From: Candidatus Mailhella merdavium
GTDB lineage: Bacteria > Desulfobacterota > Desulfovibrionia > Desulfovibrionales > Desulfovibrionaceae
Direction of reading: 5' to 3'
NCBI GenBank assembly: GCA_019119045.1
Contig: DWXS01000031.1
Coordinates: 28,615-92,614, forward strand
DNA length: 64,000 nt
Position numbers and translations under genes: made by a program. How positions within the stretch are numbered: position 1 is the stretch's first letter; every line of letters begins with the position of its first letter. Of this stretch, positions 1-64,000 are shown piece after piece. Below the pieces are notes generated by a model. The model did no database searches. It saw only the letters and a list, made by a program, of their open reading frames with translations, and was not told the DNA's origin.

Positions 1-564
1 GGTACAGCAGCGATGCTCAAAAAAATTGAGCAGCGCGCGGCAGTTCATGGTCACCACAATATTGCTGGCCGCAGCCTGCGGCAACACAAAGCGCGCATCC
101 TCCTTCGCGCTCCGGCCGCGTCCGGCGGCCTCAAGCAGATCCCTGAGATCCCGGTATGCCTCTCCCACCTCGTTCATGAAGCGTTCAAAACGTTCACGGG
201 CTTCAGGGAGTGCGGCGATGGCCGGCGGCATGACATAGTTCATGGCCGAGGCGTCCACATAACGCTGACTTTGCTGGGAATAGGAGGCGATTCTGTGTCG
301 CACCAGCTGATGCGTCAGCGCGCGGGAAACGCCGGAAAGCGCAAAGGTGAAGCTGACATGCTCCGCCGGGCTGACATGCCCGGACTCCAGCACCGAGGCC
401 ACGAATTCCGCCTGCTTTTCCCGACTGATCTCTCCGTTCAGCAGACGGGGCCACATGTCCGCCACAAATCCGGCATGATAGCATTGCCGGAAGGCCGCAT
501 ATATCAGCGACAACGGCTCCGGCGTATGGGTCAGCAATTCCACTCTGGGTTCCACTGCGGGCAT
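1..564 (-). CDS. thyX: FAD-dependent thymidylate synthase ThyX (3' end lies outside the window)
   Basis: Reverse-strand reading from ATG at 564: MPAVEPRVELLTHTPEPLSLIYAAFRQCY...ALTHQLVRHRIASYSQQSQRYVD; contains the ThyX signature RHRxxSxxxxSxRY. Not in the ORF list because it runs off the window edge. Confidence 0.93.
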   Translation of the reverse strand, partial: MPAVEPRVELLTHTPEPLSLIYAAFRQCYHAGFVADMWPRLLNGEISREKQAEFVASVLESGHVSPAEHVSFTFALSGVSRALTHQLVRHRIASYSQQSQRYVDASAMNYVMPPAIAALPEARERFERFMNEVGEAYRDLRDLLEAAGRGRSAKEDARFVLPQAAASNIVVTMNCRALLNFFEHRCCT

Positions 565-699
565 GTCGCGCTCCTTGCCTCATATCATAATTGACGGATC
601 GCTCCCGGCCTTTTCTGCCGGAAGATTCCGGAAAATTCGCGAAACCATAAGATGGCGGAGGACGTAGCGCAAGAAATTTTCGGCGACGTCCCGCCCGGA

Positions 700-1746
700 C
701 TAATGCAGGCCTATTTTCAGATGACGGTATGCCTTCTGCGTGGCTACCCGCCCGCGCGGCGTGCGCTTGAGAAAGCCGCACTGGATAAGATAGGGTTCGT
801 AGATATCTTCCAGCGTGCGCACTTCTTCCGAGCAGGCCACAGCCAGCGTCTTGACGCCGACAGGCCCTCCGTCGAAATGCTCGATCAGCAGCGTGAGGAT
901 CTTGCGATCCATCTCGTCCAGCCCCTGCTCGTCCACCTCAAGGCGGGAAAGGGCGTTGCGGGCCTGTTCTCCGTCGACTACGCCGTTGCCGTACACTCCG
1001 GCAAAATCTCGCACGCGACGCAGCAGACGGTTGGCTATGCGCGGTGTTCCCCGCGAGCGACGGCCTATTTCCAGGGCTCCGTCTTCCGTTACGGGAACAT
1101 TGAGGATGCGCGCGGCGCGCATGACCACGCGGGCAAGTTCCTCCGGCGTATAAAATTCCAGCCGGTTGACAATTCCGAAGCGATCCCGCAGAGGCGAGGA
1201 CAGAAGACCGAGCCTCGTGGTGGCTCCCACCAGCGTGAAAGGCTCTATATCCAGCTTCACCGTCCGGGCCGCAGGCCCCTGCCCTATGACCAGATCCAGC
1301 TTGTAATCCTCCATGGCCGGATACAGCACTTCCTCCACGGTGATGGGCATACGGTGAATTTCATCGACAAAGAGAATGTCGCGCCGGGAAAGGTTGGTCA
1401 GAATGGCCGCAAGGTCGCCGCTGCGCTCCAGCACGGGGCCGGAGGTGGTGACCAGATTCACGCCCAGTTCCGCAGCCATGATCCTTGCCAGAGTGGTTTT
1501 CCCCAGACCGGGATTGCCGTAGAACAGCACATGATCCATGGCCTGCCCCCGCTCCTTCGCCGCGTTGAGGAACACGCGCATGTTGGCGCGCAGCTCCTCC
1601 TGACCGATGAAGTCGTCAAGCCGCCGGGGGCGTATGCTTTCGTCGAGATTGTCCGTCGGAGAAGAAGAATCGTCCGCTGCCGGAGCTTTTCCGGAATTTG
1701 CCGTCATTCTGCTTCCGGGAGGAAAGGGAGGAACAAATTCACTCAT
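700..1746 (-). CDS. ruvB: Holliday junction branch migration DNA helicase RuvB
   Basis: 348 aa; [40 protein letters not shown] Walker A, DEIHRM Walker B, C-terminal winged helix PRGRVAT. Confidence 0.97.
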
Positions 1747-1749
1747 GGG

Positions 1750-2352
1750 CTATCCTTTTGCCAGAGCCTTGAGCGCGGCGCGCAAGGCTCCGCCCACATC
1801 AATATCCGGTTCGCCCGCGAAAATATCCTTGAGTATGAGGGAAGCCCTGTCTTCCTCATACCCGAGATTGGTCAGACCGGTAAGCGCGTCGCGGAACACC
1901 GAGCCGGGACGCTCCATGCCCGGCGGCAGGAGGGCGGGCATTCCGTCCGACTTGAGCTTGTACTTGAGTTCAAGAAAAATCTGCTGACCGGTCTTCTTGC
2001 CTATGCCGGGCACTCTGGTCAGGGAGGCGACGTCATCCTCCGCCACAATGCGCCGCAGATCATCCGGCCGGAACATGGACAGAATGGCCAGCGCGGTACG
2101 CGCCCCCACCCTGTTGATACCGATCAGTGTGAGGAAGGTCTGCCGTTCGTCCCAGGAAGAAAAGCCGAACAGTTCCTGCGCGTCCTCCCGGACGACAAGA
2201 CTGACATAAAGGCAGCACTGTCCGCCCCGTTCGGGAAGACGGCTCTGGATATGCGAAGGCAGGAATACCTCATATCCGACGCCGCCTTCGGTCAGCAGCA
2301 CACAGCCGTTTTCCGTAACTTCAAGCAATCTCCCTTCCAGATAGGCCAGCAT
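1750..2352 (-). CDS. ruvA: Holliday junction branch migration protein RuvA
   Basis: MLAYLEGRLLEVTENGCVLLTEGGVGYEVFLP...HhH GIGKKTGQQIFLELK; the track ORF starts upstream, but the ATG at 2352 fits RuvA; directly upstream of ruvB. Confidence 0.95.
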   Translation of the reverse strand: MLAYLEGRLLEVTENGCVLLTEGGVGYEVFLPSHIQSRLPERGGQCCLYVSLVVREDAQELFGFSSWDERQTFLTLIGINRVGARTALAILSMFRPDDLRRIVAEDDVASLTRVPGIGKKTGQQIFLELKYKLKSDGMPALLPPGMERPGSVFRDALTGLTNLGYEEDRASLILKDIFAGEPDIDVGGALRAALKALAKG

Positions 2353-2528
2353 ATGTCTCCCTTTCCTTCCGCCCGCACAGGGCATATCCTCCAATATAGC
2401 GCAAATGCGCCCTCTTGCCAACGTTCCGGGGCGGTCTTGCCCCGCGCGCCCTCTTGCGCTATGCCGACAAGGTCGCATCACGCTCATACCCTGTGTCATG
2501 ACAAGGCGAAACAGCCGCGGAACATCCC

Positions 2529-2945
2529 ATGGAAGAACATCCTCTCCGCTTCATTGCCGCGCTGGCGGAACAGCGCATCACCGAGGCTCAGGAGGCCGGG
2601 GCTTTCGACAACCTCCCCGGATACGGCAAACCTCTGGAACTCGAAGACGACAGCCATATTCCTCCCGAACTGCGCATGAGTTACAAGATTCTGAAAAACG
2701 CGGGATATATCCCTCCCGAACTTGCCGAGCGCAAGGAAATAGACAGCCTGCTGGACATGCTGGAACACTCGCAGGACGAACAGCTCCGGCTGCGGCAGAT
2801 GCGCAAGCTGGAAGTGCTGGTACTTCAGGCAAAGTCCCGGCGCAAACGCTCCCTTGCTCTGGAACAGGCCGATCCGTATTATGAAAAGGTTCTCCGCCGC
2901 ATTTCCATACTGGGCGGCCGCCGCGAAGCGGCGAAAAAAAACTGA
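2529..2945 (+). CDS. DUF1992 / DnaJ-family-domain protein
   Basis: 138 aa; AEQRITEAQEAGAFDNLPGYGKPLELEDDSHIPPELRMSYKILKNAGYIPPE is the typical DUF1992 motif. Confidence 0.88.
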   Translation: MEEHPLRFIAALAEQRITEAQEAGAFDNLPGYGKPLELEDDSHIPPELRMSYKILKNAGYIPPELAERKEIDSLLDMLEHSQDEQLRLRQMRKLEVLVLQAKSRRKRSLALEQADPYYEKVLRRISILGGRREAAKKN

Positions 2946-3101
2946 TGCCGCACGGAAATTTCGCGCTCCCGCCCTTGTCGGCGGCCCCCGTCATCGACAA
3001 GAGCCGCCGCGTGCATTATCTTGACAACGTGCCGTCCTGTGCGGCCGGATACCCGAATCACCGGCGTTCCGAAACGGGCCGCAGGCCCTCTTTCAAAACA
3101 T

Positions 3102-6100
3102 ATGACCAGAACAAAAGATTCGTCGCCCGCGCATGATGACGCCATAATCATCGAAGGCGCCCGGCAGCACAATCTCAAGAACATCGACGTCACCATCCCG
3201 CGCAACGAACTCGTTGTCGTATGCGGCCCGTCCGGATCGGGCAAGTCCACGCTGGCCTTTGATATCGTGTATGCCGAAGGCCAGCGGCGCTATGTGGAAT
3301 CGCTGTCGGCCTATGCCCGCCAATTCCTGCCCAAGATGGACAAGCCGCTGGTGGACAAAATCGAGGGGCTTTCGCCCGCCATTTCGCTGGAACAGCAGAC
3401 CACAGGCCGCAATCCGCGTTCCACCGTGGGTACGGTAACCGAAATATACGACTTTCTGCGCGTCTTTTTCGCGCGGCTCGGCAAAACATACTGCATCAAG
3501 TGCGGCACTCCCATCGAGGCGCGCTCGGCCGATGAAATCATTGCCGACATTCTGGCTCTGCCGGAAGGGGAAAAAGTCATCCTCATGGCCCCGCTGGTGG
3601 AATTGCAGAAGGGAACCCACGCCGATCGCCTGAAAAAGCTCCAGAGCGAAGGCTTTGTCCGCGTAAGAGTGGCCACTCAGGGAGAAGAACCGCGCATCCT
3701 GAACATCGAGGAAGTTCCCGCGCTGGACAAGAATAAAAAACACAGCATCGATCTGGTGGTGGATCGCCTCGTGATCCGGGACGACATGCGCACCAGACTG
3801 GCCGACTCTGTGGAACTGGCCCTGCGCTGGGGCGAGGGGAGAATCATCGTCAGCATTCCCGGCAAACAGGATATCATTCATTCCACGGATTCCGCCTGCC
3901 CCAAATGTCATCACAGTATGCCCGCCCCTTCCCCTCAGCTCTTCTCCTTCAACGGACCTCAGGGAGCCTGCCCCCAGTGTTCGGGCATAGGTACTGTTGC
4001 GACCTTCGATCCCCAGCTCATCGCTCCGGATCAAAGCCTGTCTCTGCGTCAGGGGGTCATTGCGCCGCTTTCCCAGCCCAGCACCATGTCCAGACTGGAA
4101 AAGGCTCTGACCGCGCTGGGCAAACGCCACAAGTTCACGCTGGACACGCCGCTGAAGGACTTTTCGGAAGAGGCCTTCCGGGCTCTGTTCCATGGCGAGC
4201 CGGGCGGCATCAACCGCACGGGCAGTCTGCGGCGCAACTTCATGGGCGGAACCTCGCTGAACAACGAAACCATACGCGAAGCCCGCTTCAGTCAGGAATA
4301 CGACGTTTCCGAAAGCCACTGGCCGGGCGTCATGTACCTGCTGGAACGCCGTATGCAGAACAGCGAAGCCTGGGGAGACATACTCTCCCGCTACAGCTAT
4401 GCTGTGGACTGCCCCTCCTGCCACGGCGCACGTCTGCGCCCCGAAGCTCTGTGCGTGCGTGTGGACGGCATGAATATTCAGGAATTCTGCTCCCTGTCCA
4501 TTGATAAGGCTCTTGCCTGGATTAAGGAACGCAGCTTCACGGGGCGTCATGCCGTTGTGGCGGAACCGCTGCTTAAGGAACTTATCCACCGCCTCAGCTT
4601 TCTCATCAATGTAGGCCTGGATTATCTCACGCTGGGGCGCGCCATGCTCACCCTCTCCGGCGGAGAAGCCCAACGCATCCGCCTTGCCTCGCAGCTCGGC
4701 TCCGGCCTTGTGGGCGTGACCTATGTGCTGGACGAGCCCTCCATAGGCCTGCACCCGCGCGACAACGAACGCCTGATCAGCACCCTGCGCAGTCTCCAGA
4801 AGCGGGGTAACACCGTACTTGTGGTGGAACACGACGAGGCCACCATCCGCGAGGCGGACACCGTAATCGAACTCGGCCCCGGCTCCGGATCGCAGGGAGG
4901 AGAACTGGTCTTCTCTGGAAGCGTGGAAGAACTCTTCAACGATTCCGACAGCCTTACGGCCAAGTACCTGCGCGGCGACCTCACGCCGCCCATGCCGGAC
5001 GAACGCCGGGAACCCGAAGACTATCTCACGCTGCGCGGGGTGACGACCAACAATCTCAAGAATATCGACTGCGCCATTCCTCTTGGTCTGCTGACCTGTG
5101 TGACGGGCGTATCCGGTTCGGGCAAGAGTTCTCTGGTAGTGGACACCCTGTACAAGCATGTGGCCATGCACTGCGGAATCAAGGTGGATCAGCCCGGCAC
5201 GCTGAAAAGCATCGACAATCTGGATAAAATAGAGCGCGTCGTGGCCATCGATCAAAGCCCCATAGGGCGGACGCCGCGATCCAATCCGGCCACCTATACA
5301 AAGATATTCGACGATATCCGCAAGATATTCGCCATGACTCCGGACGCCAGAAAGCGCGGCTACACGCCGGGCCGTTTCAGCTTCAACGTCCCCGGCGGAC
5401 GCTGCGAAACATGCAGCGGCGACGGCCAGATCCGGGTGGAAATGCACTTTCTGCCGGATATCTTTGTGACCTGCGACGTCTGCAAGGGCAGACGCTTCAA
5501 CAGGGAAACGCTGGAAGTACGCTACAAGGATCTGAACATAGCCGAGGTGCTTGATCTGCCCGTGCGTGACGCCCGGCAGTTCTTTTCCAGCTATCCGGCT
5601 CTGGAACGGCGTCTGGCCGTGCTGGAAGACGTGGGCCTCGATTATATACGCCTCGGGCAGCCGGCCACGACCCTTTCCGGCGGAGAGGCCCAGCGCATCA
5701 AAATTTCCCGCGAGCTGGGCAAGCGTTCCCTGCCCGGAACCCTGTATATTCTGGACGAACCCACCACGGGCCTGCACATGCACGAAGTCGGCAAACTGAT
5801 CACCGTGCTGCATCATCTGGTGGACAAGGGCGCGACGGTTGTGGTCATCGAACACAACACGGACATCATTCTTGCTTCCGACTATGTCGTCGATCTCGGC
5901 CCCGGCGGAGGGGAAAACGGCGGACGCATCGTTTCCGCCGGCACGCCGGAAGCGATTATGGCCGATCCGGCCTCCATCACCGGCCGCTTCCTTGTGGAGG
6001 AACGGCGCCTGAGGCGGCGGCAGAAAATGCTCGGGGAAAAGGCGGCCCGGACGGAAGAGTCCGCCAAAGAAGCTCCGCTCCCCGGAAAAAAGACTTCAGG

Positions 6101-6128
6101 AAAAAGCGGCACCCGCAAACGTGCCTGA
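3102..6128 (+). CDS. uvrA: Excinuclease ABC subunit UvrA
   Basis: GARQHNLKNIDVTIPRNELVVVCGPSGSGKSTLAFD, two ABC signatures (LSGGEAQRIRLA, LSGGEAQRIKIS), zinc-finger Cys pairs. ATG at 3102 is preferred over the longer ORF start. Confidence 0.97.
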   Translation: MTRTKDSSPAHDDAIIIEGARQHNLKNIDVTIPRNELVVVCGPSGSGKSTLAFDIVYAEGQRRYVESLSAYARQFLPKMDKPLVDKIEGLSPAISLEQQTTGRNPRSTVGTVTEIYDFLRVFFARLGKTYCIKCGTPIEARSADEIIADILALPEGEKVILMAPLVELQKGTHADRLKKLQSEGFVRVRVATQGEEPRILNIEEVPALDKNKKHSIDLVVDRLVIRDDMRTRLADSVELALRWGEGRIIVSIPGKQDIIHSTDSACPKCHHSMPAPSPQLFSFNGPQGACPQCSGIGTVATFDPQLIAPDQSLSLRQGVIAPLSQPSTMSRLEKALTALGKRHKFTLDTPLKDFSEEAFRALFHGEPGGINRTGSLRRNFMGGTSLNNETIREARFSQEYDVSESHWPGVMYLLERRMQNSEAWGDILSRYSYAVDCPSCHGARLRPEALCVRVDGMNIQEFCSLSIDKALAWIKERSFTGRHAVVAEPLLKELIHRLSFLINVGLDYLTLGRAMLTLSGGEAQRIRLASQLGSGLVGVTYVLDEPSIGLHPRDNERLISTLRSLQKRGNTVLVVEHDEATIREADTVIELGPGSGSQGGELVFSGSVEELFNDSDSLTAKYLRGDLTPPMPDERREPEDYLTLRGVTTNNLKNIDCAIPLGLLTCVTGVSGSGKSSLVVDTLYKHVAMHCGIKVDQPGTLKSIDNLDKIERVVAIDQSPIGRTPRSNPATYTKIFDDIRKIFAMTPDARKRGYTPGRFSFNVPGGRCETCSGDGQIRVEMHFLPDIFVTCDVCKGRRFNRETLEVRYKDLNIAEVLDLPVRDARQFFSSYPALERRLAVLEDVGLDYIRLGQPATTLSGGEAQRIKISRELGKRSLPGTLYILDEPTTGLHMHEVGKLITVLHHLVDKGATVVVIEHNTDIILASDYVVDLGPGGGENGGRIVSAGTPEAIMADPASITGRFLVEERRLRRRQKMLGEKAARTEESAKEAPLPGKKTSGKSGTRKRA

Positions 6129-6191
6129 CCTGTCCTTTCAGCCCGGGCGCTGTTCCGCACCGTCTCGCCCGGCACACGTTGAGGATTTGCC

Positions 6192-7760
6192 ATGCCTACC
6201 ACAATATCATACACCCTGCGGCACTTCACGCTGACGGCAGTCTGCTGGGCAGCCATGGCGGCCCCTGCCGCTCTGGCCGCGCCTGTTTCGGTTCTGCTGC
6301 ATCCGGCCGGCGCCCTCGTTCACGAGGAGTTTACCCTCACCCCCGCGCAGGATGGGCGCACCCTGCGCTTCCAGCTCCCTCCCGATGCCGATACCCGCAG
6401 TATCGACGTCACGGCAGCCAATCATGTCATTACCTCGATCAGCTTCCGGGACAGCATCGCGCCGGACGAAGAACCCGTCCTGTCCCTGAAACGTGACCTT
6501 GAAAAGGTGCGCGCCGATATACGCTCTCTGCAAACCCTCGGAGGAGATGCCGACGCCTATCGGGATCTGTGGCGTCACCCGCCCGTCACGCTCAATTCGC
6601 CGACAGATCTGCCCGCTCTGGCCGATCTTACGGCCCGCAGACTCGCCGCCTTTGACGACGGACGCGAAGCGCGTCTTGCCAAGCTCCAGACGCTCACGGA
6701 ACAGGAAGCATTGCTTGTCCAGAGGCTGGAAGAAGCCGGAGGAAGCGGATTTGCCAGGGAAGCGATCATAACCCTCGACAGGAATGCCGGAGGCCCGGTA
6801 AAAATCAACTGTGTGTACAACAGCACGAATGCCGGGTGGAGACCTCTGTACCGGCTCGAAGCCCGTCCGGATCAGGGCATTGTAGAATTGGGGCTTGAGG
6901 CGGAAATCTGGCAGCGCAGCGGGCGCGACTGGAAAAACGTGACGCTTCAGCTCGCCACGGAAGATCCCCGCCAGAACATGACGCCTCCCGCTCTGGCCTC
7001 ATGGATTGCCAGACCCCGTCCTCTCCAGCCGGAACCTCTGGCCCGTTCGGCCGGCAGCAACATGCTCATGGACAGCGTCCCCATGGGTGCAAAACAGGAA
7101 AGCAGCGCGGCCCTTGCTCCGAGTACGCCGCCCCGCTACATGGACGGCGCAAGCTATGAAGTATGGGATCTCGGCCACCGCAACGTAGACGCCGGCCCCA
7201 ACCTGCGTCTGCCGCTGCACAGAGAAGAACTCAAGGCGACCTTCTCCTATGTGGCGCGCCCTTCCCGCACCCGAGACGCCTACCTTGCCGCACGCCTTAA
7301 TCTGCCCGCCATGCGGCACTTCCCCGCCGGAGACGCGCTGTTCTTTGTGGACGGCGTGCTGGCGGGCAATTCCTCCTTCAGTCTGGATACCGACGAAGGG
7401 GGCTTTTCCGACAACAGCATTTTCTTCGGACGAGATCCCCTGGTCACGGCGGAGATGAAAAGCACAGCCCAGCAGAGCGGGCGCGAAGGTTTCATCGACC
7501 GCAAGCGTACCTATACCTGGGACTGGACAATGATCATAACCAACCGCCATAAACGCTCTGTCGACGTCCGCGTGGAAGAACCCGCTCCCCAGAGCCGGGA
7601 CAAACAGATCGTCATGGATGTCTATTCCTCTCCCGAAGCAAGTCGGGAAGGCAATACGCTGTTCTGGAACGTGAAGGTTCCGGCAGGCAAGAGCGTGAAC
7701 ATCAGTCACAAAGTCCAGCTTTCCGCCCCTGCCGACATGCAGGTATGGGAAGGCCGCTGA
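6192..7760 (+). CDS. DUF4139/DUF4140 domain-containing secreted protein (mucoidy inhibitor A-like)
   Basis: 522 aa with a signal-peptide-like N-terminus; YNSTNAGWRPLYRLEA, ATEDPRQNMTPP, and C-terminal NRHKRSVDVRVEEPAPQSRDKQIVMDV typical of DUF4139. Confidence 0.85.
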   Translation: MPTTISYTLRHFTLTAVCWAAMAAPAALAAPVSVLLHPAGALVHEEFTLTPAQDGRTLRFQLPPDADTRSIDVTAANHVITSISFRDSIAPDEEPVLSLKRDLEKVRADIRSLQTLGGDADAYRDLWRHPPVTLNSPTDLPALADLTARRLAAFDDGREARLAKLQTLTEQEALLVQRLEEAGGSGFAREAIITLDRNAGGPVKINCVYNSTNAGWRPLYRLEARPDQGIVELGLEAEIWQRSGRDWKNVTLQLATEDPRQNMTPPALASWIARPRPLQPEPLARSAGSNMLMDSVPMGAKQESSAALAPSTPPRYMDGASYEVWDLGHRNVDAGPNLRLPLHREELKATFSYVARPSRTRDAYLAARLNLPAMRHFPAGDALFFVDGVLAGNSSFSLDTDEGGFSDNSIFFGRDPLVTAEMKSTAQQSGREGFIDRKRTYTWDWTMIITNRHKRSVDVRVEEPAPQSRDKQIVMDVYSSPEASREGNTLFWNVKVPAGKSVNISHKVQLSAPADMQVWEGR

Positions 7761-7766
7761 CATGCT

Positions 7767-7805
7767 GCGGATCTGCCTTTCTCTCACCAGAGAGGGCAGA
7801 TCCGC
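7767..7805 (+). terminator. Strong stem-loop downstream of the DUF4139 gene
   Basis: GCGGATCTGCC...GGCAGATCCGC, perfect 11-bp stem with an additional inner CTCTC/GAGAG; no clear U-tract. Confidence 0.55.
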
Positions 7806-8441
7806 TCCCCCATGCTTCCCCTGCCGCCGAGAACGCTTCCCCGCAAGCCGCCTTCGGCCTGCTCTGCGCCCGAGAACTGCCATAGCCCGGCAGCCTCTGC
7901 TTCGGCCGCGGCCTCCATCAAACATCCCGAACAACGCGCCGTCAAAGGCCTCGGAACATACTTCTTCGCAGAGCGGAGACATCCCGAATCGTCCGCTTTC
8001 CCCCAACGACAGTTCCCGTTTCGCGCTGTCCTTTCCCTGAACAGAAGACAGACCGTTTTCAGTTTCCCTCATATTCCGAATACTGCATGCCGGGAACAAG
8101 GCTTTTTCCTGAAGCCGCCTGCCCGATATTTCGGAATATTTCCCCTCCTGCGTCCCGGCGACCCCGAAAACAGACAATTCCACGCCCTCTCCCGGGCAAG
8201 TCTCTGTTCAGCCCGCGGCTGCGGAACAGGACTTCCGGCAAAGCGGCAGGGGGAAGGCTCCAGATACGATCTGCCTCACACTGAGGGGAAAATCTTCAAA
8301 ACAAGCGTGCAACAATATGCCGCACGCGGCGTCATACGGCACACCGTACTCCTTGCAGGGCAGAGGTGCGGGCAGACTCAGCAAGCGCGGCGTTCCGCCC
8401 GGAAAGCCGACATGGCGAGCGGGGAATTTCCGCAGAAGTCT

Positions 8442-9029
8442 CTAATCCATACGTCCTTTGAGCATCAGCGGTATGCCGCAGGCACAGAACATGACGTTGC
8501 GGCAGGAGCGGGCCAGAATCTGGTTCGCCTCCCCCTGAAGATCCCGGAAACGCCTGCCGACAGCCGTTTCCGGCACCAGCCCCATGCCGACTTCGTCGCT
8601 TACCAAGGCCACGGGAAGAGGACTCTGCTCCAGCCAGCGGGCCAGACTTTTCACCCGGCCGAGTATGAATGCGTCCTCTTTCTCCATAAGGCCGGCGATC
8701 CACATGCCGACGCTGTCGAATACGGCCGCGCGACAGCTTTCCGCAGCCTGAAGCAGGGCATTTTCCGCCGTACACAGAGGGCCGCGTCCGTCCTCGCAGG
8801 CCAGCAACGTAAGCCAGTCCGGCCCCCGTTCGGCCTGATGCCGGGCAATGCGGGCCTGCATCTCGGGATCGTCCCACTCCGTGGCCTCCCGCCCGGACAT
8901 CTCCCGCCGGACAGGCGGGCGTGCCGTGGCGATATAGGCCCGAGGCCCGGGGCGACGCAAAGCCCATTGCATGGCCGCCTCGCTTTTGCCGCTGCGACAG
9001 CCGCCGACGACGAGAAGCGTGTCCGTCAT
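8442..9029 (-). CDS. cobU: Bifunctional adenosylcobinamide kinase / adenosylcobinamide-phosphate guanylyltransferase
   Basis: LLVVGGCRSGKSEAAMQWA P-loop, AYIATARP, VALVSDEVGMGLVPE, GRRFRDLQGEANQ. Confidence 0.95.
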   Translation of the reverse strand: MTDTLLVVGGCRSGKSEAAMQWALRRPGPRAYIATARPPVRREMSGREATEWDDPEMQARIARHQAERGPDWLTLLACEDGRGPLCTAENALLQAAESCRAAVFDSVGMWIAGLMEKEDAFILGRVKSLARWLEQSPLPVALVSDEVGMGLVPETAVGRRFRDLQGEANQILARSCRNVMFCACGIPLMLKGRMD

Positions 9030-10624
9030 TCAGCCTCCGCATCAAGGCGATCGGCCATTCGCCCCAGCAAGCCCGCCGCAACAAGCGCAGTATCCTGATC
9101 GGAGCCGCGACGTTCAACCCACTGCGCAAGATACAGGAGCGTGGCGTCATCGGGAGTTCTCCCCTCCGCACGACGGCGGATTTCATCCGCCAGAGAGCGT
9201 TCGGCACGCGCACGCGCCGCACTTTCCTCCTGTATGGTCGTGGCCGTGCGTTCCATCTGTCCGCGCAGCTCCTGCGCCAGAGCAGTTTCCTGCCCCTCAA
9301 GCGCGCTTTCATACTTATGCGCAAGGGCAGTCAGCTCTTTACGCGCTCCGGCTATGTTCTGTTCCGTCTGCCGAAGCTCCTTCATTCTGGCCCCGAGGTC
9401 ATCCGTTCCGGCCACGCCGCGCAGTCCGGCATCCAGAAGACGGAACAGCCCCGCATAGGCCCGGAGCATATCCGCCGTCTGCTCTCCGTTCAAAGCCCCG
9501 CGGTTCCGGCGTGCGGCCGCGCTGCGCATGGCCTGCACAAACGAATCGTCATACATACGGTACAATGCTTCCAGCATTCCCGGAGACCAGACATGATCAA
9601 GTACAAAGGCTCGCGCGCCGGAGCTGTCCTCTCCGATATAGCGCAACCCGCTCATGCTCTGTCCGAACGTAGCGTTGGCTGCCGAAAGAGACGCGGAAAT
9701 TTTTCCCTTTTCTCCTTTCTTCGTGCCGGGCGTATAATGATCCACCATCCAGCGGGCAAGATCCCGCACAAAGAAGGGCGTAATCACGCTGTCGCCGATA
9801 TCCGAAGCCTCCGCAGCCAGCGTTCCGACACTGCCGTCGTCCGCTCCGCCGTCCAGTTCGCCGCCGAAACTGCCCCCGGAAGAAGGCAGTCCCTCCTCCG
9901 GAGTAAAATCTGCGTCATTTCGTTCCAGTGCGGCCTCAACGGCGGCAAGGCTGCGCTCCCGCTTATCGAACATGTTCCCCGCAGCCTGCGTTCCGCCTGT
10001 GCTGCCTCCGCTTCCCGAAGGCAGCGTGTAGGTAGAACCGGCCGGAGGTTCCACTATATTGCCGGAATCTTCTTTTCCGGCAGCCTGACGCGCAGGCTGG
10101 GCAGGCTGAAGAGCAGACTGTGCCGCCCTTTGTGCCGCAACGGAAGCCGGAATCGGTTCCTGAGAAGCCGGAGCGGCGGCAAGGCCGTCCGCACGACCGG
10201 AAGCCCCTCCCTCCCCGGGAAGAAGATCTTCCGGACGGGGAGCCTTATTTTCCAAATCAAAGCTTTCCCCCCGTGCAGCTTCAGACACGGCTCCCGCGCC
10301 TGTTCCACCGAAAGAATTCTCTGTTCCGAACCCGGACGCCGCCCTTTCTCCGGGCAGCCCGGTCTCTCCGGAAGTTCTTCCTTCTCCGGGCAGTCTCGTT
10401 TCTCCGGCCATACTTCCCCGATCCGTACCGGGAACGGAAGAAGCCTGTCCGGAAGAAGAGAGAGAGGCAGGGGCCTCGGTTGAAATCGGGCCTTCGTCCT
10501 TTGTCAGCATGTACCAGGCTCCGCCGCCGCACAGAGCGAGCAGGGCGATGATGATCGTCACCGGCAGAGCGGAAGATTTTTTCCGCGTGGCCATTTCAAG
10601 ATTCCGGGGGGGCTGCTGCGTCAT
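9026..10624 (-). CDS. Membrane-anchored protein of unknown function: N-terminal TM helix, Gly/Pro/Ser-rich linker, C-terminal coiled coil
   Basis: 532 aa; TM ALPVTIIIALLALCGGGAWYML, linker repeats (GETRLPGEGRTSGETGLPGERAAS), coiled coil MKELRQTEQNIAGARKELTALAHKYESALEGQE; 4-nt overlap with cobU. Confidence 0.75.
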   Translation of the reverse strand: MTQQPPRNLEMATRKKSSALPVTIIIALLALCGGGAWYMLTKDEGPISTEAPASLSSSGQASSVPGTDRGSMAGETRLPGEGRTSGETGLPGERAASGFGTENSFGGTGAGAVSEAARGESFDLENKAPRPEDLLPGEGGASGRADGLAAAPASQEPIPASVAAQRAAQSALQPAQPARQAAGKEDSGNIVEPPAGSTYTLPSGSGGSTGGTQAAGNMFDKRERSLAAVEAALERNDADFTPEEGLPSSGGSFGGELDGGADDGSVGTLAAEASDIGDSVITPFFVRDLARWMVDHYTPGTKKGEKGKISASLSAANATFGQSMSGLRYIGEDSSGARAFVLDHVWSPGMLEALYRMYDDSFVQAMRSAAARRNRGALNGEQTADMLRAYAGLFRLLDAGLRGVAGTDDLGARMKELRQTEQNIAGARKELTALAHKYESALEGQETALAQELRGQMERTATTIQEESAARARAERSLADEIRRRAEGRTPDDATLLYLAQWVERRGSDQDTALVAAGLLGRMADRLDAEAE

Positions 10625-10877
10625 TTATGCGCTCCTTGCCCCGTTCTATGGGGCGTGCATACATATTCCCGATAAGATCAAATTTTTTTTACTCCTTTCC
10701 GCCGGAACTGTGAAGTCCCGCCAAAAGCGAAAATAACGATGTATTTCATCCTGTTTTGCAAAAAGTGCGGCGGCGTTCCGATGCTGTCCGTACTTGCGCG
10801 AATCTTCAGGACAGGATAGCAAAAAACGGCCCTTCCGCATGGAAGGCGAAATGTTTCAGGAATCGAGGTTTCCCCCT

Positions 10878-11780
10878 ATGAAATGTCGTCGCTGCAAAGC
10901 TAACGCCGTTGTCGCCCTGCCCAGTCATAACAGCGCGTTTTGCGCGGACTGTTTTCTTGAATTTTTCTCCCGTCAGGTTCGCAAGGGCATAGAATCCTGC
11001 AAGCTCATGACGCCGGAAGACCGGGTGCTGGTAGCCCTTTCCGGAGGCAAGGATTCTCTGGCGCTGATGCTTATTCTCGGTCAGCTGGGATACAACGTCA
11101 CCGGTCTGCATATCGATCTTGCCATTCCCGAATCCTCCCCCGCCGCACGCGACGTGGTGGAACGCTTCTGCGCCAAGCACGGCTTTCCCCTGATCATACG
11201 CGACATGGAGAAGGAAGGCCTGCCCATTCCTCTGGTCAAGGCACGGCTGAAACGCCCCATCTGCTCCGCCTGCGGCAAGATCAAACGCTATTTCTTCAAT
11301 CAGACCGCGCGGGAAATGGGCTTTAACGTGCTTGCTACGGGGCACAATCTCGACGATGAAGTCGCGCGCCTGACCAGCAATACCCTGCGCTGGGATCGCG
11401 CCTATCTCAGCGATCAGGGGCCGGCTCTGGAAGAAGACGGCGGCTTTGCGCGCAAGGTCAAACCTCTATGGCGCTTGACGGAGTTTGAAACGGCCAATTA
11501 CGCCTTTCTCATGGGCATTGAAAATCACTACGCCCCCTGCCCCTACAGCGGCGGCGCCAGCTTCTCCGTTCTCAAGCGCATGTGGATGGATCTGGAAGAA
11601 GCCATGCCGGGGCGCAAGATCGACTTTTATCAGGGTTTTCTCGAGCGGGGCCGTCCCGCCTTCCGCAGTGAGGAAGAACGCGGAGGCGAAGAACTGCGCC
11701 CCTGTCCGCGCTGCGGCTATCCCACTTCCGCAGGCGTATGCGGCGTATGCCGCATTCGCGACGCGCTGAAGGACGAATAA
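10878..11780 (+). CDS. TtcA/NcsA/TtuA-superfamily tRNA 2-thiolation protein
   Basis: N-terminal CRRC...CADC zinc finger, PP-loop SGGKDSLAL, PICSACGKIKRYFFN, ATGHNLDDE, C-terminal CPRCGYPTSAGVCGVC finger. Confidence 0.88.
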   Translation: MKCRRCKANAVVALPSHNSAFCADCFLEFFSRQVRKGIESCKLMTPEDRVLVALSGGKDSLALMLILGQLGYNVTGLHIDLAIPESSPAARDVVERFCAKHGFPLIIRDMEKEGLPIPLVKARLKRPICSACGKIKRYFFNQTAREMGFNVLATGHNLDDEVARLTSNTLRWDRAYLSDQGPALEEDGGFARKVKPLWRLTEFETANYAFLMGIENHYAPCPYSGGASFSVLKRMWMDLEEAMPGRKIDFYQGFLERGRPAFRSEEERGGEELRPCPRCGYPTSAGVCGVCRIRDALKDE

Positions 11781-11862
11781 TCGATTTCTGAAGCGGAGCA
11801 GACGGAGCTGCGGCCACGCGAGCGCAGTTCCGACAGGCTGAACTCATGCAAACGGAATTCCC

Positions 11863-13233
11863 ATGCGCAAGCTGTCATTACGCGAACTGCTGGCCAAGGC
11901 CTCGCCGCTGAGATCGGGAGACATTCTGGCCGGCATAGCGGCCGAAAGCGAGGAAGAACGCACAAGGGCACAAATGGCTCTGGCGGACATCCCGCTCACC
12001 CGTTTTCTCTCGGAATGCGTCATTCCCTATGAAGAAGATGAAGTCACCCGTCTGATTGTGGACAGCCATGACGAAAAGGCCTTTGCTCCCGTGCGCTCCT
12101 TTACGGTAGGGCAGTTCCGGGACTGGCTGCTGACCGAAGAGGCTGACGCCGATATGCTGGCCGCGCTCGCTCCCGGGATCACACCGGAAATGGCTGCCGC
12201 CGCAAGCAAACTCATGCGCGTGCAGGATCTGGTGCTGGCCGCCTCAAAATGCCGGGTCGTCACCCGCTTCCGGGATACGCTGGGACTGCCCGGACGCTTC
12301 TCCACCAGACTTCAGCCGAACCATCCCACCGACGATGCGCGGGGCATACTCGCATCCACCCTCGACGGCTTGAATTATGCCTGCGGCGATGCCGTGATCG
12401 GTATCAATCCGGCCACGGACAGTCTGCCCAATACCTTGCGCCTGCTGCACCTGCTCGACGAGGTGATCCGGCGTTACGACATCCCCACGCAGAGCTGCGT
12501 TCTCACCCATGTCAGCAACACCATGGAACTGATCCGGCGCGGCGCGCCCGTGGATCTCTGCTTTCAGTCCATTGCGGGGACGGAAAAGGCCAACGCCAGC
12601 TTCGGCATTTCCCTGTCTCTGCTGGATGAAGCCTGGGAAGCGACGCGCTCGCTCCGACGCGGCACCGTGGGCGACAACGTCATGTACTTTGAAACGGGAC
12701 AGGGCAGTGCGCTTTCCGCCGGCGCGCATCACGGCGTCGATCAGCAGACCGTCGAATGCCGCGCCTACGCCGTGGCCCGGCGTTACAGGCCCCTTCTCGT
12801 CAATACCGTGGTCGGCTTCATCGGGCCGGAATATCTGTTCAACGGCAAACAGATCATACGCGCAGGGCTGGAAGATCATTTCTGCGGCAAGCTGCTCGGC
12901 CTGCCCATGGGGGCGGATATCTGCTATACCAACCATGCGGATGCCGATCAGGACGACATGGACATTCTGCTGACCATGCTCGGCGCGGCCAATGTCAATT
13001 TCGTCATGGGCATTCCCGGCGCCGACGATATCATGCTGAATTACCAGTCCACCTCATTTCACGACGCCGCCTATCTGCGCAGAATACTGAACAGGCGTCC
13101 CGCTCCCGAATTCGAGGCATGGCTGGAGCGCATGGGCATTCTTGCTCCGGACGGACGCATGCTTCCTCCCGGAGGCGCGCTGCACGCTCTGGAAGCGGAC
13201 ATACAATCCTCCTCGCCGGGAGTTCCGTCATGA
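11863..13233 (+). CDS. eutB: Ethanolamine ammonia-lyase large subunit
   Basis: 456 aa; FRDTLGLPGRFSTRLQPNHPTDD, FETGQGSALSAGAHHGVDQQTVECRAYA, LPMGADICYTNHADADQDDMD, MGIPGADDIMLNYQSTSFHD. Confidence 0.97.
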   Translation: MRKLSLRELLAKASPLRSGDILAGIAAESEEERTRAQMALADIPLTRFLSECVIPYEEDEVTRLIVDSHDEKAFAPVRSFTVGQFRDWLLTEEADADMLAALAPGITPEMAAAASKLMRVQDLVLAASKCRVVTRFRDTLGLPGRFSTRLQPNHPTDDARGILASTLDGLNYACGDAVIGINPATDSLPNTLRLLHLLDEVIRRYDIPTQSCVLTHVSNTMELIRRGAPVDLCFQSIAGTEKANASFGISLSLLDEAWEATRSLRRGTVGDNVMYFETGQGSALSAGAHHGVDQQTVECRAYAVARRYRPLLVNTVVGFIGPEYLFNGKQIIRAGLEDHFCGKLLGLPMGADICYTNHADADQDDMDILLTMLGAANVNFVMGIPGADDIMLNYQSTSFHDAAYLRRILNRRPAPEFEAWLERMGILAPDGRMLPPGGALHALEADIQSSSPGVPS

Positions 13234-14102
13234 CGAAAAAAATGCCGACATCTTCCGCGCCCGCGCCGGACAGCTCCCTGCCGGACGCGGCTTCGCCCGT
13301 CACACAGGACCCGTGGGCGGAACTGCGCCGCTTCACCGATGCCCGCATCGGACTCGGCCGTTGCGGAACAAGTCTGCCCGTCGCACACTGGCTTGCGTTC
13401 CGCCTTGCTCACGCCCGTGCGCGCGACGCCGTACTGACCCCTCTGGACAGCGACAAAATACGGAACATGCTGAAACAGCAGGGCATTGAAAGTCTGCATC
13501 TGTCCAGCGCAGTCCGCGACAAACAGGAATTCCTCACCAGACCGGACAAAGGACGACGTCTTTCTCCGGAGTCACGCAGAGTTCTCGACGCATACAGAGA
13601 AAACCATCCTTCCTGTCCTTCCGCAGATCTGTGCCTCGTCGTCAGCGACGGGCTTTCTGCCCGTGCCATACATGAAAACGCCGTTCCCTTCATTACGCTC
13701 TTTCTGAATCGGGCCCACGCCGCCGGCCTGACTTGCAGCCCCGTCGTCGTGGTGGAAAACGGACGTGTGGCCGCTGGCGACGAAATTGCGGCCAGGCTGG
13801 GCGCAAGGCTGGTCGTCGTCCTCATCGGGGAACGTCCCGGGCTGAGTTCGCCGAATTCTCTGGGCGTTTATATGACCTATGCTCCCGCGCCGGGCTGCAC
13901 GGATGAAGCGCGCAACTGCATTTCCAACATACGTTCGGGGGGCTTGAGTACGGAAGAAGCCGTCCGCAAGCTCTGTTATCTTGTCGAACAGGCCTTTGCC
14001 GGGCAGTTTTCCGGCGTACGGCTCAAGGACGACATGCCGGACAACTATCTGCCCTTCACGCATCCGCTCCATCTGGAACCCGGGCCCGCAGACAACAACT
14101 GA
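13230..14102 (+). CDS. eutC: Ethanolamine ammonia-lyase small subunit
   Basis: ATG at 13230 overlaps the eutB stop (ATGA); TARIGLGRCG-like start, FLTRPDKGRRLS, LVVSDGLSARAI, VVVLIGERPGLSSPNSLGVYMTYAP, NCISNIRSGGLS. Confidence 0.95.
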   Translation: MTKKMPTSSAPAPDSSLPDAASPVTQDPWAELRRFTDARIGLGRCGTSLPVAHWLAFRLAHARARDAVLTPLDSDKIRNMLKQQGIESLHLSSAVRDKQEFLTRPDKGRRLSPESRRVLDAYRENHPSCPSADLCLVVSDGLSARAIHENAVPFITLFLNRAHAAGLTCSPVVVVENGRVAAGDEIAARLGARLVVVLIGERPGLSSPNSLGVYMTYAPAPGCTDEARNCISNIRSGGLSTEEAVRKLCYLVEQAFAGQFSGVRLKDDMPDNYLPFTHPLHLEPGPADNN

Positions 14103-14338
14103 AACTCAACCCGTGGCGCGCCTCACCAGCTCCGCTCTTTTCCACCTGAAAGCAGCATGGTCTTCCTGCGCGCTTGCGTGGCGAAAAAACGCTTCCATAA
14201 CTGACGCTGCCTCCTGAACGGAACGCAGGCTCCTGGAAAAAGCAACGAACGGAACCGCCGGGCAGCCATGCGACGCCCTGCCTCCGACGGAAGCGAAGCT
14301 ATCCGACTGCGCACCTTCGGAATACCCGGCATGAAACG

Positions 14339-16525
14339 CTAAGCGCGCCTCTCCGCCCTGATCGCCATCTCCCGTGCGGTGCGGTAGTCGAATTTTCCGG
14401 AACCCAGAAGCGGCAGTTCCCTGACGCACAGAATTCTTTTCGGCGTCCACAAAGGAGAAAGCCCGCGTGCGGCAAAGGCCGTGGCAATCTGACCGGAGGT
14501 CACGCCCTCGCGTTCCACCAGCAGGGCAAGCTGCTCACCCTTTCTGGCGTCGGGCACGCTGACCACTCCCAGCCGGACATCGGGCCACAGATCGCGCAGA
14601 GCGTTTTCCACTGCGGCAAGAGAAATCATTTCGCCGCCTACCTTGGCAAAACGCTTGGCCCGGCCCTTGATGAAAATGAAGTTTTCGGCGTCCACTTCCA
14701 CAATGTCCCCGGTATCGTACCAGCCTTCCGCCTCCGGCCCCTCTTCTTCCGGATCGAGGGCCGGATCGCGGGGAGGTTCCAGCACACCGGGCGCGGTCGA
14801 ACGCATATAGCCCATCATGACGTTGTCGCCCTTGACCCACAATTCTCCGACTCTGCCGCCGCAGTCGTCAATGCCTTCCACGGGGCGCACGCGACAGCGC
14901 ATTCCCGGGGCAAGACGTCCCACGCTGCCGGCGCGGGTATTGGCCGGAGTATTCACGGAAATGACGGGCGACGTTTCCGTTGCCCCGTATCCCTCCACCA
15001 TGGTCACACCGAATTTTTCCTTCCACAGTCTGGCGGTGGACTCCCGGAGCTTCTCCGCCCCGGCGATAACCAGTCTGGCGTTGAAGAAATCATAGGGCCG
15101 TCCGTATCTGGCGTATCCGGCAAAGAAGGTATCCGTTCCGCAGATGACGGTGGACTGGCTCTCATAGAAGAGCTGAGGCACGTTGCGATAGTGCAGCGGG
15201 GAAGGATAGACAATAACGCGAATGCCTGTGACCAGCGGCAGAATTGTCCCTATGCCCAGCCCGAAGCTGTGAAACATGGGCAGACAGTTGAAGATGCGAT
15301 CCCCGGCGTTGACATTGACTACACACAGCATCTGCTCTCTGTTCGCAGCCAGATTCCTGTGGCTCAGAAAAACGGCCTTGGGCATGCCTTCCGTACCGGA
15401 GGTGAACAGAATGACCGCCGCTTCGTCGGCAGGCGTTTTCGGCGCGCACAGCAGCCACGAAGCCAGCAGCCCGCCGACTTTATCCCGCAGAGGCATGGTC
15501 GCCGCAATATCCTCCAGATAGACAAGGCGCAGCCCTTCGTCCTTCATGGCCTTTTCCAGAGATTCCAGCTCCCCCAGCTTTATGAAGGTGCGCGACGTGA
15601 GTATGCTTTTCAGTTCCGTCGTGCGGCACCCCGACAGCACGGGGCGCGCTCCTGCGGTAAAATTGATCATGGCCGGGACTTTCCGCGCGCTCTGCAGAGC
15701 AAGAAAGCCGACGAGTCCTGCCAGAGAATTGGGCATCATGAAGCCCACCCGCTGTTCGCTGCGGAACTCGCGGGCCAGAGACATTCCCAGAGCCCTGGCC
15801 CGGGTCAGCATCGCTCCGTAGGTCAGCGTGCGTCTGTCCTGATCCTCGGCAATGATTCTGGATCGCCCGAATACGCGCACGGCGTCCGTAAAGGACTGCA
15901 TGATGTTTCTGTCCGTTCTTGTGGACGAGTACAGAAGCTCCGTCATCATACCATACAACTGAACGGAAGCCCGACGTCGCCTTTCCCGCGGCGGCAAATC
16001 CTGCGGAGCTTCCAGCTTCTGAGGCGGAAGCACGGTCAGGGTGACGCGCGGAAACCAGCGCAGAGGAACCTTGTGCCGGAAATAGGAAAATTTTGAATAG
16101 GCCGCCCCGTCCAACCGGACGGGCAATAAGTCGGCGCGCGCTTTCTCCGCAATGAGGGCCGTTGCTTCAAGAACACGCATATATTCAGGGTCATTATGAA
16201 AACGTCGATCGTGAAAGACCATGCAACGCCGATATTTCTCCAGCGCGCGCACCAGAGAAAGCGTTGAAGTCGGGGACGAAAAATCCACCTCCACAACATC
16301 GGACAATAGCAGAAAAGGCTTCATCCACCAGCGCCGGGCCAGTTTGCGATCCACAGCCAGAGCCATGGGCTGGGGCAGCATGGAGGCTATGAGCAACCCG
16401 TCCAGAAGCGACGAGGGATTGGTGACGATAAGCGTGCGGGCCCCCGTTTCCGCATCATGTTCCATTCCCCGCACGCGGACACGGAAACAAAGACGTAACA
16501 GCAGGCGTACAGGCAATTTCAACAT
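14339..16525 (-). CDS. aas: Bifunctional acyl-ACP synthetase / 2-acylglycerophosphoethanolamine acyltransferase (Aas-like)
   Basis: 728 aa; N-terminal PlsC-type acyltransferase (TNPSSLLDG, VFHDRRFHNDPEYM) fused to an AMP-binding domain (LFTSGTEGMPKAVFLSHRN, GYGATETSPVIS, YDTGDIVEVD). Confidence 0.9.
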   Translation of the reverse strand: MLKLPVRLLLRLCFRVRVRGMEHDAETGARTLIVTNPSSLLDGLLIASMLPQPMALAVDRKLARRWWMKPFLLLSDVVEVDFSSPTSTLSLVRALEKYRRCMVFHDRRFHNDPEYMRVLEATALIAEKARADLLPVRLDGAAYSKFSYFRHKVPLRWFPRVTLTVLPPQKLEAPQDLPPRERRRRASVQLYGMMTELLYSSTRTDRNIMQSFTDAVRVFGRSRIIAEDQDRRTLTYGAMLTRARALGMSLAREFRSEQRVGFMMPNSLAGLVGFLALQSARKVPAMINFTAGARPVLSGCRTTELKSILTSRTFIKLGELESLEKAMKDEGLRLVYLEDIAATMPLRDKVGGLLASWLLCAPKTPADEAAVILFTSGTEGMPKAVFLSHRNLAANREQMLCVVNVNAGDRIFNCLPMFHSFGLGIGTILPLVTGIRVIVYPSPLHYRNVPQLFYESQSTVICGTDTFFAGYARYGRPYDFFNARLVIAGAEKLRESTARLWKEKFGVTMVEGYGATETSPVISVNTPANTRAGSVGRLAPGMRCRVRPVEGIDDCGGRVGELWVKGDNVMMGYMRSTAPGVLEPPRDPALDPEEEGPEAEGWYDTGDIVEVDAENFIFIKGRAKRFAKVGGEMISLAAVENALRDLWPDVRLGVVSVPDARKGEQLALLVEREGVTSGQIATAFAARGLSPLWTPKRILCVRELPLLGSGKFDYRTAREMAIRAERRA

Positions 16526-16585
16526 GATGACGGCTCCTTGGGCATGAAAAACAGCGTGTGGCGGACTGTCTTCCGCTTCACATTC

Positions 16586-17203
16586 TCAACGCGTTCCGGT
16601 CTGCTCCCGTGCGCCCCTCTCCTGCGCATCCAGCGCAAGCACGGCCCGGGCAAGTTCCGTTCCCAACTGCTCCAGCAGATCGGACTCGGCCTCCACCATA
16701 TCGGCCATGGTCGCGCCCGCATTGTCTTCCGCACGAAACACACCGCTCCGCAGGGTCTGACCGTCCCTGTTCAGGGCCCACGCCGCCTCCAGCAGCACCT
16801 TTTCTCCCGGGGCGCCTTCAAAGCGACGCACGTCCACCTGTGCGCGAAAATCCGCGACGGCTCCGGTTCGCAGGGGCATGGCAATACCGTTGCGGGCGCG
16901 CATTTCACGCATCATGGTCAAACTGAGTACTCTGGCTATGCCCAGAGACAGATCTTCTCCCCAGCGGTGATAATCCTCGATCCGGATATCCACATCATCC
17001 CCTTTCCGCACGACCATCTGCGGACGCTGGAGATAGCCCGGCAGGGATACCGGCATGATGGCCACACTCGGCCCGTCGTCGTTCCGTTCCCTCTCCGATC
17101 TCTCCATGTCTTCAGGCGAAGCCAGCACATAAAAATGTACGACGGGCGAGGAAAAACAGCCTCCAAGAAAAAGCAGCGCAAACAAAACAAGAACGGCTCT
17201 CAT
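16586..17203 (-). CDS. PqiC/MlaC-neighbourhood ABC-type transport auxiliary lipoprotein
   Basis: Lipobox LLFLGGC; YVLASPEDMERSE...VAIMPVSLPGYLQRPQMVVRKGDDVDIRIEDYHRWGEDLSLGIARVL is the PqiC/DUF330-type motif. Confidence 0.88.
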   Translation of the reverse strand: MRAVLVLFALLFLGGCFSSPVVHFYVLASPEDMERSERERNDDGPSVAIMPVSLPGYLQRPQMVVRKGDDVDIRIEDYHRWGEDLSLGIARVLSLTMMREMRARNGIAMPLRTGAVADFRAQVDVRRFEGAPGEKVLLEAAWALNRDGQTLRSGVFRAEDNAGATMADMVEAESDLLEQLGTELARAVLALDAQERGAREQTGTR

Positions 17204-17225
17204 GGCAGCTCCCGGGTGCCGGACA

Positions 17226-18197
17226 TCAGGGCCGGCGCCCGAAAATCAGGGCGTCCGGCTTGAGTTCAAGCAGGGTGGCAAGATTGTCAATGGAATTGGC
17301 CGCATCGCGCAGGGCCCGCATGGTCTGGCTGAATTCCACCAGAGGCGCGGAATCCTCCCGTACCAGACGCTGCAGACTTTCCATGGTCAGCCGGGCGGAA
17401 ACGCCCATTGCGGAAACATCCTTCGTGCCTTTTTCCATACTCGCGGCCAGTTCTCCATATCGCTCCAGCGTGGCGATCGCTCGTTCGCGCACTTCCGTCA
17501 GCCCGCGGGCCTGCACGGTCAACTCGCGCACCAGTTCGGTGCTCTGCCGCGAAAGTTCGGTCAGACTGGCCGTAAGTTCCGGCAGATTAAGCCCGTTGAG
17601 CTGTGCGTTGATTCCACGCAATGCCAGCAGCGTTTCTCCGGTGATATCCCGTATCGGCACATCCGTCACCAGATTGATCACCTCGTCCAGCGACGAAGGA
17701 ACCGTCGGGATCTGGACAATACCGTCATAGGGGCGCATCTGTTCCGGCGTGGGAGGAGGAGCATCCGGCAGCATGTCCAGATCCACGCTGAGCTGACCGG
17801 TCACAAAGCTCAAGGTTCCCAGCCTTGCCCGAAGCCCCTTGCGGACAAGCTCCGTCAGCAGAAAATCGTCGACGGAACCCCGGCTCAGAAGGCTGGCCAG
17901 ATCGGCATGACTGGATTTGAACGTTGATTTTTCCAGTTCAAAAACCACCGGCGTGCGGAAGGCCAGCTCTTCTGCGTCGGCATTGATCTGAATGGATACG
18001 ACCTTGCCCACGCGCACACCCCGGAAATAGACGGGCGACCCCGGCAGAAGACCGCGCAGCGACGCGTCGAAAAAGCATACGAAACGTGCGGAGGACGATA
18101 GACTTCCCGACCCCACAATCATCACCCCTCCCGCCAGCAGGGCAAGGGCGCACAGTACAAAAAATCCTATGAGCGTCTTGGTTCCCTTTTCCGTCAT
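17226..18197 (-). CDS. MCE (MlaD/PqiB-type) family protein
   Basis: N-terminal TM then VCFFDASLRGLLPGSPVYFRGVRVGKVVSIQI; long helical C-terminus. Confidence 0.92.
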   Translation of the reverse strand: MTEKGTKTLIGFFVLCALALLAGGVMIVGSGSLSSSARFVCFFDASLRGLLPGSPVYFRGVRVGKVVSIQINADAEELAFRTPVVFELEKSTFKSSHADLASLLSRGSVDDFLLTELVRKGLRARLGTLSFVTGQLSVDLDMLPDAPPPTPEQMRPYDGIVQIPTVPSSLDEVINLVTDVPIRDITGETLLALRGINAQLNGLNLPELTASLTELSRQSTELVRELTVQARGLTEVRERAIATLERYGELAASMEKGTKDVSAMGVSARLTMESLQRLVREDSAPLVEFSQTMRALRDAANSIDNLATLLELKPDALIFGRRP

Positions 18198-19033
18198 GTT
18201 TCTGCTCCCGAATCGTCCTTCCCCGGCACAGCGCGGGAAGGCTCGGAATGTTCGTCCGTCTCATCCTTTCCTCTCCGGAGGAAACGCGCAACTTCCGGCG
18301 GGCCATGGTGGAGCAGTTCCCGCGGATTTCCCTGTGCGGTAAGCGTCCGGAGTCCGGCGTCCAGAAAAATGGCGTCGTCCGCCACGGCAAAAATACTGGG
18401 CAGTTCGTGCGTCACCATGATGACGGTCATGCCCATGCTGTCGCGTAATTCAAGGATAAGTTCATCCAGTTGAGCCGCACTCAGAGGATCAAGACCGGCG
18501 GAAGGCTCGTCGAAAAACACAATCTGCGGATCCAGAGCCAGAGCCCTGGCCAGACCCGCCCTTTTTTTCATCCCGCCGCTTATTTCGGAAGGATAATATT
18601 CCTCAAAACCGGCAAGCCCCACCTGAGCAAGCCGGAGCGACGCAATGGAACGCCGTATCCCTCTCGGCAGGGAAGTATAATATTCCAGCGGAAGCATGAC
18701 GTTTTCCGCCAGCGTGCGGGAAGACCAGAGGGCCCCGCTCTGAAACAGCACGCCGACGCCGCGCATGATCTGCGCTCGTCGTGCGGAGGGTGCGGCCCAG
18801 AAATCCTCGTCGCCGTAAAAAACCCGTCCCGCTCCCGGAGGCAGCAGGCCCATGAGAACACGCATCAGAGAGCTTTTGCCGCATCCGCTGCCGCCCATAA
18901 TCACGAACACGTCGCCCCGTCGTATGGAAAAGGTCAGATCGTGTTGAATGATTCTGGAACCGTACGATACGGTAAGCCCTTCCGCTCTGATGGCGATATC
19001 ATCCCGTTTTTTCTGTATGTTCACTGCACTCAC
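18194..19033 (-). CDS. ABC transporter ATP-binding protein (MlaF-like)
   Basis: IRRGDVFVIMGGSGCGKSSLMRVL, VGVLFQSGALWSSRTLAENV, SGGMKKRAGLARALALDPQIVFFDEPSAGLDP; GTG start at 19033 overlaps the permease stop. Confidence 0.93.
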   Translation of the reverse strand: MSAVNIQKKRDDIAIRAEGLTVSYGSRIIQHDLTFSIRRGDVFVIMGGSGCGKSSLMRVLMGLLPPGAGRVFYGDEDFWAAPSARRAQIMRGVGVLFQSGALWSSRTLAENVMLPLEYYTSLPRGIRRSIASLRLAQVGLAGFEEYYPSEISGGMKKRAGLARALALDPQIVFFDEPSAGLDPLSAAQLDELILELRDSMGMTVIMVTHELPSIFAVADDAIFLDAGLRTLTAQGNPRELLHHGPPEVARFLRRGKDETDEHSEPSRAVPGKDDSGAET

Positions 19034-20217
19034 AGGGACACCGCCGTGAACATGATGGTTATGATGGACGTGGATACGATGATCCCCACGATGGAATTGA
19101 CCACGGCCGCCGTGGTGGCCTGTCCCACGGCCTCCACGTTGCGCCCGGCCTTCAGGCCCTGATAGCAGCCGGTGACGGATACGACGAAGCCGAACACCAG
19201 CGCGTGCAGCAGCCCGATCCATATCTGGGAAAGCGACATGTTGGCCAGCGTATTTTCCCAGTAGGCCGAAGGGGAAATATCCATCATGAGCGTCCCGACC
19301 AGAAAGCCTCCCAAGATGCCCATGACATCGGCATATACGGTCAGCAGCGGCGTCATCAGCGCCAGCCCGAGTACGCGCGGCAAAACCAGAAAATCCACGG
19401 GATCAAGGCCGAAAGTGACAAGCGCGTCAACTTCCTCATTTGCCTGCATGCTGCCTATGATTGCCGCAAACGAGGCCCCTGTCCTCCCGGCAAGCACAAT
19501 CCCCGTAAGCACAGGCCCCATGACGCGCACCATGGACACGCTCACCAGCGCGGAAACATAGATTTCCGCCCCGAAAGCCCGAAGCTGAAGCGCGCTGACA
19601 AAGGCCAGAATCAAGCCCAGCAGCAGACTGGTCAGAGAAACTATCGCCAGAGCGTCCACCCCGCACTGACGGAATATGCGCCAGACATCGCGGGCATTCA
19701 CCGCCGCGCGCCCCATGCACAGCCTGGCAAAACTCGCACTTACTTCGCCGATGAAATTCAGCGCGGAAAGCGCAACTCCGGGAACGGCCAGCGTTTTGCC
19801 GCCTATCAGTTCCAGCAGACTTTCAGCTTCAGCGGCGTTTTTTTTCCCTCCGGCCGGAGTCCCCTGACGTCTTTTCCTTTTGGCTCCTGCCAGATCCAGC
19901 AACGCGGCCATTCCCTCCGGCAGAGAGGTATAGTCCGTTTCCAGACCTGCCTGTTCCGCACGTCCGGAAAATTCGGCAAACAGCGCCAGCAGGGAAGAGT
20001 CCCAGGCCTCCAGATTCTCCGCCCGCAGCTCGAGCTTCTGAAGCGGAATACCGCTCTCCGGGGAAGACAGCGCGGCAAAAACACTGTCGCCGGCTTTTTC
20101 CATCCCCTTCGCCCGGGAGGCGGAAGCCCGGAGGCTCCAAGTCCCGGAGGCCGTCACCACAAGACTGCCGCCACGGCGGGAAACCTCCAGAGAAGGACTG
20201 CCCTCCCTCCCGTTCAC
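19030..20217 (-). CDS. MlaE-family lipid ABC permease with N-terminal STAS-like extension
   Basis: C-terminal MlaE fold (VSMVRVMGPVLTGIVLAGRTGASFAAIIGSMQANEEVDALVTFGLDPVDFLVLPRVLGL); about 150-aa N-terminal STAS/MlaB-like region; GTG at 20217 overlaps the rfaE2 stop. Confidence 0.88.
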   Translation of the reverse strand: MNGREGSPSLEVSRRGGSLVVTASGTWSLRASASRAKGMEKAGDSVFAALSSPESGIPLQKLELRAENLEAWDSSLLALFAEFSGRAEQAGLETDYTSLPEGMAALLDLAGAKRKRRQGTPAGGKKNAAEAESLLELIGGKTLAVPGVALSALNFIGEVSASFARLCMGRAAVNARDVWRIFRQCGVDALAIVSLTSLLLGLILAFVSALQLRAFGAEIYVSALVSVSMVRVMGPVLTGIVLAGRTGASFAAIIGSMQANEEVDALVTFGLDPVDFLVLPRVLGLALMTPLLTVYADVMGILGGFLVGTLMMDISPSAYWENTLANMSLSQIWIGLLHALVFGFVVSVTGCYQGLKAGRNVEAVGQATTAAVVNSIVGIIVSTSIITIMFTAVSL

Positions 20218-20750
20218 ATGAGCCCCCTCCGCCCCAGCTCGGCAATACGCAAAGCCAGAGCGGTCGTGGAAAAGCCCTCCAGCAGGGGCAGGCAATGAAC
20301 CTCCCCGCCGTCGGCCTCCACGATCTCGCGACCGACCACCTTATCCGGCGCCCAGTCTCCCCCCTTGACCAGAACATGAGGACGCACGGCGCGGATCAGC
20401 TCCAGCGGCGTATCTTCGTCAAATCCGACGACGAAATCCACGGAGGCAAGATGCGCAAGAACAAAAGCCCTGGCTGCAAAAGTATTGAAGGGCCGTCCTG
20501 CTCCCTTGTTCAAACGGCGCACGGAATCGTCGCTGTTCAGCCCGACGACCAGCAGATCTCCGAAAGCTCCGGCCCGTTCCAGCAAATCCACATGGCCGGG
20601 ATGCAGAATGTCATAACAGCCGTTGGTAAACACGATGCGACGACCGGCACGACGCGGCTCTTCAAGACGACGCAGCAGTTCTTCCCGATCGGAAACGACT
20701 TTGGGACAGACAGGAAATGAGGTGGTATCGGACACGTTGCCTCCGCACAA
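20214..20750 (-). CDS. rfaE2: D-glycero-beta-D-manno-heptose 1-phosphate adenylyltransferase
   Basis: RRIVFTNGCYDILHPGHVDLLERAGAFGDLLVVGLNSDDSVRRLNKGAGRPFN, VLVKGGDWAPDKVVGREIVEADGGEV. Confidence 0.94.
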   Translation of the reverse strand: MCGGNVSDTTSFPVCPKVVSDREELLRRLEEPRRAGRRIVFTNGCYDILHPGHVDLLERAGAFGDLLVVGLNSDDSVRRLNKGAGRPFNTFAARAFVLAHLASVDFVVGFDEDTPLELIRAVRPHVLVKGGDWAPDKVVGREIVEADGGEVHCLPLLEGFSTTALALRIAELGRRGLM

Positions 20751-20903
20751 TGATTCGGCCCTTGAAATTCCGCAAAGTTCCCCCGGCTATCAGCCGTTCA
20801 AAAACGGCAAACGTCCGGAAAACGCCGGAAAACAAACGCCGCTCATGCCGCAGCCTTCTTTTGCAGAGGCTGCGGAAAAAACTCGGGACAGGCCTGCGCC
20901 GGC

Positions 20904-20928
20904 CGCCTGCAGGAACTTCCTGCAGGCG
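20904..20928. repeat. Near-perfect palindrome downstream of trpS (terminator-like)
   Basis: CGCCTGCAGGAA-C-TTCCTGCAGGCG. Confidence 0.55.
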
Positions 20929-20950
20929 ACCGACGCTGTGGCCCGACCCG

Positions 20951-21934
20951 CTACATATGCATGGCCTCGCGCACCAGATCCATGGTGGCGTTGATGGAAA
21001 GGGAGGCCTTTTCCCTTCCGGCGGCCAGAATTTCGTCAATCAGGCCCGGTTTCGCAGCAAAATGAGCGCGACGTTCATGCAGAGGCTCAAGAAACTTTCC
21101 GAGATTTTCAAGAAAAATCTTCTTGCACTGCACGCAGCCCATGGTTGCGCCCGTGCATCCCCTGCGCACTTCCTCCTGCGTCGCGCTGTCGGCCAGCAGC
21201 ACATGATAGGGGAAAAGATTGCACACATCGGGATTGCCCGGATCGGTCTTACGCAGACGGGCCGGGTCGGTGAACATGCCCTTTACCTTGGGTTCGATAT
21301 CCGCCATGACATCGCGCAGAAAAATGCCGTTGCCGTAGCTTTTGGACATTTTGCGCCCGTCCAGACCCGGGCATTTGGCCGCGGGAGTCAGACGCGCCTG
21401 CGGTTCGGGGAACACTTCGCCGTAAAAGTAGTTGAAACGACGCACGATTTCGCGCGTCAGTTCCAGATGCGGCAGCTGATCCTGACCTACCGGCACCCAC
21501 TGGGGGCGATGCTGAATGATGTCGGAAGCCATGAGTACCGGATATCCGAGAAAACCGTAATTTCCCAGATCCTTGGTGGTGATTTCCTGCTGCTGTTCCT
21601 TATAGGTGGGGTTGCGCTCCAGCCAGCCGAGGGGGGTGATCATGGAGAGCAGAAGATGCAGTTCCGCAGTTTCTTTGATATCCGACTGGCGGTAAATGGC
21701 ACACTTTTCCGGATCAAGCCCCACAGAAAGCCAGTCAAGAACCATTTCCCGCACATACTCGCGCAGATGGGACGTGTCCGCATAATCGCTGGTCAGCGCA
21801 TGCCAGTCGGCTACAAAGAAAAAACTTTCCATTTCTTCCTGCATGGCCACCCAGTTTTTCAGCGCGCCGAAATAATGTCCGATGTGCAGGGGCCCCGTGG
21901 GTCTCATGCCGGATACAGTACGTTCCTTTGCCAT
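20951..21934 (-). CDS. trpS: Tryptophanyl-tRNA synthetase
   Basis: SGMRPTGPLHIGHYFGALKNW, PVGQDQLPHLELTREI, LDGRKMSKSYGNGI (KMSKS). Confidence 0.97.
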   Translation of the reverse strand: MAKERTVSGMRPTGPLHIGHYFGALKNWVAMQEEMESFFFVADWHALTSDYADTSHLREYVREMVLDWLSVGLDPEKCAIYRQSDIKETAELHLLLSMITPLGWLERNPTYKEQQQEITTKDLGNYGFLGYPVLMASDIIQHRPQWVPVGQDQLPHLELTREIVRRFNYFYGEVFPEPQARLTPAAKCPGLDGRKMSKSYGNGIFLRDVMADIEPKVKGMFTDPARLRKTDPGNPDVCNLFPYHVLLADSATQEEVRRGCTGATMGCVQCKKIFLENLGKFLEPLHERRAHFAAKPGLIDEILAAGREKASLSINATMDLVREAMHM

Positions 21935-21970
21935 GACAGATACCTCCGAAAAATGATCGGCGAAACAGGT

Positions 21971-22645
21971 TCAGAACAGGTTGAAGAAGGAGAAGGCGAG
22001 TTCAGCCGACCACTCGATGAACGGCCCGAGGAGCGCGCCCAGGACTCCGGTCGCCAGCAGGACTATCAGAATGATGAAGCCCCAGCGTCCGAGTCTGGAA
22101 TACTGCCACGCCCACCGGCGCGGCAGAAAAGCCTCTACGATGTGACTGCCGTCCAGCGGAGGGATGGGCACAAGATTAATCCAGGCCAGCGCAAAATTGG
22201 ACAGCGTTCCCACAACGAACATACGCAGCAGAAAGTGAGCGGTGGAACCTTCCGCAATGCCGCTGACCTGAGCGTGATGCCACATAAGCGCGGCGCCGCC
22301 GGCGCAGACAAAGGCCACCAGAATATTGGCAAGAGGTCCGGCTACGGAGACCAGCAGCATGCCGCGTTCCGGATTTCTCATATTGCGAGGATTGACGGGA
22401 ACCGGCTTGGCCCAGCCGAAAACAAAGGGACTGGCCAGAGCGGTCAGCACAAACATGACCAGCCCCAGGGGATCGATGTGAGGAACGGGATTGAGCGTCA
22501 AGCGCCCCAACATGCGGGCGGACTGATCGCCGCAAAGGGAGGCGACCCAGCCGTGCGCGACTTCGTGAAGAATGATGCCGAAGAGTACGGGCACAAAAGC
22601 CACAGCCAGATTGGTGATACTGATGGAAAGAGAGGAATCGAACAT
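21971..22645 (-). CDS. Site-2 protease family (M50) membrane metalloprotease
   Basis: GIILHEVAHGWVASLCGD (HExxH) and LVPIPPLDGSHIVEAFLP. Confidence 0.92.
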   Translation of the reverse strand: MFDSSLSISITNLAVAFVPVLFGIILHEVAHGWVASLCGDQSARMLGRLTLNPVPHIDPLGLVMFVLTALASPFVFGWAKPVPVNPRNMRNPERGMLLVSVAGPLANILVAFVCAGGAALMWHHAQVSGIAEGSTAHFLLRMFVVGTLSNFALAWINLVPIPPLDGSHIVEAFLPRRWAWQYSRLGRWGFIILIVLLATGVLGALLGPFIEWSAELAFSFFNLF

Positions 22646-23094
22646 TCGATAGCCCTACCACGCTCCGCACCTGACCGCAAGGATAAGCAGCAGAAGAGAC
22701 CTTGTTCCCCTGCCCCGCCCGCGTGGAGCCGGAGGCGGCCTGTTGCGCTCCGTCTGTTCCAGAACTGCCCCCCGCGGGGGGGGACTTCTGCAGGAAGTTT
22801 GAGACAGTCGTTACCGCAACGGACACACCGTATCCGACGCGCAGCAACTCCCGAGATTGGAATATTTTCGTTTTGAAGCTGCTCCCGGAATCACGCGAAG
22901 CAAGGCTGCTCCGCAGCGCCGGAGCAACCTCGAACATTTTGCGGCACAGCCCTCCGATGGCGGCCGCAGAGCCGTATCTGTCGCCCGCAGAATATACAGG
23001 CACGAACAGCAGAGCAAACTCCAGAAGAGGCATGAAACCTGCAAGCCGGACCATAAGGAGGCCCTGTCGCAGATATGTCCAAGAGCAAAACGCT

Positions 23095-24540
23095 CTAGAA
23101 ATGGCTCTTGCGGCGCGAAGAAGAGGGAATGTCCAGAGCGGTACGATATTTGGCCACAGTACGCCGTGCGATATTCACCCCGAGCTGCTCCTTGAGGATT
23201 TCGCACAATCTTTCGTCGGAAAGCGGATTTTTCGGATCTTCTTCGGCAATGCACTTTTTGAGCAGAGCCTTCACGCTTTCCGACCCCACCTGACTGCCGT
23301 CGTCCATGCCGAGCGCGCTGTTGAAGAAAAATTTGAGTTCGAACGTTCCGTGCGGCGTAGCTACGAATTTGTTGGTCGTGATGCGGCTCACCGTGGATTC
23401 GTGCATGTTGATGTCGTCCGCGATATCCTTGAGAATGAGCGGCTTGAGCCTGGTCACGCCTTCTTCAAAGAAGGGACGCTGAAACTTCACGATACTTTCC
23501 ATAACCTTATACAGCGTGCGCTGACGTTGTTCCAGACTGCGGATAAGCCAGGTGGCCGAGCGCAGCTTTTCGTTCATGTATTCCTTGTCCTTCTCGGAAT
23601 TGAACGCCTCGCCGTCGCTGTACATGGTGCTGATCTGAAGATTGGGAAGCCCCTCGTCATTAAGCAGAATGACAAAATCGCCGTCCATCGGATACACATA
23701 GACATCAGGGCTGACGAACATGGGTTCGCCCTCGCCGAAGCTGGCCCCGGGCATGGGATCAAGAGACTGGATCACGTCAATGTATTCCTTGAGCGTGTCC
23801 ATATCCAGCTTGAACTTGCGCAGAAGAGGTTTGTAGCGGCAATTTTCCAGATCTTCCAGATGCTGGCGTACAAGTTCCACAAGGATGGGATCCCTGTCGT
23901 ACTTGAGGACTTCAATCTGCACCAGAAGGCATTCCTGCGGAGTGCGCGACGCTACCCCCACGGGGTCAAAACGCTGAACAGCCCTGACTACCGGCTCAAC
24001 TTCGACCGGGGTCACGCCGCCAAGTTCTGCAATTTCCTCATTGCTGGCCCGCAAATATCCTGCAGAATCCAGATTTCCGATGACCAGTTCGCCGATTTCC
24101 TTCTGCTCATCGCTCAGAGAGGAAAGACGAAGCTGCCACATCAAATGGGAATCCAGCGAGGGCTTGGCCGCATATCTGGCTTCAAGGCTGCTGATTTCTT
24201 CCGAAAGTTCGTATTCGCGGGAAGAAGCCAGTTTAGGCGCGCTGGACAGATCGCCGAGATAATCCTCCCAGTCTGCACTGCCCGCGATATCCCTGTCGTA
24301 GGCGTCCTGCTCCTCGTGGCGTTCCGCACTTTCCGTCCCGGCCGCAGCGTCGACGCCTCCGCGGCTCTCCGGCTGAATATCTTCGCCCTCCTCCAGAAAC
24401 GGATTCTCCATGAGCTCGTGCTGAACCGTATCAACCAGTTCCATACGCGACAACTGAAGCAGTTTGATCGCCTGCTGCAACTGCGGCGTCATGAGAAGCT
24501 GCTGACTGAGTTTCAGCTGTTGTTTAAGCTCAAGAGCCAT
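23095..24540 (-). CDS. rpoN: RNA polymerase sigma-54 factor
   Basis: MALELKQQLKLSQQLLMTPQLQQAIKLLQLSRMEL; RpoN box ARRTVAKYRTALDIPSSSRRK; STVSRITTNKFVATPHGTFELKFFF. Confidence 0.97.
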   Translation of the reverse strand: MALELKQQLKLSQQLLMTPQLQQAIKLLQLSRMELVDTVQHELMENPFLEEGEDIQPESRGGVDAAAGTESAERHEEQDAYDRDIAGSADWEDYLGDLSSAPKLASSREYELSEEISSLEARYAAKPSLDSHLMWQLRLSSLSDEQKEIGELVIGNLDSAGYLRASNEEIAELGGVTPVEVEPVVRAVQRFDPVGVASRTPQECLLVQIEVLKYDRDPILVELVRQHLEDLENCRYKPLLRKFKLDMDTLKEYIDVIQSLDPMPGASFGEGEPMFVSPDVYVYPMDGDFVILLNDEGLPNLQISTMYSDGEAFNSEKDKEYMNEKLRSATWLIRSLEQRQRTLYKVMESIVKFQRPFFEEGVTRLKPLILKDIADDINMHESTVSRITTNKFVATPHGTFELKFFFNSALGMDDGSQVGSESVKALLKKCIAEEDPKNPLSDERLCEILKEQLGVNIARRTVAKYRTALDIPSSSRRKSHF

Positions 24541-25070
24541 AGACCCATCCTTCCGAAATGAGATTATGCAAAAAATATGCTATAGAAAAAAAGATGAACA
24601 ATATCTTACGATCTGAATCTAACACAGAGCGGTTTTTATGGCAAGCCTAATGCAAATATCCCGTAACAGCAGACAACTTTTCAGAATACTTCCTTTTAAT
24701 CTGCCGTTTTCCCTTCTCGACGTTTCTCCGCCGGAAAAAAGCTGCGATCTTTTCCGCGTCAAGGCTTTTTATCTTCGCATCTCCTGCAAAACGCGGGCAG
24801 AGCAACGCTCCGCATACGGAACGCAGACGCCGCCGTCGGCCCGCTTTCTGTCTCAACCTGGCGACGAAAAAAACACTGCGGATAGCGCAATGGATGAAAA
24901 GCCTCCGCCTTTGCCGAGGCCTCCCGTCATCGCATCCTTCACGTCAGTATTCATACCCCGCGCGCTGCCGGCAAAAGCGCAGAGCCTCCGTACAGCCTTT
25001 TCCCTCTGGAGAAATGGAAAAAATACGGGGCAGACTCAAAAAATTTTTCTGTGGCGCTCCAAATCAATAA

Positions 25071-25107
25071 GGGGAAGGTCTGCCTCTGCAAAAGGCATCC
25101 CTTCCCC
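25071..25107. repeat. Stem-loop in the galU-rpoN intergenic region
   Basis: GGGGAAGG-tct-GCCT-loop-AGGC-at-CCTTCCCC. Confidence 0.5.
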
Positions 25108-25356
25108 GAACTACAGGTTTCTCTTACGCATCGAAAGCCGCATGTACGGAGCAGGCGGGGAAAAACGGCTTACTCTGCCTGAGGCCTGCCCTTCGACCAT
25201 TCTTTCTGGACAGAGTCCGCACAGTCACGGTCGACAGACAGCCAAGCTCCGAAAGCCCGTTGCCTCAAAATTCACAGTTTCAGGCAGAAATATATCTCTT
25301 CCCTTCGCCCTTTCGTACACAGACTTATTGCCGAACAGTCTGCAGCTTCACGGGAA

Positions 25357-26229
25357 TCAGACCTGATCGCCGAGCATCTTACGCACGCGCGCAAGCAGTT
25401 TGGGTTGCAGGTGTTCTTCCTTGAGCGCGAAATAAAGATTTGCCGTCAGATAATCTACCCAGTCTCCGGCATCAAAGCGTTCGCCCTTCATCTTCACGGC
25501 CAGCATACCGCGCTCTTTCGCCAGGGAAGCAAGCGCGTCCGTCAACTGAATTTCCCCGCCATGTCCGGGCTTGATGTTACGCAGATGACGGAAAATATCC
25601 GGCGTCAGCACATAGCGTCCGATGATGGCCAGATTTGACGGAGCCTTGTCCACAGCGGGCTTTTCCACCATATCGGTAATTTCATACACGCCGTCACGGA
25701 ATTCTCTGCCGGCTATGATACCGTATTTATCCACCTTGTGATGAGGAACTTCCATGACGCCGATGACCGGCTTTCCTTCTGCCCGGGCAACATCCACGAG
25801 CTGCTGCACGCCGGGAACATGGTTGATGATCAGATCGTCCCCCACCATGACCACAAAAGGTTCGTCCCCGACGGCATTTTCCGCACAGAGGACGGCATGA
25901 CCGAGGCCGAGCTGCTTCTTCTGGCGCACGGCCATAACGTTCACCATTTCGGCCACTTCGCGCACTTTGGCCAGCAGTTCCGTCTTGCCGGCCCGTTCCA
26001 GAACGCTTTCCAGATGGAGATTGTAGTCAAAGTGATCTTCAATGACGCTCTTTTCCCTGTTGGTGACGAACACCACGTCCGTTATGCCGGAGTGCATGGC
26101 CTCTTCCACAACATACTGGATCACGGGCTTGTTGTAGATGGGCAGCATTTCCTTGGGGATATTCTTGCTCGCAGGCAGGGATCTCGTCCCCCACCCGGCA
26201 ACGGGAATGACAACCTTGCGTATATTCAT
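25357..26229 (-). CDS. galU: UTP-glucose-1-phosphate uridylyltransferase
   Basis: MNIRKVVIPVAGWGTRSLPASKNIPKEMLPIYNKPVIQYVVEEA, VMVGDDLI; ATG at 26229. Confidence 0.96.
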   Translation of the reverse strand: MNIRKVVIPVAGWGTRSLPASKNIPKEMLPIYNKPVIQYVVEEAMHSGITDVVFVTNREKSVIEDHFDYNLHLESVLERAGKTELLAKVREVAEMVNVMAVRQKKQLGLGHAVLCAENAVGDEPFVVMVGDDLIINHVPGVQQLVDVARAEGKPVIGVMEVPHHKVDKYGIIAGREFRDGVYEITDMVEKPAVDKAPSNLAIIGRYVLTPDIFRHLRNIKPGHGGEIQLTDALASLAKERGMLAVKMKGERFDAGDWVDYLTANLYFALKEEHLQPKLLARVRKMLGDQV

Positions 26230-26417
26230 AGTCAACCTCCATGGGCGGCCGTCGAAAGCGTTGCTTCGCCCCGCAGTAGCGGATGTATCGCTCCGCATGC
26301 TCCACAAACGGAAACAGCGTGCGACTCTCTGGGCGTACCATGCCAGACTTGTGCCCCGAGGTCGAGAAAAAGTCTGCAATTTCCGTCAATTTTCCAGACA
26401 TGTTCAGCCTGGGCAGA

Positions 26418-27089
26418 CTACTGCGCCTTATCTTCCTTTTTCACATCTTCCGCCGGGGAAGGAATAATCCTGCATGTCAGGCGTCCGAAAATACGGACAA
26501 ACACTCCGACCGTCAGCGCGGAAAGCAAGGTTCCCTCGCGCAGACCGACAACGCTTCCCAGCGAAATAAAGCCCAGAAACGCGGACAGACAAACCAGAGA
26601 CACATCGAACAGCACTTTGATATTTCCGAACTCCTTATGCGAACGATAGGCAATGGCCAGCACCATACCTTCTCCGGGCTGAACCGTCGTCTTACTGGCA
26701 AGTTCTATGCTGATGCCGAGGCCGAGGACGGCATTGCCCGCCATGGACATGACCACCTGCCACGGGTACGACGATACCGTCCAGGATGAGGTGATCCACA
26801 TCCACAGGTCAATGAACAGACTGAACAGGAACACGGCGGGAAGCTGGAGCAGCGCACTGAGCTTGAAGGTCGGGCCCAGCAGAAATTTCTGCGCAACAAC
26901 AAACGTAATATTGATGAGGAAGGTCCAGGTTCCGAGGCTCAGCCCGCATATGGCCGTTACCGTGTACGGAAGGCTGGTGATGGGCGTGGTGCCGAGATGG
27001 GCGTTGGTGACAAGGGCTATGCCGATTGCAGAGATAAATGTCGATAAAACAAAAAGCCCATACCTGAACAGGGAAAACTGAAACCGCAT
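26418..27089 (-). CDS. YczE/YitT-type multi-pass membrane protein
   Basis: MRFQFSLFRYGLFVLSTFISAIGIALVTNAHLGTTPITSLPYTV...; several hydrophobic helices; ATG at 27089. Confidence 0.78.
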   Translation of the reverse strand: MRFQFSLFRYGLFVLSTFISAIGIALVTNAHLGTTPITSLPYTVTAICGLSLGTWTFLINITFVVAQKFLLGPTFKLSALLQLPAVFLFSLFIDLWMWITSSWTVSSYPWQVVMSMAGNAVLGLGISIELASKTTVQPGEGMVLAIAYRSHKEFGNIKVLFDVSLVCLSAFLGFISLGSVVGLREGTLLSALTVGVFVRIFGRLTCRIIPSPAEDVKKEDKAQ

Positions 27090-27846
27090 ATCAAACTCCG
27101 GAAAAACAAACAGACGCGGGGATGTCGCGCCGAGGACAGATCCCGGATCTTTCGGCTCCTTTCGCCGATAAAAAATATGCGGTCGGAATATGCTGGAGCA
27201 CATCTCGAAACGGATATGCCCTTCTAGTGCCTTTTGCCGGAACAAGAAGTCAAAAAGCCTTACAGCCCTGGCCTCTGGCAAGGGACAGTTCGCAATCGCA
27301 AAGCCTTCGAAAGGAAAACTGTGGGAACCAAGGAACGCAAAAAAATAACGTCGTCACAGGAAATGGTCAAACGACGTGAAAATCGTCACGTTCAGCATGC
27401 CGAAAATATTCGTTCAGCCCGTCCCAGGGCAACGAAAAAGCAGCGAAGACGAGTCATCACGCCGACTCGCAGCAGAGCGACAAGACAGCGCATGCGCGTC
27501 CAATCGGACGCTTCGCGCCCCCTCCGGGTGGAACATCATCCCCTGAAAAGTGGGGGAATCCTCCTTATTGAGTCCGGACAATTCCGCCGATGAGGGGAGA
27601 CGCGAAAACGCCTTTCCGTTCGGAACCTTAGCGCGTTTTGCGCTTAAAATATCTGTCGGCCAGGATGCCACGTTCCAGATCGCAGGCTTCGCGCCTCCGC
27701 CGGAGCCTGCTCTGCTGATCATGCCCGTACGCCCTGCGGGCTACAAACACGGCCCTGCGAGCCGGCCGTCAGGAGCGGACTGCTCCGGCGTCGCGCCGCA
27801 GTCCCGTTCCGCCTGTCCCCGGGAGCGTTTTCACAACAAACTTGCT

Positions 27847-29208
27847 CTAGCCCAGCACTCTGCGCACGATATCCGCGATCTCTCTTGCCAGACGCTGGAC
27901 AACATCCTCCCGCACGCTTTCCACCATGACGCGGCAGACATTTTCCGTTCCGGAGTAGCGCAGAAGAACTCTTCCCCGTTTTTCCGGCTCCGCAAGCTCC
28001 GCTTCCGCCGCACGCACGACTTCCTGAATTTCCGAACACTCCTCAAGCGGCGGCTTGCGCTGCACAGGCACGCTGATCAGGCGTTGCGGGTACAGTTGAA
28101 GCAGATCCGCCAGTTCGGAAAGCGGGCGTTTGCGCTCGCGCATGATGCGCAACACCTGAAGCGCAGCCAGAAGGCCGTCTCCTGTCGTACTGTAATTGCG
28201 GAAAATGAGATGCCCAGACTGTTCTCCGCCCAGAGTCGCGTCAAGCCGACGCATGGCTTCCCCGACATAGCGATCGCCCACTCTGGTACGCTCCAGCCTG
28301 CCGCCGCGTTCCTCCATGAATACTTCAAGAGCCATATTGCTCATGACCGTACCCACCAGCACATTGTCATGCAGCGTGCCGTGACGCATCATATCGTCGG
28401 CGCACAGAGCCATGATCTGATCTCCGTCAAGGATGCGTCCTTTTTCGTCGGCCACGATGAGCCTGTCCGCATCTCCGTCCAGCGCAAGCCCGATATCCGC
28501 ACGCACTTCGCGCACCCGGGCCTGCATCGCCTCGGGATGCAGCGCACCGCACTGGTAATTGATATTCAGACCGTCCGGCTGCGTCCCCATCCGGAACACT
28601 TCCGCCCCGAGTTCCTCAAGGGCCAGAGGCGCAACCTTGTAGTTCGCGCCGTTGGCGCAGTCGATGACCACCCGCACCCCTTCCAGCGTCAGATTCAGGG
28701 GAAAGGTGTTTTTAAGGTACACGATATAACGCCCCGGAGCGTCCACAATCCGGTATGCCCGGCCTATTTTATCAGAAGGCGGGTATTCCCACTCGTGATC
28801 CCGGTCGAGAACAAGTTCCGCCATGCGATCTTCAACTTCATCGGGCAGTTTAATGCCCTCCCGGTCAAAGAACTTTATCCCGTTGTCATGATAGGGATTA
28901 TGCGAAGCGGAAATCACCACGCCGAAATCGGCCCTCATATTGCGCGTAAGAAAGGCAATGGCCGGCGTCGGCAGCGGCCCGACCTGAAACACGTCCATCC
29001 CCGCTGCACACAGACCGGCCGTCAGCGCGGTTTCAAACATATATCCCGAAAGCCGGGTATCCTTGCCGATAATCACCGTATGCCGCCGTTCCCCATCCCG
29101 GAACAGCGTTCCTGCGGCAAGACCCAACCGCAACGCCATATCTGCCGTCAGGGGCCATACATTAACCCGCCCCCGCAGGCCGTCCGTGCCAAAAAGTCTC
29201 TGACTCAT
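27847..29208 (-). CDS. glmM: Phosphoglucosamine mutase
   Basis: [35 protein letters not shown] (phosphoserine loop), [26 protein letters not shown]. Confidence 0.97.
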
Positions 29209-29257
29209 GCCCTTACCTCATGAACACGGCGCAGCGTTTCCGCGCGCCCGGACAATA

Positions 29258-30217
29258 TCATTCCTGCTTTTCCGCATCTTCTTCCTCGGACGATTCTTCC
29301 CTTCGCGTCAACTGAACGTCCAGATTTTCCACATCAATCAGATGCGCACCCGGAGGAAGCATCACCAGTACCGACACTCTGGTGCTTGCTCCCGGAGCAA
29401 GTTCCGGCACGCGGGCAAGAACCCGTATCGAGGCAAGATAATTCGCATCTTCCTTTCTGGCTTCCGGCACGTCAACACGCAGTTTCACGCGCGGAGGTTC
29501 CACCATATATTCCCGCAACTCCCCGCCGTCCAGCTGTACCAGACGTTCCAGATCCAGCAGCTCCGTCTTTGCCGCGAGCGTATAGCGCAGCGTCGTCACA
29601 GGAGGCGTCACCTCGACGAGATCCGGCGCGGCAATAGCCAGACTGACGCTGCGCGCCCCGGCCTCCGTCTCCCGGTTGGCATCGTAAACAACGTCAAGCT
29701 TGTCCAGCGTTCTGACAATATGTTCCGGCCCCTGAACCGTCACAAAGGAAGGTTCCAGCACGGTGCTGGCCAGCCGCAGCTCGGAAGACTCTCCCGGAGG
29801 AGTTACCAGAGCCTCGAGCGGCACAATTTTTTCCGCCAGCGCGTCCACTTCAAGGACGAGACGGTTGGGGCGGGAACTGACAACCTCATACGCCTTGAAT
29901 TCCAGCAAACTGCCCGGCTCGAGGGGAATCACATTGGCCCCGCGTTTCACTTCGGACAAATCAACTGTATAGGTCAAATCCCTGTCGTGCAGACTGCGCA
30001 GCAGTTCCGCAGGGCCGCGCAGACGCACGTTGACTCTGTTGATCATGCCCTCTTCCACCATGAGACCGGAAGGCAGGCCCCTGTACTCCACTCTCACGGC
30101 CACGTCGGCTTCCACCTGCGCGCTGCCCGTGACTACATACCACAGCCCCACCGCGAACACGAGGGAAAGCATCAGGGAAAAAAGCGTTTGCAGGTGCTGC
30201 TTACTGATTGAGAACAT
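29258..30217 (-). CDS. YbbR-domain protein (CdaR-like regulator of CdaA)
   Basis: Single N-terminal TM followed by YbbR-type repeats (VRVEYRGLPSGLMVEEGMINRVNVRLRGPAELLRSL); next to cdaA. Confidence 0.88.
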   Translation of the reverse strand: MFSISKQHLQTLFSLMLSLVFAVGLWYVVTGSAQVEADVAVRVEYRGLPSGLMVEEGMINRVNVRLRGPAELLRSLHDRDLTYTVDLSEVKRGANVIPLEPGSLLEFKAYEVVSSRPNRLVLEVDALAEKIVPLEALVTPPGESSELRLASTVLEPSFVTVQGPEHIVRTLDKLDVVYDANRETEAGARSVSLAIAAPDLVEVTPPVTTLRYTLAAKTELLDLERLVQLDGGELREYMVEPPRVKLRVDVPEARKEDANYLASIRVLARVPELAPGASTRVSVLVMLPPGAHLIDVENLDVQLTRREESSEEEDAEKQE

Positions 30218-30956
30218 TCGTCAAAATCCGTTCCAGGCGATCCTGTGTCAGGGGATTGGAAAGTCGACCGGACTGAGCCAGCGTCACCTCGCCGCGCTCT
30301 TCGGAAACCACCAGAGCCACAGCGTCGCTGACCTCCGTCACACCAAGCGCAGCCCTGTGTCTGGTTCCAAAGTGCTGACGTTCCACGGCGGCAAGGGGCA
30401 GGACGCAACCTGCCGCGGCAATACGGCCGTTCTTGTCGATGATCACCGCGCCGTCATGCAGCGCGGTATTGGGAAAAAATATGGTGAACAGCAAATCCCG
30501 GGAAACTTCCGCATCCAGCCGCACGCCCTTGGACATGAAATCTCCCAGCGGCATCTGCTTTTCCAGAACGATAATCGCACCGATATGCTTTTGCGCCAGC
30601 TCCAGAGAGGTGGAGGCAAGCAGCTGTATCTGTGCCTCGCGCAGCGTCTGACGACGCTTGAACAAAGAACGTATGCTGAAGCGGGAAAGAGCCTGACGTA
30701 TGTCTTCGTGGAACAGCACAACGATGATCAGAACCAGAGATCCGAACACCTTTTCCAGCAGCCAGCCCAGCGTGAACAGGCCCAGCACCTGAGCCAGCGT
30801 GTACACCACCAGCAGTACCATAAGCCCGTTGAGTGCGGCGACGGCTCGTGTGCCGCGCACAAAGCTGATGGTATAATAAAACAGGCAGGCAACAGCGAGG
30901 ATATCCAGAATATCCCGCCAGGAAAAAGGAAACTGCGCCAGCAACGGCATACTCAT
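30201..30956 (-). CDS. cdaA: Diadenylate cyclase CdaA (DisA_N/DAC domain)
   Basis: Three N-terminal TM helices; NTALHDGAVIIDKNGRIAAAGCVLPL (DGA motif) and GTRHRAALGVTEVSDAVALVVSEERG (RHR motif). Confidence 0.95.
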   Translation of the reverse strand: MSMPLLAQFPFSWRDILDILAVACLFYYTISFVRGTRAVAALNGLMVLLVVYTLAQVLGLFTLGWLLEKVFGSLVLIIVVLFHEDIRQALSRFSIRSLFKRRQTLREAQIQLLASTSLELAQKHIGAIIVLEKQMPLGDFMSKGVRLDAEVSRDLLFTIFFPNTALHDGAVIIDKNGRIAAAGCVLPLAAVERQHFGTRHRAALGVTEVSDAVALVVSEERGEVTLAQSGRLSNPLTQDRLERILTNVLNQ

Positions 30957-31861
30957 TCTCCGCAGCAGGCGTCGACCAGACGCAGAGCCTGAGCAGTCGA
31001 AGCAACGTCATGCACCCGATGATGCTCCACGCCGCGCGCAGCCATGAGTGCGGTCATGACGTCCGTCGCCTCGCCTCGTTCCGCTCTGTCCAGTCCGAGC
31101 AAATCGCCGAAGATGGATTTCTGCGATATGCCGAGCAGCACGGGCCGCCCCAAAACGAGCAGTCTGTCCATACCGCGCAGCAACGCAAGATTATGGTCAA
31201 GACGTTTCCCGAAACCGATGCCGGGATCCAGAAGGACATGCTCCTCAGGCAGTCCGGCCCGGACAAGCATATTCATGTTCTTTTCAAAAAATGCCAGAAC
31301 CTCATCCAGCACATCATCATACTCCGGCTCCTTCTGCATGCTTCCCGGCCGCCCCTGACAGTGCATGAGAACATAACCGGGCTGAAAGGAAACCAATGCT
31401 TCAAGCAGCTCCGGTTCCCACGAGAATGCCGAAATATCGTTGATGATATCCGCGCCCGCCTCCAGAACGGCCCGGGCAACGCCGGAACGCCAGGTATCTA
31501 CCGAAAGCAGAGGAAAAGCCGCGCCGCGTTCCCGATATTTCCCCCTTTCTTCCAGAAGCCCGGAAAGAACAGGCAGTACACGTCTTTTTTCCTCTTCAGC
31601 AGGCACATCCTCCGCACCGGGACGGGAAGAAGCCCCTCCCAGATCCAGAACGTCCGCACCCTGTCCGCACAGGCTCCGGGCGTGCCGCAATGCGCTTTCC
31701 GTATCGGCGTGCCGATTTCCGTCATAAAAGGAATCCGGCGTAATATTGACAATGCCCCAGATATAGCGGCCGAACCGCGACGCAGGACAAGGCTGTCCTC
31801 CCCGAATTCTCCAGACCGGGCGATCTGAACGGCGATCGGCTTTCTGTTCGTCCCGAAGCAT
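30953..31861 (-). CDS. folP: Dihydropteroate synthase
   Basis: IWGIVNITPDSFYDG, DLGGASSRPGAEDV, VLMHCQGRPGSMQ, LDPGIGFGKRLDHNLALLRG; ATG at 31861 has AGGG upstream. Confidence 0.95.
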   Translation of the reverse strand: MLRDEQKADRRSDRPVWRIRGGQPCPASRFGRYIWGIVNITPDSFYDGNRHADTESALRHARSLCGQGADVLDLGGASSRPGAEDVPAEEEKRRVLPVLSGLLEERGKYRERGAAFPLLSVDTWRSGVARAVLEAGADIINDISAFSWEPELLEALVSFQPGYVLMHCQGRPGSMQKEPEYDDVLDEVLAFFEKNMNMLVRAGLPEEHVLLDPGIGFGKRLDHNLALLRGMDRLLVLGRPVLLGISQKSIFGDLLGLDRAERGEATDVMTALMAARGVEHHRVHDVASTAQALRLVDACCGE

Positions 31862-31896
31862 TGCTGTTCCCTGTTTCAAATCAAAAATTGACGCTC

Positions 31897-31942
31897 AAAA
31901 AAGGCCGCGCCGGATTCGCCTTCTGTGAAGGCGGATCCGGCG
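31897..31942 (-). terminator. Rho-independent terminator of ftsH
   Basis: Reverse strand CGCCGGATCCGCCTTC-ACA-GAAGGCGAATCCGGCG followed by CGGCCTTTTTT. Confidence 0.85.
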
Positions 31943-31956
31943 GAATGAAGCATCCG

Positions 31957-34074
31957 TCAGGAACGTCGCTCGTCATCCGGCCCGTCCATGGGACGATTGT
32001 CCGGCATGGCCCGGCCGAAATTGGCATCCGACGAAATGCGGGAAGCCCCGTTTCCCAGAATATCGCCCTGCCCTTCTTCCTTCTTTTCTTCGGAAGTTGC
32101 AGATTCCGGCTCCTTCCCCTTATGTGCGGGCGGGGTTCCGTCTTCCGGCCCCTCTTCGCTCAAAACGAATTCGTCGCCTCCCGGAGCGGCGGAGGCCAAG
32201 GAGCCGCTTCCATCGCCTCCGGACGTGCCGGATGCGGAGGGAGACGCGGGAGCCGCAGGCTTTCCTGAAGGATTGAAGGGCGGCAAGGGCTTTCCTTCCA
32301 GCAGAAGATCGATATCTTCACCGCTTATGGTTTCGCGTTCAAGCAGCGCGCCGGCAATGGCATGCAGTGCGTCGATATTGTCTTCCAGCAGTTTCCGGCA
32401 ACGCCGACGGGCTTCTTCAAGCAGACCCTTGATTTCAGCATCCACCAGACGGGAAGTTTCTTCGCTCACCATGCTTGTATGGCCCCATTCCCGCCCGAGG
32501 AAGACTTCTTCCTCATGCTCGCCAATGGCCTGAGGCCCGATGGCGTCGCTCATGCCCCACTCGCAGACCATCTTGCGCGCCATTTTGGAGGCACGCTCAA
32601 TATCGTTGCCCGCGCCCGTGGTGATTTCATTCATGACCAGTTCTTCGGCCACTCGTCCGCCCAGCAGCACAACAAGATTATTGCGCAGATAAGTGCGGGA
32701 ATAGCCGTGCCGATCCTCTTCCGGAAGCTGCATGGTTACGCCCAGAGCGCGACCGCGCGGTATGATGGACACCTTGTGTACGGGATCCGATCCGGGCAGT
32801 TTTTTGGCGGCAAGGGCATGACCGGCTTCATGATATGCGGTGATGCGCTTTTCCTCATCGCTGAGAATCAGGCTGCGCCGTTCCTTACCCATGAGAACCT
32901 TGTCCTTGGCATATTCAAAGTCGGACATGCTGAGGACGTCCTTGTTCAGCTTGGCCGCCTGAAGTGCGGCTTCGTTCACAAGGTTTTCAAGATCGGCGCC
33001 GGAAAAACCGGGAGTTCCCTTGGCGAGAACGTCGATTTTCACGTCCTTATCCAGCGGCGTGCGGCGCGTATGCACTTCAAGGATACGCTGGCGGCCGCGC
33101 AGATCAGGGGTGGACACAACCACCTGCCGGTCAAAACGTCCGGGACGGAGCAGCGCAGGGTCAAGCACGTCCGGACGGTTGGTCGCGGCAATAAGGATCA
33201 CGCCCTCATTGGATTCAAAACCGTCCATTTCCACCAGAAGCTGGTTCAGCGTCTGTTCGCGTTCATCGTGCCCGCCGCCAAGCCCGGCGCCGCGCTGACG
33301 TCCGACGGCGTCAATTTCGTCAATGAAAATCAGACACGGGGCATTTTTTTTGCCCTGAGTGAACAAATCGCGCACGCGGGACGCGCCCACCCCCACGAAC
33401 ATTTCCACAAAATCCGAACCGGAAATGGAAAAGAAGGGAACGCCGGCTTCCCCGGCTACGGCACGAGCCAGCAATGTCTTGCCCGTCCCGGGAGGGCCGA
33501 CGAGCAGCACGCCTTTGGGAATACGCCCGCCCAGTCGGGTAAACTTGCGAGGATTGGACAGGAACTCGACAACTTCAGCCAACTCTTCCTTGGCTTCGTC
33601 CACACCGGCGACGTCGGCAAAGGTCACCTTAGTCTGATCCTGCGTCATCATCCGCGCACGGGAGCGGCCGAACGACATGGCCTTGCCGCCGCCTCCCTGC
33701 ATCTGCCGCATGAAGAATATCCACACGCCGATGAGCAAAAGCATGGGGAACCAGGAAATCAACAGACTCATAGCCAGAGGCGGCTCTTCCGGCGCCTCGG
33801 CCTTGATGCCGACATTACGCTCCAGCAGATGGTTGACCAGAGCGGGATCGTTCGGCGCATAGGTCTCGAAACTCTGCCCGGACTGAGTCTGACCAAAAAT
33901 TTTGTTCCCTTGAATACGTACTTCCTTCACGTCTCCGCTGTTCACCTGAGCGAGAAAATCGCTGTAGGCAAGAGACTGCTGTGAAGAATAGGGTTGATTG
34001 AACAGATTGAAGAGCACCACCATCGCAAGGGATATGAGCGCCCAAAGCAACAAATTACGGGAAAATTGATTCAA
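31957..34074 (-). CDS. ftsH: ATP-dependent zinc metalloprotease FtsH
   Basis: [49 protein letters not shown] region, HEAGH zinc motif. Confidence 0.97.
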
Positions 34075-34340
34075 AGCTGCCTCCGTGGCTGCCTGTTCCT
34101 TCGTCGTTTCTACCCTTCGGGGGCATGTGATCCTTCACCCGGAGCCTCTTTCCGTATCCGGACAGGCCATGCCGGCACGGGGTTCCCTGCGGGTGCATAT
34201 GTAGTTCCGTTGTAATGTAATGCGTGAATCCGCATTTGACAATGAGGAACTGAACTCTTTTCCCGACAGGAAATCCTCAAGACGCCCGTTTCATTCGCTT
34301 CTTGCCAAACACTCTCGCTGCATGTATTGTGTCTGCCTCT

Positions 34341-34434
34341 GGAGGCGTATCGTTACCGGTGTGGCGCCTGGTCTTCAAAACCAGTGGACGGCTGTGAGGT
34401 CGTCGGTAGGTTCGACTCCTATACGCCTCCGCCA
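34341..34434 (+). tRNA. selC: tRNA-Sec (anticodon UCA), CCA encoded
   Basis: GGAGGCGT...ACGCCTCC 8-bp acceptor, anticodon loop CTTCAAA containing TCA, long variable arm, GGTTCGACTCC T-loop, G discriminator plus CCA. Confidence 0.95.
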
Positions 34435-34452
34435 ACACCATGTCCCCCTGCA

Positions 34453-34486
34453 CCCGCAGCATCTGAAAAGGCTTGCGGGCTTTTTT
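34453..34486 (+). terminator. Rho-independent terminator after selC
   Basis: CCCGCA-gcatctgaaaaggct-TGCGGG followed by CTTTTTT. Confidence 0.75.
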
Positions 34487-34904
34487 CACGGTTGATATTT
34501 CCGCAATCTCCCGTGACGCCTATCCTATCCATCATACGTATCAGACGAGCTGTCGGCGGAAAGATTCCGACGTGCCGGCTCGGCAAAGCTCCGACGACAA
34601 CTCAAGAAAGTCGACGGCAGCAATATTCAAAACATTACAGAACGGCATACGCTGTATAAACTGTTCTCGGAGGAATCCGGATTACGGATGGGAATTTCCA
34701 TCACAGAAGACGCGTCCCCCCGGTCGGCACATCGAGCTGAAGAGAAACACAAGACGCTGTTTCTTTGGCCCTCCCATCTCTCTGCTGCACGCAAGACTCA
34801 AAGCCGATCGGACTCCCGCTCAAGAGTTTTTGCAATCACCCGGTTAAACGACAAAAGGAGGGAAGACCCCTGTCTTCCCTCCCATACGTTCAAGACTTCC
34901 GTGC

Positions 34905-36905
34905 TTAGATGATATTACCAGCACACCACGCGGTATCTGTGGCATTGCGGATATTGGCCGGGCCCATGCAGTCGCCGGCGTTAATCACGTCAAAGGCCGT
35001 TCCCTGGAACGAATCGCGCAATTCCGCAAGCGGCTTGGAACCGGCAGAAATGATCACGGTATCGGCCTTGAAGAATCTGCTGCCGCCTTCTTTATCGACA
35101 GCAGCAACGCCTTCCGGAGTAATTTCCGTACATCTGGTGTCCACCTGAACATCCACGCCGTTCTTGTTCATATACTCTTCAAGGCTCATGCGTTCGGCAA
35201 TTTCCGACTTGGGAGCAAAGAAATGCCCCATTTCCAGCACGGTCACCTTCTTCCCCTTTTCCGCAAGAGAAATGCCGAGTTCGCAACCGACGGAGCCGCC
35301 GCCCACGATGACGATATTGGTACCCATCTTTTCCTCGTTGCCGAAGACATCCCAGGCCATCACCACGTTATCGCCATGAATCCCCGGAATGGGAGGAACT
35401 GCCTGTTCCGCGCCTACCGCCACGATGACGGCGTCATAATTGGCTTCGGAAATAACGGCGGCCGTAACTTCGGATTCCAGCAGAATCTTGATGCTCTCAC
35501 GCTGGCGTACCTGATGGATGAAGTATTCCCGCAAGGCATGAATTTCCTTTTTGAACCACAGATGTTCGGGATAAATGGCCGTCTGACCGCCAAGGAAGGC
35601 GCGCTTTTCAAACAGCGTAACATCATGCCCCTTGTCGGCGGCAGAAATGGCAGCCTGCATACCGGCAATACCGCCCCCGATTACGGCAACGCGCTTACGG
35701 CCATTAAAGCGGAATGCTCGTACACGCGCACTGCCCTGACCGACCAGAGGATTCACGGAGCAGCGGTTGTCGAAAGTCGCGTCGTTCAGAATGGTCACTT
35801 CCGTGGTAAGCGCGTTGCGACGGCCGCCGTCCACACAGAAATCGCAATGAATGCAGGGACGAATATCCTTTTCACGTCCGGCACGGATCTTGTTGACCCA
35901 CTCAGGATCGGCGATGGCCTGACGGGCCATGAGGATATAATCGGCCTTCCCCTCGGCAAGAATGCTTTCAGCCAGCTCGGGATTATGAATCGAGCCTATG
36001 ACGCCTACGGGCTTTTTGACCCCCGCCTTTTTGAGCGCCATGGAACCATCCACGTTATGACCGGGAGCGACAAAACATGTCGGATGCATTTTCGGGCGGG
36101 CATGAGCATCCAGTCTGGTTCCGCAGGACACATGGAACATATCTACATATTCTTCCATGATAAGAGCCTGACACGCCGCATCATCGGGAGTAATGCCGCC
36201 CTCTGCCCTGTCGTTGCCGTTCATGCGGATTTCTATGACCATGGAGTCCCCGACGACTTCACGGATTCGTCTGATGACCATGAGCGGGAAACGCACCCTG
36301 TTTTCCACGCTTCCGCCGTACTGATCAGTACGGTGGTTGCTCAGGGGAGACAGGAAATTGTTCATAAGCCAGCCATGACCATAGTGGAGCATGATGGCGT
36401 CAAATCCGGCCCGCTTGGCATCCGCCGCAGCGGTAACATACATCTGCGCCACATCCTCCATATCTTCCTCTGTCATCTCGCGAACCATGCGCCCGTTGTA
36501 CATGAAGGAACTCGGCCCCATGAGATCACAGGTGCCTGCAAGAGCGCAGATACCGGGATGATAAATTTCACAGGCAGTATTCATGCCGAAAGCATGAACC
36601 GATCGCTGCAAAATGTGCATGAATGTAAAGCCCTTGGACTTTTCATCAAGACGAATGGTGCCGAAATGCGCACTATGACTGGGAACTTCCACGGGAACAG
36701 CACAGGAGGCAAATCCGCCCCGGGCAAGATCGGTGTAATAATCTACGCCATAATCATTGATAGTGCCGTTGGCATCAGTGGAATAGGCGCCGGAAACCTG
36801 CATGGGGCCGACCATGATACGATTTTTATAAACAAGTTTTTTCTTGCCCACCGTCAGAGGCTGAAACAGATGAGGATATTTTTCCAGATACATGGGCTTG
36901 GACAT
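34905..36905 (-). CDS. OYE-family NADH:flavin oxidoreductase with C-terminal FAD/NAD(P)-binding domain (2,4-dienoyl-CoA reductase/BaiCD-like)
   Basis: LFQPLTVGKKKLVYKNRIMVGPMQ, GFDAIMLHYGHGWLMNNFLSPLSNHRTDQYGGSVENRVRFP, Cys cluster CIHCDFC...RCSVNP, RVAVIGGGIAGMQAAI and NIVIVGGGSVGCELG; ATG at 36905. Confidence 0.92.
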   Translation of the reverse strand: MSKPMYLEKYPHLFQPLTVGKKKLVYKNRIMVGPMQVSGAYSTDANGTINDYGVDYYTDLARGGFASCAVPVEVPSHSAHFGTIRLDEKSKGFTFMHILQRSVHAFGMNTACEIYHPGICALAGTCDLMGPSSFMYNGRMVREMTEEDMEDVAQMYVTAAADAKRAGFDAIMLHYGHGWLMNNFLSPLSNHRTDQYGGSVENRVRFPLMVIRRIREVVGDSMVIEIRMNGNDRAEGGITPDDAACQALIMEEYVDMFHVSCGTRLDAHARPKMHPTCFVAPGHNVDGSMALKKAGVKKPVGVIGSIHNPELAESILAEGKADYILMARQAIADPEWVNKIRAGREKDIRPCIHCDFCVDGGRRNALTTEVTILNDATFDNRCSVNPLVGQGSARVRAFRFNGRKRVAVIGGGIAGMQAAISAADKGHDVTLFEKRAFLGGQTAIYPEHLWFKKEIHALREYFIHQVRQRESIKILLESEVTAAVISEANYDAVIVAVGAEQAVPPIPGIHGDNVVMAWDVFGNEEKMGTNIVIVGGGSVGCELGISLAEKGKKVTVLEMGHFFAPKSEIAERMSLEEYMNKNGVDVQVDTRCTEITPEGVAAVDKEGGSRFFKADTVIISAGSKPLAELRDSFQGTAFDVINAGDCMGPANIRNATDTAWCAGNII

Positions 36906-36998
36906 GAGCAACTCCTTGTGTGATGCGTTCAGGATCAGTTGGTATTTATCCTTATACGGTCTTCTTATTTCCTCATCTATTGACCACGATATGATAGT

Positions 36999-37021
36999 GG
37001 TATAAAAAAATAATTGATACC
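36999..37021. promoter_or_regulatory. Candidate regulator-binding dyad GGTAT-N13-ATACC (OYE/LysR divergent region)
   Basis: ggtat aaaaaaataattg atacc; same spacing as the site at 42550. Confidence 0.55.
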
Positions 37022-37066
37022 AGACCGCCATATCCGGCCACGCGCCCCTCTTTTCAAGGAGCAGAA

Positions 37067-37996
37067 ATGCAGCTTCATTATCTTGAATACTTCGTTCAAG
37101 CCGTAGAATGCCGCTCACTGAACCGGGCGGCGCGAAAGCTGGACGTCAGTCCGCAGGCCCTTTGCGCAGGAGTAGCCGCCCTGGAAAAAAAGCTGGGCTA
37201 CCCCCTCCTGGAACGTTCCCCGTCGGGAGTACGTCCCACCAAGAACGGTGAAATTGTCTTCAAGGATGCCTACGAGCTGGGAGAAATGTTTCATAAATGG
37301 CGTTCTCTGTCGCGAAATCAGACAAAAGATACGATCATGGTCAAGCTCGGAGCATCGACAACGCTGATGCGCTGGCTGGTTCCTCAGATCATTTTGCAGA
37401 TACAGCAGAAGTATCCTCACATATACCTCGAACTGTTTGAATCCTTTGTGGAACATGTGTTTCACACTGTCATCGATCAGCACATGCTGGGGCTGATCAC
37501 CTGCGTCAACGAAAGAGTGGAAAGCACCTATCGCGTCCGCCTTGCGCAAAACAATATGTCGTATATGGAAGGGCCTGAAGACGGATGCGTGGTCATTCTC
37601 AACAGGTCTCACGCCTTTGCGGAACTTCCCATCCTCACGTTCAGGGAACTGGCCGAGCTTCGTCTGGCCTTCAATCCGAAGCGGGATCAGTATTTTGTCT
37701 ATCGCGACATATGCAAATATTTTTCACCTTCAGGCATCATCCATATTCCTGAACAGGAAAATCTTCTTCGTCTCATTTCCATGGACGCCTCCATAGCGGC
37801 GGTTCTCCCCCGAAGCGTCCTGCGCTCTCCGGGCGGCTGGACGCAGCGGCTGTGTGCCAAGGATGTCGAGGATTTTCCCATGCCGGGCCGTATCTGGTTC
37901 ATCTACCCCAAGAATATGCATTCGACAGAAAAAATTGTGCAAAAAGGCATCGCCAATCTTCTGACGCATCTGAAAGCGGAGGAATCCGAGCAATAA
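37067..37996 (+). CDS. LysR-family transcriptional regulator
   Basis: MQLHYLEYFVQAVECRSLNRAARKLDVSPQALCAGVAALEKKLGYPLLERSPSGVRPTKNGEIV HTH; divergent from the OYE gene. Confidence 0.94.
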   Translation: MQLHYLEYFVQAVECRSLNRAARKLDVSPQALCAGVAALEKKLGYPLLERSPSGVRPTKNGEIVFKDAYELGEMFHKWRSLSRNQTKDTIMVKLGASTTLMRWLVPQIILQIQQKYPHIYLELFESFVEHVFHTVIDQHMLGLITCVNERVESTYRVRLAQNNMSYMEGPEDGCVVILNRSHAFAELPILTFRELAELRLAFNPKRDQYFVYRDICKYFSPSGIIHIPEQENLLRLISMDASIAAVLPRSVLRSPGGWTQRLCAKDVEDFPMPGRIWFIYPKNMHSTEKIVQKGIANLLTHLKAEESEQ

Positions 37997-38315
37997 TTCT
38001 CTGTAAATGACATGCTGCCCGCAAGTTCGCAGTCGGAAAGCTCCTGCGCTCCCTGCCGCAATGTGCCGCATAAAAAGCAGATATCAGACCATAAGCGGCC
38101 GTGAAGACATATTGTCTCTCACGGAATATTGGTCTGACAAAACAGACGAACAGGCTGAATTCGCCGTGCTGTTCATCACAACGCTTCTTTGACTTGCAGC
38201 CGCCTGCGGATATCAGAACGCAACATGCTCGACCGATTCCCCCGTTGAACGGAACGCCCCCGTCGACCAGAAGCGTTCCGGAGCTGCAGATGCTTCTGAA
38301 TGGTGTAAAACCCAG

Positions 38316-38348
38316 AAGCGGAGTCCGACGATCAGGCGGACTCCGCTT
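38316..38348. terminator. Terminator-type hairpin between lysR and dctP (convergent region)
   Basis: AAGCGGAGTCCG-acgatcagg-CGGACTCCGCTT, perfect 12-bp stem. Confidence 0.7.
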
Positions 38349-38443
38349 TATGAATTGCGGCAACATATTTTCAGCGGCATATCGAGAAGCTGTTCTTTTC
38401 CCGCGCATATGCAGCAATGGGCCGCAAGCTGCACTGCAAAGAT

Positions 38444-39502
38444 TTATTCTGCGGCATATGTGGCGTTGGCTTCTTCCATGCACTTTTCAAACAGCTCAAT
38501 CGCTTCCCTGGCACGGGTGAGGCCGCGTTCTTCCATACCGGCAATCCACTGTTCCCGGAAAGGATACAACAGTTCGGCCATCTTGGCCTGCTCTTCGGCA
38601 GACATCTCATTCATATGGCACTTGTTGTTGGAAAGCACATAGTCCACAGATTCCTTGATGGCTGCGTCAACGGTGAGCCCAATCTGTCTGGACATGGCTT
38701 CACCGGTCGTTTCTTCCAGAATCTTCTGCAGATCGGGAGGCAGAGAATCCCACACGGAACGGTTCATGACCATGTAATGATAGCCGGGAGCGATCGGATA
38801 ATCCAGGATTTCGGTGAGTACTTCATAAAGCTTGAAGGGCTGAAGAATGGTAAGAGCCATGAGCGACGTGTCCGTCTGACCGCGCTGGATGCTCATATAG
38901 ATATCCGGGGGAGCCACAAAGATAGGTACCGCCCCGAATTTCGTGATGAGTTCGTCCGCTCCGGAAATGTGATAATTGATCTTTTTCCCCTTAAGATCCT
39001 CAACCGTACGGATGGGCGCATTGGATGTGAGCATCATGGGGCCGGTACTCCAGATGGTGAGGAGCTTGGTATTGGAGTTGTCGAGATCGGATTTCACCCA
39101 GTCGTTCTGCGTGACATATTTATAGAAGCCCATGCTGGCGGCGAGGCTGCTTTTTCCGGAAATATTGGCTTCACCCGTATCGGAATAGCCGTACAGGCCG
39201 GGGTTGGCGCCAAACAGGCTGTGTCCGATATCCACACGTCCCTTGACGACGGCATCGGGCACATCCTTGGATGTACAGATGGAACCCGGCGTATAATATA
39301 CGATTCTCAAGCGTCCGTTACTGCGCTTTTCCACTTCCTGCATCCATGGTTCCCATACCTTCTGATAGACGACGTGGTTTTCGCGATAGCCTTCGCTGGT
39401 GAAGGTCAGCTCGTAGGGGCGTTCGGCAGCCTGCGCGGCTGCGGGGCACAACAATGAGAGCGCCAGCAGAGGGAGAAACAGATTCTTTTTCATATGACTC
39501 AT
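38444..39502 (-). CDS. TRAP transporter substrate-binding protein (DctP family)
   Basis: Signal peptide; IVYYTPGSICTSKDVPDAVVKGRVDIGHSLFG, MVMNRSVWDSLPPDLQKILEE. Confidence 0.92.
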   Translation of the reverse strand: MSHMKKNLFLPLLALSLLCPAAAQAAERPYELTFTSEGYRENHVVYQKVWEPWMQEVEKRSNGRLRIVYYTPGSICTSKDVPDAVVKGRVDIGHSLFGANPGLYGYSDTGEANISGKSSLAASMGFYKYVTQNDWVKSDLDNSNTKLLTIWSTGPMMLTSNAPIRTVEDLKGKKINYHISGADELITKFGAVPIFVAPPDIYMSIQRGQTDTSLMALTILQPFKLYEVLTEILDYPIAPGYHYMVMNRSVWDSLPPDLQKILEETTGEAMSRQIGLTVDAAIKESVDYVLSNNKCHMNEMSAEEQAKMAELLYPFREQWIAGMEERGLTRAREAIELFEKCMEEANATYAAE

Positions 39503-39529
39503 CTCCTTATTAAGGTAGCTTTCCGACTG

Positions 39530-41428
39530 TTAGAAGAATGTATTCGGCAGCCAGAGGGCAATCTGCGGGAATATGGTAAGCAGCACGATAAGAAACGCGA
39601 TGCACAGGAAGAACAGCCATACATTCCTGAATATGGCTCCCATGGGAACATCTTTTGCCATGGAACTGATACCGAATACGTTTATACCCACGGGAGGCGT
39701 GATCACCGCCATTTCCGTAAGCAGCACGATAATTGTTCCAAACCATACCGGGTCAAAATTCAAAGCCTGTATGGTTGGGAAAACGGTAGGCAGCGTGAGG
39801 AGCAGAAGGGGCAACACGTTCATCATACAGCCCATGATGATGTAAAAGACAACAATGATGAAGAAGATGATGTAGCGATTAACTTCAAGACCGGAAACAT
39901 ACTGAGCCAGCGTGACCGTAATGCGCGTATAGGCAAGGAATACGCCGAGCAGCGATACGCACATGAGGATGAACAACAGCTTGCCCGCAATAAAGACCGA
40001 ACTTTTCAGGCAGTCCCTGGTCTGTGGCCAGCTGATGCGCCGGGTGGCCAGGGAATACAGCCAAACGGCCACGGAGCCGATAGCCCCCGCCTCAGCCGCG
40101 CTGAAAAACCCGCCGAGGATCCCCCCCATGATGATAAAAATAAGCAGCAGAATGGGAAGCATGCCTGTAAGGGAGTGTATCTTCTCCTTCATACTGTGAC
40201 TTTCGCCACGAGGCAGAATTTCCGGATGCCTGCGTGCGGTGATGAGCAGCACAAGGATGAACAGAGAACTCAGAATAATGCCGGGAATGACGCCGGCCAT
40301 GAACAGGCGTCCCGTGGAAGTTTCCGTAACGATGGCATAGATGATGAAGCTCAGACTCGGCGGAATAAGCACGCCGAGCGTGCCGCCGCAGGCCAGTGTG
40401 GCACAGGAAAATGCAGGATCATAGCCATGCTTACGCATTTCGGGCAGGGCTACCGAGGCCATGGTTACGCCGCAGGCCAGCGAATCGCCGCAAATAGCGG
40501 CAAAGCCGGCACAACCGATAATGGCGGCAATACCGAGAGAGGCGGGCGTTCTGCCCATCCAGATCCGGGCGGCCTTGAACATATCGGAGCTGATACCGGA
40601 AACCAGCGACAGTTCGCCCATCAGACAGAAGAGCGGCACCACGGCAAGCGTGGCGGAAAAGGCTGAACTGTAGGAAGTCATGCTCAAGGTATTGAAATGG
40701 GTAATGACGTCGGGCCGCAGACAGAGGAGACCAATAAAGCCGGAAATGCCCATAGCATACCCTAAGGGGAATCCTATGAACAGCACCACCATAAAGAAGA
40801 GCATTCCGAAAACGCCCAACTGCGCGCGGGTGGGGAAAATACCGGCATATTCCAGAATCCACGGAAACAATGCCGTAAGTACAGTGATGAGCACAATGAG
40901 AGGAATGAACCAGCCGACACCGTCCTTCATGATACCAATGAAGCAGCGCAAGGTTTTGACCAGCAATGTGCATGCAAAAATCACCATGCAGAACCCGAAG
41001 AACAGCATGGGAACAAAAAGAGGGATATGAAGCGTGGATGTAACTTCCGTGCCGCCGATCTTTTCAAAGGCGAGAATCAGAATTTCCCATCCCAGAATGG
41101 AAAAGAACACCAGGCCCATGAATTCGAACAGCGCATCAAGAAACTGCCTCACACGTGGAGAAAAACGCTGGTAGAGAAAATCAATGGCGATATGCCGATC
41201 CCGGCAGGAAACGACGATCATGCCGGAAACGGCAAGAGTTCCCATCATAAGTTCCTGAATTTCAAACGCTCCCGGGAAATAGGAACCCGCATGTCTGAGA
41301 AACACATCTACGGCTACGGGCACGGCAAGCAGCACCAGAGACACCGCACCGATAACCAGAGCAATAGTATAGATGACTGTCATAACAGGTTCAAACAGTT
41401 CTGATTGTCTTACCTCTGTATCTGCCAT
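39530..41428 (-). CDS. TRAP transporter fused small/large permease (DctQM)
   Basis: 632 aa; N-terminal DctQ helices (ALVIGAVSLVLLAVPVAVDVFLRH), C-terminal DctM (GGTLGVLIPPSLSFIIYAIVTETSTGRLFMAGVIPG, AEAGAIGS, PPVGINVFGISSMA). Confidence 0.93.
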   Translation of the reverse strand: MADTEVRQSELFEPVMTVIYTIALVIGAVSLVLLAVPVAVDVFLRHAGSYFPGAFEIQELMMGTLAVSGMIVVSCRDRHIAIDFLYQRFSPRVRQFLDALFEFMGLVFFSILGWEILILAFEKIGGTEVTSTLHIPLFVPMLFFGFCMVIFACTLLVKTLRCFIGIMKDGVGWFIPLIVLITVLTALFPWILEYAGIFPTRAQLGVFGMLFFMVVLFIGFPLGYAMGISGFIGLLCLRPDVITHFNTLSMTSYSSAFSATLAVVPLFCLMGELSLVSGISSDMFKAARIWMGRTPASLGIAAIIGCAGFAAICGDSLACGVTMASVALPEMRKHGYDPAFSCATLACGGTLGVLIPPSLSFIIYAIVTETSTGRLFMAGVIPGIILSSLFILVLLITARRHPEILPRGESHSMKEKIHSLTGMLPILLLIFIIMGGILGGFFSAAEAGAIGSVAVWLYSLATRRISWPQTRDCLKSSVFIAGKLLFILMCVSLLGVFLAYTRITVTLAQYVSGLEVNRYIIFFIIVVFYIIMGCMMNVLPLLLLTLPTVFPTIQALNFDPVWFGTIIVLLTEMAVITPPVGINVFGISSMAKDVPMGAIFRNVWLFFLCIAFLIVLLTIFPQIALWLPNTFF

Positions 41429-41584
41429 GTGCGACTCCTATGACTAACAACCATGACTCACCTGAACGCTGGTTTCAGGCATCCCATATTCCACACATCC
41501 TCACCGTAAACGCTATGCAGGCAGTGCGTATTTCGGCAAAGATCATCCCGAATGAATTAGTACGCGCTTATGAAGTCGAGACGT

Positions 41585-42445
41585 TCAAAACTTCAGAAGA
41601 CGAGCAGCGTTACCGTACAGAGAAAGCTGAAGGGCTTCTTCATCCCATGCTTTTTCCTTCCAGAGGCGAACCGCTTCTTCAAGACCTCGAACAGGATAGG
41701 AACTGGCAAAAAGCACCTGCCGCTTCAAGGCAGTATTGAATGCGGGCATGACATCCACTGAGGGCATGAACGGAAGGTAGAAAAAGAAATCAGGTACCCA
41801 GTACAGATTGGGATACTTGAAGGAAACCGCCGCCATGGAACTATAATGCGGCCAACACGCATGAGGAACAAGAAAGGCAGTCCCCTTATGACGGGATAGC
41901 ACATGCTCCAGCCGCATGGGGTCGGAATAGCTGAGATCCGAACCAATCAGATAGCTCATGGTAATCATGACGAAAATACCGAGGGACTCCGCAGTCTCGT
42001 ATATCGGCTCCAGCCTCGGATCATCACAGTAACACGGCTCGCTGCACCAGCCGGGTTCTATGGAAATTCCACGCATTCCCAGCTCGCGCACGCTGCGTTC
42101 CGCTATTTTAGGGGCCATGGGATCGAGCGCATCCAGAGCCGCAACGCCGAATAACCGTCCCTTGTACAGATTAACCAGTTCGTAAAGTACGTCGGGGCCG
42201 ACATACCCTTTGCTGAAACTGCTCGAACTGGTGGAAGCTCTCCCGCAGACGACGGCATAATCGATGCCGGCGGCATCCATTTCATCCATAAACACAGAGA
42301 GATCTCTCGTGGTTACCGAGCGGGGGGGAATGTAGCCGTACATCTGGCCAGGATATTGCGGATCAAATCCTGAAGCCCTGACATCGAACGGCCCCATCGA
42401 AAGAAATTCCTTAAAGGGGGGACGAATACGAAAGTCAATAATCAT
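41585..42445 (-). CDS. Amidohydrolase-2-like (PF04909-type) protein with atypical metal-ligand motifs
   Basis: MIIDFRIRPPFKEF..., GMRGISIEPGWCSEPCYCDDPRLEPIYETAESLGIFVMI, FLVPHACWP, VLFASSYPVRGLEEAVRLW; ATG at 42445. Confidence 0.82.
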   Translation of the reverse strand: MIIDFRIRPPFKEFLSMGPFDVRASGFDPQYPGQMYGYIPPRSVTTRDLSVFMDEMDAAGIDYAVVCGRASTSSSSFSKGYVGPDVLYELVNLYKGRLFGVAALDALDPMAPKIAERSVRELGMRGISIEPGWCSEPCYCDDPRLEPIYETAESLGIFVMITMSYLIGSDLSYSDPMRLEHVLSRHKGTAFLVPHACWPHYSSMAAVSFKYPNLYWVPDFFFYLPFMPSVDVMPAFNTALKRQVLFASSYPVRGLEEAVRLWKEKAWDEEALQLSLYGNAARLLKF

Positions 42446-42549
42446 GGTACAATCCTGCCTGACGGCTGTGAACTCCATAAAATCTATTTCACGTCAATGG
42501 GACACTAGCTAAAAAAATAACAAAAAAAAATTCTGAATTCCTTGATGCC

Positions 42550-42572
42550 GGTGTCAATTTTTTCTTGATACC
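42550..42572. promoter_or_regulatory. Candidate regulator-binding dyad GGTGT-N13-ATACC upstream of the amidohydrolase-TRAP operon
   Basis: ggtgt caattttttcttg atacc; same 23-bp spacing as 36999-37021. Confidence 0.55.
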
Positions 42573-43256
42573 CGACACCTTGCACCGCAAAGTAAAGGCA
42601 CAGCGATAACATGCTATAATTATTTGATATAAATATAGTTTACCTAAATTGTCGTTGCGTATACGTCTCTTCACGGCCGGAGCGTTCACTGGTATTCATG
42701 TTTTTTTTATTTCAAAGGATATCCCAAACCACACCTGTATAATTTTTTGCGAAACACGGCCTCTGAACAGGATTTGTCGGAGTATGGAGCCCTGATCTGC
42801 ATGAGCCGGGAACGCGGAAAAAGAACCATAATGTAATTTATTTCACAAAATAATGAGGCTGTTCCGGAACAAGAGCCCAGTACTGCACAGTTCCCGTATT
42901 ATACGACGGCTACCTGAACACGTTTTCCGTATATTCCTGGTATCCGTTAGGAACATTTTGCATTTGAAACCATCTGCCGGCAGGGCTCTGTATTCCGGCT
43001 CACAGGTCTCACATCGTAAATGAATTATAATTGCTCCCGCAGCGCAACGTAGTCTCTCCCTGCTCGATTCCGTAGCGTATCTCAGGAACGAAAAGCCCCG
43101 GGCATATCTTTCGGAACGTTCCAAGCAAAGGCTGTTAAAACTCCGCCCCGAAAAACGGGGCGGATCAGGGGAAGCATATGTATTTTCCGGCAGAGCGGAG
43201 GGGGAATGCCCGAATCCGCCCTTTCCGGAGCAATGCGGACGACGCGGGAAGTTCCG

Positions 43257-43769
43257 CTACAGATCATGCTGGCGCATGCGGTAGCGGGCGAGTTCCTCAT
43301 ACTGTGTGCCGGGGCGGCCGTAATTGGCGTAAGGCCAGATGGAGATCCCGCCTCTGGGCGTGAAAATCCCCGTTACCTCTATGTATTTTGGGTCCATGAG
43401 GCGAATGAGATCCTTCATGATCGCGTTCACGCAATCCTCATGAAAATCTCCGTGATTGCGGAAGCTGAAAAGATAAAGTTTCAGGCTCTTGCTCTCCACC
43501 ATCTTTTTGTCAGGCAGGTAGCTTATGCGTATTTCCGCAAAATCCGGCTGTCCGGTAATCGGGCAGAGACTGGTGAATTCCGGGCAGTTGAAACGAACCC
43601 AGTAATCGTTGTCGGGATGTTTGTTGCTGAAGGTCTCCAGCACTTCCGGGGCGTAATCGCTGCGATATTCCGTGCGTCTTCCAAGAAGACTCAGCCCCTC
43701 ATCGGCACGGGAAGCCCCGGACCCTTCCGCACTGTGGGCAGCGGCCCCTGCGTCCATTTCGGGTGTCAT
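43257..43769 (-). CDS. queF: NADPH-dependent 7-cyano-7-deazaguanine reductase QueF
   Basis: [58 protein letters not shown]. Confidence 0.97.
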
Positions 43770-43770
43770 G

Positions 43771-44454
43771 CTATATTTCCTTTATTTTCAGGATATTGTA
43801 GGAAATATCCTCATCGTACACATCGCTTCCCTCGTTTTTCTTAAGGGCCGCCACCACCCGGATGGTCAGAGGAAGCACAATGATTTCATAGCTTGTCTTG
43901 GCCACTACCTGAATAAGCATCAGCTTTGCAAGCTCCTGCACGGGCATGAGACCGCCGAAGGCGAGCGGGAAGAAGATCAGGGAGTCCGCACTTTCACCTA
44001 TCAGCGTGGAAAGCACGGCCCGGGCGGAGAAATTACGCCCCGCGCTGGCCACCTTCATCCGGCTCATGACATAGGCATTGAGGAAAGAGCCGACCAGAAA
44101 GGCCATGAGGCTGGACGCCGCAATGCGGGGAGCAAGACCGAAAACGAAGCGGAACGCTTCCTCACCTTCCCAGAAGGGTGCGGAAGGCAGAGCAATGGCG
44201 AGCTGGAACAGGGCCAGCATGCCGAAATTCATGGCAAAACCGAGCCAGATGATCAGTCTTGCTCTGCGAAAGCCCCATACTTCTGCAATACAGTCGTTGA
44301 TGATGTAGGAAACGGGGAAAACCAGAAAGCCTGCGGTGATGGTGAATGTCCCTATCTGAATGATTTTTGTTTCCAGAAGGTTGGAAGCGATAAGGCAGAC
44401 ACAGAAGACGACGGCAAGCAGCATGAAGGAAAGAGAAACGCTGGTGTTTTTCAT
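43771..44454 (-). CDS. Queuosine precursor transporter (QPTR/YhhQ family)
   Basis: 227 aa, multi-[33 protein letters not shown]; immediately upstream of queF. Confidence 0.92.
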
Positions 44455-44456
44455 GA

Positions 44457-44486
44457 CTTGTTTTTTACGTGGTTCTCAAGCACACG
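44457..44486 (-). promoter_or_regulatory. preQ1-I (H-type pseudoknot) riboswitch aptamer
   Basis: Reverse strand CGTG-TG-CTTG-AGAAC-CACG-TAAAAAA-CAAG: P1 CGTG/CACG, P2 CTTG/CAAG, A-rich tail; the U after P1, the C just before P1', and the A before P2' match the ligand-contacting positions of known preQ1-I aptamers. Confidence 0.82.
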
Positions 44487-44928
44487 GTGATGAATGTTAC
44501 AGTTCCTTGCCGGGGACGAATATGTATGAGTATGACACCTCCCTGAATTTTATGTGCGGAATCACGCAAGCCCGGGCGCGGAATTGCGGCGCGGCGGGGA
44601 TGCGACAGATCCGGAGAACAACTTCTCAGAAATACCCCGCGCGGAATACATACGGCACGGAGCTTCTTCCCCGCAGAGCCTTTTCATTTTGCGCAGGCTC
44701 CCGGAGTCAAGCGAAGCGAGACCAATTTACGACGCCGGATCGGCCGCAATGAACTTGCGGCATACAGCTCCGGCAGAACATGAAAGCTGTGGGCCGGAAG
44801 TGTCCCGGACGGCAACTTTTTCAAGAACAGAACGCGGGGAACGCTTCTGTGCCGGGGTATCGTTTGTTCCGTATTCTGTCCGGCAGATTCCGGAAAAAGT
44901 TCCCGGAGCTTCTGCCTGACAGCGGGTT

Positions 44929-44959
44929 CGCTTCGCCCCGGGAAAAGCGGGGCGAAGCG
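44929..44959. terminator. Strong hairpin downstream of the pap gene
   Basis: CGCTTCGCCCCG-ggaaaag-CGGGGCGAAGCG, perfect 12-bp stem. Confidence 0.6.
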
Positions 44960-44993
44960 ATGGTTCTGACGGATTTTTTCGGGAAAGGCAAGG

Positions 44994-46511
44994 TTATTTG
45001 TTCTTGCCCGCCTTTCTGGCCCGCTTCAGACTGTTGCGCAGGGCATCGCGGTATGTGCGCAGGACGGAAAGTCGGGCAAACTTCTTGTCTTCTGCGGCAA
45101 TGACGTGCCACGGCGCGTAATCCGTGCTGGTACGCAGGAACATTTCGTCGGCGGCCCGCACATATTCGGGCCACTTTTCCCGGTTGCGCCAGTCTTCGTC
45201 CGTGATTTTATACTGCTTCCACGGGATTTCCTCCCGCTCTTTAAAGCGCCGCAACTGCTCTTCCGGGGAAATATGCAGCCAGAATTTCAACAGGATATTG
45301 TTGCCGGCGGCAAGCTGAGCCTCGAAGATATTGATTTCCGCATAGGCACGGCTCCAGTCCTCCCGCGGGGTCAGAGCTTCCACACGCTCCACGAGAACGC
45401 GCCCGTACCAGGAGCGATCGTACACCGTGACGAAGCCCGCCCGGGGGATATGCCGCCAGAAGCGCCACAGATAATGATGTGCGCGTTCTTCCTCATTGGG
45501 CGCACTGATGGGAATGACATGGGCAATGCGCGCATCCACGCCCGCCATGAGCCGCCGTATGGAACCGCCCTTGCCTGCCGCGTCCCATCCTTCAAAAAGC
45601 AGTGTGCTGGAAATGCCCGCCTTATAGGCATGATAGGTCAGATCCTTCAGCTCGGCCTGAAGTTCCGCCAGCTCCTTCTTGTATCCGGCGTGATCTGCGC
45701 CGACGGAAAGATCGATGGCGTCCAGAGTGGAAATGATGCCCTCGCGCGCGCTGTCATCCGGCGCTTCCCTTTCTTCCATTTTCAGGCGCAGCATCCGGGC
45801 ATCCGCCGCACTGACGCCCCTGTCCACGGCAGCGATCACCGCCCTTGCGACGGCAAGATTCCTGTAGTTTGCGTCGGCCGCATCCACAATAGTCCACGGC
45901 GCGTCGGATCTGTCGGTCAAGGTGATGGCTCTGGCCGCCGCCTCGGCCAGGCCATCGTAATTTTCCGCAATTTTCGCATCGTAGGGAGTGAAGTGATGCA
46001 CCTGCCTGTTTTCCAGACGCTTTTTCAGACGACGGTCATGGGTCTTTTTATCCAGATGAAGCCAGATTTTCGCCAGAGCCATGCCCGAATCCACAAGACT
46101 GGCCTCCAGCCCGCGCCAATGGTGCATCTGCACGTCGAAGCCGTGCTTTCCCAGTTCATTGCAGCAGAAGGCACGCAGAGAAGGTGCATACCAGCCGCCG
46201 ACGAACACGGCCGTTCTGCCCTGCGCGGGCAGACGCCGCCAGTAACGCCAGTCTGCGGGACGCTCGCGTTCCTCGTCGCTTTCCATCCAGAAAATATGAT
46301 TATGTACGAACTTGCTGTCCATCCACTCCGAAAGCAGATTGACCACGGCTCCTCTGCCTGACCCGTCGATGCCCGCAATAAGGATCAGCAGGGGAATTTT
46401 CCGTTCCATACAACGGCGCTGGGCTTCAAAGAACTTCAGACGCAGCTGGGGGGCAAGCTCGGCATATTCCTCATCGCTGCAACTGCGCCCCAGGGCGACA
46501 TTTTCAAACAT
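44994..46511 (-). CDS. pap: Polyphosphate:AMP phosphotransferase (two-domain PPK2 class II)
   Basis: 505 aa with two PPK2 domains; LILIAGIDGSGRGAVVNLLSEWMD and LFEGWDAAGKGGSIRRLMAGVDAR; FVTVYDRSWYGRVLVERVE. Confidence 0.93.
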   Translation of the reverse strand: MFENVALGRSCSDEEYAELAPQLRLKFFEAQRRCMERKIPLLILIAGIDGSGRGAVVNLLSEWMDSKFVHNHIFWMESDEERERPADWRYWRRLPAQGRTAVFVGGWYAPSLRAFCCNELGKHGFDVQMHHWRGLEASLVDSGMALAKIWLHLDKKTHDRRLKKRLENRQVHHFTPYDAKIAENYDGLAEAAARAITLTDRSDAPWTIVDAADANYRNLAVARAVIAAVDRGVSAADARMLRLKMEEREAPDDSAREGIISTLDAIDLSVGADHAGYKKELAELQAELKDLTYHAYKAGISSTLLFEGWDAAGKGGSIRRLMAGVDARIAHVIPISAPNEEERAHHYLWRFWRHIPRAGFVTVYDRSWYGRVLVERVEALTPREDWSRAYAEINIFEAQLAAGNNILLKFWLHISPEEQLRRFKEREEIPWKQYKITDEDWRNREKWPEYVRAADEMFLRTSTDYAPWHVIAAEDKKFARLSVLRTYRDALRNSLKRARKAGKNK

Positions 46512-48153
46512 GGGAGATACCTCCGGTTCGTTGCGACGTTCCTATCCTGTCAAACTCGCTCTGCTCCCGATAGACACGGACGGCGCAGCGCATGTCGTAC
46601 ACCTTCCGGATCAGTTTGCCGCCGCGCTCCACTTCCTCGATTTCAATGGGGCAGTCGCCGGAAACCAGCATATGCAGTTCCAGATTTCCATCCGGCGTCT
46701 GCACGAAGCGGGCGGCCCGCACAATCTGCCGATGGCTTTTGTCCATGCGCTCGGCAAGATTGAGAAACAGAGAAACCCGACGTACATCGTCCCTGATCTC
46801 CTCGTCAAGCTGAAGGAAGATCGGCTGCTTTCTGGAAGCACGCTTGCGATGAAAAAAGGCCAGCGCGGCCATGAACTCTATTTCCCGATCGGTAAAGCCC
46901 AGCAGCTCCGTGTTGCGGATGAGATAATGGCTGTGCGCGTTATGATTGGTAAAGGAAATAAATATGCCGATATCGTGGAGCAGCGCGGCATAGAACAGCA
47001 GCTCCCGGGAAGCGGGCGCAGCGGCGTTCAGGCCCTGCGCCCTTGCGCTGTCGAACAGCTCCAGGGCAAGCCGGGCCACATGAAAGGCGTGCTTTTCCTC
47101 AAAGCGGCAGAAACGGGCAAGCTGAAGGACGCTTTCCTCCCTCGAGGGGAGCCCTCCCTCGTTTCCGGGCGAGGTACGCATGAGGTAGTCGACCAGAATG
47201 CCGTTCTGGAGATTGCGGTTGCTCACGACGACGCTTTCAAAGCCCTGTTCTTCCATCACGGTCTGGAGAATGGCGGCCCCGGCAATGAGAACGTCCGCAC
47301 GGGCGGGATTGATGCCCGGTATGCTGCGGCGTTCCTCCGCCGTGCGGGCGCACAGCTCCCGAACGGTTCGGATCAGCGCGTCATAGCTGAGGACATGGCG
47401 GGAGGCCCTGGAAGCTCTGCCTTCGCGGGCGGCGTCCGCATCCTCGCGGACGGCGGCTATTTCCGCGAGATTCTGCGCCGTTCCCGAACTGGCGACTGCC
47501 TCCACGATATCGAAATCCGCAATGCGCTGGAAGGAATGCAGCGCGACATTGCGGATATGGGCCTGCAAGGACGCATATTCGCGGGGAGACACGGGTTCCC
47601 TGCCGTCGCCGAAAAAGAGGTTGGTCAGGCGCACGCAGCCCAGCTTGACGGAATCAAGATTGCTGTAGCCCTGCGAGTTGCCCACGATCAGTTCCGTACT
47701 GCCGCCGCCTATGTCGATGAACAGGCGCAGTTTGTCGCTGCGTTCCAGCCCGCTGGACACGCCGAGATAAATCAGGCGGGCTTCCTCCTTTCCCGACACG
47801 ACGGTGAAGTCGATGCCCGTCCTTTCCCTCACCCGGAGGATAAATTCCTGAGCGTTGTCCGCGTCGCGCACGGCGGCCGTGGCAATGGCGACAATCTGCG
47901 CCGTTTCGTACACCGCGCACATTTCGGCCAGCCCGCGCAGAACGCCTATGGTTCGGCTCATGGCCTCTTCCTGAAGGCGGTTATGCACGAATCCGCCCTC
48001 GCCGAGGCGCACCATGTGCTTGACCTGATTCAGAACCGTGGTCGATCCGTCCGCATGAATACGGACAATCAGCAGCCGGAGGGAATTGCTGCCCAGATCG
48101 ATGATGCCGACATTCCGTTCCGTCGGCGAGACTATCCGGCCCGACATATGCAC
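46504..48153 (-). CDS. ppx: Exopolyphosphatase / pppGpp phosphohydrolase (Ppx/GppA) with C-terminal HD domain
   Basis: NVGIIDLGSNSLRLLIVRI, FIDIGGGSTELIVG, IPGINPARADVLIAGAAIL, C-terminal LLHDIGIFISFTNHNAHSHYLI. Confidence 0.93.
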   Translation of the reverse strand: MHMSGRIVSPTERNVGIIDLGSNSLRLLIVRIHADGSTTVLNQVKHMVRLGEGGFVHNRLQEEAMSRTIGVLRGLAEMCAVYETAQIVAIATAAVRDADNAQEFILRVRERTGIDFTVVSGKEEARLIYLGVSSGLERSDKLRLFIDIGGGSTELIVGNSQGYSNLDSVKLGCVRLTNLFFGDGREPVSPREYASLQAHIRNVALHSFQRIADFDIVEAVASSGTAQNLAEIAAVREDADAAREGRASRASRHVLSYDALIRTVRELCARTAEERRSIPGINPARADVLIAGAAILQTVMEEQGFESVVVSNRNLQNGILVDYLMRTSPGNEGGLPSREESVLQLARFCRFEEKHAFHVARLALELFDSARAQGLNAAAPASRELLFYAALLHDIGIFISFTNHNAHSHYLIRNTELLGFTDREIEFMAALAFFHRKRASRKQPIFLQLDEEIRDDVRRVSLFLNLAERMDKSHRQIVRAARFVQTPDGNLELHMLVSGDCPIEIEEVERGGKLIRKVYDMRCAVRVYREQSEFDRIGTSQRTGGISHV

Positions 48154-49049
48154 TCCAGTTCCCGATCAAAAAGATGCGCGAATAAATCCCCTTTTTTCAG
48201 GACACGCGCCCTTTCCTCCGGGCAATCCTTCAGGCAGTCCAGAGAAAGCACGACCCTGTGCGGCCTGATGTCTGCAACACAGCCCCTGACCAGCCTTTTA
48301 TGCGTGTAATCCAGCGCGTCGGCGATACGCAGCAGAGCCGCCGCCCGGCGCAGACTGCGCCGATCCGTCCTCGCCAGCGCGGCAAAGCGGGCATGACGGC
48401 GCGAAGGCCAGGCCTTGCGGTGATAGCGCACCAGCAGCGCGACAAAGGGCCTGTCGATATCGGCCATGTTCAGGCTCAAGTCTTCTTCAATATAGCGCAT
48501 GCCCGCCTTGTGGTGACCCTTGCGGCCCTCGACAAAGCCGATGTCATGCAGGCGGGCGGCAAGAACAAGTCTGTTCCGCCACAGGTCGTCCAGTTCATGC
48601 AGATCCGCAAGCTGATCGAAGAGCGAGGCGGCCAGCACGGCAACATGTCTGCCGTGCCGCAGGGATTCCTCCAGCACGGGGGATTCCGGCAGATGTGCGG
48701 AACTGAGTTCCGCATCCCGATACGATCCGCTTCCGGAGGGCTGTTCCGGCAGCCTTGCTGCGGGCTGATCCGTCTGCGCGGCCTCCCCGGCCGCAGGCTT
48801 TTTACGGGGCGGCCTTGTTTTCTTCGTCTGAGCTGCTGATTTTTCGGAAGCGGCAGGAGCGGCGTCCTTCCCGCCCGCTGCGGGAGTCTTTCGTTTTTTT
48901 CCGCTCCCGTCCTTTTTTGCCCTGCCGCGCTCGGCAAGCGGAGCTTCTGCCTTTTCGGCAGCCGTATTGTCCGAAGAGGGCCGGGACTTGCGGGATGATT
49001 CTTCCGGGGCCGCGGCTTCGGGAAGATCCCGATCCTGAATAGCCAGCAT
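48132..49049 (-). CDS. HD-domain protein with long Lys/Ala/Pro-rich N-terminal extension
   Basis: ESLRHGRHVAVLAASLFDQLADLH...AARLHDIGFVEGRKGHHKAGMRYIEE; resembles a stand-alone Ppx/GppA C-terminal HD domain; ATG at 49049. Confidence 0.8.
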   Translation of the reverse strand: MLAIQDRDLPEAAAPEESSRKSRPSSDNTAAEKAEAPLAERGRAKKDGSGKKRKTPAAGGKDAAPAASEKSAAQTKKTRPPRKKPAAGEAAQTDQPAARLPEQPSGSGSYRDAELSSAHLPESPVLEESLRHGRHVAVLAASLFDQLADLHELDDLWRNRLVLAARLHDIGFVEGRKGHHKAGMRYIEEDLSLNMADIDRPFVALLVRYHRKAWPSRRHARFAALARTDRRSLRRAAALLRIADALDYTHKRLVRGCVADIRPHRVVLSLDCLKDCPEERARVLKKGDLFAHLFDRELECICRAG

Positions 49050-49083
49050 ATATTCCTTCCTTGTGTGGTCGTGTTCGAGAGTA

Positions 49084-51240
49084 TCAGGCAGACTGCCGGG
49101 CATAGAGGCGGATCATCTCCTCCTGAGAATTGACGGGACGCTCGTCCCGGGCGGGAGTGAGCCTTCTGTACATGGCATTGCCTTCCAGCTGCCAGGCCTG
49201 CATGTTGTCGCTCAGATGCGTTTCCAGCACTTCATTGCGGAGAAAGCTCCGCAGTTCCGGATCCAGAACGGGAGTCAGCACCTCTATGCGGCGGTCAAGA
49301 TTTCTGGGCATGAGATCCGCGCTGCCCAGATACAGCGTTCCCCCGTCTTCGCCGTTGAACCAGTACAGGCGGGAGTGTTCCAGAAAACGCCCGACCACGG
49401 ACGTGACCGTGATATGTTCGCTGATCCCCGGTACGCCGGGACGCAGGCAGCAGATCCCCCGGATCTGGAGACGGACGCGCACCCCGGCCATGGAGGCATG
49501 ATACAGGGCGCGGATAATCTCCCTGTCCACCAGCTGATTGCATTTGAAGATGATTTCCCCGTTGCCCTTCTGCTGATGCAGGGCAATTTCGCGCCGGATC
49601 ATGTCCAGCAGCGAGGAACGCATGGATACGGGCGAAACAAGCAGCTCGCGGTACGAGTCGCGCTGGGCGTAGCCTGTCATGACGTTGAACAGATCCGTCA
49701 CATCCGCACATATGTCGGGGTTGGCCGTGAACAGTCCCATATCGGTGTACATTTTGGCCGTGGAGGGATTGTAATTGCCGGTGCCGATATGCACATACCG
49801 CCTCACGCCGTCCGGTTCCCTCCGGACCACAAGGCAGAGCTTTGCGTGGATCTTCATCCCCACCAGCCCGTACACAACATTGACGCCTTCGCGCTCCATC
49901 TCTTCCGCCCAGGTGATGTTGCGTTCCTCGTCGAAGCGGGCCTTCAGTTCGACAACGGCAGTGACCTGCTTGCCCCGGCGTCGGGCCTCGATCAGCGCGC
50001 GGACTATGGGAGAATCGTTCCCCACCCGGTACAACGTCTGCTTGATGGCCACAACTCCCGGATCTTCGCTGGCCCGCTGGAGAAATTCCAACACCGGCGT
50101 AAAACTTTCATAGGGATGGTAGACCAGCACGTCCTTTTTCTGAAGATGGGCGTATATGTCGCCTTCCTGAAACACGCCGGGCATACTGCCCTGAAAGGGC
50201 GGCAGTTTGAGGCGCGGCCTGTCCAGTCCATACAGAGCCATGAATTCGGAAAAGGCCAGAGGCCCCTTGATCCGGTAAATCTGAAAGGGACGCAGCCCCA
50301 GATGCTCAGTCAGAAAGGCACTCAGTTCCCTGGTCATGCTGTTGGCAATCTCAAGCCGGACGACATCGCCGAAGCGTCGCTGATCCACCAGATCCTTGAC
50401 GGCCTCGAGAAGATCGTCCGCCTCGTCCTCTTCTATCTCCACATCGGTATTGCGCGTGATGCGGAACTTGCCGGAGCAGACGACCTCATTTCCGGGAAAG
50501 AGTTCCGGCAGGTATTCGGCAATCAGATCTTCCAGCAGAAGGATGTCGTCGCCGCGGGCGTTGGCGTCAAAGCCGAGCGAGGCGTAGGTCTTGGCCTCCT
50601 TGTTCTGGGGCACGAAAATGAAGCGGGAAACATTGTTCGGACATTTCAGCCGCGCAAAGCGGTTCACCCCGTCCCTGTCCCGCAGCTGAATGATGAAATT
50701 GATGCTGGTATTGGAAATGGTGGGAAAGGGATGGCCGGGATCAATGGCCTGCGGCGTGAGAATGGGATAAATTTCGTTGCGGAAATATCCTTCCAGAAAG
50801 CGGCGCTGCTTTTCCGAAAGCTGACGATAGCGCACCAGACGCACGTCCCTGTCCACGAGCTGCGGCGCCAGCTTCTTGCGCCAGTGATCCTGCGCCCTGC
50901 CGATCAGCAGCAGCGTGCGTCGGCGGATTTCGGCAAGCTGTCTGGAAGGGCTCAGGCGATCCGGAGAGGAAGATACCGCCCCGCTGCTGTACTGGCGCAG
51001 AATATTGGCCACACGCACCATGAAAAATTCGTCAAGATTATTATGGAAGATGGACAGGAACTTGAGCTGTTCCAACAGCGGAAGGCGGGGATCCTGCGCG
51101 ACCTCCAGCACTCTGGCGTTGAAATCCAGCCAGCTCAGCTCGCGGTTCAGATACAGATTCGGACACGACAGCGCCTTCATTTCCTCCGCAGAGCAGGGCT
51201 GCTCCGGGTAGGCGGCGGATTCCTTTTCCTTCGGCGACAC
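49084..51240 (-). CDS. ppk1: Polyphosphate kinase 1
   Basis: PNLYLNRELSWLDFNARVLEVAQDPRLPLLEQLKFLSIFHNNLDEFFMVRVA; VAIKQTLYRVGNDSPIVRALIEA; HIGTGNYNPSTAKMYTDMGLFT; GTG start. Confidence 0.97.
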   Translation of the reverse strand: MSPKEKESAAYPEQPCSAEEMKALSCPNLYLNRELSWLDFNARVLEVAQDPRLPLLEQLKFLSIFHNNLDEFFMVRVANILRQYSSGAVSSSPDRLSPSRQLAEIRRRTLLLIGRAQDHWRKKLAPQLVDRDVRLVRYRQLSEKQRRFLEGYFRNEIYPILTPQAIDPGHPFPTISNTSINFIIQLRDRDGVNRFARLKCPNNVSRFIFVPQNKEAKTYASLGFDANARGDDILLLEDLIAEYLPELFPGNEVVCSGKFRITRNTDVEIEEDEADDLLEAVKDLVDQRRFGDVVRLEIANSMTRELSAFLTEHLGLRPFQIYRIKGPLAFSEFMALYGLDRPRLKLPPFQGSMPGVFQEGDIYAHLQKKDVLVYHPYESFTPVLEFLQRASEDPGVVAIKQTLYRVGNDSPIVRALIEARRRGKQVTAVVELKARFDEERNITWAEEMEREGVNVVYGLVGMKIHAKLCLVVRREPDGVRRYVHIGTGNYNPSTAKMYTDMGLFTANPDICADVTDLFNVMTGYAQRDSYRELLVSPVSMRSSLLDMIRREIALHQQKGNGEIIFKCNQLVDREIIRALYHASMAGVRVRLQIRGICCLRPGVPGISEHITVTSVVGRFLEHSRLYWFNGEDGGTLYLGSADLMPRNLDRRIEVLTPVLDPELRSFLRNEVLETHLSDNMQAWQLEGNAMYRRLTPARDERPVNSQEEMIRLYARQSA

Positions 51241-51797
51241 GACGTTCCTCCAGATTCTGTTTTTTTTGTGAATCCTATAACAGGCAGTGCCGACAGACCA
51301 GCCCCATTTTTGTTAAATCTCTGTAAAATAATACCTGTCCCGCTGAACGCACAGAGAACGCAGAGAGCGTCTGCCCCGGCGGATATTCTTTTTTCTCGTC
51401 TCAGGCCGGATAGCGCACACATTCTGACAAAACATGCGCGGCAGAGCCCGGCGGCTTTTCGCAACGGCAGTATTCCCGCCAACAATATTGGCATTTATCC
51501 CCCCATCCTCCGAACAGGCAAAATCCGTGCCGCAGCAGATCCCACATGAAACATATGCGTCCACGGCTTCGCTCTGTTGCAGCACATATTTTCGCCCTTT
51601 TCGAGCGCGCCTGCTCCCCTTGCTATCAGGTTCTTTTCTTATTAAACCCGGACACAGGCAGGAAAACGGCATAAAAAGTCCTGTCGGCAGTCTGCGGAGA
51701 ACATTCCACGCCCGCGCCTTTCCGCAGCTCCGGATGAGGAGCCGGGTCCGCTGTGCCGGGATCGTCTCCGTCGTTCCACTCCAACCCGGATTCCGTT

Positions 51798-52295
51798 ATG
51801 TACATCAGTATTCCGCTTCGTCTGCGCCCCGTCGCGCCTGCTGCACTTGTCGCGCTGTCTGTCGCCCTTTTTCTCACGTTTCCCGCCGCAAGCAAGGCGG
51901 CCACACTCCCTCCGATCTCCGCCGCAGAGCTTCAGGAAAAGGTGAAAAACTCGTCGGGCGTTCCCGTTGTCGTCGAATACTGGGCCTCATGGTGCGGCCC
52001 CTGCCGCCGTTTCCGCCAGAAGCTCGAAGCCGTGCGGACGCAATATCCTGAAGACAAACTGAAGATTCTTGCCATTTCTCTGGATGAAATGCCCGAACAG
52101 GCCGCCGCATATGCGGAAAAATCCCCCTTCCCCTACCCCGTGTTTCAGGCCGATGAGGCTCTGCGCGAAAGCCGCGAAGGCACATCCATCCCCAGAACAG
52201 AACTGTACGGACGAGACGGAACGCTGGTGCGGGAAATCACGGGCGACATTCATGAAAAACGCCTGAACCGCTATATCGAACAACTCATGGAATAA
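51798..52295 (+). CDS. TlpA-like thioredoxin-fold protein (secreted)
   Basis: N-terminal signal peptide; VVVEYWASWCGPCRRFRQKLEAVR; ATG at 51798. Confidence 0.88.
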   Translation: MYISIPLRLRPVAPAALVALSVALFLTFPAASKAATLPPISAAELQEKVKNSSGVPVVVEYWASWCGPCRRFRQKLEAVRTQYPEDKLKILAISLDEMPEQAAAYAEKSPFPYPVFQADEALRESREGTSIPRTELYGRDGTLVREITGDIHEKRLNRYIEQLME

Positions 52296-52470
52296 TACCT
52301 GTTCCTCTTTCCCCGCCGTTTTCCGAGCCTCCCCTGCTCTGTCCTTCCGCGCTCCCGGAGCAGTCCGGCAGGCAGGGCGTATGCTCTTTTCCGCAGGCCT
52401 TGCGCCTGCTGAAAGCCCCGCCCCGCACGCTGCCTACGTCCTATCTTTACAGGCGGACGGGAACAGGGCA

Positions 52471-52492
52471 TTGTTGATCCGGTGATCAACAA
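52471..52492. promoter_or_regulatory. 22-bp palindrome upstream of the efflux operon, candidate TetR-type operator
   Basis: TTGTTGATC-CGGT-GATCAACAA, 9-bp perfect arms. Confidence 0.55.
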
Positions 52493-52540
52493 CATCAGGT
52501 TCCGCCCCCTGCGGCGGTTCCGCCTCTTCACGGAGGAAAG

Positions 52541-53533
52541 ATGCGACGTTCCATCAAGATTCTTCTGCTGCTCGGCGTGCTTGCCGCCACGGCCGGACTG
52601 GTTCTTTTCGTTCCGTCCCCACGCTCCGCAGACGAGTTTGTGATTTACGGCAATGTGGAACAGCGTCACATAGCTCTTGCCTTTGAACACGGCGGCCGCA
52701 TCGCGGATATGGCTGCGGAAGAAGGGGATCGCGTCCGCAAAGGGCAGCTTGTTGCCCGACAGGACAGGAGTGCGCTGGAACTTCAGGAACGACAGGCCGC
52801 CGCAAAACTGGCTGCGCTGGAGCAGGCCGCACTGCGTCTGAAAAACGGCTCGCGCCCGGAAGAGATTGCCCAGGCGCAGGCGGCGGTAGATTCGGCCGCG
52901 GCGCAGGCCGACTTTGCCGAACGGCAGTATCGGCGTATGGAAAGTCTGGCCGGAAAGGAACGCGCCGTAAGCCAGCAGGATCGGGAAAGCGCACGCTCTG
53001 CGCGGGACGTGGCGGCCGCGGCGCTGGAAGAAGCGAAAAAATCGCTGGAACTGCTGCAACTCGGCCCGAGAGATGAAGATATTGCCCAGGCAGAGGCCGA
53101 AGTAGAGGCAGCCAGAGCAGCTCTGGCCATCATCCGGCGCGATCTCGCTCAGTGCGATCTGAAGGCCCCCTGCGACGCGCTGATCCGCTCCCGCCTGCTG
53201 GAACCCGGCGATATGGCCTCCGCACAGACGCCCGTCTTTCAGCTGCTCATCGACAGCCCCAAATGGATACGCGCCTATGTTCCTGAAGCCGGGCTCGGCC
53301 GTCTCCACCCGGGAGACTCCGCGCTGGTGTACTGCGACAGCTTTCCGGAGCGTCCCGTTTCCGGAACGGTGGGATATATTTCCGCCATTGCGGAATTTAC
53401 GCCCAAGGCCGTCCAGACGGAGGAACTGCGCACCTCGCTGGTCTATGAAGTCCGCATTGTGGTGGACGATCCGGACGACACGCTGCGCCTCGGCATGCCC
53501 GTGACCGTGCGCTTCGATCAGAAAAGCAGGTAA
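52541..53533 (+). CDS. HlyD/YbhG-family periplasmic adaptor
   Basis: GNVEQRHIALAFEHGGRIADMAAEEGDRVRKGQLVARQDR, long alpha-hairpin coiled coil, LKAPCDALIRSRLLEPGDMASAQTPVFQL. Confidence 0.9.
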   Translation: MRRSIKILLLLGVLAATAGLVLFVPSPRSADEFVIYGNVEQRHIALAFEHGGRIADMAAEEGDRVRKGQLVARQDRSALELQERQAAAKLAALEQAALRLKNGSRPEEIAQAQAAVDSAAAQADFAERQYRRMESLAGKERAVSQQDRESARSARDVAAAALEEAKKSLELLQLGPRDEDIAQAEAEVEAARAALAIIRRDLAQCDLKAPCDALIRSRLLEPGDMASAQTPVFQLLIDSPKWIRAYVPEAGLGRLHPGDSALVYCDSFPERPVSGTVGYISAIAEFTPKAVQTEELRTSLVYEVRIVVDDPDDTLRLGMPVTVRFDQKSR

Positions 53534-53538
53534 ACGCC

Positions 53539-55365
53539 ATGACCTCCGCAGCCAGAGTGGAAGCCCGGGGACTGCGCAAATGTTTCGGCGTCCGGCATTC
53601 CCGTCAGCCCGTCGTCGCGCTGAAGGGAGTGGATCTGCTCGTCCCCGCCGGGGCCCTGGTCGCACTGGTGGGGCCGGACGGCGCGGGAAAAACCACCCTC
53701 ATGCGCATGATCTGCGGCTTCCTCAGCCCCGACGGCGGCACGCTGAGCGTCCTCGGGGTGGACGCGGCCCGCAATCCCGCACAGGTTCAGGCGGGCATCG
53801 GCTACATGCCCCAGCGTTTCGGCCTGTACGAAGATCTGACCGTACTTGAAAATCTGGAACTTTACGCCGATCTGCACGGCCTTCCCCGGGAGGATCGAAA
53901 AAAACGTCTGCCCTATCTGCTGAACATGACGGATCTGGACAAATTCGGGGACAGACAGGCGGGCAGACTCTCCGGCGGCATGAAACAGAAGCTGGGGCTG
54001 GCCTGTGCCCTTGTCCGTTCCCCCGAGCTGCTCCTGCTGGACGAGCCTTCCGTAGGTGTCGACCCTCTTTCCCGTCAGGAACTGTGGACGGTGCTGCTCG
54101 ATCTTGTGCGCAGTGAACGGCTCAGCGTACTGGTCAGCACGGCCTACATGGACGAGGCAGAACGCTGCGATTTTGTGTATGTACTGGATGAAGGGGAGGT
54201 TCTGGCCCACGGAAGCCCGGAGGAACTGCGCGCCTGCGCCTCCGGATGCTGTTACCGCTGCAGCCCCGAACCCGGCCTGCCGGCCAGAATTCTGCAGGCC
54301 GGACTCATCGACAATTCCGACCTGATAACGGACGCCGTGCCCGAAGGCGGAGGCGTGCGCTTCATCCTGCACTGCCCGGATAACAGGACAGACGAAGGGA
54401 CGAATGACGAGTCAGAAAAAAAAATCTTCTCGGAAGCGAAGGCTCGGGAAGAGGCCGCGCGCTGCGGCGGACGGGAAACAACGCCCGTTCCTGCCCGACT
54501 CGAGGACGGTTTCATGGTCATACTCCGGAAGCGAAGGGATGCAGAACAAAAGCTCCCTCTTGAACAGCCTCTGTCCACCCTTTCCGGGAGCGAAAGCACG
54601 CTGAAAGAAGTCCCGGATCGGGAAGCCGTAATTGAGGTGCGCGATCTGGTGCGCCGTTTCGGAAACTTTGTTGCGGTGAACAACACCAGTTTCAGCGTGG
54701 GCCGGGGGGAACTTTTCGGCCTGCTCGGCCCGAACGGAGCGGGAAAGACCACAACCTTCCGCATGCTGTGCGGTCTTCTGCCCGCAAGCGGCGGCATGCT
54801 GCGGGTGGCCGGGGTGGATCTGCGCAAGGCCAGGGCACAGGCACGCGAGCATCTCGGGTATGTGGCGCAGAAATTTTCCCTGTACGGCAGTCTTGACGTA
54901 CGACAGAATCTGGAATTTTTCGGCGGTGTATATGGTCTGCGAGGGAAGGCTCTGCATGATCGCATTGCCGAACTGCTCCGGGAGTTCGGTCTGGAAGGCC
55001 GGGAGCATGAGGCTTCAGGCAGTCTGCCCGGCGGCTACAAGCAGCGGCTGTCCATGGCCTGCGCCCTGCTGCACCGGCCGGGCATTCTGTTTCTGGACGA
55101 ACCCACCAGCGGCATAGACGTTCCGGCCAGACGTTCCTTCTGGAGGCGCATCACCGGGCTGGCCGCGCAGGGCACTACAGTGATCATCACCACCCATTTC
55201 ATGGAAGAGGCGGAATACTGCGACCGCATCCTTATCCAGGACGCGGGCCGTGTGCTGGAACTGGGTTCTCCGGCAGAAGTGCGCGCCCGCGCGGGCAACG
55301 CGCAAAACATGGAAGAGGCCTTCATCCGCATTGTGCGTCAGGCCAGAGAGGAGGGCGCGTCATGA
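53539..55365 (+). CDS. Tandem ABC ATP-binding protein (YbhF-like, two ATPase domains)
   Basis: Two Walker A motifs (GPDGAGKTTLMRM; GPNGAGKTTTFRM) and two signatures (LSGGMKQKLGLA; LPGGYKQRLSMA). Confidence 0.93.
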   Translation: MTSAARVEARGLRKCFGVRHSRQPVVALKGVDLLVPAGALVALVGPDGAGKTTLMRMICGFLSPDGGTLSVLGVDAARNPAQVQAGIGYMPQRFGLYEDLTVLENLELYADLHGLPREDRKKRLPYLLNMTDLDKFGDRQAGRLSGGMKQKLGLACALVRSPELLLLDEPSVGVDPLSRQELWTVLLDLVRSERLSVLVSTAYMDEAERCDFVYVLDEGEVLAHGSPEELRACASGCCYRCSPEPGLPARILQAGLIDNSDLITDAVPEGGGVRFILHCPDNRTDEGTNDESEKKIFSEAKAREEAARCGGRETTPVPARLEDGFMVILRKRRDAEQKLPLEQPLSTLSGSESTLKEVPDREAVIEVRDLVRRFGNFVAVNNTSFSVGRGELFGLLGPNGAGKTTTFRMLCGLLPASGGMLRVAGVDLRKARAQAREHLGYVAQKFSLYGSLDVRQNLEFFGGVYGLRGKALHDRIAELLREFGLEGREHEASGSLPGGYKQRLSMACALLHRPGILFLDEPTSGIDVPARRSFWRRITGLAAQGTTVIITTHFMEEAEYCDRILIQDAGRVLELGSPAEVRARAGNAQNMEEAFIRIVRQAREEGAS

Positions 55366-56492
55366 TTTCCCTCTCCCGCATCCGCGCGCTTGTCCTCAAG
55401 GAAATACGGCAGATTCTGCGCGACGGCAGCAGCCTGCTGATCGGTCTGCTTCTGCCTGCCGTACTCATCTTCATTTTCGGCTACGGTATTTCCCTCGATC
55501 TGAAGAACGTGCCCATAGCCATTGTCATGGAAGACAATTCTCCCACGGCCCGCGACGCACTGGCCGGATTCCGGGGCACGGAGTATTTTTCCCCGGTACA
55601 GGCCTCCTCCATGGCGGAAGCGGAAGCGATGATGCGCCGACGCGAGGTGGACGCCATTCTGCGCATACGCAACGATTTCAGCGCAAATCTTCTTGCCGGA
55701 AAGGCCTCCGTGCAGCTCATCGTCCACGGTATCGACTCCACCAGCGCCAGCCTCGCCCAGAGCTACGCGGCTGCCGCGCTGGAGGAATGGGCCGCCCGCC
55801 TGAAGGATCGCGGCTCCGCACCGCTCTCCTCCCCTGCCTCGGCCTATGCGGAGCAACGCATCTGGTTCAATGCGGCCAATTCCAGCACATGGTATCTCGT
55901 CCCGGGGCTCATCGTGATCATCATCACGATCGTGGGGGCCTTTCTCACCTCGCTGGTCATGGCACGGGAATGGGAGCGCGGCACGCTTGAGGCCCTGTTC
56001 GCCTCGCCCGTGCGGCCGCTGGAAGTGCTGCTGGCCAAGATCATTCCCTATTTCGTCATAGGCATGGCCGGGCTGGGCCTATGCCTGCTGGCCGCGCGCT
56101 TTCTCTTCGATCTGCCCTTTGAAGGCTCTCTCCGGCTGCTGCTGATCAGTTCCATGTTCTATCTGCTGTCGGCGCTGGGCATGGGACTGCTCATTTCCGC
56201 CCTTACGCGCAGTCAGTTTCTGGCCGGACAAATCACCATTCTGGTCAGCTTTCTGCCCGCCGTACTGCTCTCCGGCTTTCTGTTCGATCTGCGCAACGTA
56301 CCGCCGCTCGTGCGCATCATCGGCCATCTTCTGCCCTCCACATATTACATGGATCTGCTGAAAACCCTGCTGCTGGCCGGAGACAATCTGCCGCTGGCCG
56401 TACGAAACTGCGGTATCCTCGCGCTGTATACCGTCATTTTCTTCCTCGGGGCCTTGCGCGCAAGCGGCAAAAAGCTGGAGCGGCGCACCTGA
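55362..56492 (+). CDS. ABC-2 type permease (YbhS-like)
   Basis: LVLKEIRQILRDGSSLLIGLLLPAVLIFIFGYGISLDLKNVPIAIVMED; MAREWERGTLEALFASPVRPLEVLLAKIIPYFVIG. Confidence 0.93.
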   Translation: MISLSRIRALVLKEIRQILRDGSSLLIGLLLPAVLIFIFGYGISLDLKNVPIAIVMEDNSPTARDALAGFRGTEYFSPVQASSMAEAEAMMRRREVDAILRIRNDFSANLLAGKASVQLIVHGIDSTSASLAQSYAAAALEEWAARLKDRGSAPLSSPASAYAEQRIWFNAANSSTWYLVPGLIVIIITIVGAFLTSLVMAREWERGTLEALFASPVRPLEVLLAKIIPYFVIGMAGLGLCLLAARFLFDLPFEGSLRLLLISSMFYLLSALGMGLLISALTRSQFLAGQITILVSFLPAVLLSGFLFDLRNVPPLVRIIGHLLPSTYYMDLLKTLLLAGDNLPLAVRNCGILALYTVIFFLGALRASGKKLERRT

Positions 56493-56535
56493 CGCCGTTT
56501 CGCGCATTTTCCGCTCATAAAGCCCGAACGGAGAT

Positions 56536-57651
56536 ATGTTCATGGAAAAAGCTGGAACAATCCTGTGGCGCATATTCTGCATGTGGCGCAAGGAACTGCT
56601 GGATCTTCTGAAAAATCCGGCCAACCGCATTGTGCTTCTGGCCCCGGTGATCGTTCAGAGCGTGGTTTTCGGCTACGCCGCCACCTATGATCTGAACGAC
56701 GCGCCCTATGCGCTCGTCGATCAGTCCGGAGGTGAAGCGGCCCGCGAACTTGTCGCCCGTCTGGACGGATCGGGGCTGTTCCGGCGCGTGGTTACCCCCG
56801 TCACCCCGGAGGGCATTGCCGAGGCCATGGACGCGGGCGACATTCTGCTGGGCATACAGATCGGACAGGATTTCGACAAACGGCTTTCCGCCGGGCAGGA
56901 TGCTCCTGTTCAGATTATCCTCGACGGACGAAACTCCACAACCGCGGCCGTCGCCCTGTCCGCCGTCAGTACGGTGATCGCGGAATTCAACGCCGCGCGC
57001 GGCGCCGTTCCGCCGCTTCAACTGGAATGGCGGGCCTGGTTCAACCCGAATCTGGAAACGCGCTGGAACATCATGTCCGGCATGATCGCTTCTCTGAGCC
57101 TCATGCAAATCATGATCCTCGCCGGGCTGTCCATCGCCCGCGAGCGGGAAGAAGGCACCTTCGATCAGCTCCTCGTCACGCCCCTGACCCCGACGGAAAT
57201 TCTTGTCGGCAAGGCCGTGCCCTCCGTGATTATCGGCATTCTGCTGTCCGGAGTAGTGCTGGGGATCTGCGTGTTCTGGTTCCGTATTCCGCTGGCCGGT
57301 TCCGTGGCCACTATCCTGCTCTGTCTCGCCGTTTTCTCCCTCTCCTCCGTCGGCATGGGGCTGTGCCTTTCCGCCGTGGCCAGAAATCTCCAGCAGGCCG
57401 TAGTCTATGCCTTTGTACTGCTCCTGCCCATGTTCCTCCTATCCGGCCTGGCCTCGCCCGTCTCCAGCATGCCGGAAGCTCTGCAAATCGCCACCTATGC
57501 CAATCCTCTGCGCTTCGCGCTGGTCTGCCTGCGCCGCGTCTACCTTGAAGGCGCGGGGCTTGCCGATATCGCCGTCAACTTCATTCCCATGCTGGCCGTG
57601 GCCGCCGTGACGCTGCCCCTTGCCGGGTGGTTGTTCCGCAACAGATCGTAA
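56536..57651 (+). CDS. ABC-2 type permease (YbhR-like)
   Basis: WRKELLDLLKNPANRIVLLAPVIVQSVVFGYAATYDLNDAPYALVD; IAREREEGTFDQLLVTPLTPTEILVGKAVPSVIIG. Confidence 0.93.
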   Translation: MFMEKAGTILWRIFCMWRKELLDLLKNPANRIVLLAPVIVQSVVFGYAATYDLNDAPYALVDQSGGEAARELVARLDGSGLFRRVVTPVTPEGIAEAMDAGDILLGIQIGQDFDKRLSAGQDAPVQIILDGRNSTTAAVALSAVSTVIAEFNAARGAVPPLQLEWRAWFNPNLETRWNIMSGMIASLSLMQIMILAGLSIAREREEGTFDQLLVTPLTPTEILVGKAVPSVIIGILLSGVVLGICVFWFRIPLAGSVATILLCLAVFSLSSVGMGLCLSAVARNLQQAVVYAFVLLLPMFLLSGLASPVSSMPEALQIATYANPLRFALVCLRRVYLEGAGLADIAVNFIPMLAVAAVTLPLAGWLFRNRS

Positions 57652-57922
57652 ATCTTATATAGTTACCATTCTCATACTCCCTGCCGTCACATCTTCGCCC
57701 TCTGCCTCGCCTGTTCTTTTATGAAAAAGAATTTCAATTTCTTGACAAGCTACAGCTTGTTCCCTACAAGGAAATTGCCATTACCCCTCCTCACTTTGAC
57801 AAAAGGAGCATAAGACAGCCTGCCTCCGCGCAACGGAAACCTGAACAGCATACGGGCAGCGCGGGCCCTCAGGGCGAGCCGGATTAACGGGCCGGTTCCG
57901 CCACCCCATCCGGTCCTGCCGG

Positions 57923-57958
57923 ACAATGAACCCGCCGCATATGCGGCGGGTTCATTGT
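57923..57958. repeat. 36-bp perfect palindrome (terminator-like)
   Basis: ACAATGAACCCGCCGCAT|ATGCGGCGGGTTCATTGT followed by TT. Confidence 0.8.
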
Positions 57959-58142
57959 TTAATCAGTGCGCCTGCCCTTCACTCTGGAAAAACGGAAAAA
58001 CTCGAAAATGTCCCGCTTTCTCTTTTTCCCACGGGGGAGGAAAGAGGCGCGTTCTTGTTTTTGTTCCCTTCATCGGCTACAAGGGGGCCATTCCAGAAAT
58101 CCGGGCGCACGCGCAGCCTCCTGACGCCCGGAAAGGCGTCCC

Positions 58143-60284
58143 ATGTCGTACTTTCTCTTCCTCCGCAACGTCACGCGCTTTCCGGCCTTCTGCCTTGTCG
58201 CGCTCTTGTCTGCGGGCTGCGCGGCCTCCGTCCTCCCCGCGTCGCACGCTGTACAGTCCGAAACGCAGGAAGAACTGCTCCGCCCCCATCCCGGCTATGT
58301 CCAGTGGCTGGAAAAACAGTCCATTCTCAACCAGAGCGACGAATTGATCGCCGTGGTTTCCGGCACGCCGCTGGTCTGGGGAGCTTCCGGCAGTTCCCGC
58401 AACCTTGCTCCGCTCCTGGAGGCAGCGGACGTGTGGCTGGATTTCGATCCCTCCGGCGCTGTTCTGGAAGGGAAAAAAGGGGGAAGCAGCCTCGCCGCGC
58501 TGCCCCGCACACTCCCCCCCCGCGTTCTGGCGGAACTGGGAATACGGGGGCTCCTTCTGTCCTCTGTGGCTGAAAACGCGGAAACCTGGAATCTTATATC
58601 GCCGGAAGGCACGTCGTCCGCTGAGGCGGACGCCGTCGTCGGGCTGCGCATGTCTCCTTCTGTTGCGGCGGAAGACGCCGTTGACGAGCCTTCGCCCGAT
58701 TACAGGCTTCTGGAAGAACTCTGCGCTCGGGACGGCCTGATTCTGGGAGGTGAAATTCTTCCCGGGGCAACCGGCATGGGCCCGGATTTCCGTCTCGCCT
58801 GCATGGGCTTTTCCCGCTATGCCGATCTGTACATGATGATCGAGGTCCCCCGCGAGGTATGGCCTCTACTGCCGCCTGCCGCTCTGCAGCCGGCTTCCGG
58901 CGACCCCGGGTTCGGACAGGACGTTGCCGCGCTCACCCCTGAAGTCACGGCTGCCCTTGTCGGGCGGGGAATTCTGCCTCCACCTTTTTCCCGGGACAAA
59001 CAGACGTTTCTTCCTCCCGGCGGTTGGGCGGCCACCTCCCCCTGGAAAGGAAGGGACGGCGTAACGCGACGCTGGCTTTACCGATATGCCGAATCTCCCC
59101 GTATCCTCCCGCTGCACTGGGACGCCCCCCGCGCGTCCGCCCGGAAGGCCCTTTCCGCCAGTATCATCCGGCAGGCGGGGCTGCTCCATCAACCCCTGCT
59201 GCGCGTACGGCTCGGCGATATGGCGGGACTGGAACCCGCCGTTCCGGGACACTTTTCCCGCGAGCCTGCCTGGATCGCGCTCAACGCCCTCTCCCGGGAC
59301 ATACGCCGTTACGGCGGCTGGTCGCTGCTCGGAGACTTCGTTCCTCCTTCCCTGCTGACGGACGTTCAGGAGCTGGGCGTTGATTTTGTTCCGGACAGCG
59401 TCACTTCCCCCGCTCTGGAATTTGCCCTGCTCACGGGAGACACGGCCCCTCTGCGCCGGAATCTGGACGAGTCGCTCCAGAGCGGCGTGGATCATGCCCG
59501 CCTCTGGCGGAGTACGCCCACACGCGCCCTGCCGCTCGGTTCCCGCTGGTTGCACCTCGAATCCGACTCCGTACGGAAAGAGCTTGAAACCATATCCCCG
59601 TTGTGGGCGGCCCGAACTCTGAAACTTGCTCCCTCCGGCCCCATGCTGCTGGCTTCTGCCCCCAGTGTGGCCGCTGCGGCCGCCGCACGGGTTCAGGACA
59701 CGGCTCCGGGTTCTTCCGCTCCGGTGAATATTCATCTGCTTCAGGTGGCCTTCCGTGCCTTTCTGCCCGGAATGCTCACACTCTCCGGCCATGATCTCAG
59801 CGGTACGGTTCAGGAACGTCCGATTGCGGATGCAGACGCCAGAACGCTGCCTTCAGCCTGGAACATACACGGCGGACACGGCTTTTCTTCCGGCGGACTG
59901 CCTGCGGGATCAAGCTATCCGCCTCTGACCGTACAGCAGAGCATGCCGGATTCCTTTGCCTCACGCCTGAAGGAACTGCTGTGCCTGCGCAGGGAATGCG
60001 GTATTGCCCGGGGAATATTTCTGGGCAGAGCCGAAACGGGAGAAGGTGAAGACTCCGGCGGCACTGTCGCCTGCGTCAGCCGCCTTCCCGACAACTCGAT
60101 GCTGCTTGTAGCAGGCAACTTTTCCCCCGTTTCTCACGTTTCCCCTCTCCGTCTGCCGGAAGGAACAGAGGCTCTGCGGGCCGAAGACATGATAAGCGGG
60201 CGGGGCGTGGCCGTCGGAGGGAGAAATCTGCGCCTCCATATGGCCCCCTGGGGCTTTCGAGTCGTCCGGCTTTTCGTTCACTGA
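58143..60284 (+). CDS. Lipoprotein with degenerate GH13 (trehalose-synthase/alpha-amylase-like) fold
   Basis: Lipobox LLSAGC; DGLILGGEILPGATGMGPDFRLACMG, FRAFLPGMLTLSGHDLSG, SMPDSFASRLKELLCLRRECGIARG, C-terminal DMISGRGVAVGGRNLRLHMAPWGFRVVRL resemble GH13 segments. Confidence 0.65.
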   Translation: MSYFLFLRNVTRFPAFCLVALLSAGCAASVLPASHAVQSETQEELLRPHPGYVQWLEKQSILNQSDELIAVVSGTPLVWGASGSSRNLAPLLEAADVWLDFDPSGAVLEGKKGGSSLAALPRTLPPRVLAELGIRGLLLSSVAENAETWNLISPEGTSSAEADAVVGLRMSPSVAAEDAVDEPSPDYRLLEELCARDGLILGGEILPGATGMGPDFRLACMGFSRYADLYMMIEVPREVWPLLPPAALQPASGDPGFGQDVAALTPEVTAALVGRGILPPPFSRDKQTFLPPGGWAATSPWKGRDGVTRRWLYRYAESPRILPLHWDAPRASARKALSASIIRQAGLLHQPLLRVRLGDMAGLEPAVPGHFSREPAWIALNALSRDIRRYGGWSLLGDFVPPSLLTDVQELGVDFVPDSVTSPALEFALLTGDTAPLRRNLDESLQSGVDHARLWRSTPTRALPLGSRWLHLESDSVRKELETISPLWAARTLKLAPSGPMLLASAPSVAAAAAARVQDTAPGSSAPVNIHLLQVAFRAFLPGMLTLSGHDLSGTVQERPIADADARTLPSAWNIHGGHGFSSGGLPAGSSYPPLTVQQSMPDSFASRLKELLCLRRECGIARGIFLGRAETGEGEDSGGTVACVSRLPDNSMLLVAGNFSPVSHVSPLRLPEGTEALRAEDMISGRGVAVGGRNLRLHMAPWGFRVVRLFVH

Positions 60285-60541
60285 CGCGGACAAGTCCGGA
60301 ACGACAGCCCCTCCCTTCTTTGTCCGGAAAGTCGACTGCTCATCTTGCTGAAGAACGATGGGCCGAAGAACAATTTTGCCGGAACAATCCGTTCCCTCTC
60401 TGTTTCTGCGCGTGTCTCTCCGCACGCCGGACGTATCGGCCAGACGCGCCAGGCGTTCATGTCGGCCGCTCGTATCAGCCCTCGTGTCAACCCCCGCATC
60501 AGTCGGACGCGACGAATCGCATCGGCCGCCTCATGCAGGCG

Positions 60542-60566
60542 ACCCGGGATTCTGTCTTTCCCGGGT
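60542..60566 (+). terminator. Terminator-like hairpin
   Basis: ACCCGGGA-ttctgtctt-TCCCGGGT followed by GATTTT. Confidence 0.55.
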
Positions 60567-60723
60567 GATTTTCAAAACGCCTCAAGAAGCGTATCGGAAG
60601 AATCGACGCAACAAAAACCCTTCCGTCTGCGCAGAGGATTCCCGACATTTCGGCAGGGGCCTTTCCTTTCAATGCCGATCCGTCCCCTCCTGTACAGCGG
60701 ATTAACCGCACAGAGGATATTCG

Positions 60724-61443
60724 ATGACGTTTTCCCGTTACCCCGGCCCCCTCAATGCCTGCCCCGGATACAGATGGAAACTCCATACCCTTCTGCTGAC
60801 TCCGCTGCTGCTTATTATCATCTTCATCATGCTGACCCACGGGGTCTGGGGTGAGGAAGTGCGCCTGTATTACCTGGCCGCACGTCAGGCTCTGCCTTCT
60901 CTGGTGCAACCGGTGCAGCTTTTTACCGATATGGCCGCGCCTTTCCTCTATTTTCTGTATCTGGTGATCCTGCTCCGCTCCGTTCTCCCGGCGGGCCGCT
61001 TCGGCTTTCGGGATGAAGCGCGCCGGACTGAAGGAAAAATGCTGTTCTGTCGCCTTATTTTCTTCGGCTTCCTGCTGCTCTTCCTCGCTACTGCGCTGCT
61101 CAAGGTCAGTCTGGGCATGCCCCGTCCGGGCGAAGCCTGGCCGCCGCATTTCTTCAGCCTTGAAGACGCCTATCACAGCTTCCCTTCCGGACACACTACG
61201 GAAATCGTGTCCATAACCCTGCCGCTGGCCTTTTTCTTCCGTAAAAAAAGCGTGTATATTGCCCTTGCGCTGTTTATCGCGCTTGTGGGATACTCCCGCA
61301 TCTGGCTCGGATGGCATCATCCGATCGATATTCTCGCGGGCATGCTCTGGGGCGGGCTTATTGCCCGCGTCATCTGTTGCAGCCCGTATTCCGGATCTGT
61401 GCCGGAATCCACGACTCCCGTCCGTTTCAAGGAGCAGGCATGA
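60724..61443 (+). CDS. PAP2-family membrane phosphatase
   Basis: KVSLGMPRPGEAWPPHF, SFPSGHTTEIV, SRIWLGWHHPIDILAGMLWG match the PAP2 motif series KX6RP / PSGH / SRX5HXXXD. Confidence 0.92.
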   Translation: MTFSRYPGPLNACPGYRWKLHTLLLTPLLLIIIFIMLTHGVWGEEVRLYYLAARQALPSLVQPVQLFTDMAAPFLYFLYLVILLRSVLPAGRFGFRDEARRTEGKMLFCRLIFFGFLLLFLATALLKVSLGMPRPGEAWPPHFFSLEDAYHSFPSGHTTEIVSITLPLAFFFRKKSVYIALALFIALVGYSRIWLGWHHPIDILAGMLWGGLIARVICCSPYSGSVPESTTPVRFKEQA

Positions 61444-64000
61444 ACGATCAGTCCAGACAAGACAACAGGGAACAAGAGGCCCGCGAGTGGCGCGACGAAT
61501 TCAATTCCCCCGCGCCTTCCGGTGAATATGACGGTACGACTGCCGGGGCGCAGACCAATGCCGCAGCCGACAGCGTGACCGGAGGACCCGGCATCGCGGC
61601 GGACATATCTGCATCCGATCAGGGGCAAAAAGCGGAAGCCTCCAGCCCACGGGAACATTCAGCTTCCGAAGACCGAATCGCAGCAGCTTCTGCGGAAGCT
61701 GCGGATATTCAGTCTGGTCAGCCCCCCGTCGACACGCCTTCTCCCCATAATGTCGAACCCGCCGGAGCTGTCCTGAGCGGGACTGAACTTCCCCCGGAAA
61801 ACGGCAATGCAGCTCCCCGGAAAACGGAAAGTGCAAAAGCTTCCCCGGAAACAGCCGCTCCTGCGGGCAGCAAAAAAAGGAAAAAAGCAAAAAATCCCGC
61901 CGCCTCCCGTCTGGATCCCGGCCCTGCGGAAAAGTGCTTCAACGCGCTTTCCTGGGCAGGTCTGCCCGTACTGCTGATCCTGACCGCTCTCGTGGTGTTC
62001 CAGAATATTCTCGTCCCCCGTGCTTTGTGGATTCCCGATGAAGTTGTCATCGCCGATGTCTACGCGCAATTTCTTACCGGCGCTCAGGTGGCCCTGGTAC
62101 ACAACGGTCTGCCCTATACGGAAATGCCGCCGCTGTATTTCTGGTTCCTCCGGGGGCTTGATCTCATCCCCCGCGTGGATCCGCCCATGCTTTTCTTCCT
62201 GGGAACGGCCCTTTCCGCCATGCTGTATGTCGGCTCAATCTGGCTTCTGGCCCGCGCCACCGGTCACGATCGACGCACGGCTCTCGCGTCCGGGCTGCTG
62301 GCTCTGGGAACCTTCTTCTTCATGGGCATGAGCCAGTCCGTGAATGCGGACATGCTGTTCGCCGCGCTCATGACGCTTTCGCTGATCTGTTTCTACCGCG
62401 GCTGGATCAAACAGCGCGCGCCCTTCTGGCTGACCCTCGCCTTCCTGCTCGCGGCTCTCGCCACGCTGGTCAAGGGGCCTCTGGCTCTTGCCGTCCCGCT
62501 GATCGCCAGCATTCTGTTCCTGATCTGGCGCGCAACTCCCGGACGGCTCAACGGCAGAGACGGCCTGATCGGCTTTCTGCTCATGATCCTGCTGATCGCC
62601 GCATGGTTCGTCATACTCTATGCCGGCGGCCATGCGGATTATATCGTGGATATCTTCAGGCATCAGCTTAAGGAACGCATATACGGCGTCGCACTCCTGC
62701 CCTGGTGGTTCAGTATCGTCGCTCTGCTGCTGATCTGCCTGCCCTGGACGCCGCTGCCCCTGTTCGTGAACTGGTGGGCCGCCCTCCGGGGCCTGCCCGC
62801 TCTGTGGCGCACCCGCAGGGAAAACGGCGGCTCCGCCTGGCTGTGGCTCTGTCTGATCGTCGGACTGGTTCTGCTCTCCGTAATCAGCGCAAAGTCCGTT
62901 CCGGCCCTGCTTCCCCTCATGGCTCCTCTGGCCGTCCTCGCCGGACGCTCTCTGCTCCGGCTCACGCCTCTGCGCAGCCGCCTCTATTTCTTCCTGCTGG
63001 CACTGCTCTTCTTCCTGCTGGGCCTGCTCCTCGTACTCGCGCACTATCACACGGCCATTCTTCCCCTGCTCCCGGCGGACTGGCTTGCCCGGCTCAACGG
63101 GCTGCTGCCGCCCTTCGTCTTCGCATGGCTCGAATCGGCCCGCAATCTGGTCTGCATGGGCGGAGTCCTGATCATTCTGGCTCTGCTGCTGATCTTCTTC
63201 TGCCGCCGTTCTCTGCCCGGCGGAACGCTGCTCCTGTGTACCCTGGGCCTTCTCGTGACGAATCTGCCCTTTGCCCTTCATGTCGCGCCCTCGATGGAAA
63301 ACGTGTTCAGCTCCCGTCCTCTGGCGCAGCTCATGACGCCGCTGATCCGCGACGGGTACCGGATCGCCGCCTGCGATCTGGCTCCCGGAGCCTTTGTCTA
63401 TTACCTCAATGAACTCGCGCAGGCTCAGTCTTCCCCGGAAGAAAACGCTCCTTCCCCGCTGAACGTTCCCGACTTCAGCGATGTCGCCCGGTTGGAAACA
63501 TTGCTGGCCGAACAGGATCGCGTACTCGTCCTCATGCCGGAACAAGACTGGAGTCAGTGGCAGTCCCGCCCGGCATCCCTTGAAGTCATGAAACAGCAGT
63601 GGCTGGGGAATGAACTCTGCGTACTGGCCAGACAGGACGCACGTCCTGAATCAGGCTCCGGACCTGAAGCCGCCCCTGCGGCGCAGGATACGCCTGCACA
63701 GCCCGAAGCCGCGGCGCAGAGTGCGGAACAGGCTGCGCCCCCGGCAGAAGGCCAGACCGTGGAACAGCCCGAAGCGCAGGCACCGGCACAGAGCGCGCCC
63801 GCAGAAGAAGCCGCACAGCAGGACGCTCCCGACGCAGGCACGAACAAGGCCGACGCCCCGAACCCGGCAAATCCGGCGGCGCAGACTCCTTCCGCGACTC
63901 CCGTCGCATCTCCCGACTCTCAGGAACAGGGAACAGAGGCTCCCGAATCCTCCCCGCTTCCTGCTGCGGAAAGCACTCCCGCACAGCCCGAAGCTGCGGC
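61440..64000 (+). CDS. GT39/ArnT-like glycosyltransferase with long low-complexity N- and C-terminal extensions (3' end outside window)
   Basis: Open frame from ATG at 61440 (overlapping the PAP2 stop) to the window end; LWIPDEVVIADVYAQFLTGAQVALVHNGLPYTEMPPLYFWFLRG, SVNADMLFAALMTLSL; Ala/Pro/Glu/Gln-rich tail after about residue 730. Absent from the ORF track because it lacks a stop in the window. Confidence 0.85.
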   Translation, partial: MNDQSRQDNREQEAREWRDEFNSPAPSGEYDGTTAGAQTNAAADSVTGGPGIAADISASDQGQKAEASSPREHSASEDRIAAASAEAADIQSGQPPVDTPSPHNVEPAGAVLSGTELPPENGNAAPRKTESAKASPETAAPAGSKKRKKAKNPAASRLDPGPAEKCFNALSWAGLPVLLILTALVVFQNILVPRALWIPDEVVIADVYAQFLTGAQVALVHNGLPYTEMPPLYFWFLRGLDLIPRVDPPMLFFLGTALSAMLYVGSIWLLARATGHDRRTALASGLLALGTFFFMGMSQSVNADMLFAALMTLSLICFYRGWIKQRAPFWLTLAFLLAALATLVKGPLALAVPLIASILFLIWRATPGRLNGRDGLIGFLLMILLIAAWFVILYAGGHADYIVDIFRHQLKERIYGVALLPWWFSIVALLLICLPWTPLPLFVNWWAALRGLPALWRTRRENGGSAWLWLCLIVGLVLLSVISAKSVPALLPLMAPLAVLAGRSLLRLTPLRSRLYFFLLALLFFLLGLLLVLAHYHTAILPLLPADWLARLNGLLPPFVFAWLESARNLVCMGGVLIILALLLIFFCRRSLPGGTLLLCTLGLLVTNLPFALHVAPSMENVFSSRPLAQLMTPLIRDGYRIAACDLAPGAFVYYLNELAQAQSSPEENAPSPLNVPDFSDVARLETLLAEQDRVLVLMPEQDWSQWQSRPASLEVMKQQWLGNELCVLARQDARPESGSGPEAAPAAQDTPAQPEAAAQSAEQAAPPAEGQTVEQPEAQAPAQSAPAEEAAQQDAPDAGTNKADAPNPANPAAQTPSATPVASPDSQEQGTEAPESSPLPAAESTPAQPEAA

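Follow-up and report, generated by a model that had tools for sequence, protein, structure and literature searches.

A putative LysR-controlled TRAP transporter and enzyme locus in Candidatus Mailhella merdavium with replacements at hallmark active-site residues

Gene content and organization of the locus

The window analyzed here is a 64,000-nucleotide stretch of one contig of Candidatus Mailhella merdavium, a gut bacterium of the family Desulfovibrionaceae whose 3.0 Mb genome is 88% complete. Open reading frames and Pfam searches define a set of five genes in it, encoding an OYE-type flavoenzyme, a divergent LysR regulator, the TRAP solute-binding protein DctP, a fused TRAP permease DctQM, and an amidohydrolase-fold protein (Table 1). 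All of the locus proteins scored above the curated Pfam cut-offs, in agreement with the gene assignments and positions given in an earlier note made from the DNA letters. That note also placed every gene except lysR on one strand, which is correct, but the OYE gene is nonetheless a separate transcription unit, because the oppositely facing lysR intervenes between it and the other minus-strand genes. A longer OYE reading frame starting at 37118 was rejected since it overlaps lysR and the orthologues begin at the ATG equivalent to 36905; the divergent gap between oye and lysR is 161 bp. The dctP, dctQM, and amidohydrolase genes are separated by 27 and 156 bp and, judged by this spacing, look like a single operon.

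Table 1. Features of the locus, in window coordinates
Feature	Position	Strand	Details
tRNA-Sec (selC)	34341..34434	+	
Terminator-like hairpin after the OYE gene	34856..34883	-	12 pairs; consensus scan only
OYE/2,4-dienoyl-CoA-reductase-type flavoenzyme	34905..36905	-	666 aa, ATG start; PF00724 (182 bits), PF07992
Operator-like palindrome 1, GGTATAAAAAAATAATTGATACC	36999..37021	.	Divergent oye/lysR gap; conserved in L003 and L045
lysR	37067..37996	+	309 aa; PF00126, PF03466; divergent from the OYE gene
dctP, solute-binding protein	38444..39502	-	352 aa; PF03480
dctQM, fused TRAP permease	39530..41428	-	632 aa; PF06808, PF04290; TIGR00786 above cut-off
Amidohydro_2-fold gene	41585..42478	-	297 aa; PF04909 (79.6 bits)
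Operator-like palindrome 2, GGTATCAAGAAAAAATTGACACC	42550..42572	.	Upstream of the amidohydrolase-dctQM-dctP operon

All five genes recur with unchanged order and orientation, at protein identities of 79–94%, at L003, in an uncultured Mailhella metagenome-assembled genome (G127), and at L045, in genome G147, so the cluster is conserved rather than a chance grouping, and the exact locus is known from three genomes. The earlier note had linked the locus to selC, and a tRNA-Sec gene does lie beside it in the window, but this arrangement is not preserved: G147 has ftsH about 860 kb away from the cluster on the same contig, and its selC lies on a different one. Because the cluster is located elsewhere in the L003 and L045 genomes, adjacency to selC is incidental and the block behaves as a unit. 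Megablast against a plasmid collection returned no close-DNA or plasmid relatives, and a literature search, with many subscription papers outside its reach, found no published operon joining an amidohydrolase, an OYE, and a TRAP transporter.

Predicted operators and regulation

When the intergenic regions at the window locus, L003, and L045 were compared, a 23-bp palindrome, GGTATMAA-N7-TTGAYACC, emerged in the oye/lysR gap and again upstream of the amidohydrolase-TRAP operon, where it shares bases with a -35-like hexamer, TTGACA, that lies 16 bases from CAGAAT. Allowing up to three mismatches, these were the only two sites in the window (0.43 matches expected by chance), and with up to one mismatch they were the only two in the 3.0 Mb genome, which gave no match to a reversed control pattern. 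G127 and G147 each carry two palindrome sites, at both promoters, and the palindrome was absent from the Mailhella genomes G089, G138, and G115, in none of which was a close DctP relative seen. The second palindrome and the amidohydrolase gene are separated at L045 by a gene that resembles a transposase, a label taken from its sequence.

Membership of the regulator in the LysR family is supported by its helix-turn-helix and effector domains and by the dyad-symmetric site at the two promoters; the dyad centre of this site is T-N13-A, and that of the classical LysR site is T-N11-A. Since the palindrome is restricted in the genome to the two promoters of the locus, the five genes probably form a single LysR regulon, which backs the earlier proposal of a LysR-controlled uptake and enzyme locus; from these predicted operators we infer that the locus LysR binds both palindromes. 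A selenium-related identity for this LysR was rejected, as its NCBIfam match scored 82 bits where the cut-off is 250 and the cluster is far from selC in relatives.

TRAP transporter

The TRAP system is complete, with a solute-binding protein and both the small and the large membrane subunit, the latter two fused. In sequence and in predicted fold (Foldseek; model pLDDT 87.5), DctP is closest to the TarP solute-binding proteins (7nr2, 7nra, 7nrr, 7nsw, and 7ntd), whose crystal structures contain coumarate, cinnamate, ferulate, or caffeate; other aromatic-acid binders are also near it. Carboxylate-binding TRAP solute-binding proteins have a conserved arginine (Arg173 in 4P47 numbering) that forms a salt bridge with the ligand carboxylate (PMC11668362). 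In the locus DctP this position is held by Asn176 (38975–38977), and the same is true of both orthologues, so that the KIR of TarP reads KIN in all three; the DctPs of neighbouring cassettes retain the arginine in nearly all cases. Import of an organic acid had been argued from the presence of a TRAP system, but because Asn176 replaces the clamping arginine, an ordinary carboxylate is no safe guess as the ligand. The TarP-like fold and the loss of the arginine are conflicting pointers on ligand charge.

OYE flavoenzyme

The OYE protein has the domain order of an FMN TIM barrel, a [4Fe-4S] linker, and an FAD/NAD domain, and its PF00724 and Pyr_redox_2 domains and four linker cysteines place it among OYEs with an Fe-S/FAD extension (DCR type). 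This domain order is common to 2,4-dienoyl-CoA reductase (1ps9), 2-naphthoyl-CoA reductase (6qkg), BaiCD, and the long form of bilirubin reductase, with all of which it aligns along most of its length. Its scores fall far below the NCBIfam curated values for BaiCD (366 against 825 bits), long-form bilirubin reductase (382 against 750), and mycofactocin OYE (345 against 793), and its cysteines are spaced CxxCxxC-x24-C, in contrast to the CxxCxxxC-x11-12-C type of known OYE-type FAD/Fe-S/FMN enzymes.

The residue of the locus protein that aligns with the proton-donor tyrosine (Y166 of DCR, Y197 of NCR) is Trp179 (codon 36369–36371). This tyrosine has been described as invariant among OYE members in work on NCR (PMC6502838), and Y166 as the key catalytic residue in a study of a steroid reductase (PMC12238238). 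Tryptophan occupies the position in 32/32 members of the clade to which the locus protein belongs (the W-clade), along with a glutamate replacing the usual glutamine before the HxG motif and altered cysteine spacing. Because the donor tyrosine is replaced by tryptophan, either water or some other residue must supply the proton, or the reaction is something other than plain ene reduction, so the ordinary ene reduction implied by the earlier note fits this protein poorly.

Amidohydrolase-fold protein

Membership in PF04909 is clear (79.6 bits against a cut-off of 26.4), and the predicted structure is a TIM barrel with a pLDDT of 93.3. Amidohydrolases bind their metal through an HxH motif on strand 1, a histidine on strand 5, and an aspartate on strand 8. 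Here Arg17-x-Arg19 stands where the metal-binding His-x-His is expected, the strand-5 histidine is lost, and Ser260 replaces the strand-8 aspartate; the strand-6 histidine (His206) and Arg80 are retained. Among 110 aligned sequences, RxR was present in 98 and the strand-6 histidine in all 110, and the strand-8 position was mostly Ala, Ser, Gly, or Thr, with Asp in only 8; the RxR clade had a support of 0.86 with six nested exceptions. Nine residues (D15, R17, R19, R80, P187, H206, P210, P262, and N290) are invariant across 50 relatives, and all motifs of the RxRPP (BB4693-like) group, D-x-R-x-R-P, G-R, H-x3-P, and Y-P, are present, in columns that are invariant or nearly so. In a profile alignment with LigW2 and related decarboxylases, the metal-binding His and Asp of those enzymes face non-ligand residues. 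Because the HxH, the strand-5 histidine, and the strand-8 aspartate are all missing, the protein is probably metal-free, which argues against the ordinary amidohydrolase or metal-dependent decarboxylase chemistry suggested before.

The nearest solved relative is BB4693 of Bordetella bronchiseptica (PDB 3irs and 3k4w), an uncharacterised TIM-barrel protein that matches with a profile E-value of 1.7e-99 and has the RxRPP, GR, H..WP, and AYP motifs in common with the locus protein; 3irs is also the best match to its modelled fold (TM 0.84/0.89), although identity is about 30%. A literature search, which many subscription papers lay beyond, found no relevant paper on BB4693 or 3irs. The next nearest folds are metal-dependent decarboxylases and the hydratase LigJ. 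LigW (5-carboxyvanillate decarboxylase), gamma-resorcylate decarboxylase, ACMSD, and LigJ share the fold, the Pfam family, and the strand-6 histidine with the locus protein, but they are metal-dependent, and their HxH, strand-5 histidine, and strand-8 aspartate are absent here. The metallo bile salt hydrolases described in a preprint (PMC13081902) were considered and set aside as a different, binuclear-metal amidohydrolase family.

Related cassettes across the genus

The locus is one of many related cassettes in relatives. Among the matches listed, up to nine per genome, 52/94 amidohydrolase relatives in the genus have an OYE gene no more than 5 kb away, against 4.6 +/- 2.1 expected under random placement, though these cases include cassette duplicates and the counts are not independent; relatives of the two enzymes are thus strongly co-located, contrary to the outcome that the earlier note had named as refuting it, homologues never found together in other genomes. 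Copies of OYE range from 0 to 27 per genome across the genus, with 11 in the host genome. Gene maps revealed OYE genes, amidohydrolase genes, or both next to transporters of the TRAP-DctP, TRAP-TAXI, TTT, DASS, or MFS type and to regulators of the LysR or PAS/sigma-54 type; several of the transporter and regulator labels were assigned by inspecting the sequences of cluster representatives, not by a family search. Most W-clade OYEs have no amidohydrolase partner, the locus being among the few with both, and the amidohydrolase relatives pair mainly with Tyr-type OYEs. Because pairings elsewhere differ, the OYE and the amidohydrolase-fold enzyme need not act sequentially on one molecule.

Proposed function and alternatives

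The best explanation as a whole, to which we give a probability of roughly 55%, is a LysR-controlled import-and-reduction unit containing two enzymes with rebuilt active sites. One LysR-family regulator would govern two units, oye and amidohydrolase-dctQM-dctP, probably via the 23-bp palindrome. The TRAP transporter would import a small compound, probably aromatic or unsaturated, recognising it without the usual arginine-carboxylate salt bridge; the weakest step is this substrate class, which perhaps carries no charge at the end that is recognised. After uptake, the OYE-type enzyme could relay electrons from NAD(P)H to the substrate by way of FAD, the Fe-S cluster, and FMN, with hydride transfer relying on a non-standard proton source. 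In the TIM-barrel partner, Arg17, Arg19, and Arg80 may bind an anionic enolate or carboxylate intermediate and stabilise it, with His206 serving as the acid/base; because this arginine cluster and His206 suit such stabilisation, decarboxylation, C-C cleavage, or isomerisation would be favoured over amide hydrolysis. The net outcome would be an inducible cassette for electron disposal, possibly with the release of usable carbon.

An ordinary catabolic operon would instead take up an unsaturated or cyclic carboxylate by the TRAP system, carry out a normal ene reduction, and cleave the product with a metal-dependent amidohydrolase or decarboxylase. The family assignments fit this scheme, as does the DctP fold, whose nearest matches are TarP binders of coumarate, cinnamate, ferulate, and caffeate, and many sister cassettes carry DctPs with the canonical arginine and Tyr-type OYEs; at this locus, however, the metal ligands, the OYE tyrosine, and the DctP arginine are all replaced, and identically at three orthologous loci, making a conventional pathway unlikely. 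Loss of these hallmark catalytic residues could also mean that either enzyme, or both, has no catalytic activity, the RxR barrel serving as a binding protein or scaffold and the W-clade OYE in electron transfer or sensing. We consider this quite improbable, as R17, R19, R80, and H206 are invariant in 50 diverse relatives, which points to an altered active site rather than decay, and the flavin and Fe-S domains of the OYE are fully conserved.

An organosulfonate pathway, in which the arginine cluster of RxR proteins binds a sulfonate and the cassette serves the metabolism of sulfonate-derived carbon or sulfite, draws on the neighbours of RxR relatives elsewhere. An HpsG-type sulfopropanediol glycyl radical enzyme adjoins them at five loci (L064, L067, L068, L072, and L073; four of these five enzymes were scanned and all four scored above the cut-off), and SsuD does so on plasmids of Azospirillum, Aliarcobacter, and Methylocystis. 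The window cassette, though, contains no sulfonate gene, the RxR family is diverse (25–43% identity) with other neighbours that include MmgE/PrpD-like proteins, an aromatic dioxygenase, and tricarboxylate transporters, and the arginine by which IseP holds its sulfonate (PMC11668362) is missing from the locus DctP, leaving this reading highly doubtful for the locus.

The OYE, TRAP, LysR, and amidohydrolase-fold families are all known, and it is the residue replacements, read from alignments, that set the locus proteins apart. With two enzymes lacking the catalytic residues typical of their families, the chemistry of an import-and-reduction unit is not readable from known enzymes. If the proposal is correct, the locus represents a widespread, uncharacterised amidohydrolase-fold branch that has kept the barrel and put arginines in the metal's place, together with an OYE clade that departs from a residue that has been called invariant. 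We tentatively suggest, as a possibility with clearly less than even odds, that such loci are swappable reductive cassettes, each tuned to a different compound by its own transporter and regulator, that rely on two undescribed kinds of enzyme, metal-free Arg/His catalysts of the amidohydrolase fold and OYEs free of the tyrosine donor. These cassettes seem to have expanded in number in gut Desulfovibrionaceae and could reveal which dietary or host compounds the bacteria import and reduce. The operator pair offers a direct handle on this question, as an inducer of both promoters would be close to the substrate. Relatives of the amidohydrolase-fold protein were seen in Desulfobacterota, Alpha- and Betaproteobacteria, and Campylobacterota, and some are carried on plasmids, including those of Cupriavidus, Methylobacterium, Azospirillum, Methylocystis, Aliarcobacter, and others.

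Related gene neighbourhoods and flanking genes

Long flavoenzymes of the OYE/2,4-dienoyl-CoA-reductase type (OYE) are greatly multiplied throughout the genus Mailhella, with, for example, 27, 16 and 14 genes in genomes G089, G184 and G115, respectively, and each is often accompanied by its own transporter and regulator. Members of a third OYE group have a shortened Fe–S linker (CTRCxxCED) and carry SR instead of SP after the active-site motif. PrpD/MmgE-like and ferredoxin-nitroreductase-like proteins accompany the OYE–amidohydrolase cassettes of three loci. In genome G147, a transposase-like gene separates the operator palindrome from the amidohydrolase gene, possibly severing the amidohydrolase operon from its promoter.

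In five loci, a glycyl radical enzyme is encoded, together with its activase, close to relatives of the amidohydrolase-fold protein with Arg-x-Arg in place of the metal-binding His-x-His (RxR). Four of these five glycyl radical enzymes were scanned, and each exceeded NCBIfam's cut-off for HpsG-type (2S)-3-sulfopropanediol dehydratase. On Azospirillum, Aliarcobacter and Methylocystis plasmids, RxR relatives adjoin the alkanesulfonate monooxygenase SsuD (and SfnG).

In the window, the locus adjoins a queuosine gene pair, encoding a QueF-type preQ1 synthase and a queuosine precursor transporter. Sequence inspection also revealed adjacent genes for a two-domain PPK2-type kinase-like and a Ppx/GppA-type phosphatase-like protein, which suggests a polyphosphate pair.

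Coordinates of the features in the window and in the compared loci (L)
Feature	Location
Third-group OYE	L038:14559-16700
Third-group OYE	L035:11764-13866
Cassette with PrpD/MmgE-like and ferredoxin-nitroreductase-like proteins	L044:8250-10547
Same	L048:7366-9638
Same	L049:10179-12541
Transposase-like gene, G147	L045:10263-10607
Glycyl radical enzyme/RxR neighbourhood	L064:8913-13334
Same	L067:3257-10586
Same	L068:5040-10087
Same	L072:2774-9559
Same	L073:9576-15826
SsuD/RxR neighbourhood, plasmid	L102:7989-9992
Same	L104:5297-8843
Same	L180:4517-8203
Queuosine gene pair	window 43257-44454
Kinase-like and phosphatase-like genes	window 44994-48153
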